Part shown: positions 1-32,430 of the stretch, in pieces | How the letters are laid out: each line of letters starts with the position of its first letter | How positions within the stretch are numbered: the first letter of the stretch is position 1 | Source of the DNA: Prolixibacteraceae bacterium | Lineage (GTDB): Bacteria > Bacteroidota > Bacteroidia > Bacteroidales > Prolixibacteraceae | Direction of reading: 5' to 3' | Assembly (NCBI GenBank): GCA_947475715.1 | Contig: CANJNY010000048.1 | Span: 1 to 32,430 of the forward strand | DNA: 32,430 bases | Position numbers and translations under genes: made by a program | The notes under the pieces: model-generated | The model's database searches: none | Seen by the model: the letters and a program-made list of their open reading frames with translations, nothing else | What the model was told of the DNA's origin: nothing

Positions 1-26
1 GGAGCTGGCGGCGAGCCGCCAGCTCC
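1..26. repeat. Perfect 12-bp palindrome at the window edge
   Basis: Positions 1-12 and 15-26 are exact reverse complements (GGAGCTGGCGGC / GCCGCCAGCTCC) with a 2-nt spacer, followed by a C-run. It resembles the GGCGG-type palindromes often found between Bacteroidota genes; a smaller relative (TCCGCC...GGCGGA) sits inside the element at 16376-16466. It may be the right part of a longer element cut by the window edge. Confidence 0.7.
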
Positions 27-228
27 CCCCAACCCCTTGCTTATAAAAATGCCTAAAATGTCATTAGTAGCCACTCCAAAATGTTCTTCAGTTTAATATT
101 AAACCCTTGAGTGCCGAAGCAATCTTTACTGTCATAAAACTTAGTGTATTGGTCATTAGTAGGAACGACACCAGGAGTGACTAAGCGATCTGCTTAGTAA
201 TTGTCTAATAGCCGAATTTCCTAAAAGC

Positions 229-981
229 CTATTTAATCAACACGAAATCCCCGATCATCTCTTTAATAATATTATCCTGTGGATACCCGTGTCCCAGGTG
301 CTGCCGGAACCCTTCGGCATACTGGACGCCAATTTCAGAGCCTTTGTGAGCGGCGAACTGCTTCATCGCAATAAGATACTGATCCATCTTATGGTGTTTC
401 CGAAGCCAATCACGCTGACTGGCATGACAGGCGAGCGTCTCTTCCTTAATTCCGATTTCACCGGTAATATCCACATAAAATCCCGGAATTACAGGGACTC
501 CAAACTTATCCTTTCCCTCCATCGGATCGACATAATATAAATAAGGAACCATCCCGAACGGCTCACCCTCAGCTTCCATGTTTTTTATCCCCGCACCAAA
601 ACAGGCAGTCTGGGCAACAAGGCTGGTCATCTCATGATCAATCATGTAACAATTCGGACTCGCTGTTATAACGATGGTTGGCTGCACCTTCCTGATTAAG
701 GTTGTGGCTTTGTTAATGGTTTCACGGTCATACATAATGTAAACATCATCACATTCAAGACAATGGTAGGTTCCTCCAAGTAGTTCCGCCGCTTTTGCCC
801 CTTCGGCTCTGCGGATAACGCTGATCTCTTCGCGTGTCAGCTCTGCAGACCCTTTATCGCCCGGGGTCATCGTTGCAATATGAATCTCCCAACCCGCTTT
901 CTTTAAAAGCGATAGCGTTCCAACACACATCAGTTCCGCATCATCGGGATGAGCAAATATTCCTAATACAGTTTTATTCAT
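229..981 (-). CDS. PIG-L/LmbE family N-deacetylase
   Basis: A 250-residue protein of the PIG-L (LmbE-like) family, metal-dependent enzymes that remove acetyl groups from N-acetylglucosaminyl or related conjugates. The family signature is at the N terminus: AHPDDAE at residues 10-16, giving His11, Asp13 and Asp14 for zinc binding and catalysis. A second His (DHEMT, Asp115-His116) fits the third metal ligand. There is no signal peptide, so it should act in the cytoplasm. The length is normal for the family. It is transcribed away from the glycoside hydrolase block with a 627-base intergenic gap. The substrate cannot be read from sequence; a deacetylase of an amino-sugar intermediate would fit the aminotransferase further along, but that link is inference. 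Confidence 0.88.
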   Translation of the reverse strand: MNKTVLGIFAHPDDAELMCVGTLSLLKKAGWEIHIATMTPGDKGSAELTREEISVIRRAEGAKAAELLGGTYHCLECDDVYIMYDRETINKATTLIRKVQPTIVITASPNCYMIDHEMTSLVAQTACFGAGIKNMEAEGEPFGMVPYLYYVDPMEGKDKFGVPVIPGFYVDITGEIGIKEETLACHASQRDWLRKHHKMDQYLIAMKQFAAHKGSEIGVQYAEGFRQHLGHGYPQDNIIKEMIGDFVLIK

Positions 982-1608
982 AAGGGTTTTTTAATAGATT
1001 TTATACTAAAAATGGTATTCGAATTAAAAACTATTGTATAATATTTTTTAATTCATGGTTGATGCTTTTATACATCCTTTTGTACAAGTAATATTGGTTG
1101 CAGGTACATTTGTATTATAAATGCAGGTGCTAAATTAAATAAAAATATCGTAATCTTAGATTTGTGATCTGCTAAGCGAATTGTAAGAGTTTTATTCAAT
1201 TCTAATTGATACAGTTAGAAAATGACAAAACGTTTGCTTTTCCTTAAATTACGTTTATTCACATTCAAAATGATTGTAATTGCGAATCAACTGACCGTAA
1301 ACATTTGTATACGTCAGCACGCTACCAAAACAGAAATTTTTGCAGAACAGGAAATTCAGAAATATAACTATTAGTTAAACAGTTAGTTAGTTCTGGTGGC
1401 TGTTTGGGATAGAAACGCGAATATGCAATGAATTCCATCGGTTTTCTTACCTTTACCTGGGATCCCCAAACGGCCATTGGAGGAGCGGAGTATGAACCAA
1501 AAGTGTGGATCGGCACAAAATCAAATATATTTGTTCTATTATTGGCATTGAATTAAATACTTTTTCTGAAACCTTTTTTAACGTTAAACTTAAAAACACC
1601 GGATTAAT
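982..1608. other. Intergenic region, 627 bases
   Basis: AT-rich spacer between the divergent deacetylase and FISUMP genes. It contains a -7-like promoter element at 1526-1533 for the + strand gene and short TTAGTT tandem stretches near 1371-1392. Two small overlapping ORFs (64 codons on -, 1322-1516; 43 codons including the stop on +, 1428-1556) have no recognisable similarity and no supporting context. No RNA gene was recognised. Confidence 0.6.
1526..1533 (+). promoter_or_regulatory. Bacteroidota -7 promoter element (TATATTTG)
   Basis: TATATTTG matches the TAnnTTTG -7 consensus of the Bacteroidota primary sigma factor. It lies about 75 bases before the ATG at 1609, a plausible 5'UTR length. 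No clear TTTG -33 box is seen at the expected spacing. Confidence 0.5.
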
Positions 1609-2286
1609 ATGCAACTCTTCAAACATAAACTATTCACCTTAATTGTTTTCTTCTTTGGACTAACCCTCCTAAAAGCCCAGGAGAAGCGAACTGTAACCGA
1701 TGTTGATGGTAATATTTATCAGTCGGTAACTATCGGCACTCAGGTGTGGATGAAAGAGAACCTGAAAGTTACAAAGTATCGAAATGGAGATATTATCGGA
1801 ACAACAGTTCCCGCAACTTTGGAAATCTCGGGCGAAATTGCACCAAAATATCAGTGGGCTTATATTGGTGATGAAGGAAATGTGGCTGTTTATGGTCGGT
1901 TATATACCTGGCATGCCGTTACAGATAGTCGCCAGGTTTGTCCTGTCGGTTGGCACCTCCCCTCCGATGCCGAATGGACCACGCTTACAACTTATCTGGG
2001 TGGTTTCAAAGTAGCCGGGGGGAAACTAAAAGAAACCGGTGCAGTACATTGGCAAAGTCCCAATACAAATGCAACAAACGAAACAGGTTTTACGGCTCTT
2101 CCGGGAAGCTACCGGGGCATTAATGGAGAATTCAGCCACTTTGGAATCTACGGTGGGTGGTGGAGTTCCTCAGAGATGAATCCCTATATGGCCTGGACCA
2201 GATACCTGACTGCCATTGCCAAATATACCGGTATATATGGATACGGCAAGAGTCTTGGCTTTTCTGTGCGATGCATTAAGGATTAG
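1609..2286 (+). CDS. Secreted FISUMP-domain protein
   Basis: A 225-residue protein with a signal peptide (cleavage probably after AQ near residue 24) followed by a complete FISUMP domain (Fibrobacter succinogenes major paralogous domain). Hallmarks are VTDVDGNIYQSVTIGTQVWM (residues 30-49), ENLKVTKY just after it, a Trp-rich WWSSSE segment late in the domain, and the C-terminal ending GFSVRCIKD. FISUMP domains occur in many secreted or surface proteins of Bacteroidota and Fibrobacteres; no enzymatic activity is established. It is the first gene of the + strand block, 31 bases before the DUF6259 gene, so probably co-transcribed. The protein is the domain alone, so a role in surface adhesion or glycan contact is only a guess. 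Confidence 0.85.
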   Translation: MQLFKHKLFTLIVFFFGLTLLKAQEKRTVTDVDGNIYQSVTIGTQVWMKENLKVTKYRNGDIIGTTVPATLEISGEIAPKYQWAYIGDEGNVAVYGRLYTWHAVTDSRQVCPVGWHLPSDAEWTTLTTYLGGFKVAGGKLKETGAVHWQSPNTNATNETGFTALPGSYRGINGEFSHFGIYGGWWSSSEMNPYMAWTRYLTAIAKYTGIYGYGKSLGFSVRCIKD

Positions 2287-2359
2287 TTATTTGAATTGAT
2301 TTTAAAAGGTTAACAAAATGTGTAATAAAAATAGATTCACCTCAAAGAAAGAGGTTCAA

Positions 2360-4687
2360 ATGTTTCATAATATTATTTTCAACATTCGCTTTTTTGCAGT
2401 TTTTCTTATAATTTCAATGGTTGCAACTGTTGATTCAAAAGCATTAAAATATGGAGCAAACACTGACAAACAACCATTTTCTGTTGATGAAACCACAAGC
2501 GGAATCTCGATATCAAATGGAATTATTGGTTTGAAGTTTTATAAGGAAGATGGTTTCGGTTTATACAGCATAAAAAATATCCTGAAGGATCATGATTTTA
2601 TGGTTGGGGAAATGAAGGGAGGCACGCTTTGGAAAATCGAATTCAAGCACGCCTCTAACAGAATTGTAAAGATTGATAACAACGCAGAATGTGAAAGAAG
2701 CTATATCGTTGAAAAGTCTGCAGATGGCACCAACCTCACACTCCATCTCTATTGGAAGGGGATTACACTGGAAACCGAGGACAAGTCGGTGAATGTGGAT
2801 GCAGCAGTCAGACTCGACACATCGTCACTCTCTCACTGGCAGATTAATGTAGAAAACAACAGCAAAAAATTTGGAACATGGGAGGTTACTTACCCTTCAA
2901 TCAAAGGGTTGAATGCTCCGGAAAATGAAGATATGCAATTGGCATACCCCGATTTTATTGGCTGTCTGTTAAAAAATCCGGTTAAACGAATAGCGGAGAA
3001 AATCGAGGATGATCCCCGGCCACCTCAGGTTATGAGTTATCCGTCGGCGCGGTGTAATATGCAATTCAGCACGCTTTTTGAAGGGAAGAATAACAATGGA
3101 TTATATCTTGCCACCCACGATCCAAAAGCCAATGTGAAAAAATTTGGATTTGATGTTGATGAAAAGGATAAAAGTCTGAAATACAGCATTAGGAACTATC
3201 CTGAGGGAATGGGTATTCCGGGAAGCCAAAGCAGCTATAAGATGCCTTACGAGGCAATAGTCGGAGTTTACGAAGGGGACTGGATCACGGCATCCAAGAT
3301 TTATCGCGAATGGGTAATTAATCAGAAATGGTGTGCAAAAGGGAGACTCTCGCAGCGGAATGATATCCCAAAGTGGTATCTGAATACCCCAATCTGGTTT
3401 GTGTCCTGGACAGAGGGTCTGGCTACCAATAAATTGATTCCACTTGCAAAATTCCTTGATGTCCCTACAATCCTGCAATGGTATGGCTGGACAGAGAATC
3501 CATTCGATACCTACTACCCCGACTACTTCCCTCCGATTGAAGGGTTCTCAAAGATGGCGAAACAGATGCAAAACGCAGGTGTTCGAATTGTTCCTTACAT
3601 CAATAGCCGGATCTGGGATATGAATTCAAAAAGCTGGAGCAGGGAACATCCTGAATCGGCTGCAACCAAAACGCCATTCCTGATGTTTGATGACCTGATA
3701 AGTTATTCAAAATGGAATACCTGCGCCTGGCAGGACCTGGCAATAGTAAAGGAACATTGGGCGGATAATCCGTTCGCGGTAATGTGTCCGACAACAAAGG
3801 TGTGGCAGAATAAACTCGCTGAGGTTGTTACACGGATGGTTTCCGACTTGGGCGCCAACGGAGTTTATATGGATCAGACAGCCTCGTGCCAGCCGGCCTA
3901 TTGCTTCGATCCCTCACATGGTCATCCGCTTGGCGGAGGCCATCACTGGATCGACGGTAACCGCAAGGGGATCGAACAAACCCACGAGAGTGCCCGCAAG
4001 GTAAATCCTGAGATAATCCTTACCACAGAAGATTTTGCTGAACCCTATATTGATGTCTTCGACGGATTACTGGCTTGTAATATTTACAACATCTTTCCTG
4101 ACCATATCCCATTGTTTGACTTTGTCTATTCCGGATATTGCTTACTTTATGGACAGGGTGCCGGCGGTTCGGCATTATCCTTTAAAATGGGTAACGCCCG
4201 AATGTTTATCTGGGGTCAGCAAATGGGATGGTTCGATCCGAACAGTGTGAATCTGGAGAGTCCGGAGGCAAAATATCTCAAGGTTCTGTGTAAGTCACTG
4301 GCAAAGGAATCGGTCAGGAAATTCCTCTTTTTTGGTGAAATGGTCCGTCCTCCAAAACTTGTGGGTGACAATCCGATGCTCCAGATTCCATTGGGAGCAG
4401 ATCAAAAAAAACTGGAAATGGCGGCAGTCTCACATTCTGCGTGGAAGGGAGAGGACGGCACACTTGGCCTGGTGTTTACAAACCTGGACAGTGTTGCTCA
4501 CACCATTAGCTATAAGATTGATTATGAAGATTTAAAACTGGCACCCTCACAAAGGTATCGTGTAAAAGTGATCGATGGAGTGGGTGCCGGCAACGAGAAG
4601 AGTTACAGTGGAGATTCCTTTTCCAGGAAGGAAAAAATGGGTGCCGGAAGTGTACTTGTTCTCGAGATTAAAGGCGATTCAAGGTAG
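2360..4687 (+). CDS. Secreted DUF6259-domain glycoside hydrolase-like protein
   Basis: A long secreted protein of the DUF6259 type, a TIM-barrel family related to retaining alpha-glycosidases. The frame is open from ATG 2318, but ATG 2360 is preferred: it is preceded by AAAGAAAGAGG and starts directly with a signal peptide (MFHNIIFNIRFF, cleavage near DSKA). The N-terminal third looks like a beta-sandwich; the barrel occupies roughly residues 330-680. Candidate catalytic acids are the Asp in GVYMDQTAS (codon 3872-3874) and the Glu in TTEDFAEP (codon 4028-4030); assignment is by position at strand ends, not by homology to a studied enzyme. A His/Gly-rich segment (GHPLGGGHHW) follows the first acid. 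It lies 90 bases before the GH2 gene. The substrate is unknown. Confidence 0.75.
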   Translation: MFHNIIFNIRFFAVFLIISMVATVDSKALKYGANTDKQPFSVDETTSGISISNGIIGLKFYKEDGFGLYSIKNILKDHDFMVGEMKGGTLWKIEFKHASNRIVKIDNNAECERSYIVEKSADGTNLTLHLYWKGITLETEDKSVNVDAAVRLDTSSLSHWQINVENNSKKFGTWEVTYPSIKGLNAPENEDMQLAYPDFIGCLLKNPVKRIAEKIEDDPRPPQVMSYPSARCNMQFSTLFEGKNNNGLYLATHDPKANVKKFGFDVDEKDKSLKYSIRNYPEGMGIPGSQSSYKMPYEAIVGVYEGDWITASKIYREWVINQKWCAKGRLSQRNDIPKWYLNTPIWFVSWTEGLATNKLIPLAKFLDVPTILQWYGWTENPFDTYYPDYFPPIEGFSKMAKQMQNAGVRIVPYINSRIWDMNSKSWSREHPESAATKTPFLMFDDLISYSKWNTCAWQDLAIVKEHWADNPFAVMCPTTKVWQNKLAEVVTRMVSDLGANGVYMDQTASCQPAYCFDPSHGHPLGGGHHWIDGNRKGIEQTHESARKVNPEIILTTEDFAEPYIDVFDGLLACNIYNIFPDHIPLFDFVYSGYCLLYGQGAGGSALSFKMGNARMFIWGQQMGWFDPNSVNLESPEAKYLKVLCKSLAKESVRKFLFFGEMVRPPKLVGDNPMLQIPLGADQKKLEMAAVSHSAWKGEDGTLGLVFTNLDSVAHTISYKIDYEDLKLAPSQRYRVKVIDGVGAGNEKSYSGDSFSRKEKMGAGSVLVLEIKGDSR

Positions 4688-4777
4688 GACGATTTTGGAT
4701 GTATCGAAAATCTGACTAGTTTTAGCGATCAACCAAATGAATAAAGATTTTTATTAACCTGTTACAAACGAATACCT

Positions 4778-7678
4778 ATGCATCGACGACACGATATTTC
4801 CGGGTTACTGCTGCGGACTATTTCTGCTTTTTGTTTACTATCTGTTTTGCTGACACCTCTTTTTGCTCAGAACAAAGGGTTGCGTGTGCCACAAGCGCCG
4901 GATGAGCTTCCAAAATCCAGGGTCGCCATCGTCCTGCCCAAGGTGCTTCCGAAAATATTGTCCGAAGCAAAACTGGTTTCTGCAACGGATAAGGAATGGA
5001 TAATCTCTGACGGTTGGGAACTGAAAGCTGCAAAACAAATCAATTCAACAGGAGCTGAAATTACAAAGGACTCTTATCCGACTTCCTCATGGATAAACGC
5101 TACAGTACCCGGAACGATTCTGACGACCCTGGTTAATCGTGGTTATTATCCCGAACCCCTTTACGGATTGAATAACATGGCAATCCCGGATACACTGTGT
5201 CGCACAGACTGGTGGTACCGCACTGTCATGCCAATTCCTCCGGGTGTTGAAAACAAACGAATTCAACTTATTCTAAACGGGATAAATTATAAAGCGGAGG
5301 TCTGGTTAAACGGATCATTGTTAGGTACGATAACCGGTGCTTTTATCCGCGGGCAATTCGATATTACCTCGTTTTTGCATAAAGACGGTACCAATATTCT
5401 TGCTGTTCATATCCTCCCTCCGCCTCATCCGGGAATTCCGCATGAACAAAACCTTCAGGGCTCAGGTCCTAACGGAGGTCTCCTTTGTTATGATGGTCCT
5501 ACCTTTGTGTGTACCGAAGGATGGGACTGGATACCCGGAATACGCGACCGAAATATGGGTATCTGGCAGGATGTGAGATTGAAAGTCTCTTCCGACGCCC
5601 TGATTGTTGATCCGCAGGTTATCACCGATCTTCCGTTACCCGATACCACCAGCGCCGGAATCACCATAAAATCAACACTTAAAAACAGTGGCCGATCACG
5701 TAAAACCTTTACACTTTCCGGTGAAATTGAATCTGTGAGGTGTTCAAAACAAGTGATCCTAAATGGTGGGGAACAAAAGCTGATTGTTTTTAGTCCGTCG
5801 GAATTTGCACAGCTTACTATTCAGAAACCGCGGCTTTGGTGGCCCAATGGTTATGGGAGACAGGAACTCTACAATCTGAAACTAACGGTAACTGATGATC
5901 AAAACAATGTTTCTGATCAGAAAGTCGTCCGGTTTGGAATCCGGGAGATGAGTTATGACTTTACGGTCGATTATAGGCTTGTTCGCCAGAATGTAAGGGT
6001 GAACCTGAATCCGTTGAAAGTATGGGCGAAGACTGAGAAAATAATTACCTACAGGCATCAAAGTTTTGAGTGCCGTCGCCTTCCGGGTGGGGTTCAGATA
6101 GGTTTCGTCCCTGATCTTAAAGATACTGTCCTTTTTGATAAAGGGTTAACTCCCGGATCAGCACCTTATCTGGTTATCCAGGTAAACGGACAACCGATCT
6201 ATTGCCGGGGCGGTAACTGGGGTATTGATGAGGCGATGAAACGGATCTCGCGCGAAAAGCTTAAACCTTATTTCCGGCTACATAAGGATGCCGGATTTAC
6301 CATGATCCGAAATTGGGTGGGACAAAGTACCGAGGAGATTTTCTATGAATTGGCCGATGAATATGGGCTTCTGATCTGGAACGATCTTTGGATGAGTACC
6401 GAAAACTGGAATCTCGATCCATGGGATAACCAGCTATTTCTGAATAATACACGGGATGTAATCCTCCGTTACAGGAACCATCCAAGTATTGCGCTCTGGT
6501 GCGGCCGTAACGAAGGTAATCCTGCCATGGCGCTTGATGATAGTTTGCATATCCTGCAGGCCAAACTCGACGGTACACGAATTTTTCATTCCAGTTCTAT
6601 TAAAAATAACCTCGCCAATAGTGGACCATGGTTTTATACCGATTTTGTAAAGCAGGAAATACATCATAAAGAGGGCTTTAATACAGAGACCGGCGTTCCT
6701 GCGATACCGGTTGCCGAAACCATGCAGGAGATGATGCCTGCTGAAGACCTTTGGCCAATTGGAGACGCCTGGTATTATCATGACCTGCATAGGGGCCAAA
6801 AAGATTATATTCAGGCAATTGAAGATCAGTATGGTACTTATAAGAACCTTGGGGAGTTCTGCCGCAATGCCCAGATGTTAAACTATGAGATCTATCGCGA
6901 GATATTTGAGGTCTGGAATTACAGGCTTTGGAATTCGTGTAGCGGCTTGCTGCTCTGGATGACCCACCCCTCCTGGCCAAGCACCGTGTGGCAGACCTAT
7001 TCCTCAGACTACGAAACCAATGGTGTTTTTTATGGAAGCAAAAAAGCCTGCGAACCATTGCATATCCAGTTTCAACCCTATACTCAGGAGATTTATTTTA
7101 TCAACAATACGTTGAAGGATTATCCGGGAATCAGGACCGAACTCACAATTTACGATCTTAATTCTAAGGTAATACATAAAGAATTAGCAACTAACGATTC
7201 AAAGGCAAACACCCGCGTTAAATGTTTTACAGCTAAATTCCCGGATAATCTGCCGCCCGTCTATGTTGCAAGGATGAAGAGTTTTTCTGCACAAGGCATC
7301 CTGTTATCTGAAAATACCTATTTGCAGACCGCCGATGGTAAGCGTGATTACAGGTCATTAAATAAATTGGTTCCTGTCAAAATCAGCGGGAAACTTACCG
7401 GTAAAGTCAGGGAGGGGAAGATGGAGAAATTTACATTCATTCTTTCCAATCCGTCAAAGTCAATTGCACTCTCCATTAAACTTAACTTGCGAAATGGCAC
7501 GACAGGGAAACGTATTTTGCCGGCTTATATTTCGGATGGATATTTTACTTTGTTACCTGGTGAAACCCGCGTCGTAATTGCCGAGTGCCCTGAAGATAAA
7601 TTGCCGCCATCGACAATTCTATCAGCCGAGGGTTTTAATGTTCCGATGCAGAATGTCATAACGATTAAACAATATTAG
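4778..7678 (+). CDS. Glycoside hydrolase family 2 (beta-mannosidase / exo-glucosaminidase-like)
   Basis: A 966-residue secreted GH2 enzyme (signal peptide ending near LFAQ, residue 31). Domain order: N-terminal jelly-roll sugar-binding domain (about 75-260, with WINATVPGTIL and TDWWYRT), Ig-like sandwich (about 260-400), TIM barrel (about 440-780), C-terminal sandwich. The acid/base is Glu579 in WCGRNEGNP; the likely nucleophile is Glu637 in FNTETGVPAIP. The segment WMTHPSWPSTVWQ followed by GSKKACEPLHIQ closely recalls exo-beta-D-glucosaminidases and related mannosidase-type GH2 enzymes rather than LacZ. Residues about 400-465 form an insertion between the Ig-like domain and barrel. It should act outside the cytoplasm, removing a terminal beta-linked sugar. 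The DUF4838 gene follows after 11 bases, so the two are one operon. Confidence 0.88.
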   Translation: MHRRHDISGLLLRTISAFCLLSVLLTPLFAQNKGLRVPQAPDELPKSRVAIVLPKVLPKILSEAKLVSATDKEWIISDGWELKAAKQINSTGAEITKDSYPTSSWINATVPGTILTTLVNRGYYPEPLYGLNNMAIPDTLCRTDWWYRTVMPIPPGVENKRIQLILNGINYKAEVWLNGSLLGTITGAFIRGQFDITSFLHKDGTNILAVHILPPPHPGIPHEQNLQGSGPNGGLLCYDGPTFVCTEGWDWIPGIRDRNMGIWQDVRLKVSSDALIVDPQVITDLPLPDTTSAGITIKSTLKNSGRSRKTFTLSGEIESVRCSKQVILNGGEQKLIVFSPSEFAQLTIQKPRLWWPNGYGRQELYNLKLTVTDDQNNVSDQKVVRFGIREMSYDFTVDYRLVRQNVRVNLNPLKVWAKTEKIITYRHQSFECRRLPGGVQIGFVPDLKDTVLFDKGLTPGSAPYLVIQVNGQPIYCRGGNWGIDEAMKRISREKLKPYFRLHKDAGFTMIRNWVGQSTEEIFYELADEYGLLIWNDLWMSTENWNLDPWDNQLFLNNTRDVILRYRNHPSIALWCGRNEGNPAMALDDSLHILQAKLDGTRIFHSSSIKNNLANSGPWFYTDFVKQEIHHKEGFNTETGVPAIPVAETMQEMMPAEDLWPIGDAWYYHDLHRGQKDYIQAIEDQYGTYKNLGEFCRNAQMLNYEIYREIFEVWNYRLWNSCSGLLLWMTHPSWPSTVWQTYSSDYETNGVFYGSKKACEPLHIQFQPYTQEIYFINNTLKDYPGIRTELTIYDLNSKVIHKELATNDSKANTRVKCFTAKFPDNLPPVYVARMKSFSAQGILLSENTYLQTADGKRDYRSLNKLVPVKISGKLTGKVREGKMEKFTFILSNPSKSIALSIKLNLRNGTTGKRILPAYISDGYFTLLPGETRVVIAECPEDKLPPSTILSAEGFNVPMQNVITIKQY

Positions 7679-7689
7679 CATAAATAACT

Positions 7690-10269
7690 ATGTATAAAAA
7701 GGTTATTCTTCTCCTGCTCGTAATTCTTTTCTTTCTGGGATCGGCAGATTCGCAGCAGTTACCCTTGAAAAATGTTGTTCCCGGAGAGTGGATCCGAACA
7801 TGGCTGCTGTGTGGTCCTATCCCTTTGCAGCGACCAAAAGATCCAAAGCAATCGATGGAATACCTTCCCGGTTTTGTAGATGGCTTCACTTTGGACTACC
7901 TGACAAAAGCCGGAGGAGAAAAAAACCTGAGTATTAAAGCCGGAGATGTTGTAAAATATCCCAAAGGGTTTGCAAAATGGAAGGTTTACAACTCACCCGA
8001 TTCGATAATTCAGCTCGATAAATCCATTGGGTTTGAGGATCCGGTATTTTCTTATGCCTATACTGAAATTCAGGCTGAGGATACCGGAGTATGGTTCATT
8101 GGCCTTGGTACCCACGACGGGGGCAATGTGTGGTTAAACGGTTTAAAAATATTTGAATACCACACCCCCAGAGGAATCCATGTTGATGGTGATTTGATTC
8201 CGGTGCGGCTAAATAAAGGGAAAAACACCCTCCTTTTTAAGATTGAAGAACGGTACGGAAATGGTGGATTTTGTGCCCGGTTTCATCGGTTTTCCAACGC
8301 CAAACTGGCTGAACTGGGTGATCTGGTTACCGTAGTTGCCGGATTGGATGGTCAGGCCAAGGTCGCTTCAAAATTTGGGAATCCTGTTTTGGAGCAGGTT
8401 ATCCAAAATCTTGAATTTGAAATTTTGGATCCCCGTAACCGGACTATTGCAAAGGAGCAGCGCAACGAAGCTTTCTGTGGAAATATTAACCTTAAAAACG
8501 ATCAATTTCAACCCTATACCGCCTCTGTCAGGATTAAACTCATAAACGGCGAAACCATCCGTCAGGAATTCTCTTTTTTTGCCGGAAAGCGGGTCAATTA
8601 CACCTTGTTTTCAGCGGGCAAATCGGACTATCGGATCGCCCTCGATGGTGGTGCATCCGAATCGGAGCGATGGGCTGCCAGCGAACTTCAGCACTGGATG
8701 AAAGAGATTAGCGGCATTGAACTGCCAATTCAGCCGTTGGATCAGCCGTATCAGGGACATCAGATAATTATAGGACATAACACGCAGGTTAAAGAGATAA
8801 CGGGAGATGATGCTCCCGGTGATCAGGACGAATCATTTCGATACTGCAATTCAGGTGCCGATATTTTAATCTATGGCGGCAAAGGGCGTGGAACAATGTA
8901 TGGGGTAATGGCATTTCTCGAAAATGAGTTCGGGTGCAGGTGGTACACCCCAACGGTGAATAATATTCCTAAACGGGATGAGCTGGTGTTTAATTTTTTC
9001 GAACATGCTGAGCACCCCGGGGTAAGAGTCCGAAATGACTTCTACCATGAGGCTTTCAATCCTGATTGGGCTGCTAGAAACAAGGTGAACGGTGCCATGG
9101 GGTACCGGAAACAACCCGGCGGAGTGGAGAGCTACTGGTCGGTGCATACTTTCTATCCGTTGATGCCTCCATCCGAATTTTTTGCAGGTCACCCCGAATT
9201 TTACAGTTTGATTGGTGGCAAACGGATTCATGAGCAGGCACAATTGTGTCTTTCAAATCCCGATGTTCTAAAGATTATTACTGAAAAGATAAAAAAACGG
9301 ATGCGTGAGAGTCCTGAATATCTGATCTATGATGTATCACAAAACGATTGGTATAATCCCTGCCAGTGCGATAAATGTCAGGAAATTGTAAAGCGTGAAG
9401 GGGGTGAATCGGGAATTATGATCTGGTTCGTTAACCAGATTGCCGAATCGGTGGAGAAGGAATTCCCCGACAAATTTATCGGGACGCTGGCCTATTTGTA
9501 TACGCGAACTCCGCCAAAACATATCCATCCGCGCAGTAATGTGGTTGTCCGGTTATGCAGTATTGAATGCTGCTTTTCACACGATTTCAAAACCTGTCCC
9601 CAGAACAAGTCATTCCTGAATGACCTCACAAGCTGGTCCGTTTTGGCTCCGCACCTTTATATCTGGGATTATGTGGTCGATTTTGCCCACTTCCTTCTGC
9701 CGTATCCTAATTTCAAGGTGCTTCAGCCAAACATTCAGACGTTTCGGGATAACAATTCGATTGGAATCATGGAACAGGGTGCCTATCAGTGCAGAGGTGG
9801 TGAATTCAGTGAGCTCCGATCATACCTGATTGCACGGCTGTTCTGGAATCCCGATTGTGATGCCGAAAAGATTATCGGTGATTTTATGAATGGCTATTAC
9901 GGCAGGTCGGGCAAATTGGTGAGACAGTACTTTGACAACCTGCAGGGACGAATCACTCCCGAGGCTCATATTCATCCCAATCTCTCACCTGACGACCGGA
10001 TTTTTTCGGATCAGTTTATTAAAGAATCGTATAATATCTTCGAGGAAGCTAAAAAAATTGCAGATAATCCCGATGTTTTTAGACGTGTTGAACTGGCCTC
10101 CCTTCCTGTTTTGTATCTGAAATGCAGACGATCTCCGGTTCTTGCAAAATATGACGGCACCTATGCGAAATTTTGTGCAATCACAGAACGTGAAGGGGTT
10201 ACCCATTATGCGGAAGCCGGAGAGGTACAACGAAATTCATTTCATAAAATGGTCGAAGAGGCAAAATAA
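7690..10269 (+). CDS. Secreted DUF4838-domain protein
   Basis: An 859-residue secreted protein (signal peptide ending near ADSQQ, residue 20). The first 220 residues look like a galactose-binding-type sandwich (WFIGLGTHDGGNVWLNG). Residues about 310-430 match the alpha-glucuronidase N-terminal-like fold (LDGGASESERWAASEL at 318-333), and the DUF4838 domain follows to about 720. It carries the characteristic CQCDKC motif (Cys558, Cys560, Cys563) after SQNDWYNP, and VVVRLCSIECCFSHDF. DUF4838 proteins are found with polysaccharide-utilisation enzymes and are structurally allied to GH67/GH84-like barrels; activity is unproven. The gene is 11 bases after the GH2 gene and is followed by a palindromic terminator-like element. 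Confidence 0.82.
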   Translation: MYKKVILLLLVILFFLGSADSQQLPLKNVVPGEWIRTWLLCGPIPLQRPKDPKQSMEYLPGFVDGFTLDYLTKAGGEKNLSIKAGDVVKYPKGFAKWKVYNSPDSIIQLDKSIGFEDPVFSYAYTEIQAEDTGVWFIGLGTHDGGNVWLNGLKIFEYHTPRGIHVDGDLIPVRLNKGKNTLLFKIEERYGNGGFCARFHRFSNAKLAELGDLVTVVAGLDGQAKVASKFGNPVLEQVIQNLEFEILDPRNRTIAKEQRNEAFCGNINLKNDQFQPYTASVRIKLINGETIRQEFSFFAGKRVNYTLFSAGKSDYRIALDGGASESERWAASELQHWMKEISGIELPIQPLDQPYQGHQIIIGHNTQVKEITGDDAPGDQDESFRYCNSGADILIYGGKGRGTMYGVMAFLENEFGCRWYTPTVNNIPKRDELVFNFFEHAEHPGVRVRNDFYHEAFNPDWAARNKVNGAMGYRKQPGGVESYWSVHTFYPLMPPSEFFAGHPEFYSLIGGKRIHEQAQLCLSNPDVLKIITEKIKKRMRESPEYLIYDVSQNDWYNPCQCDKCQEIVKREGGESGIMIWFVNQIAESVEKEFPDKFIGTLAYLYTRTPPKHIHPRSNVVVRLCSIECCFSHDFKTCPQNKSFLNDLTSWSVLAPHLYIWDYVVDFAHFLLPYPNFKVLQPNIQTFRDNNSIGIMEQGAYQCRGGEFSELRSYLIARLFWNPDCDAEKIIGDFMNGYYGRSGKLVRQYFDNLQGRITPEAHIHPNLSPDDRIFSDQFIKESYNIFEEAKKIADNPDVFRRVELASLPVLYLKCRRSPVLAKYDGTYAKFCAITEREGVTHYAEAGEVQRNSFHKMVEEAK

Positions 10270-10318
10270 TAATACAGTCATGATGGATTATGGTTTTGAT
10301 CATTAATAAAATTATTTA

Positions 10319-10426
10319 GGCCACCAAAACACCAAGTCACCAAAAAGGCTTCTATGTCTTCTTTAGCCCCAATTCTTGGTGAAATTTGGAGTATTGGGGC
10401 TTTGGTGGCATTTTTTCTTTTTTTCA
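10319..10426 (+). terminator. CACCAAA-family palindrome with T-tract (copy 1)
   Basis: Left arm GCCACCAAAACACCAA at 10320-10335 pairs imperfectly with TTGGGGCTTTGGTGGC ending at 10409; a T-rich run follows at 10410-10425. The shape fits an intrinsic terminator after the DUF4838 gene. The same arms recur at 11529, 16376 and (left arm only) 22369, so it is also a repeat family member. Confidence 0.7.
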
Positions 10427-10484
10427 TTTAAAAAGAACTTAATTAGATGAGTATAAATTTCTTTAATTCTTGTTTCTTTAAAAA

Positions 10485-11453
10485 ATGGGTCTGAAAATCT
10501 TATCTCTTTTACTTTTCTTCCTGGCTTTTGGCTCTATGACCAGTGTGAAATCTCCCGATGCTGAGATTTGCAACGGACTATTGCGTGCAAAACTCTATCT
10601 TCCCGATCCTCAAAATGGTTATTACCAGGGATCACGATTCGACTGGTCGGGCAACATTTCCAGCCTCACTTACAACGGGCACGAATATTTCGGACGATGG
10701 TTCAAGTCCGGAGATCCGGATCTTCACGACACAATTATGGGGCCTGCCGAAGAGTTTGCTCCCCTTGATTATGAAGTAACAATTCCTGGCGACACCTTCG
10801 TGAAAATAGGAATAGGTACCCTTATCAAACCCGATGAAAAACCTTATGTTTCTGGGAGGCAGTTGTCTATTCTGAATCACGGAATCTGGACGGTTAACAA
10901 ACAATCTGATCAGGTTCAGTTTATTCATGAACTAAAGGATGAAAACTATTCATACATCTATCAAAAAACTGTACAGCTGGTAATTAATAAAGCTCAACTA
11001 ATTCTATTTCATAGTCTTAAAAACACCGGGAAGCGTACTATAGAAACAACTGTGTATTGTCATAACTTTTTTGTGATTGACCAGCAACCAACCGGCCCTG
11101 CTTTTACGGTAAAATTCCCCTACCCCATTTCAGGGGTTGGTGTGGGATCAGGAGAGCTGATTGATATTAAAGATAATAAAATTGAATTTCTTCGTAATTT
11201 GAAAGAGGGTGAAACTGTTTATTATGGTTCACTCTCTGGTTTTAGCAGAAGCCCTAAGGATTTTGACATACGTATTGAAAATCAGAAAACAGGTGGCGGA
11301 GTGTGCATTACCAGTGATCAGCCTATTGATAAACTGGTGTTTTGGGCTTGCGCAACAACGCTCTGTCCCGAACCTTATATCAACATAAAGGTTGAACCAG
11401 GGAAAGAATTCAAATGGAAGATTAATTATGAGTTTTATACTGTTCAAAACTAG
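10485..11453 (+). CDS. Secreted protein with probable galactose-mutarotase-like fold
   Basis: A 322-residue protein with a signal peptide (MGLKILSLLLFFLAFGSM). It begins after cleavage with AEICNGLLRAKLYLPDP and contains YYQGSRFDWSGNISSLTYNG, an arrangement that resembles the aldose-epimerase/galactose-mutarotase-like beta-sandwich superfamily. No catalytic His/Glu pair could be assigned with confidence, although YCHNFF near residue 193 supplies a His in a plausible place. It stands alone between two CACCAAA palindromes (10319-10426 and 11529-11622), so it is probably its own transcription unit within the hydrolase block. A sugar-ring or sugar-binding role is inference from fold resemblance and context; the exact family is not recognised. 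Confidence 0.7.
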   Translation: MGLKILSLLLFFLAFGSMTSVKSPDAEICNGLLRAKLYLPDPQNGYYQGSRFDWSGNISSLTYNGHEYFGRWFKSGDPDLHDTIMGPAEEFAPLDYEVTIPGDTFVKIGIGTLIKPDEKPYVSGRQLSILNHGIWTVNKQSDQVQFIHELKDENYSYIYQKTVQLVINKAQLILFHSLKNTGKRTIETTVYCHNFFVIDQQPTGPAFTVKFPYPISGVGVGSGELIDIKDNKIEFLRNLKEGETVYYGSLSGFSRSPKDFDIRIENQKTGGGVCITSDQPIDKLVFWACATTLCPEPYINIKVEPGKEFKWKINYEFYTVQN

Positions 11454-11528
11454 CTCATTTGTAAAAATGAATTAATCTTGTATTTCAATAATTTACTGGG
11501 TACTTAGTGATCCAAAATAAAAAAAGAT

Positions 11529-11638
11529 GCCACCAAATCTCCAATATACCAAGTTTCACCAAATCAAAAGAATGCTTTGGTGCCTTTTTCGTTCCGCAAG
11601 TGCGGGATGGTGCTTTGGTGGCAAAAAGAGTTTTTTTT
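11529..11638 (+). terminator. CACCAAA-family palindrome with T-tract (copy 2)
   Basis: GCCACCAAA at 11529-11537 and TTTGGTGGC at 11614-11622 are exact reverse complements; inner CACCAA and TTGGTG blocks extend the pairing, and a T8 run follows near 11631. A second small hairpin (CCGCAAGTGCGG) lies inside. It follows the mutarotase-like gene and may terminate it. Confidence 0.68.
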
Positions 11639-11702
11639 GAATTATGGATTAAATACTGAAATTCGGCACCTGATTAATTAAATAACATAAAATTCCAAGC
11701 TA

Positions 11703-14114
11703 ATGATTAAAAATGTTTTTTTGTCCCTTTTTATCCTTTTTCTATTTGGTTGCCGTTCAACTAACACCAAACCGCTCGATAGTTCAGACCTTGCCTCTTC
11801 CTCCTGGATCGGTGACGGTAAAATGCTCCCTGTTAACGATTCTTTGCTTTACAATGAAGATCCTGCTCCTCTGTTTCGCAAGGATTTTGTAGTCAAAGAG
11901 ACGATCAAATCGGCGAAGCTTTTTATTACAGCTGCCGGATATTACGTGGCAACCCTGAATGGCGAAAAGATTGGGAAAAGTTATCTCGAGCCTGCCTGGA
12001 CAAACTACAGCAAACGGGTTTATTATTCGGAATATGATGTAACGAAAGAGCTCCTTAATGGGGAAAACTGCCTGGGTGTAACGCTTGGCAACGGTTGGTA
12101 CAATCCCCTTCCCCTGAAGATGTGGGGCGTTTACAACCTCCGGAAAAGTCTGCCCGTTGGACGGCCGCAGTTTATTGCATCTCTTAAACTGACTTATGCC
12201 GACGGGAAAGTCGAGGAACTGAAAACTGATAAAACCTGGAAGTATACCGAAGGACCGGTTCTCAAAAATGGCGTTTACCTGGGCGAAATACATGATGCCC
12301 GCAAAGATATTCCGGGATGGAATAAACCCAGATTCGATGATAAATCCTGGAAACAGGCAGTTGAAAAAAACGGCCCCGAAGGAAAACTCCAAGCGGTTTT
12401 CTCTGCGCCAATCATCGAGTATAGCGAAGTGAAACCGATAAGTATCTCCTCCACGAAAGAGGGGTCCTATATTGTGGATATGGGATTTATTTTCTCCGGG
12501 ACCTTCAATATTAAGTTTGAAGGTAACCCCGCAGATGTGATAACCATCCGTACCGGTGAACGCATCTATGAAAATGGTGAACTAAATCCAATGACCGTTG
12601 TCTGCGGACAGATAAAAGAGAAGGGGGGAGGAGGTCCGGGTGCTCCGGATCTTGCAAATCCTATCGATACCTATATCTTTGGTGATCAGCATGAAGTGTG
12701 GTATAAACCCGAGCTCACCTCGCATGTATTTAGGTATATGGAGATTAAAGGGTTGAAGAAAAAGCCTCAATTGTCGGATCTTTCCGGAGTGGCGTTTGCC
12801 TCGGGCGTTCAAAACGGAAATAGTTTCAGTTGTTCATCCGATCTTCTGAATACGATACAAAAGATTTCACGTCAGACATTTCTGAATAATCTGCTGAGCG
12901 TCCAATCAGACTGTGCGGGAAGGGAACGGTTTGGTTATGGTGGTGACCTCAATGCTACGGCTGAGACCTTTATCTCCAATTTCGATATGCATTCCTTCTA
13001 TCGTAAGACCGTTTACGACTGGGTTGATGCGATGAACGATTCGGTATTCATTGATACGGCCCCCTTTGTGGGAGTAAGGTATTGCGGAATCAGCTGGGAA
13101 TCTGCATTTCTTACCACACAATATAATCTTTTCTTGTATTATAACGACACCACCCTTATCCATGAGTTATACGAAAAAGACTTAGGGTGGATGGAGAAGG
13201 TGGCTAAAATTCATCCCAACGGGATCGTATTAAATGGGTTAGCCGATCATGAATCGATTATCCCGTCGCCAATCGAGCTCATCGGAACCTCTCACTATCT
13301 TCAGTGCGCGAGGATAATGCGCCAGTTTGCTTCGGTCATGAATGATAAAAAGAGCGGCGAAAAATTTGCTTCCCTCGAACAGAAAATCACGGAAAATCTC
13401 CTGAATACTTTCTGGAAAAATAGTTATGCTAAACCAATCAACAAACAAACGCTTTTTGCCACCTTGCTCTATTATAATGTACTTCCTGAATGCGACAGAA
13501 AAGCTGCCGCAGACTCACTGGTAAAAGCTGTTGATCAGGGAATTGAAGGGCATTTTATGACAGGAATATTTGGTACGCAATATGTTCTGGAGGCGTTATC
13601 TGCCGCCGGTCATGCCGATAAGGTTTTTGAGGTGGTGAACAGCGCTAAATATCCCGGCTGGGGATTTATGGTCGACAAGGGTGCAACCACAATCTGGGAG
13701 ACCTGGAAAGAGAGCGATGATACCTTCTCTAATTGTCATCCCATGTTTGGAACCGTATCGGGGTGGTTTTACAGGTGGCTCGGAGGGATCAGGCCCATGG
13801 CGAATTATCCTGGATTTCAGAAATTCACAATATCACCTGCTATTCCCAAAGGGCTCACTTTTGCGAAATGTAGTTATGACTCTCCTTTGGGAACGATCAC
13901 CTCTGACTGGGAAAAGTGCAAAACCGGCTACCTGTTTAAGGTCACGGTTCCGAACGAGGGGATTGCCAATTTTGAATTGCCGTTGAAGAATGCACATAAA
14001 GTTCTTGTTATGAATACAGGTAATAATGTATCCACTTCACCACAGGTGGCGGCAGACGGGAGTTGTAAATTTGAATTGAGAGGCGGAAAATACCTTATTA
14101 CTGCTGATCAATAA
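11703..14114 (+). CDS. GH78 alpha-L-rhamnosidase, lipoprotein
   Basis: An 803-residue inverting alpha-L-rhamnosidase of family GH78. A lipoprotein signal (LFLFGC, Cys17) predicts anchoring to a membrane. Order: N-terminal sandwich domains with WTNYSKRVYYSEYDVT and GNGWYNP (about 40-370), (alpha/alpha)6 catalytic barrel (about 370-700), C-terminal sandwich. Catalytic-site motifs are DCAGRERFGYGGD (residues 403-415, with Asp403, Glu408 and Asp415) and GATTIWETW (Glu666). The first is the short DCP-RE-x-GYGGD variant of the classic DCPQRDERLGWTGD; the acidic residues are kept. It would release terminal alpha-L-rhamnose from pectic, rhamnosylated or similar glycans. It is separated from its neighbours by palindromes on both sides, so likely monocistronic. 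This is the best substrate clue in the block. Confidence 0.93.
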   Translation: MIKNVFLSLFILFLFGCRSTNTKPLDSSDLASSSWIGDGKMLPVNDSLLYNEDPAPLFRKDFVVKETIKSAKLFITAAGYYVATLNGEKIGKSYLEPAWTNYSKRVYYSEYDVTKELLNGENCLGVTLGNGWYNPLPLKMWGVYNLRKSLPVGRPQFIASLKLTYADGKVEELKTDKTWKYTEGPVLKNGVYLGEIHDARKDIPGWNKPRFDDKSWKQAVEKNGPEGKLQAVFSAPIIEYSEVKPISISSTKEGSYIVDMGFIFSGTFNIKFEGNPADVITIRTGERIYENGELNPMTVVCGQIKEKGGGGPGAPDLANPIDTYIFGDQHEVWYKPELTSHVFRYMEIKGLKKKPQLSDLSGVAFASGVQNGNSFSCSSDLLNTIQKISRQTFLNNLLSVQSDCAGRERFGYGGDLNATAETFISNFDMHSFYRKTVYDWVDAMNDSVFIDTAPFVGVRYCGISWESAFLTTQYNLFLYYNDTTLIHELYEKDLGWMEKVAKIHPNGIVLNGLADHESIIPSPIELIGTSHYLQCARIMRQFASVMNDKKSGEKFASLEQKITENLLNTFWKNSYAKPINKQTLFATLLYYNVLPECDRKAAADSLVKAVDQGIEGHFMTGIFGTQYVLEALSAAGHADKVFEVVNSAKYPGWGFMVDKGATTIWETWKESDDTFSNCHPMFGTVSGWFYRWLGGIRPMANYPGFQKFTISPAIPKGLTFAKCSYDSPLGTITSDWEKCKTGYLFKVTVPNEGIANFELPLKNAHKVLVMNTGNNVSTSPQVAADGSCKFELRGGKYLITADQ

Positions 14115-14132
14115 TGGATATCTGAAATTGAG

Positions 14133-14165
14133 CGGGTGACTATTTAAGTTCTGAACAGTCACCCG
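14133..14165 (+). terminator. Hairpin downstream of the rhamnosidase
   Basis: CGGGTGACT (14133-14141) and AGTCACCCG (14157-14165) form a perfect 9-bp stem 19 bases after the stop codon. No strong T-tract follows, so termination is plausible but not certain. Confidence 0.5.
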
Positions 14166-14234
14166 GTCACTATTTGATTAATTCATAGTAGTTTGAAAAA
14201 TCATTCAAACCATGAAGTGGGTTAATCTGAATAA

Positions 14235-14265
14235 CCCCCGGTGAAGCTTGCGTAACCGGGGGAGT
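14235..14265. other. GC-rich hairpin upstream of the propeller lipoprotein gene
   Basis: CCCCCGGT and ACCGGGGG flank about 12 bases within 14235-14265. It sits midway between the rhamnosidase and the next ORF, about 120 bases before its start. A leader structure or a remnant of a palindromic repeat are both possible; no T-tract is present. Confidence 0.45.
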
Positions 14266-14385
14266 ATGGAGAAAACTCAATAACAGTCCCGAAGTGAGTT
14301 GTGTAAAGATGGTAATACCAAGATTTTTCAGGGCGTATGTTCTTTTTTCTCATTTACACTATGAGGTTTAAACTCGATTAGTTCA

Positions 14386-16350
14386 ATGAATATCCTTATG
14401 AAAAACTATTTTTTTCTTTTTCTAATATCGGTGATTATTTTAGGCTCCTGTAAACCGGAAAGCAAAACCAATGATTATGCCTTGCTCACACACAAGGGTG
14501 ACTGGTCACACGATTACGCCCTCGGAAGTCCCTCCTGGGATACCTTTGAGCGGTTACCCGGAAATCCGGTTTACAGGGGGCGAAAGGGGATGGAATGGCC
14601 CGTCAATGGGTTCCTCTATTCCGATCCGGTGAGTAAAAACTGGTACCTCTACATCGGTGAATACAAGGAATTTTATAAATCGGATCAGGATCCGCTGACT
14701 GAGGATTTCAAATGTGTCATTTTTAAATCTACAGACAAAGGGCGCTCATGGAATAAATGCGGTGATCTTTTTTCCCCATCGATGGAATGCTACGATTCGC
14801 TTAAAATTCAGGCTCCCGATGTGATGGTGACCTATTCCGACGGAAAATATCACATGGTTTTTGACTGGCTGGCTCAGTCGGGTTGGCAACGAACTGATAT
14901 CTCTGGTATTGGTTATGCTGTTGCCGATAAGCCGGATGGACCCTTTGTGGTTTCAAAGAAACCTGCGAAATTTAATACACAATACAAACAAAATCCTTTG
15001 CTGAAGAAGTACTGGAGGATGTATGCCCCGATGATTGTCAAGCGCAAAAACGATTGGGCATTGCTGTATATGATGGATACAACACCAACCAGCAGCTGGG
15101 CATTGGCCGTCTCCACCGCACCAAATCCGGAAGGGCCTTACAGCGAGGCAAAGATCATTCTGAATGTTGAGCAGAAAACCTATTATCAGCCGCTACAGGA
15201 GTATTTTCCGGCATTTTTGCACGATGGGTATGTCTATTTTCCATCAACATCTGTTTCTGTTAATCGCAACTACCAATCGGTTCATCGCGCAAAAGTTGAG
15301 GATCTGACCAATCCGGATAAATACCAGCTATTCAGCGACGGAGCCTTCTGGCATTCTGAAAATGTTGAAAACGAATATTCCGGAATCTGGGGACAAACCT
15401 TCACCGGATTTGTGGGTGATAATGATTCGATTTACGTGATGTTTCCCTCCAAGGATCCCCACGACTACGGCACGATTAATCTGGCAAAGGGATCATGGAG
15501 TAACTTTGACAAAACAAAGGGCTTCAACCTTACAGCTAACGAAGGAAATACCTTTTCATATCTTAAGATATGGATTGATATTACAGAAATTGATCTGAAA
15601 TTTAAGCTCGATGGGACGATGCATCTGATTTGGGATTTTCACTCACCCATTGATATCCTGAATTCCTGGGGAAAGTTTTCTCTGACTCAGGAAAATGCAG
15701 ATTATAAGGAGATTGTGATTGATAGAGCCGGTTGGAAAATAAATCAATACGAAAATGGAAAGAGTATTATTCATGTTGATTCCGGAAAAATTAGTCGCTG
15801 GAACAGGGATGAAAACAGGTTGCGATTATTGAATAAAAATGGGAAGTATACCCTTGTTTTAAATGGTGAACAACAGTGGAATGGGATAATGAAAAGTAAT
15901 CCTGGAATTGTGGGAGTCGCACTGATGCCTCATAGCTTTTTGCTTGCCAATAGCTTTGTTGTAAATGGGGAACAAAAGCAAGGATCGGTCATTTATGGCT
16001 TTTACCAGGCATTGGTAAACTCAGGAAATTACGACAACGACTGGACCTTTAAGAAGGATTCTCTGTTTTTGAACGGACGGGGGGCGGTATCTAAAAAGGA
16101 TTCCAGTTTTGCGAAATGGAATTTTGACGGAATGGGATTCGAACTCTATTCACCCAAAGGTCCTGATTATGGGTCGGTCAATATCTATCTGGATGGTAAG
16201 TTGCTGAAAAATATTGTGTTGAAAAGTCCCAATGACCTAAAATCTTCGGTTGTTTATAAATCCTCAGAGTTTGCTATGGGTAGCCATGCGGTTTTTGTTG
16301 AATCGGTGGATGGGGTACTTCCTTTGGACTGTATAAATATACAATTGTAA
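14386..16350 (+). CDS. Lipoprotein with five-bladed beta-propeller (GH43/GH32-like) domain
   Basis: A 654-residue predicted lipoprotein (lipobox ILGSC, Cys22 from ATG 14386; an alternative start is ATG 14398, MKNYFF). Residues about 50-390 show propeller-like repeats: NGFLYSDPVSKNWYLYIGEY, then IFKSTDKGRSW, QAPDVMVTYSDGKYHMVFDW, GYAVADKPDGPF, and YAPMIVKRKNDWALLYM. These are typical of GH43/GH117/GH130-type five-bladed folds. Candidate catalytic Asp residues lie in FLYSDP and QAPDVM, but the family cannot be fixed by eye. The C-terminal 250 residues look like one or two beta-sandwich modules, possibly carbohydrate-binding. It is followed directly by a CACCAAA palindrome and ends the + strand block. 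Confidence 0.72.
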   Translation: MNILMKNYFFLFLISVIILGSCKPESKTNDYALLTHKGDWSHDYALGSPSWDTFERLPGNPVYRGRKGMEWPVNGFLYSDPVSKNWYLYIGEYKEFYKSDQDPLTEDFKCVIFKSTDKGRSWNKCGDLFSPSMECYDSLKIQAPDVMVTYSDGKYHMVFDWLAQSGWQRTDISGIGYAVADKPDGPFVVSKKPAKFNTQYKQNPLLKKYWRMYAPMIVKRKNDWALLYMMDTTPTSSWALAVSTAPNPEGPYSEAKIILNVEQKTYYQPLQEYFPAFLHDGYVYFPSTSVSVNRNYQSVHRAKVEDLTNPDKYQLFSDGAFWHSENVENEYSGIWGQTFTGFVGDNDSIYVMFPSKDPHDYGTINLAKGSWSNFDKTKGFNLTANEGNTFSYLKIWIDITEIDLKFKLDGTMHLIWDFHSPIDILNSWGKFSLTQENADYKEIVIDRAGWKINQYENGKSIIHVDSGKISRWNRDENRLRLLNKNGKYTLVLNGEQQWNGIMKSNPGIVGVALMPHSFLLANSFVVNGEQKQGSVIYGFYQALVNSGNYDNDWTFKKDSLFLNGRGAVSKKDSSFAKWNFDGMGFELYSPKGPDYGSVNIYLDGKLLKNIVLKSPNDLKSSVVYKSSEFAMGSHAVFVESVDGVLPLDCINIQL

Positions 16351-16375
16351 TTTGGGAAGGAATAAAAAAGGTTTT

Positions 16376-16478
16376 GCCACCAAAGCACCAAAACTCCAAT
16401 TTTCACAAAATGTCATTGTCCTGGTGTCCGCCGGCTGGCGGATTGGTGTATTGGAGCCTTGGTGGCATTTTTTTTATT
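16376..16478 (+). terminator. CACCAAA-family palindrome with T-tract (copy 3)
   Basis: GCCACCAAAGCACCAAAACT at 16376-16395 pairs imperfectly with the stretch ending TTGGAGCCTTGGTGGC at 16466, followed by ATTTTTTTTA. Inside is the smaller palindrome TCCGCC-GGCT-GGCGGA. It lies 25 bases after the propeller gene and between convergent genes. Confidence 0.7.
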
Positions 16479-16666
16479 TCTGATCTTTAAGAAATCATTT
16501 GATTATGTAAATGCGACATGCTATCCCTTTTATTACTTCTATAGGATTGGATCTCAAAAATACAATAGAATTTGAATTAACCCGATTTCTTAGGTCCTCA
16601 CTTTTTTGATATTCCTTAAAAACCAAAGAGAAGATTATTCCGTTGATGAATAGGATCATCAAATTA

Positions 16667-17500
16667 TCAATTACTAATCAATTGTTTGATTTCAACCCGT
16701 TTGAAGAATATTTCTGCACCTTCAGACTGAATTTGAATCTTCCCTTTTTGAGGATGAACATCGTAGGTATAATTGACAAAAGTGCCGTTCAGGTAAACAG
16801 TAATTTTACTTCCCAGCGCAATTATCTTTAGTTTATTCCATTCTCCATGTGGTTTTTCAACATCCTTTGCTCCGCGAAATCCGATTACATCTTTCCATTG
16901 CGGATCACGGGCTAACCAGTTCACCCGATCTCCGATGATGGTTTCAGGGGTGCCGTTTGGTCTGAAAACAAACGAACTATCCTCTTTTTCCGGACCCACT
17001 GTTGAGGTAATCGAGAAATCGGAAGAGTTATTTCCAACTACGATAATATCTCCGGTACCACCTTCAATAACTTGAATTTCAATAGCTTGCATCCATGACT
17101 CGGAAGCGGTTCCATCCTTACCAATGGAGTGCACAAAGACACCACTGTCCCTGGCTTTATTTACACGCGGAGGAAATGTTTTTTCTCCCCATTTAAAATC
17201 AATTTCCAATTGATAATTCCCATATTCGTTATCGGTGGTAATGCAGCCGAAATCCTGTCCTGAGACACGGATCAGACCATTCTGAACGGTAAATACGTTA
17301 TTGGGATCATTATTCTTCCCTTTATTCTTTATAAATGTGTACCAGCCGCTAAGGTCTTTCCCATTGAATAATTCGATTTTAGGAGATTTTAATCCCTTCA
17401 ATGTACCGCGCGACCCCTTAGGATTCAATGCTAAACCACTTTTTACGAAAACCAGCAGTACAAAAACGGAAAGGAGCGGAATTATCAGGATTCTTTTCAT
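16667..17500 (-). CDS. Secreted DUF1080 protein (3-keto-disaccharide hydrolase-like)
   Basis: A 277-residue secreted protein (signal peptide MKRILIIPLLSVFVLLVFV) with one DUF1080 domain, a lectin-like beta-sandwich now known as the 3-keto-disaccharide hydrolase domain. Signatures: ELFNGKDLSGWYTF near residue 43-56, CITTDNEYGNYQLEIDFKWG, DSGVFVHSIG, ESWMQAIEIQVIEGGTGD, HGEWNKLKIIALG and a final EIFFKRVEI. The family acts on glycosides whose C3 hydroxyl has been oxidised to a ketone, usually by a Gfo/Idh-type dehydrogenase; such a gene is the next one upstream in this operon. The two are separated by a CGCAAAG palindrome (17530-17612). It is the last gene of the - strand run. Some DUF1080 members are only glycan-binding, so catalysis is inferred. 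Confidence 0.87.
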   Translation of the reverse strand: MKRILIIPLLSVFVLLVFVKSGLALNPKGSRGTLKGLKSPKIELFNGKDLSGWYTFIKNKGKNNDPNNVFTVQNGLIRVSGQDFGCITTDNEYGNYQLEIDFKWGEKTFPPRVNKARDSGVFVHSIGKDGTASESWMQAIEIQVIEGGTGDIIVVGNNSSDFSITSTVGPEKEDSSFVFRPNGTPETIIGDRVNWLARDPQWKDVIGFRGAKDVEKPHGEWNKLKIIALGSKITVYLNGTFVNYTYDVHPQKGKIQIQSEGAEIFFKRVEIKQLISN

Positions 17501-17529
17501 TGGAAATAGATTAAGTTTTTAATTTGTTA

Positions 17530-17612
17530 TTCTTTGCGTTTCTTTGCGGTCTTTGCGAGAAACTTGGACTGCTTAAATTGATCGCGCAAAGTTCGCAAAG
17601 CAACGCAAAGGG
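17530..17612. repeat. CTTTGCG/CGCAAAG palindromic intergenic repeat
   Basis: Three CTTTGCG blocks (17535 onwards) face three CGCAAAG blocks (to about 17611), giving a long imperfect stem around a roughly 30-base centre. A further CTTTGCG lies at the extreme end of the oxidoreductase gene, so the element has encroached on its last codons. It may act as terminator or as mRNA end-stabiliser between the last two genes of the run. Confidence 0.7.
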
Positions 17613-17619
17613 TGTTTTT

Positions 17620-18633
17620 TTAATTCTTTGCGAGCGCTGATTTATCTGCAGCAAAGATAAGTTCATGTGTTTTGAGGGCATCCGAAAGAGTGGTGAGCGG
17701 CATTTCGACTCCTTCATCCAAGGCTTTAAAGAAAGCTTCGAACTGTGCCTGGTAAGGATGATCAGAAACATCACCCGAGTCGAGCATTTTCATGGGTAGT
17801 TCGGTCCAGTTATTTTTATCAAGACCCGGAACTTTGGTTGAGTAATATTTATTATCCAAAAGAGATCCTTCACTTCCTACGAGATGAAAATGGAAATAGT
17901 AAGGTTGAAGACAGTCAATGATAGAAGCGGTCTTTCCAACGGCGCCGTTCTTAAATTTAACGATTGAGACGGAACTTGTGGGATATTCGTAAGGTGCAAA
18001 ATCTTTATTTTCAGAATAAGATGCAAAGCTGCTTACACTCTCAAACTCGCTGCCCATGCAGAGCAATAACGCATCCATGGCGTGACAGCCTGCAGTCAAG
18101 AGGCTGCTCCCGGCAGCATCTTTAAGGGTGTTCCAGCGATATTGTCCGTACCATGGACCAATCCCGTGGAAATAATCAACCTCGCCATAATGAATTTTAC
18201 CCAGAAGTCCCTGGTCGATCACCGATTTGATGGCAAGCAACTGGCTTGAAAAACGACATTCAAAGCAGACGCATACCAGAACACCGGCTTCTTTAACTGC
18301 AGCTTCAACTTCAAGACATTCATCCCATGTCAATGCGATAGGTTTTTCGATAATCAGATGTTTACCTGCCTTTGCGGCCATGATTGCCTGCCTGGCGTGG
18401 TCGGCAGGATAGCTGCAAATTGATACGATATTAATTTCCGGATCTGCCAGCATCAGAGCAAGATCGGTGTAACATTTGAGCGAACAGCCATGCGCTGCAC
18501 CCAGCTCAGCCTCATTGAGCTCCCTTGAGGAGCAGACGGCTGTAACCTGCGCAAAATCTGTTTTGTTGATCGCGTCGATGTGGGCACCGGCAACCCAGCT
18601 ATATCCAATGATTCCTACATTGTATTTCTTCAT
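17620..18633 (-). CDS. Gfo/Idh/MocA-family oxidoreductase
   Basis: A 337-residue NAD(P)-dependent sugar or cyclitol dehydrogenase. The Rossmann motif is GIIGYSWVAGAHI (residues 7-19), the family-defining EKP is at 96-98 (HLIIEKPIAL), and GCHAMD downstream holds the catalytic-site His in the usual GxHxxD context. There is no signal peptide, so it is cytoplasmic, in contrast to the secreted DUF1080 product of the next gene. Members oxidise a ring hydroxyl of sugars, sugar phosphates or inositols, often at C3. In kanosamine synthesis a Gfo/Idh enzyme (NtdC) pairs with a DegT aminotransferase (NtdA); a DegT gene is two genes away here. The exact substrate is unknown. Confidence 0.9.
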   Translation of the reverse strand: MKKYNVGIIGYSWVAGAHIDAINKTDFAQVTAVCSSRELNEAELGAAHGCSLKCYTDLALMLADPEINIVSICSYPADHARQAIMAAKAGKHLIIEKPIALTWDECLEVEAAVKEAGVLVCVCFECRFSSQLLAIKSVIDQGLLGKIHYGEVDYFHGIGPWYGQYRWNTLKDAAGSSLLTAGCHAMDALLLCMGSEFESVSSFASYSENKDFAPYEYPTSSVSIVKFKNGAVGKTASIIDCLQPYYFHFHLVGSEGSLLDNKYYSTKVPGLDKNNWTELPMKMLDSGDVSDHPYQAQFEAFFKALDEGVEMPLTTLSDALKTHELIFAADKSALAKN

Positions 18634-18735
18634 AAGTTAAATCAGTTTACACGTTTAAAGATAAATTCAGCATGTTTAGAAGTCTTAAAAATACATAATT
18701 GAAATGGAAAAAACAGCGTTTGAAAAGCTCTTATT

Positions 18736-20133
18736 TTACCCATTAATTGTGAGTATTCCGAATGCATCTGCACCGTCGGAACTCCCTTCAAAAAGATACG
18801 GATCTCCCATTCCTGCCTGAGCATATTTTTCAAATACACGCTGAACAACATCGGAGGCACTTTTTTCGGCAAGAATTGCAACCGTCCCGCCGGCGCCTCC
18901 TCCTGTTATTTTAGCTCCGTAGATACCATTTTCAACACCCTCTTTCCTGAACAGCTCTACGATAAAATCGGTAGCTTTAGCACCTAATCCGCATTGGGTA
19001 TATGCATAATGAGACTCATACATCAGTTCTCCCATAAGCTTAAAAGCCCGCTTGGTAGGAGCAAGTGAAGCTCCTCTTGATAATTCAGAGAAAAGTTGAA
19101 CGCGGTAATTCTCCTCTGCAGCATAGCGGGTATTGGCTCGGATGTAGTAATTAACTCCCTCTTTAAGCGGAGTATAAGGATCAACATGAAATTCGTATTG
19201 TGCGAGATATTCGCTGCTGCTCATCTTGAGCGGGAGAATAGGCTCATATTTTTCGTGATAAAGCGAAACGGACAAGTTGGCCAGATATCCGTCCCATCGG
19301 CTATCTGTATAACGTTCAATATCACTCCTGTGATCAACTGCAACCGGAATTTGTTCCCAGTCGCAAATTATTTTATAACCCATAAAGGCTGCTGCGCGGG
19401 CAGCTTCGTATTCAATTCCGGAAACCTGGTGGCTTACCCCCGAATCGATACCCCAGATCTGCAATTCATTGGGAAGCTCGATTAAAGGCTCGGGAAGACA
19501 TGGCTGGCAAACAAGAGGTAAAATAAAACCCTCTTTTCCTGCAACCACGGCAATCTGGTCCATGATTCCACAGGCAGATTCTGCGATTACATTTTCAACC
19601 CACTGACAGGCCAAAGCCAGTTCGATACCAGCCAGCCCGATACCATAAGCCGCAGCCGCAGCTTTCATAACCGAAACTTCAATCGCCGCCGATGAACTGA
19701 CACCCCGGTTTAACGGGACTGTCGACTCCATATATACCTGAACACCCGTTTTGATTTGCTCAGGAAATTTCTTTTTCAGATAATAGAGTGTTCCCAGCAC
19801 ATAGGCAGTCCAGCGAATGGATGGCGAGCTGTTAGCGAAATTCCGAACAGCTGCATCGTCTGGTATATCCGTATATTTAATTGTGATGTCTCCCTGCCAT
19901 CCGGCATCGGTGGCAGTTTGGTTTTTTAAAATGATCAGCTCGTCTGAGCGAAGCTGAGCTGCAGCCCAGGTGGCTTCACGGATGGTCGATTCAAAGACTA
20001 AACCTCCCGTATAGTCGTCGTTTCCACCCATCAGGTCGAGCCTTCCGGGAGCACGGGTGATGTGAACCGGGACGGATGGAGCGAAAAAACCACCAGCAGT
20101 GATTAACGATTTTACCGTTTCTAGAAATGCCAT
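18736..20133 (-). CDS. GHMP-superfamily sugar kinase, galactokinase/arabinokinase-like
   Basis: A 465-residue GHMP kinase that should phosphorylate the anomeric hydroxyl of a sugar with ATP. Motif 1 is APGRLDLMGGNDDYTGG (residues 28-44); galactokinases read GRVNLIGEHTDYNGG here, and the MGG-x-x-DY form recalls the L-arabinokinase branch. Motif 2, the phosphate-binding loop, is PLNRGVSSSAAIEVS (140-154). Motif 3 is KITGGGAGGTVAIL near residue 420. It is longer than a typical galactokinase (about 390). Next in the operon upstream is the DegT gene, 69 bases away across a GTAGAGACG hairpin. A sugar 1-phosphate product would suit the phosphohexomutase in the same run. Substrate choice among galactose, arabinose, fucose or a modified sugar cannot be settled by eye. 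Confidence 0.87.
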   Translation of the reverse strand: MAFLETVKSLITAGGFFAPSVPVHITRAPGRLDLMGGNDDYTGGLVFESTIREATWAAAQLRSDELIILKNQTATDAGWQGDITIKYTDIPDDAAVRNFANSSPSIRWTAYVLGTLYYLKKKFPEQIKTGVQVYMESTVPLNRGVSSSAAIEVSVMKAAAAAYGIGLAGIELALACQWVENVIAESACGIMDQIAVVAGKEGFILPLVCQPCLPEPLIELPNELQIWGIDSGVSHQVSGIEYEAARAAAFMGYKIICDWEQIPVAVDHRSDIERYTDSRWDGYLANLSVSLYHEKYEPILPLKMSSSEYLAQYEFHVDPYTPLKEGVNYYIRANTRYAAEENYRVQLFSELSRGASLAPTKRAFKLMGELMYESHYAYTQCGLGAKATDFIVELFRKEGVENGIYGAKITGGGAGGTVAILAEKSASDVVQRVFEKYAQAGMGDPYLFEGSSDGADAFGILTING

Positions 20134-20159
20134 AACGATTCAATTTTGGTTTGTATATC

Positions 20160-20187
20160 GTAGAGACGCTGCACGTAACGTCTCTAC
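20160..20187. repeat. GTAGAGACG hairpin repeat
   Basis: GTAGAGACG (20160-20168) and CGTCTCTAC (20179-20187) form a perfect 9-bp stem. A diverged relative starts the tandem repeat region near 25486. It lies between the aminotransferase and kinase genes and resembles a palindrome that is scattered through many Bacteroidota genomes. Confidence 0.75.
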
Positions 20188-20202
20188 AAAACAACAACAA
20201 TT

Positions 20203-21393
20203 TTATTTCCTAACCTCCTTAATACTGTTAACCAAATATTCCAATGCCTCCTCACTCTGACGAGGATTTATCGGCAAGGTAACCAACTGATCACCGAGCT
20301 TTTCAGCATTAGGGAATTGCCCCTTTTTAAAACCCCGGTTTTTGAAAGCAGTTGAGTAGTGAAGCGGGATATAATGAAATCCAATCTTTACCCCAAACTT
20401 GTGAAGCATATCATAAATAAAATCTTCCTTGGTCATCCCAAACTCTTTGGCATCAATCATCACCGGATAGAGATGGAATACATGCTTGTCATACGATGGA
20501 ACAACGGGTAAAGTAAGTCCGGGAACACCTGCCAGTCCCTGGCTGATGTAAGCAGCATTGTCGATACGGTTTTGGTTCAGATGATCGAGTTTTTTCAATT
20601 GTTCTATTCCCACCGCCGCCTGAATATCGGTCATCCGGAAGTTGTAGCCGCAATCATCAAAATCCTGCCACCAGAATTTTTTTCCGATCGGGAATTTTTC
20701 GGTGTCAAGGCTGCAATATTTTGTGCTCACACCGTGAACACGCGTACAATGTGAACGGTAGAGGGAGATGCGCTCAAAGATCTCATCGTCATTGGTAAGC
20801 ACGATTCCCCCTTCACCCAGTGTGGAGATATTTTTCTGTTCGTGAAAACTGAAGCATCCGGTTGCCCCTATGGTTCCTACTTTTTTCCCCTTGTATTCTG
20901 CTCCGATAGCATGTGCCGCATCCTCGACAACGGAGAAGTTATGTTTTAGCGATAAAGCCATGATCTCATCCATCTCACACGGTTGCCCATAGAGGTGGAC
21001 CGGAATTACCGCCTTCGTATTTGGAGTGAGCTTATCCTCAATCTGATTGGGATCGATGTTGTGTGTGATCGGGTCGATATCGACAAAGTCAATTTCGGCG
21101 CCCAGCGTGAGCGGTGCTGCTGCTGTTGCAATCCAGGTAACAGGGGTGGTTAATACCCGGTCTCCAGGCTTAAGCCCGATGCCGATCATCGATAGAAACA
21201 GTGCGGATGTTCCGTTGTTTACCACCCTGGCATGTTTGGCACCGGTATAGGCGGCAAACTGGTTTTCAAAGGCAATACATTCGTCGCCACTTGTGGGGGC
21301 ATTATTGCGCAATACCTTTAGAACTGCTTCTTCTTCCTCTTTCCCGTATTGTGATCCGAATTTAATCTCGAGGTCAAATTTAATTTTGCTCAT
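20203..21393 (-). CDS. DegT/DnrJ/EryC1/StrS-family PLP aminotransferase
   Basis: A 396-residue sugar aminotransferase of fold type I. Motifs: NNGTSALFLSMIG (59-71, phosphate cup), EDAAHAIGAEYKGKKVG (157-173, Asp158 contacting the PLP nitrogen), and SFHEQKNISTLGEGG (182-196) with Lys187 as the Schiff-base lysine. Length is normal. Such enzymes usually convert a keto-sugar nucleotide, keto-sugar phosphate or ketocyclitol to the amine using glutamate or glutamine. No nucleotidyltransferase or dehydratase for nucleotide sugars is found nearby, so a free or phosphorylated keto sugar, or the reverse (deaminating) direction, is worth considering. It lies only 10 bases after the RmlD-like gene, so the two are co-transcribed and perhaps coupled. 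Confidence 0.92.
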   Translation of the reverse strand: MSKIKFDLEIKFGSQYGKEEEEAVLKVLRNNAPTSGDECIAFENQFAAYTGAKHARVVNNGTSALFLSMIGIGLKPGDRVLTTPVTWIATAAAPLTLGAEIDFVDIDPITHNIDPNQIEDKLTPNTKAVIPVHLYGQPCEMDEIMALSLKHNFSVVEDAAHAIGAEYKGKKVGTIGATGCFSFHEQKNISTLGEGGIVLTNDDEIFERISLYRSHCTRVHGVSTKYCSLDTEKFPIGKKFWWQDFDDCGYNFRMTDIQAAVGIEQLKKLDHLNQNRIDNAAYISQGLAGVPGLTLPVVPSYDKHVFHLYPVMIDAKEFGMTKEDFIYDMLHKFGVKIGFHYIPLHYSTAFKNRGFKKGQFPNAEKLGDQLVTLPINPRQSEEALEYLVNSIKEVRK

Positions 21394-21403
21394 CGTATCT
21401 CTT

Positions 21404-22291
21404 TTAGAATTTAAAATTAAGTGTGAGGTTTAGCCCTTCAGCCAGTGTGCGCATCGGGGTTTTTATGACCTTTTTGGCCAATGAATTGTCCATCGAGGCA
21501 TCATTGGCGCGTGGGGCTCTTCCGACCATCGAATTTGAATCGATGCTAACGATAAGGTTTGCCGGATACCCCAGTATGGTGGCAATCTCCAGACCCATTT
21601 GGTACCTGTTGATTTTCGTATTCCCCGAAAGATGGATAATTCCACCGAACTGATTTTCTGCCAGTTCAACCAGTGAACTTCCCAGCGTGATCACATCGAC
21701 AGGGGTTCGGGTTTCGTTCGCCGGAAAGGGAATTTCGATCCCTTTGCTCAGTTTACCGATCATGTCGGCAAGGAACGAATTTCCTTTGCCAATAACAGGA
21801 AGTCCCATGACAAGGGCTAATCGTGCTACCACATTTTTGGGTGATGCCGATAAAACATGCTGCTCCCCCTTTACCTTTGTTTCAGCGTAATAATTTAGGG
21901 GATAAGGGATATCCGTTTCAACGTAATCTCCCTTGACCCCGTCAAATACGGTGTCGGTTGAGCAAAAAACCATCTTCACCCCATGTTCTGAACAAAGACG
22001 GGCGATCATTTTGGTAACTCCTACATTCACCCGTTCTGCCATCTCCTGATTCACCTGGCAAATATCAATATTGGCCATTGCCGCAGCATGAATAACAGCG
22101 TCAGGACGAATCTCATTAAAAAGGGAGGTAAATCCCTGTTCATCCAGTAAGTCGAGATTGTGGTAATAAATACCGGGCACGTTCAAAGGATTCTCTGATC
22201 TGCCGATCCCGTGGATTTCCCAGTTCCCTTTGGCATGGGCAATTACGCTTCCTGCCACAAATCCGTTAAAACCGGTTATCAGTAATTTCAT
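21404..22291 (-). CDS. RmlD-like extended SDR / sugar reductase
   Basis: A 295-residue extended short-chain dehydrogenase resembling dTDP-4-dehydrorhamnose reductase (RmlD). The cofactor motif is GFNGFVA (residues 7-13); NHxxxxDxCExxxxxAxxxN-type RmlD features appear as AAMANIDICQ and AERVNVGV; STDTVFDG (111-118) holds the catalytic Ser/Thr; Tyr135 and Lys139 form YxxxK. Length fits RmlD. The RmlA, RmlB and RmlC genes are absent, so the classic dTDP-rhamnose route is not encoded here and a different keto-sugar is likely the substrate. Between this gene and the mutase gene upstream lie 132 bases with a half-copy of the CACCAAA repeat. Confidence 0.85.
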   Translation of the reverse strand: MKLLITGFNGFVAGSVIAHAKGNWEIHGIGRSENPLNVPGIYYHNLDLLDEQGFTSLFNEIRPDAVIHAAAMANIDICQVNQEMAERVNVGVTKMIARLCSEHGVKMVFCSTDTVFDGVKGDYVETDIPYPLNYYAETKVKGEQHVLSASPKNVVARLALVMGLPVIGKGNSFLADMIGKLSKGIEIPFPANETRTPVDVITLGSSLVELAENQFGGIIHLSGNTKINRYQMGLEIATILGYPANLIVSIDSNSMVGRAPRANDASMDNSLAKKVIKTPMRTLAEGLNLTLNFKF

Positions 22292-22368
22292 TGTTTTTAA
22301 TTTGATTTAAATTCTAGAAAATCATTTAAGATCGATGAGTTTTCTTAAGCAATATAAAAAAATAATAT

Positions 22369-22407
22369 GCCACCAAAGCACCAAATCACCAAATTGCACC
22401 AAAGTGG
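22369..22407. repeat. CACCAAA-family half element (left arm only)
   Basis: The left arm beginning GCCACCAAAGCACCAAAT recurs here with four ACCAAA blocks at 8-10-base spacing, but no right arm (TTTGGTGGC) is found nearby and no T-tract follows. It is placed between two co-oriented genes of the - strand run, where a working terminator would be harmful. Confidence 0.7.
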
Positions 22408-22423
22408 TAAAGAGGTGAATGGG

Positions 22424-23932
22424 CTACTCAATTTCCTTACCTTTAAATTGATCGGTTAATAACCTGACAATTTTTTCCTGAAGCGCTTTTCCTATCCGGG
22501 TGTTGCAACTTGAAATATAACTGCGAACAACCCCTTTTTCATTCGTGGCTGTCCGGAGGTAGGCAGCATACCAGTCGTCATTAAGGGTTATTTTCCCCGA
22601 TTGAACAGCTATCCCTTTGTAAACTACGGTACCTTCGAGGTCATCTCCGTTTTCAGAATGCGTGGTTAACCTTGCCTGATCATTTTCAAACAGTTCAATT
22701 ACAGCATACATCGCCTGATCACGAATGGTATCATCAGCAAATTCGAAATTAAATTCCCCACTTGTGAATATCTGATCCTGAAGTGTTCGTATCTCAGAAA
22801 TGATCCCTTTATTCGCATGAACAGATTTCAGAAAGAGAAGGATTGTGTAGAGTGAATTTTCTCCGGAGATTACCATATCCCCAAGTGGTAAACGATGATA
22901 AAAATGACCCGATTCCTCAGCCCCGGCAATCGCTCCGGCCTCCTTCATAAAAGCCTTGATCTGCGAATGTCCATTCCGAAAAAGTACCGGTTCAGCATTC
23001 AAATCGCCCCATTTAAGAAGAGCCATCGGGTTAACCTTAGGATCATAAAGTACTTTCGATGGTTTTACAAAATCTGTGTCAGAAAGGATCGATTTTAAAA
23101 TCGGAATCATCACAAAACCGGCACTAAAAACACCCTGCTGATCTCCGAATACGATACGGTCGCCGTCACCATCCATACCAATAATTAAATCGGCATTCTT
23201 TTGAACAGCCAATTCCATCGCGGGATTCATCTTATTCTGACTCGTTGGATTGGGAGAACCTGTGGGGAATTCCCCATTGGGTACCAATCGATGTGGAGTT
23301 ACTGAAACCCCCGCTTTGGTTAACGCACGATATAACTCAGGGCCTGCCGACCCGTTAAATGTATCCAATACAATTGAAAGACCCTTCAGTTCGTTTGATT
23401 CCAATCCGGCCAGACTAAAGGTATAGTTGATATAATCATCGACAGGATTTTGCAGAATTGTCATTGAACCTCCCGGCACTTTTTGTAATTCAAAATCAGT
23501 CTGATGATATAACTCCCTGACTTTCTTTAATCCGCCTGATGGTCCGCAATCGTAGCCGATTGCTTCAACAGTTGGAACGGTATATTTTATCCCCACATAT
23601 TGTTTGGGATTATGGGACGCGGTGATGGTGAGCCCCATTGTTGCGGGAAAATTCCGGATGGTCTGCATCGTGACAAAGTAGCTCAGTGGCGTACTGATCG
23701 GATCGAAACAGACAAAGAGTCTGAATCCTGCTTCCAGCGCCACTTTGATGCCAATTTCCATCACCCTTGCGCATCCCAGCCGGGCATCTCTTGTCAAGGT
23801 AAGCGTATCTACTCCAATTAGCCTTGCATACCCCAACGTTGCTTCGAAGAGGCGTGCCACCTCATGATCATTAAATTCACTGACCTCCCATCTTGCATCA
23901 TATACTTTTATGGGATCTTTAACCTGGATCAT
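22424..23932 (-). CDS. Phosphohexomutase (phosphomannomutase/phosphoglucomutase)
   Basis: A 502-residue member of the alpha-D-phosphohexomutase superfamily, which interconverts hexose 1- and 6-phosphates. All four functional loops are visible: TASHNP with phosphoserine Ser106, the metal loop DGDGDR (Asp254, Asp256, Asp258), the sugar-specificity loop AEESGHFY, and a C-terminal phosphate-binding region near SYISSCNTRIGKAL. The specificity loop is of the EESGH type. Cytoplasmic, no signal peptide. It is second in the run, 33 bases after the symporter gene. With the GHMP kinase it would carry a sugar 1-phosphate to the 6-phosphate, an unusual pairing outside galactose and nucleotide-sugar metabolism. 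Confidence 0.9.
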   Translation of the reverse strand: MIQVKDPIKVYDARWEVSEFNDHEVARLFEATLGYARLIGVDTLTLTRDARLGCARVMEIGIKVALEAGFRLFVCFDPISTPLSYFVTMQTIRNFPATMGLTITASHNPKQYVGIKYTVPTVEAIGYDCGPSGGLKKVRELYHQTDFELQKVPGGSMTILQNPVDDYINYTFSLAGLESNELKGLSIVLDTFNGSAGPELYRALTKAGVSVTPHRLVPNGEFPTGSPNPTSQNKMNPAMELAVQKNADLIIGMDGDGDRIVFGDQQGVFSAGFVMIPILKSILSDTDFVKPSKVLYDPKVNPMALLKWGDLNAEPVLFRNGHSQIKAFMKEAGAIAGAEESGHFYHRLPLGDMVISGENSLYTILLFLKSVHANKGIISEIRTLQDQIFTSGEFNFEFADDTIRDQAMYAVIELFENDQARLTTHSENGDDLEGTVVYKGIAVQSGKITLNDDWYAAYLRTATNEKGVVRSYISSCNTRIGKALQEKIVRLLTDQFKGKEIE

Positions 23933-23965
23933 ATCGCTCGAATTCTAATTATTCTATTGATTCTA

Positions 23966-25168
23966 TTAGGCTTCCACCGCCACTCCGTTTCTTTTGAGGA
24001 TCGGAATCCTGGTAAAGAAAAAGGCATAGATCGTTACCATAATTATGCAAACCATTGGAATCACATACGAGATCTGTACGCCATGATTATCGGCAATCAT
24101 CCCCTGAATTGGAGGGAATACTGAACCACCTATAAGCGCAAAATTTAATAAGGCAGAACCTTTGCCGGTGAAAGAACCAATCTCCTCGATTGCCAGGCTG
24201 AAGACGGTTGGAAACATAATCGAAAGGAATAATCCTAATCCCGCCATCAGGAATTCATTATATCCACTGTTAAAAGTAATGATCATCGAAAATATCACCA
24301 CCATTCCTACGCCAAAAATTCCAAGGAGTTTATGGGCATTGACATATTTCAAAAGAACAACGCCTAAAATGCCCATAACCGCTGTAAGGATATAGTATAG
24401 TGTGAGGTAGTCTGCCGCTTTTGCATCTGTAAAACCCAGGACCGATTTGAGGTAAGGGATAAAAAATCCGCAGGTACATGACTCAGCTCCCATGTAGAAA
24501 AACATGGCGAACACTCCGAAGAAGAGGTGTCGGTGTGAATACCCTTCGCTAAGAATCCCTTTGAGCGTAAATAAATCGTCCTTCTCAGGCTTCATTGCCG
24601 GAAGATTCGACAACCCCATTAAAAGTGCGATCAACAACAGGATCCCGGCAAGTAAGAGGTATGGAAAATGAAACCGTATTTCTCCAATTTGATTGTATAT
24701 CAATACAGTAGCAACGGCAGGTGTGACCGCATAACCGATTCGCGAAAAAACCTGTACGAAATTTATCCGCTGATGTGCTCCCTCAGGATCACCAAGCATA
24801 GAGGCAAACGGGTTGGCCGCTACATTGATAATGGTTAATCCGGTTGAGATAACAAAAATTGCAAACAGTACGATCGGGTAGGAGTCATAAAGTTTTGCAG
24901 GCCAGAAAAGCGCTGAACCCAGTGCGCAGGTTACTAATGCTACAAGCAGACTAACCTTATACCCAAATCGGTGAATCATCCAGGCAATCGGAATGGGAAA
25001 AATAATGTAGGTGAGGTAAAAAGTGAACTGAATCATTGTCGCCTGGGTGTAATTCAGTTTAAAATGGGTAATGAGTGACGGCAACAGGATGTCGTTCATG
25101 CAGAAGAGGGCTCCAACCATGAAAAACATCAGGGACAATAGCATCAAAGGCTTATACTGGTGTTTCAT
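23966..25168 (-). CDS. FucP-like MFS sugar:proton symporter
   Basis: A 400-residue major facilitator protein of the FHS type (fucose-galactose-glucose:H+ symporters). Typical features: NDILLPSLITHFKLNYTQA early in helix 1 and loop 1, IQFTFYLTYIIF, MIHRFGYKVSLLVALV, and RINFVQVFSRIGYAVTP, the counterpart of the FucP LNxxQxFxxxG segment. About 12 hydrophobic helices can be counted; inner membrane. It is the first gene of the seven-gene run and has the only fully formed promoter in the window. Its 5'UTR (25169-25259) is a near duplicate of the leader upstream of 27169, including a 27-codon upstream ORF ending in an ATGA overlap with this start codon. The sugar is unknown; FHS members move fucose, galactose, glucose, or N-acetylglucosamine. 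Confidence 0.9.
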   Translation of the reverse strand: MKHQYKPLMLLSLMFFMVGALFCMNDILLPSLITHFKLNYTQATMIQFTFYLTYIIFPIPIAWMIHRFGYKVSLLVALVTCALGSALFWPAKLYDSYPIVLFAIFVISTGLTIINVAANPFASMLGDPEGAHQRINFVQVFSRIGYAVTPAVATVLIYNQIGEIRFHFPYLLLAGILLLIALLMGLSNLPAMKPEKDDLFTLKGILSEGYSHRHLFFGVFAMFFYMGAESCTCGFFIPYLKSVLGFTDAKAADYLTLYYILTAVMGILGVVLLKYVNAHKLLGIFGVGMVVIFSMIITFNSGYNEFLMAGLGLFLSIMFPTVFSLAIEEIGSFTGKGSALLNFALIGGSVFPPIQGMIADNHGVQISYVIPMVCIIMVTIYAFFFTRIPILKRNGVAVEA

Positions 25169-25259
25169 CTGTAAATAATTTGTTTTTTAAAGGTCAGATA
25201 GAATAGCCATGTGGATATTCTCATTTCGGTTGGTGATTTCTCAACCATGGCTGTTTCAT
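25163..25259 (-). repeat. Duplicated 97-nt leader, copy A (symporter 5'UTR)
   Basis: Read on the - strand, this segment runs from an ATGAAA just after the -7 box to the ATGAAA that begins the symporter gene. It matches 27078-27174 (+) at 87 of 97 positions with no gaps; similarity stops upstream of the first ATGAAA and after the start codon. It can fold with AGCCATG (25252-25246) against CATGGCT (25211-25205), enclosing GGTTG/CAACC (25246-25242 / 25232-25228). The uORF start codon lies in the outer stem. Confidence 0.85.
25165..25248 (-). CDS. 27-codon upstream ORF in the symporter leader
   Basis: ATG at 25248-25246 opens a 27-residue frame ending in TGA at 25167-25165, which overlaps the symporter ATG by the 4-base ATGA. 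The peptide contains ISTWLFYLTFKKQI, hydrophobic then basic. The second leader (27089-27172) keeps the frame, length and stop overlap, with 22 of 27 residues identical. Seven substitutions fall on codon positions 1, 2 and 3 about equally, so protein-level selection is not shown; the frame may be a by-product of a conserved RNA. A shorter frame, ATG at 25259, encodes 12 residues in this copy only. Confidence 0.35.
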   Translation of the reverse strand: MVEKSPTEMRISTWLFYLTFKKQIIYR

Positions 25260-25260
25260 G

Positions 25261-25292
25261 CAAAGATAGTTTGATTGTGAATTATTGTCAAA
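25261..25292 (-). promoter_or_regulatory. Promoter of the symporter-led operon
   Basis: On the - strand, TTTG at 25292-25289 and TATCTTTG at 25268-25261 are separated by exactly 20 bases, matching the Bacteroidota TTTG-N19-21-TAnnTTTG promoter. Transcription should begin about 5-8 bases after the -7 box, so the mRNA leader nearly coincides with the duplicated 97-nt unit. Confidence 0.75.
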
Positions 25293-25485
25293 AATACATT
25301 TGCAGCAAATCAAATACTTCTCTAATATTCGATAAAGCACATTAAATTTTAACTATCTGTTCGTTTAGAACATTTAAATCATTTGGTTACGGGTTTAAAT
25401 TAGTGCGATTGTTAAAAATCGATTTTAATCGAAAGGTTAGGATTAATCCCATTACAAAGATGTGCAACCTTGTAATATTTCAACG

Positions 25486-25620
25486 GTAGAGACGCACAGC
25501 TTTACGTTTCTACAATTCTAATCCGTGCGTCTCTATAATTCTAATCCGTGCGTCTCTTCAATTCCCATGGTTTCGTCTCTACAATTCCAATCCGGAAATC
25601 TATGAATTCCCATGCGGATT
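25486..25620. repeat. Degenerate 23-bp tandem repeats led by a GTAGAGACG hairpin
   Basis: After a hairpin-like GTAGAGACG...CGTTTCTAC (25486-25513) come units of 23 bases: 25505-25527 and 25528-25550 are nearly identical (CGTxTCTAxAATTCTAATCCGTG), 25551-25573 and 25574-25597 are diverged, and 25598-25620 is weaker still. Units abut with no spacers, so this is not CRISPR. The left unit overlaps the right arm of the hairpin, suggesting that the array grew from that palindromic repeat. Confidence 0.75.
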
Positions 25621-25652
25621 TCTCTTTTTACACAGATAACCAATTTATCCCG

Positions 25653-26378
25653 CTATTTTGTTTTCAGCCAATTCATCAGGTCGTGAAACATCTCATCGTT
25701 AATGGTATGTCCTGCAGGGTATTCGTTATAAGTAGGATTTAAGTTTAACATTTTTAGAAACGCGCCGGCTTCACGTGCATAATGGATCGGTAATACCCCG
25801 TCGTTTACCCCATGCGAGATAAAAATACTCAGGTGTTGTAGCTTTTCGTTCGGTGCAATAAAGGGTCTTACTTCGTCAAGAATCCTCCCGCTCATTGCGG
25901 CAATTCCCTTGATCTTATCCGGATTTGTAAGGGCAACGACATACGACATAATCGCCCCCTGACTGAAACCGCATAGATAAACCTCATTCTCATCAATTGA
26001 ATATTTGTCTTTTAAATAGCTGATAAACTGAAGGATGATATTTTTGCTCTCCGCTTCCTGCTCTTCACTGAACACTGGTTTCCCCTTGGAGAAATCGACC
26101 TGATACCAGGCATAGCTATCGCGGGCGACAGCATGGGGTGCCCGGGCTGAAATCACAAGAAATTTATCGGGTAACTGATCCGCAAATGAAAAAAGGTCCT
26201 TCTCATTACTACCAATCCCATGCAGCAGAATAATAACCGGAGGATGTTCCGAGTGAATTTTAGGTTCTCTTGTTAGGTAAAAAAGGGGTGATTCATTGTT
26301 TTTTGAATTGACCATGCCCAGGATTGTATTCATTGCGGAAAGAAATAAAATAGTTAAAATTAAACGTCTCATTATCAA
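25653..26378 (-). CDS. Secreted alpha/beta-hydrolase esterase (phospholipase/carboxylesterase type)
   Basis: A 241-residue serine esterase of the YpfH/carboxylesterase-phospholipase group. A signal-like N terminus (MRRLILTILFLSAMNTILG; ATG at 26372 may be the true start rather than 26378) suggests export. The fold motifs are complete: LLHGIGSNEKD with the oxyanion HG (52-54), nucleophile Ser139 in CGFSQGA, Asp193 in SHGVNDGVLP, and His224 in PAGHTI. The substrate is a short carboxylic or acyl ester; de-esterification of decorated glycans would suit the neighbourhood but is inference. It has its own -7-like element (26436-26429) and is divergent from the small Cys-motif gene. Confidence 0.88.
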   Translation of the reverse strand: MIMRRLILTILFLSAMNTILGMVNSKNNESPLFYLTREPKIHSEHPPVIILLHGIGSNEKDLFSFADQLPDKFLVISARAPHAVARDSYAWYQVDFSKGKPVFSEEQEAESKNIILQFISYLKDKYSIDENEVYLCGFSQGAIMSYVVALTNPDKIKGIAAMSGRILDEVRPFIAPNEKLQHLSIFISHGVNDGVLPIHYAREAGAFLKMLNLNPTYNEYPAGHTINDEMFHDLMNWLKTK

Positions 26379-26428
26379 ATCTGTTTTGTACTCTAATTGA
26401 TTTATAACAGTGAATCATTGAGATAGTT

Positions 26429-26436
26429 CAAAATTA
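26429..26436 (-). promoter_or_regulatory. -7-like promoter element of the esterase gene (TAATTTTG)
   Basis: Read on the - strand, TAATTTTG fits TAnnTTTG and lies about 50 bases before the esterase start. No clear TTTG -33 box is visible upstream. Confidence 0.4.
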
Positions 26437-26536
26437 GCCTAAGGTGAACACTTTGGATAAGAGGTTTAGGACTATATGTAGCACTTTCCGGAAATTCTAA
26501 AATAGTTAACTTTTTAAAAGATACCCTAAAGTGTAT

Positions 26537-26544
26537 TATATTTG
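26537..26544 (+). promoter_or_regulatory. -7 promoter element abutting a start codon (TATATTTG)
   Basis: TATATTTG matches the -7 consensus and ends 4 bases before ATG 26549. The expected transcription start would fall on or next to the A of that ATG, so the mRNA would be leaderless. The upstream GTG at 26531 in the same frame cannot be the start if this promoter is used. Confidence 0.5.
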
Positions 26545-26548
26545 CACG

Positions 26549-26929
26549 ATGAAATTCAAAACGGCAATAGCTTTTAGTCTGATGTTATTAATACTCATTC
26601 CAATTTTTGGAAAGAGCTGGATTCTCATATCCTTTAAAATCAATCAGGAGTCTATTGCCAAAAACCTTTGTGTTCAGAGAAATATTAAAAATAATAGTTG
26701 TCATGGCTGCTGCCAGTTGAAGAAGTGCCTCACTGAAAAGGACAAACAAGAGCAAAAACAACTTCCCCGGGGCTCAAAGGAAAAAGGCTCAGCTCCTTCA
26801 GATTATTTGCAAATAGAAACTGGTTGTAATTCCAGTTATGCATCTGTTCAAAAATGGGCGGACTCCAATTCCAATAGTTCATTACCCTCATCATTTCCCA
26901 ACGGCATATTTCGCCCACCCCAATCTTAG
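26549..26929 (+). CDS. Small exported Cys-motif protein, putative metal-linked
   Basis: A 126-residue protein (start chosen at ATG 26549 because the upstream GTG overlaps a promoter box). It has one N-terminal hydrophobic segment (residues 5-29) serving as signal or anchor, then KINQESIAKNLC and a cysteine cluster: Cys41, Cys51, Cys54, Cys55 and Cys60 in NSCHGCCQLKKCL. This matches a group of small Bacteroidota proteins with the pattern NxCxGKCxLKKxL found beside TonB-dependent receptors and copper-handling genes. The C-terminal half is polar and low-complexity. Next downstream are a Met-rich outer-membrane protein and an MbnP-like lipoprotein, so a periplasmic metal-related role is inferred. 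No biochemical function is known to me. Confidence 0.75.
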   Translation: MKFKTAIAFSLMLLILIPIFGKSWILISFKINQESIAKNLCVQRNIKNNSCHGCCQLKKCLTEKDKQEQKQLPRGSKEKGSAPSDYLQIETGCNSSYASVQKWADSNSNSSLPSSFPNGIFRPPQS

Positions 26930-27041
26930 TTAAATTTGATTTATTGATTCGGATTGCTCTATAAATCAGCTAATTAAAAATATTAGTTTTCCTTATCCAA
27001 ACCTTTTTTACCCTTCAAAGAGGAGGTGAAATCTGTGTCTG

Positions 27042-27049
27042 TATATTTG
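27042..27049 (+). promoter_or_regulatory. -7-like promoter element of the Met-rich gene (TATATTTG)
   Basis: TATATTTG fits TAnnTTTG and would place the transcript start about 25 bases before the duplicated leader. No good -33 box is visible. Confidence 0.4.
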
Positions 27050-27077
27050 ATTAATTCCAATATTTAAATTTTAAATA

Positions 27078-27174
27078 ATGAAATAACTATGGTTGAGAAA
27101 TCACAAACTGAAATGAAAATATCCACATGGCTATTTCATCTGCCCTTTAAAAAACAAATTAGTTACAGATGAAA
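27078..27174 (+). repeat. Duplicated 97-nt leader, copy B (Met-rich gene 5'UTR)
   Basis: This is the + strand partner of 25163-25259, 87 of 97 bases identical without gaps, ending with the ATGAAA that starts the Met-rich gene. The outer and inner stems of copy A are weaker here: some changes keep pairing as G-U, others remove a pair. Together with copy A it forms an inverted pair enclosing the 23-bp repeats, the esterase gene and the Cys-motif gene. Confidence 0.85.
27089..27172 (+). CDS. 27-codon upstream ORF in the Met-rich gene leader
   Basis: ATG 27089 opens a 27-residue frame with ISTWLFHLPFKKQI, ending in TGA at 27170-27172 that overlaps the ATG at 27169 as ATGA. It corresponds residue for residue to the frame upstream of the symporter (22 of 27 identical). 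It could couple translation of the main gene or act as a leader peptide; expression is unproven. Confidence 0.35.
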   Translation: MVEKSQTEMKISTWLFHLPFKKQISYR

Positions 27175-28197
27175 AGTTTTCAAGTTCTTTTCCTGATGAT
27201 GTTTTGCTATGCGGTTAATTCGTTTAGTCAAACTGAAACAATGCATTGCTGTAATATGAATTCATCCACTATTCTGAACGGGCACCAAACTCAGGCAGGA
27301 ATGTGGATGATCTCATATAGCTATATGAATTCGTTTATGCAGAACAATTACACCGGGACAACCAAGGTAAGCGACCAGACTATTTTTGAAAAGTATCTTA
27401 TGTCGCCTGTAAATATGCATATGGATATGCACATGCTTACAGGTATGTATGGCTTTTCGAATAAACTCTCCCTGATGGTCATGGTAGACTATAATTATAT
27501 GAATATGAGGATGAAAATGGTTGCAGGTGCGATGAATATGGGCATGGGGCCATCACCAATGTCAATGAAAAGTACCAGCCAAGGGTTTGGTGACACGAAG
27601 ATTAGCGGCTTGTATAAATTGTATTCCGCTAATGGTCATTCACTTTCTGCAGATGTTGGCTTTAGCCTTCCCACAGGTTCAATTCATAAAACTGAAAAGG
27701 TTGATATTTCACATTATGGTGATAAGGAGGTTTATATGATGCAGACGGGGTCGGGGACGGTTAATTGGCTACCCGGCATCTCCTATATTTATCAGCAAAC
27801 CAAATATTCCCTGGGTGCAGAGGCAACCGCTTTAATCCATCCCTATTTTAACCGACTGGGGTATAAATTAGGGAATGAGTATTCTATAAACGCCTGGTAT
27901 ACCTATGAATGGTTAAAAAATGCGACGGTTACCCTGCGTCTAAATTACACTGCTTCAGGAAAGATTCAGGGTTATGACCCCGATATTTCGGCAGTAACAG
28001 AACCGGCGGCTAACCCTCAGAATTATGGCGGGTCATTTTTAAAGGGATATCTCGGATTGGCTTATTATTTTACCGATGGATCTTTGAAGAACACTAAAAT
28101 AAGTGCAGAATTTGGCCTTCCACTCTATCAATATTTCAATGGAATTCAGACTGCTGCAAATTTTAACTCCATGGTGTCATGGGCATTAATTTTTTAA
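27169..28197 (+). CDS. Met-rich outer-membrane transporter-like beta-barrel protein
   Basis: A 342-residue protein with a signal peptide (MKSFQVLFLMMFCYAVNSFSQ) and the alternating pattern of an outer-membrane barrel, ending in aromatic/hydrophobic residues (MVSWALIF). A striking Met/His-rich region (residues 78-133: 17 Met in 56 residues, with NMHMDMHML, NYMNMRMKM and NMGMGPSPM) and an N-terminal MHCCNM suggest Cu(I) binding, as in CopB-type proteins. It resembles the transporter-like proteins often annotated in Bacteroidota metal-resistance loci. It starts inside the duplicated leader and is followed after 11 bases by an MbnP-like lipoprotein gene. Copper as ligand is inferred from composition and context. 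Confidence 0.8.
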   Translation: MKSFQVLFLMMFCYAVNSFSQTETMHCCNMNSSTILNGHQTQAGMWMISYSYMNSFMQNNYTGTTKVSDQTIFEKYLMSPVNMHMDMHMLTGMYGFSNKLSLMVMVDYNYMNMRMKMVAGAMNMGMGPSPMSMKSTSQGFGDTKISGLYKLYSANGHSLSADVGFSLPTGSIHKTEKVDISHYGDKEVYMMQTGSGTVNWLPGISYIYQQTKYSLGAEATALIHPYFNRLGYKLGNEYSINAWYTYEWLKNATVTLRLNYTASGKIQGYDPDISAVTEPAANPQNYGGSFLKGYLGLAYYFTDGSLKNTKISAEFGLPLYQYFNGIQTAANFNSMVSWALIF

Positions 28198-28208
28198 ATA
28201 AAACAAAA

Positions 28209-28973
28209 ATGAATAAATATTTACTGGTTATCGTATTATCACTCGCTACACTTTTTATCGGAGGGTGTTCAAAAAAGAATTCTCTGGCTCCAATAGCTAC
28301 CGGTCAGTTGTATTTTCACCTCCATACCAATATCGATGATGTTGAAGTCGGTGGCTATAATTCCGTCATTCAGTCAGCAAGTGGCAGAAATGTATCCCTT
28401 AGTCTGGCTCAAATGTATATTTCAACTATTGAACTTGTAAAACTTGACGGATCAGTATATGCTGTGCCAAATAAAGTAATCCTGACCGATTTTGAGACTG
28501 AAACATACCTGATCGGAAATGTACCTGCCGGAAATTACAAGAGTATTCGCTTCTCTGTCGGACTTAATGGTGCTCAAAATGCCAAAACTCCGGTTTCCGG
28601 CGATTCAGTTTTTTATCACCCTGAGATGTGGTTTGGGAATACTGCCCAGCCTATGGGATATGTATTTTTAAATGTTCAGGGCAAAATTGATACCACAGCT
28701 CAAGCCAGTGGAACGGAGGCTCAGATGGTGCCATTTTCCTATAGAATTGGAACCCTTGCAAATTCAAGACAGGTAGATATGCCGGATCAGAATTTCGCTG
28801 TTTTACCTGATCAGGATGAATATGCACATTTTACAGTAAATATTATGCGCATATTTGACGGTGTTGATTTAAGTAAGACCCATAATTTGACTGTTCAGAG
28901 TCCCACGGATAATTCCAACACATTAGCCATTCTGATTTCGAATAATATCCCAAATTTGTTTTATTACGAATAG
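28209..28973 (+). CDS. MbnP-like lipoprotein
   Basis: A 254-residue lipoprotein (lipobox FIGGC, Cys near residue 20). The open frame extends up to ATG 28179, but that would overlap the previous gene; ATG 28209 starts a clean signal sequence. The mature part fits the MbnP family: GQLYFHLHTNIDDVEVG, LAQMYISTIELVKLDGS, LIGNVPAGNYKSIRFSVGLNG, and the characteristic YHPEMWFG...MGYVFLNVQGKID. MbnP proteins are periplasmic partners in copper acquisition, typically beside MbnH-type di-haem enzymes or TonB receptors. No MbnH gene is present here. It is co-transcribed with the Met-rich gene and ends before a strong terminator. Confidence 0.83.
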   Translation: MNKYLLVIVLSLATLFIGGCSKKNSLAPIATGQLYFHLHTNIDDVEVGGYNSVIQSASGRNVSLSLAQMYISTIELVKLDGSVYAVPNKVILTDFETETYLIGNVPAGNYKSIRFSVGLNGAQNAKTPVSGDSVFYHPEMWFGNTAQPMGYVFLNVQGKIDTTAQASGTEAQMVPFSYRIGTLANSRQVDMPDQNFAVLPDQDEYAHFTVNIMRIFDGVDLSKTHNLTVQSPTDNSNTLAILISNNIPNLFYYE

Positions 28974-29046
28974 ACATTCTCTCGCTCATTCTGATAAGAT
29001 CAAACGGTTACAGGTAGTCTCTCTGAGCTTCTAATTTTTTAATAGT

Positions 29047-29078
29047 AAAGAGGTTGTCATGTGCTGACAACCTCTTTT
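29047..29078. terminator. Bidirectional intrinsic terminator
   Basis: A perfect 13-bp stem (29047-29059 with 29065-29077) with a 5-base loop, AAAG at its left foot and TTTT at its right foot. It lies between convergent genes and can serve both. Confidence 0.9.
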
Positions 29079-29097
29079 GGGGTTTAAAAAAATCAGC

Positions 29098-29940
29098 TTA
29101 CTGAGCCAGGTTAAATGTGACCCTTGCTCTGAGGGTAAGTCCAGGTTGTGAAGGTAGTTCACGGATCGCTTCCGGATTTGTAATCTGATTTCGGGTAGCA
29201 TAAAAAACGGGGCCGCCCGAAAGTGAAAATGACAATCTTGAATTCCTGGATGTCATATTCAATGAGGGTCCGACGAGTAATTTGGCACCCCCCTCAGCCT
29301 CGTCTGACCAAAAACCTTCAAGGTCTTCGCCTACAGTTTCAAATCCACCATATAGTCTGCCAATTAGAACGTGATGAAATCCAAAACTTGAGATAATATC
29401 TATTTTATCTCTGTTGGCCGCAAAGGCTTTTTCAAAAAGTACGTTTCCTCCAGCCTTCCAGCGGGGAGCATCATAGGATATCGTAACCCGGCTTATCAGG
29501 GATCCGGTATTCCGAAAGTCTTTACTTGCTCCTAAACCAAGGCCTAGTCGCAGACCCTGGTTTCTTGTTCCGCCAAGAAAATCGTGTATGATTTCCAACT
29601 GTTGTGCACTTGTTACATTATACTGACTGGTGAAGCCAAAAGCTGCATGGGCATATAACGTGAATTGTTTTCCAAGGTATCCTTTTACCCCAACTTGCTG
29701 ACCAACTCCTTCATTTCCAAAAGGACCGGAAACTCTTTCACCATAACTGGTTGAATAGTCCATCGTCCATTTTAAATCCTCGGGCGTCAGAGTCGTTTTC
29801 GAAAACATAAATGGCTCCGGGGCTCTTTTTACCATCAGCAGGTCATTCATTTCAGCGATTTGCGCCGATGCCATGAATCCCAGCAAAAATGTCATTAGAA
29901 AGGGGAGAATTATTTTTTTCATCACAATATTTTTTAACAT
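29098..29940 (-). CDS. Outer-membrane beta-barrel protein, unknown function
   Basis: A 280-residue protein with a signal peptide (from ATG 29940, or from ATG 29922, MKKIILPFLMTFLLGFMASAQ, which looks cleaner). The mature protein has alternating beta-strand patterns with glycine-rich turns and ends in RARVTFNLAQ, consistent with an outer-membrane barrel of about 10-12 strands. Segments such as QQVGVKGYLGKQFTLYAHAAFGF and GLRLGLGLGASKDF are typical of Bacteroidota barrels annotated as hypothetical. No ligand or substrate clue is visible. A -7 element (29991-29984) lies upstream on the same strand. Confidence 0.75.
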   Translation of the reverse strand: MLKNIVMKKIILPFLMTFLLGFMASAQIAEMNDLLMVKRAPEPFMFSKTTLTPEDLKWTMDYSTSYGERVSGPFGNEGVGQQVGVKGYLGKQFTLYAHAAFGFTSQYNVTSAQQLEIIHDFLGGTRNQGLRLGLGLGASKDFRNTGSLISRVTISYDAPRWKAGGNVLFEKAFAANRDKIDIISSFGFHHVLIGRLYGGFETVGEDLEGFWSDEAEGGAKLLVGPSLNMTSRNSRLSFSLSGGPVFYATRNQITNPEAIRELPSQPGLTLRARVTFNLAQ

Positions 29941-29983
29941 CTGAATCTAAACTTTAACCGGGTAATTATGCAATTCTAATGGG

Positions 29984-29991
29984 CAAAGATA
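29984..29991 (-). promoter_or_regulatory. -7 promoter element of the barrel gene (TATCTTTG)
   Basis: On the - strand, TATCTTTG fits TAnnTTTG exactly and lies about 45 bases before the 29940 start. The -33 box is not clear. Confidence 0.5.
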
Positions 29992-30084
29992 CATTTTCAG
30001 AGGAGAAATTTGCCTGAAAAAAAAATTTCCAGACTATTTCCAGAAATATTTTTCAACTAATAATCGTGTTTATGACAACGAAAA

Positions 30085-30113
30085 ACCCCGGTAACTTGGG
30101 GAGAAACCGGGGT
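30085..30113 (-). terminator. Intrinsic terminator of an unidentified - strand transcript
   Basis: ACCCCGGT (30085-30092) and ACCGGGGT (30106-30113) pair perfectly. On the - strand the stem is followed by a T-run (GGGGTTTTTCG); on the + strand no T-tract follows. The barrel gene promoter lies downstream of it, so it is not an obvious attenuator of that gene. Confidence 0.6.
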
Positions 30114-30366
30114 ATTACCTAACTAAACTAACCCAAAGAAGCTGATCGGACGACCAACGTGAGTAAAGTTATGAAAAATAATTGAGAAATGTTTGTTTTT
30201 TATTGCTGTAACAAAAAGCATTCTGTCAACGTATATAGTTCATCAGGCAGACAGTCGTCAATTTTATAGTGTGACTTAATATCATGAAATCATCATTTGG
30301 CTGGTAAAGCTGGTGCAAGCCTCTCTTTAAGTACTATTCACCGGCTATAATAAAAAATAGAACATC

Positions 30367-31245
30367 ATGAGTGAAATAATTGGGAAATTGGGTTTGGGAT
30401 GGTTACCCGACTATCCAGATTTCAGAGACTATACCGCTCACCAGAGTGCAATGAAAACGATGTTGGGCAGAATTGGAGTAGATCAGCCTGATAAAGTAAG
30501 AGTGCCAATCGCTACAGATTTAAGGGAATGGTGCTCACCCATCGAAAATCAGGGTACACTTGGTTCTTGTACGGCAAATGCAGCAGTGGGAATGGTCGAG
30601 TATTTTGAACGGCGTGCTTTTGGAAAACATATTGATGGATCACGCCTTTTTCTTTATAAGACCACCAGGAATATGCTTCACTCAACGGGTGATACCGGAG
30701 CATTTTTGCGCAGTACAATGGGAGCTTTAGTCCTGTTTGGTGTGCCACCTGAAGAGTATTGGCCTTATGTTATTGAAGACTTCGAGAAAGAGCCATCCGC
30801 TTTTTGTTATGCCTATGCTCAAAATTATCAGACTATTAACTATTATCGGCTGGACCCACCAGGAACTACTGCATCAAACCTGCTCAATCAGATCAAGACA
30901 AATCTTTCAGCAGGGTTGCCTATGATGTTTGGATTCACCGTTTACAGTTCATATACCCAGTCGGAAACGACAGGTAAACTGCCATATCCTGCGGCCGGTG
31001 AAAAAATTGTTGGAGGCCATGCCATCATGGCTGTTGGATATGATGACAATATGAAAATCAAGAATACAAATACCGGCAGCGCTGAAACAACTGGTGCTTT
31101 ACTGATCCGGAATTCGTGGGGTGCGGAATGGGGTATGGCTGGATATGGCTGGTTGCCATATAATTATGTTCTGAAAGGACTCGCTGCAGACTGGTGGTCG
31201 CTACTCAAGAATGAATGGGTCGATACAGGGGCGTTTAAGGTATGA
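30367..31245 (+). CDS. Papain-family (C1) cysteine peptidase
   Basis: A 292-residue C1A-type cysteine peptidase. The active site is complete: oxyanion Gln62 and nucleophile Cys68 in ENQGTLGSCTANA, His218 in VGGHAIMAVGYDD, and Asn249 in LLIRNSWGAEWG. An N-terminal stretch with GWLPDYPDFRDY is shared with other bacterial C1 peptidases. There is no signal peptide and no long inhibitory propeptide, so the protein is probably cytoplasmic or exported by a non-classical route. It is a single gene, followed by a palindromic repeat. Its targets are unknown. Confidence 0.88.
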   Translation: MSEIIGKLGLGWLPDYPDFRDYTAHQSAMKTMLGRIGVDQPDKVRVPIATDLREWCSPIENQGTLGSCTANAAVGMVEYFERRAFGKHIDGSRLFLYKTTRNMLHSTGDTGAFLRSTMGALVLFGVPPEEYWPYVIEDFEKEPSAFCYAYAQNYQTINYYRLDPPGTTASNLLNQIKTNLSAGLPMMFGFTVYSSYTQSETTGKLPYPAAGEKIVGGHAIMAVGYDDNMKIKNTNTGSAETTGALLIRNSWGAEWGMAGYGWLPYNYVLKGLAADWWSLLKNEWVDTGAFKV

Positions 31246-31263
31246 AAATCATGAAGGTTTAAA

Positions 31264-31342
31264 AACCACGGAGGCACGAAGGGCACGGAGATTTAAATAT
31301 TATTTTCTGTGTTCCTCAGTGCTCTCTATGCCTCCGAGGTTA
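31264..31342. repeat. GGAGGCAC palindromic intergenic repeat
   Basis: The left arm AACCACGGAGGCACGAAGG faces a right arm ending ATGCCTCCGAGGTT, with further matches inward (GCACGGAGA against the TCAGTGC side). It lies between convergent genes and may terminate both. The type is common between Bacteroidota genes. Confidence 0.7.
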
Positions 31343-31366
31343 AAACGCATTAGGAACGAACTCACC

Positions 31367-31939
31367 CTATTCTATAACAATATCGTATTTATCCAACAGT
31401 CCGGCCAATCCATTTTGTGCGAACTTTGCCTTTTTAATCCGGTTAACAGTTGGATCGATAGAGTAAAGAAAGGAGGTGCGAAAATCGGCCTTTTCTAAAA
31501 TGGTTCTTTCGAAAATGGCGCGTTCCAGGTTGCAGTCATCAAAGATACCGAGAGTAAGGTCCGTTTCAGTAAAATCTGCTTCCTTAAGTTCACAGTTTTT
31601 ATACCGGATCCCTTTTAGCTTCAGCTTATAGAAAGAGGTTAAGTTCATCAGGCAATCCTCAAAATAAAGGGAAAGAAGGAATGGATTACAATCGCTGAAA
31701 TTCAAACCAAGAAGCTTACAGTGGATAAATTTCACCGTCTTTAACGCGGTATTCCTGATTTTTGCCATACTCAGATTACACTGCTCAAAAGTACAATCGA
31801 TAAAAATAATATTCATTAAATCACTTTCGGCAAACTCGCAATTTCGAAAAAGACAGTTTTCATATTCCCCTTTCGGTAATCCGTTTCCTGAAAAATTATT
31901 CTTTTCAAAAACGCTATTCCCGGTGATTTTTAAGGACAT
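31367..31939 (-). CDS. Pentapeptide-repeat protein
   Basis: A 190-residue protein made largely of pentapeptide repeats, A(D/N)LxF-like: CLFRNCEFAESDLMNIIF, CTFEQCNLSMAKI, CELKEADFTETDL and CNLERAIFERTIL. These stack into a right-handed quadrilateral beta-helix. No signal peptide. Related proteins include DNA-mimic Qnr/MfpA topoisomerase protectors, but most have no known role, and the sequence lacks anything specific to Qnr that I can recognise. Its ATG overlaps the stop codon of the SOUL gene by one base (TAATG), so translation is probably coupled. Confidence 0.87.
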   Translation of the reverse strand: MSLKITGNSVFEKNNFSGNGLPKGEYENCLFRNCEFAESDLMNIIFIDCTFEQCNLSMAKIRNTALKTVKFIHCKLLGLNFSDCNPFLLSLYFEDCLMNLTSFYKLKLKGIRYKNCELKEADFTETDLTLGIFDDCNLERAIFERTILEKADFRTSFLYSIDPTVNRIKKAKFAQNGLAGLLDKYDIVIE

Positions 31940-32430
31940 TATTTATCCTCCCATTGAACGGTAACGATGATCTCATTTCGTCTCCCAACCAGTTGCCAGG
32001 GTGGATTGTAACCCAAAAACCGGAAATTTCCGGTATAAATAATCCCTTTTGAAATGAGCAGCGCTTTTAGTTCTTCAGAATGGTGCAGAATGGCATGGTC
32101 AGATGAAAACCCACTGAACCTAAGTGCTGCAACATATTCATCCTGAGTTTTATGGATGATAACTTGTGAATCGTTGGGCTTTGGAAGATTATCTGTGCTA
32201 TATCCCGAAGGCATAACAAAACTCATCGCTGAGATCGAGTCATTGATATCCATTTGCACGGGTGAGGTCATGGAGATTTTAGTTTCAGATTCATTCCCAC
32301 CAAAGATATATCCGGCTAGTTTTCTAAAGCCCGGACTGGATAATTCGCGGTATGTTTTTGCATCCGATTTGATGGTTGCAAAGGTAGCAGAGGGATAAAA
32401 CCTGATTTCGAACTCTTCCTCTGAATGCAC
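31939..32430 (-). CDS. SOUL-family haem-binding protein (5' end beyond window)
   Basis: 163 residues of a SOUL/HBP protein are visible; the frame is still open at the window edge, and the GTG there is not a credible start. Family features: EEFEIRFYPSATFATI, FRKLAGYIFGGN, KISMTSPVQMD, MSFVMPSGYSTDNLPKP, LRFSGF and the late YNPPW. These proteins bind haem or tetrapyrroles; bacterial roles are poorly defined. The C terminus is complete, and the stop codon shares one base with the start of the pentapeptide-repeat gene. Confidence 0.88.
   Translation of the reverse strand: MHSEEEFEIRFYPSATFATIKSDAKTYRELSSPGFRKLAGYIFGGNESETKISMTSPVQMDINDSISAMSFVMPSGYSTDNLPKPNDSQVIIHKTQDEYVAALRFSGFSSDHAILHHSEELKALLISKGIIYTGNFRFLGYNPPWQLVGRRNEIIVTVQWEDK

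Follow-up and report, generated by a model that had tools for sequence, protein, structure and literature searches.

A divergent gene pair carries two copies of one 97-nt unit

The window analysed here is a 32,430-nt stretch of DNA from a Prolixibacteraceae bacterium, and it includes a divergently oriented gene pair. On the minus strand lies an MFS sugar symporter (23966..25168) that resembles fucP/gluP at scores below the NCBIfam cut-offs. On the plus strand lies a Met-rich protein (27169..28197), apparently secreted or located in the outer membrane, that matched no family in Pfam or NCBIfam and is followed by an MbnP gene (assigned by Pfam, with an NCBIfam match below the cut-off). Directly 5′ of the symporter is copy A of a 97-nt unit (25163..25259, minus strand, including an ATGAAA at both ends), and directly 5′ of the outer-membrane gene is copy B (27078..27174, plus strand). 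The 3′ ATGAAA of each copy is the start of the gene behind it (25163-25168 on the minus strand and 27169-27174 on the plus strand). The 5′ ATGAAA, or left target repeat, begins an upstream ORF of 12 codons in copy A (25254..25259, minus strand) and reads ATG AAA TAA, encoding Met-Lys-stop, in copy B (27078..27083, plus strand).

The repeat and its sharp edges, first described in the initial annotation, are real: the copies align with identity at 87 of 97 positions and no indels, while their 30-nt flanks match at only 10/30 and 11/30 positions. When the whole source genome was searched with blastn, the similarity was far beyond chance (E 2.1e-31) and the best match of copy B was copy A, as a passive duplication confined to this locus would have it.

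The unit had also been taken to be the 5′ UTR itself, beginning at a -7 box. The box chosen for that reading, TATCTTTG (25261..25268, minus strand), occurs in the source genome only and is absent from the other 11 symporter orthologues that were compared. Further upstream lies TATTTTTG (25289..25296, minus strand), which fits TAnnTTTG, the consensus of a -7-type box, and whose position is conserved in 11 of 12 orthologues, the source's own included. Consequently, the unit is an insert within a 5′ UTR.

The unit is a dispersed element that inserts precisely at ATGAAA

Searches with blastn and a covariance model revealed a dispersed family that extends beyond the locus into many Bacteroidota lineages. 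The source genome holds 27 covariance-model matches at E<=0.1, and matches are present in 15 of the 18 genomes of the source genus and in 95 of the 140 genomes of the source family; an exact-pattern search found the element in many further Bacteroidota. Its length between the two ATGs is mostly 85-100 nt, and most commonly 91. Viral contigs contained no copies by exact pattern, a phage collection gave no blastn match, and plasmids gave only matches of 26-36 bases at E 0.8 among the 10 records listed of 12.

Orthologous sites occur with and without the element. The symporter site is empty in 7 of 11 other genomes (G004, G006, G007, G010, G011, G012 and G016), holds other inserts in three (G002, G005 and G014) and has diverged in G013. 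The site of the outer-membrane gene is empty in two of three genomes (G010 and G014) and has diverged in G012, and a copy at lepA in G015 faces an apparently empty site in 11 of the 14 relatives shown. Empty sites are otherwise collinear with filled ones and contain ATGAAA once, where filled sites contain it twice; if the 5′ ATGAAA and all that follows it, as far as the 3′ ATG, are cut out of a filled site, the empty arrangement results. In G062, four identical 95-nt copies lie in unrelated flanks, with the identity bounded by ATGAAA on both sides, and in G061 and G067 tandem copies have one ATGAAA in common. From the bounded identity, the empty sites and the shared hexamers in tandems, it follows that the element sits between two copies of a target hexamer, which in many cases is a start codon followed by a Lys codon.

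These three observations strongly support the earlier suggestion of a small mobile cassette. A passive local duplication, the null case of the initial annotation, has the best-match relationship of the two copies in its favor, but it is refuted by a family that spans many lineages and by empty orthologues at both window sites, and we give it practically no credence.

Two further observations concern the flanks. The insert 5′ of the symporter start in G002 is 68 nt long and scores weakly against the element model (E 0.067); it is not a dispersed repeat within the genus. Joining the flanks across the element extends an ORF upstream by at least 40 codons in 8 of 113 copies, and neither splicing nor ribosome hopping needs to be invoked.

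At its sixth position the target carries A in 0.93 of 88 copies, compared to 0.55 of 267 ordinary ATGAA starts. Copies are also commoner at ORF starts (73 of 106) than non-coding ATGAA sites are (250 of 694), although this preference may be just the target plus selection; in G062, where 8 of the 16 matches were retrieved, 4 of these 8 copies have no ORF behind them. Identical copies end in ATGAAA...ATGAAA in direct orientation, a target duplication at both ends as in MITEs, and have no terminal inverted repeats.

Two covarying stems, one of which contains the downstream start codon

The element contains two strongly covarying stems, P1 and P2, with the downstream AUG within P2. In copy A (minus strand), P1 spans 25202..25255 (arms 25246-25255 and 25202-25211) and P2 spans 25166..25200 (arms 25195-25200 and 25166-25171), both identified by family covariation and an RNA fold. 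In copy B (plus strand), P1 spans 27082..27135 (arms 27082-27091 and 27126-27135; family covariation), and P2 spans 27137..27171, where CATCTG (27137-27142) pairs with CAGATG (27166-27171; covariation and an RNA fold). The start codon is held in P2 in both RNA folds made.

RNAalifold predicted no pairs on the element alignment, and the stems were therefore assigned by hand and their pairs counted afterwards. The covariation score was 0.360, compared to 0.108 +/- 0.007 in shuffles, across 107 distinct rows fitted to the model (290 double-change cells), and 0.233, compared to 0.084 +/- 0.011, in a 36-row MAFFT alignment. Single-sequence folds are weak (z of -0.46 to -1.92). Such a covarying structure is compatible with a cis-regulatory RNA and also with single-stranded DNA. 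Counts in neighboring cells, 37 for G.A and 36 for A.G, fit the sense strand; wobbles do not settle the strand, as G.T exceeds A.C phylum-wide (46 vs 27) but not in the genus set (8 vs 15). In G041, one complete genome whose origin was placed by a coarse skew map, 34 copies are divided 17 vs 17 between replication-strand orientations, which would speak against lagging-strand insertion as in IS608.

The downstream genes form no evident regulon

The initial annotation suggested that sugar uptake and copper handling might be under one post-transcriptional control. Downstream genes were listed, and densities counted, for 73 of 78 model matches (three antisense to a better match and two weak ones were dropped), and the list, judged by eye, has no gene class in common: lepA, fabD, purE, aspartokinase and others are functionally unlike. 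Moreover, G010 and G014 keep the symporter and the outer-membrane gene in the same divergent arrangement without the element. The suggested control is not supported, and a shared regulon of the two window genes was rejected for want of an evident common function among downstream genes. The window pair is two landings, not a regulon.

The same data bear on a broader alternative, that the element is a cis-regulatory leader RNA, a riboregulator that sequesters the start codon, spread by duplication and kept to control downstream genes. The covariation of P1 and P2, the start codon enclosed by P2 in both folds and the excess of copies at ORF starts all fit this account. Against it, the downstream genes have no evident function in common, relatives have the genes without the leader, two of the four identical G062 copies do not precede an ORF, wobble pairs are few, and Rfam 15 at the gathering score gave no matches in the window or in the loci of 14 relatives. 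We consider it quite improbable.

Candidate mobilizers

No autonomous version was found among 121 pattern copies; 30 had no scored 5′ partner nearby, and none of these had a distant partner in the locus. The largest cluster of recurring neighbor proteins, drawn from 10 of 119 loci and lying at varied distances, contains a response-regulator-like protein, and no transposase-like protein is evident among the 25 neighbor clusters listed. Genes for Y1 and IS110 transposases have partial statistical links to the element but no shared ends with it, and are not supported as mobilizers.

The link to Y1 genes would fit a palindrome of the REP type that a RAYT (TnpA-REP) has multiplied, for example one of Bacteroidetes subclass 2.6, beside whose RAYT genes atypical secondary structures are reported in PMC6006769. 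The element is palindromic, dispersed and mostly intergenic, and a copy lies within ~1.5 kb in 4 of 30 Y1 loci, compared to ~0.3 expected from average density (P 0.0002, and still P 0.003 with copy counts doubled); in L095 it sits at the start codon of the Y1 gene. However, other palindromes, judged by eye, adjoin many Y1 genes, including that of L095, and the stretches around nine genes whose motifs resemble those of subclass 2.6 (L300-L308) gave no match better than E 0.28. Y1 counts do not track copy number (rho 0.13, 49 genomes), and G134, with its 18 copies, lacks any Y1 match at E<=1e-10. As for a REPtron layout, one copy at E<1e-3 was present in 4 of 30 Y1 loci and in 1 of 20 weak-hit stretches, and none flanked both sides of the gene; in the two family alignments inspected, the foot of the hairpin carries no GT[AG]G (or CGTC) tag. 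RAYT mobilization is an unlikely explanation.

A satellite moved by IS110-family recombinases of the bridge-RNA type is less likely still. IS110 counts do correlate with element copy number, where each genome has at least the number of copies counted (rho 0.50 across 49 genomes of three genera; rho 0.67 in the source genus), but differences in genome size and in the load of mobile elements may lie behind this correlation. Seven of the 49 genomes have at least 20 copies yet no IS110 at E<=1e-10, the one confident copy in 20 stretches lies ~5 kb from the IS110 gene and none is beside it, and the flanks examined are unlike the element.

The remaining candidate parent is an IS200/IS605-like or other single-strand transposon that is absent from the sampled genomes, a minority possibility to which we assign more weight than to any other alternative discussed here. 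The element shares with this group the lack of terminal inverted repeats, two subterminal hairpins and a fixed short target, ATGAA(A), at one end with the same motif at the other; a double-stranded circle of ~90 nt is also unlikely, being so short. Conversely, no parent or cognate TnpA element with these ends was found among the 121 pattern copies or in the Y1 loci, and G041 shows no strand bias.

Proposed mechanism and implications

We favor the reading in which both window units are copies of a small Bacteroidota mobile element that is non-autonomous, targets ATGAAA, probably moves as a folded single strand and would be mobilized in trans; we consider this likely. The data show dispersal, precise insertion, the target and the covariation. 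Insertion at the hexamer leaves one ATGAAA at each end. When the hexamer is a start codon plus a second codon (Met-Lys), the protein is unchanged and what was the start becomes a short upstream ORF. P1 and P2 form on one strand, most probably the sense strand, which may be recognized in this single-stranded form by an enzyme supplied in trans, and move. In P2, CAT-NN-G pairs with C-NN-ATG, so that the internal (TTC)CAT can pair with the ATG of either end and, by analogy with the guide sequences of IS200/IS605, may act as a guide for end and target.

A bolder version is more speculative, and we rate it below even the single-strand transposon derivative: a widespread mobile class that integrates at the start of translation, in which a 90-nt folded nucleic acid finds ATGAAA by an internal anti-start TTCCAT, leaves the protein unaltered and makes a mini-ORF of the old start, using an enzyme unlike the transposases of known small elements.

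An element that rebuilds the start codon can enter the 5′ UTRs even of housekeeping genes (lepA, fabD and purE) with the protein untouched, and a landed copy adds hairpins and an upstream ORF to the mRNA. If our reading is correct, such copies would be a widespread and overlooked source of translation variation in Bacteroidota, and filled sites and their empty orthologues would be natural pairs for comparing expression. It also raises a biochemical question, concerning the enzyme that moves an element of 90 nt lacking terminal inverted repeats and the way in which ATGAAA is recognized.

Comparison with known systems

Like MITEs, the element is short, non-coding and non-autonomous, with short direct repeats at its flanks; unlike them, it has no terminal inverted repeats and its ends are ATGAAA in direct orientation. 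Non-autonomous derivatives of IS200/IS605, a type named PATE, similarly have hairpins, no terminal inverted repeats, insertion beside a short target, a target-like right end and possible guide pairing, whereas no cognate TnpA was found for the element, its copies in G041 show no strand bias and its target is a translation-start hexamer. REP/BIME sequences with their RAYT, including those of Bacteroidetes subclass 2.6 (PMC6006769), are likewise short, palindromic, non-coding, dispersed in many copies per genome and thought to be moved in trans. The element differs from them in that its two stems are unlike each other, it carries ATGAAA at either end, it inserts at start codons and it lacks a GT[AG]G foot, and it is not seen as a pair flanking a RAYT gene. 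Finally, the TAACTGA direct repeats of Beggiatoaceae, Cyanobacteria and some Bacteroidetes, as described in PMC4679880, are also dispersed just 5′ of start codons of genes without a common function; those, however, are tandem heptamers whose sequence is unrelated to the element.

Mobility and borders of the element

The window's two copies of the element, copy A at 25163-25259 (-) upstream of an MFS sugar symporter and copy B at 27078-27174 (+) upstream of a Met-rich putative outer-membrane protein, are identical at 87 of 97 positions with zero indels. Identity drops to 10/30 and 11/30 in the two flanks, bearing out the indel-free match with sharp ends described in the initial annotation. Both copies start and end with ATGAAA, and the ORF behind each copy begins at its last ATGAAA. 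A blastn search of the same genome with copy B returned itself, copy A (E 2.1e-31) and 10 further matches. In genome G062, four copies with unrelated flanks are identical across 95 nt, running from ATGAAA to ATGAAA, while G067 and G061 contain tandem copies with one ATGAAA in common; the element's borders are therefore set independently of alignment choices. Where G062 has a single element, locus L379 (G061:C79) has two in tandem along with 19 nt that partly repeat the 3' end, which suggests that arrays grow and shrink.

Mobility was assessed by comparing the upstream regions of orthologues. For the symporter, a common flank leads directly to the start codon, with the element absent, in 7 of 11 other genomes; in three (G002, G005 and G014), other inserts, each some 60 nt long, occupy its place, and the remaining one (G013) has diverged. 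The inserts in G014, G002 and G005 (loci L142, L144 and L147) have weak model scores (E 0.012, 0.067 and 0.15) and are possibly old element copies, in which case one start codon would have been hit repeatedly. The outer-membrane gene's site is empty in G010 and G014, with G012 too diverged to judge. The lepA site is filled in G015, and 11 of the 14 relatives shown look empty; the others have a decayed element (43 bits, G006), another insert (G005) or too little sequence (G014). Among the purE upstream regions listed, that of G010 retains a short stretch like the element's 3' end. The empty orthologous sites, the identical G062 copies in unrelated flanks and the tandems sharing ATGAAA strongly support the mobile cassette that had been raised as an option.

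The initial annotation also held that the unit begins after a -7 box and is the 5' UTR itself. Among 12 symporter orthologues, that box is present only in this genome; instead, a TAnnTTTG box occurs at the corresponding position in 11 of 12 (window 25289-25296). The element is an interruption of a pre-existing 5' UTR. Between the symporter and a hydrolase, positions 25487-25630 of the window contain a cluster of another repeat, of the GAGACGCAC / GTGCGTCTC type; G010 has sequence resembling it ahead of its own symporter gene (L141).

Distribution across Bacteroidota

A covariance model built from 36 copies (alignment A3) has 27 matches in the same genome (E <= 0.1) and, at E <= 1e-4, matches 95 of 140 family genomes, covering 16 of 23 genera; at most 29 candidates were scored per genome in the family-wide scan, making the counts lower bounds. 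Of 18 genus genomes searched, 15 have blastn matches and three small ones (G004, G007 and G016) have none. A degenerate 37-base pattern of the element's 3' third, searched exactly in a public collection, occurs in at least 119 stretches. The 80 matches listed all carry names of Bacteroidota, with Algoriphagus, Cyclobacterium, Marinilabilia, Geofilum, Sunxiuqinia, Parapedobacter and Sphingobacterium among them. Homologues thus extend far beyond the window's locus, as the proposed blastn and covariance-model searches reveal. In a phylum-wide draw, 10 of 395 genomes, this one counted in, match the genus-trained model at E <= 1e-6, and the distribution over the phylum is patchy. Three loci from different genomes (L033:1072-1189, L023:1500-1616 and L236:50-166) form a subfamily with one and the same 20-nt insertion (ATTAGCTTCGCTGATCTTCG) ahead of ATTCC, which marks a lineage that has spread.

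Two stems supported by covariation

Covariation supports stems P1 and P2, the latter pairing the internal CAT side with the 3' ATG side. Its value is 0.233 versus 0.084 +/- 0.011 in the genus MAFFT alignment, and 0.360 versus 0.108 +/- 0.007 phylum-wide. For the phylum-wide value, the rows had been fitted to the model, and the sampling pattern fixed P2's CAT, G, C and ATG in most of them. Double changes number 63 and 33 at the two P2 pairs that the pattern did not fix. Among the copies chosen by blastn, the CAT is conserved in 30/36 and the ATG in 36/36; the CAT could alternatively pair with the 5' ATG. The element's folding energies are unremarkable, and RNAalifold found no structure for it. 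Phylum-wide, 1338 of 1576 paired cells are Watson-Crick, with 46 G.T and 27 A.C, and G.A and A.G sit in adjacent columns; the genus set has 8 G.T and 15 A.C. Tandem G.A is stable and C.T on the opposite strand is not, favoring the sense strand; we lean toward this strand as the folded form, either as DNA or RNA.

Landing sites and expected consequences for translation

At genus and family loci, the 3' ATG opens an ORF longer than 60 codons in 50 of 73 model matches, with ATGAA at the 5' start in 59/73 and at the 3' ATG in 67/73. At the 119 phylum-wide loci, picked by a pattern with the 3' ATGAA fixed, 73 of 106 copies have an ORF of at least 80 codons, or one leaving the locus, that opens at this ATGAA. 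The ordinary ATGAA sites of these loci are start-like (250), intergenic (444) or within genes (2523). The sixth target base, which the pattern does not fix, is A at a frequency of 0.93 (88 copies) versus 0.55 at ordinary ATGAA starts, and the flank 5' of the first ATGAA looks like that of an ordinary start (frequency of A at -12: 0.68, n = 75, versus 0.58, n = 267). Joining the flanks without the element lengthens an ORF in the upstream direction by at least 40 codons in just 8 of 113 copies; consequently, insertions within genes are rare or removed. Weighing against a start-specific mechanism, 4 of the 8 G062 copies fetched, out of 16, have no ORF behind them. AAA ATPase genes of the P-loop RQTGK/RRVGKS type lie directly 3' of copies in several genomes (L004, L080 and L283), perhaps because the family is a common one.

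Pairing within P2 accounts for the C that 62 of 73 copies have at -3. A at -3 promotes initiation in Bacteroidota (PMC6847099). P2 would hold the start codon, and the old start would become Met-Lys-stop or a short ORF. We expect a landed copy to alter initiation, probably weakening it, and would not expect a shared signal response.

Candidate mobilizers

Movement by a RAYT (Y1) transposase is improbable. A copy lies within about 1.5 kb of 4 of 30 Y1 loci (L084, L088, L095 and L097) versus 0.3 expected from average density, an excess that may come from richness in non-coding DNA, but many Y1 genes are flanked by other palindromes, as judged by eye, and Y1 counts do not correlate with element copies (rho 0.13, 49 genomes). 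Genes with motifs like those of subclass 2.6, the Bacteroidetes RAYT-type group (PMC6006769), have a different repeat and no good match to the element's model. The RAYT-like genes at L300-L308 carry an NH[IL]H motif and, in most cases, YIH[QN]NP; several have palindromes of the CCCCTCGTTTGCAACGAGGGG or GTGCGGATTTGCAATCCGC kind at their flanks, which may be the 'atypical' REPs of subclass 2.6.

An IS110-family recombinase is a very unlikely mobilizer, even though its gene counts track copy number (rho 0.50 across 49 genomes, 0.67 in the window's genus): seven genomes with at least 20 copies have no IS110 match, and among 20 IS110 stretches no confident element copy adjoins the gene and no shared ends are seen. 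No replication-strand bias of copies was evident in G041, the one complete genome counted, on a coarse skew map (17 and 17 of 34). An exact-pattern search of viral contigs and a blastn search of phages found no copy. We tentatively entertain integration at the translation start, guided by the internal TTCCAT, by an enzyme unlike known small-element transposases.

Comparison with known elements

Rfam yielded no match reaching the gathering score, and no description of the element was found by title and abstract opening among openly licensed papers, in agreement with the earlier statement that no described leader with such a sequence was known. Other MITEs of Bacteroidota are treated in PMC4596501 and PMC9769881. 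We rate the element as a small non-autonomous mobile element, a kind already known, with an unusual target.
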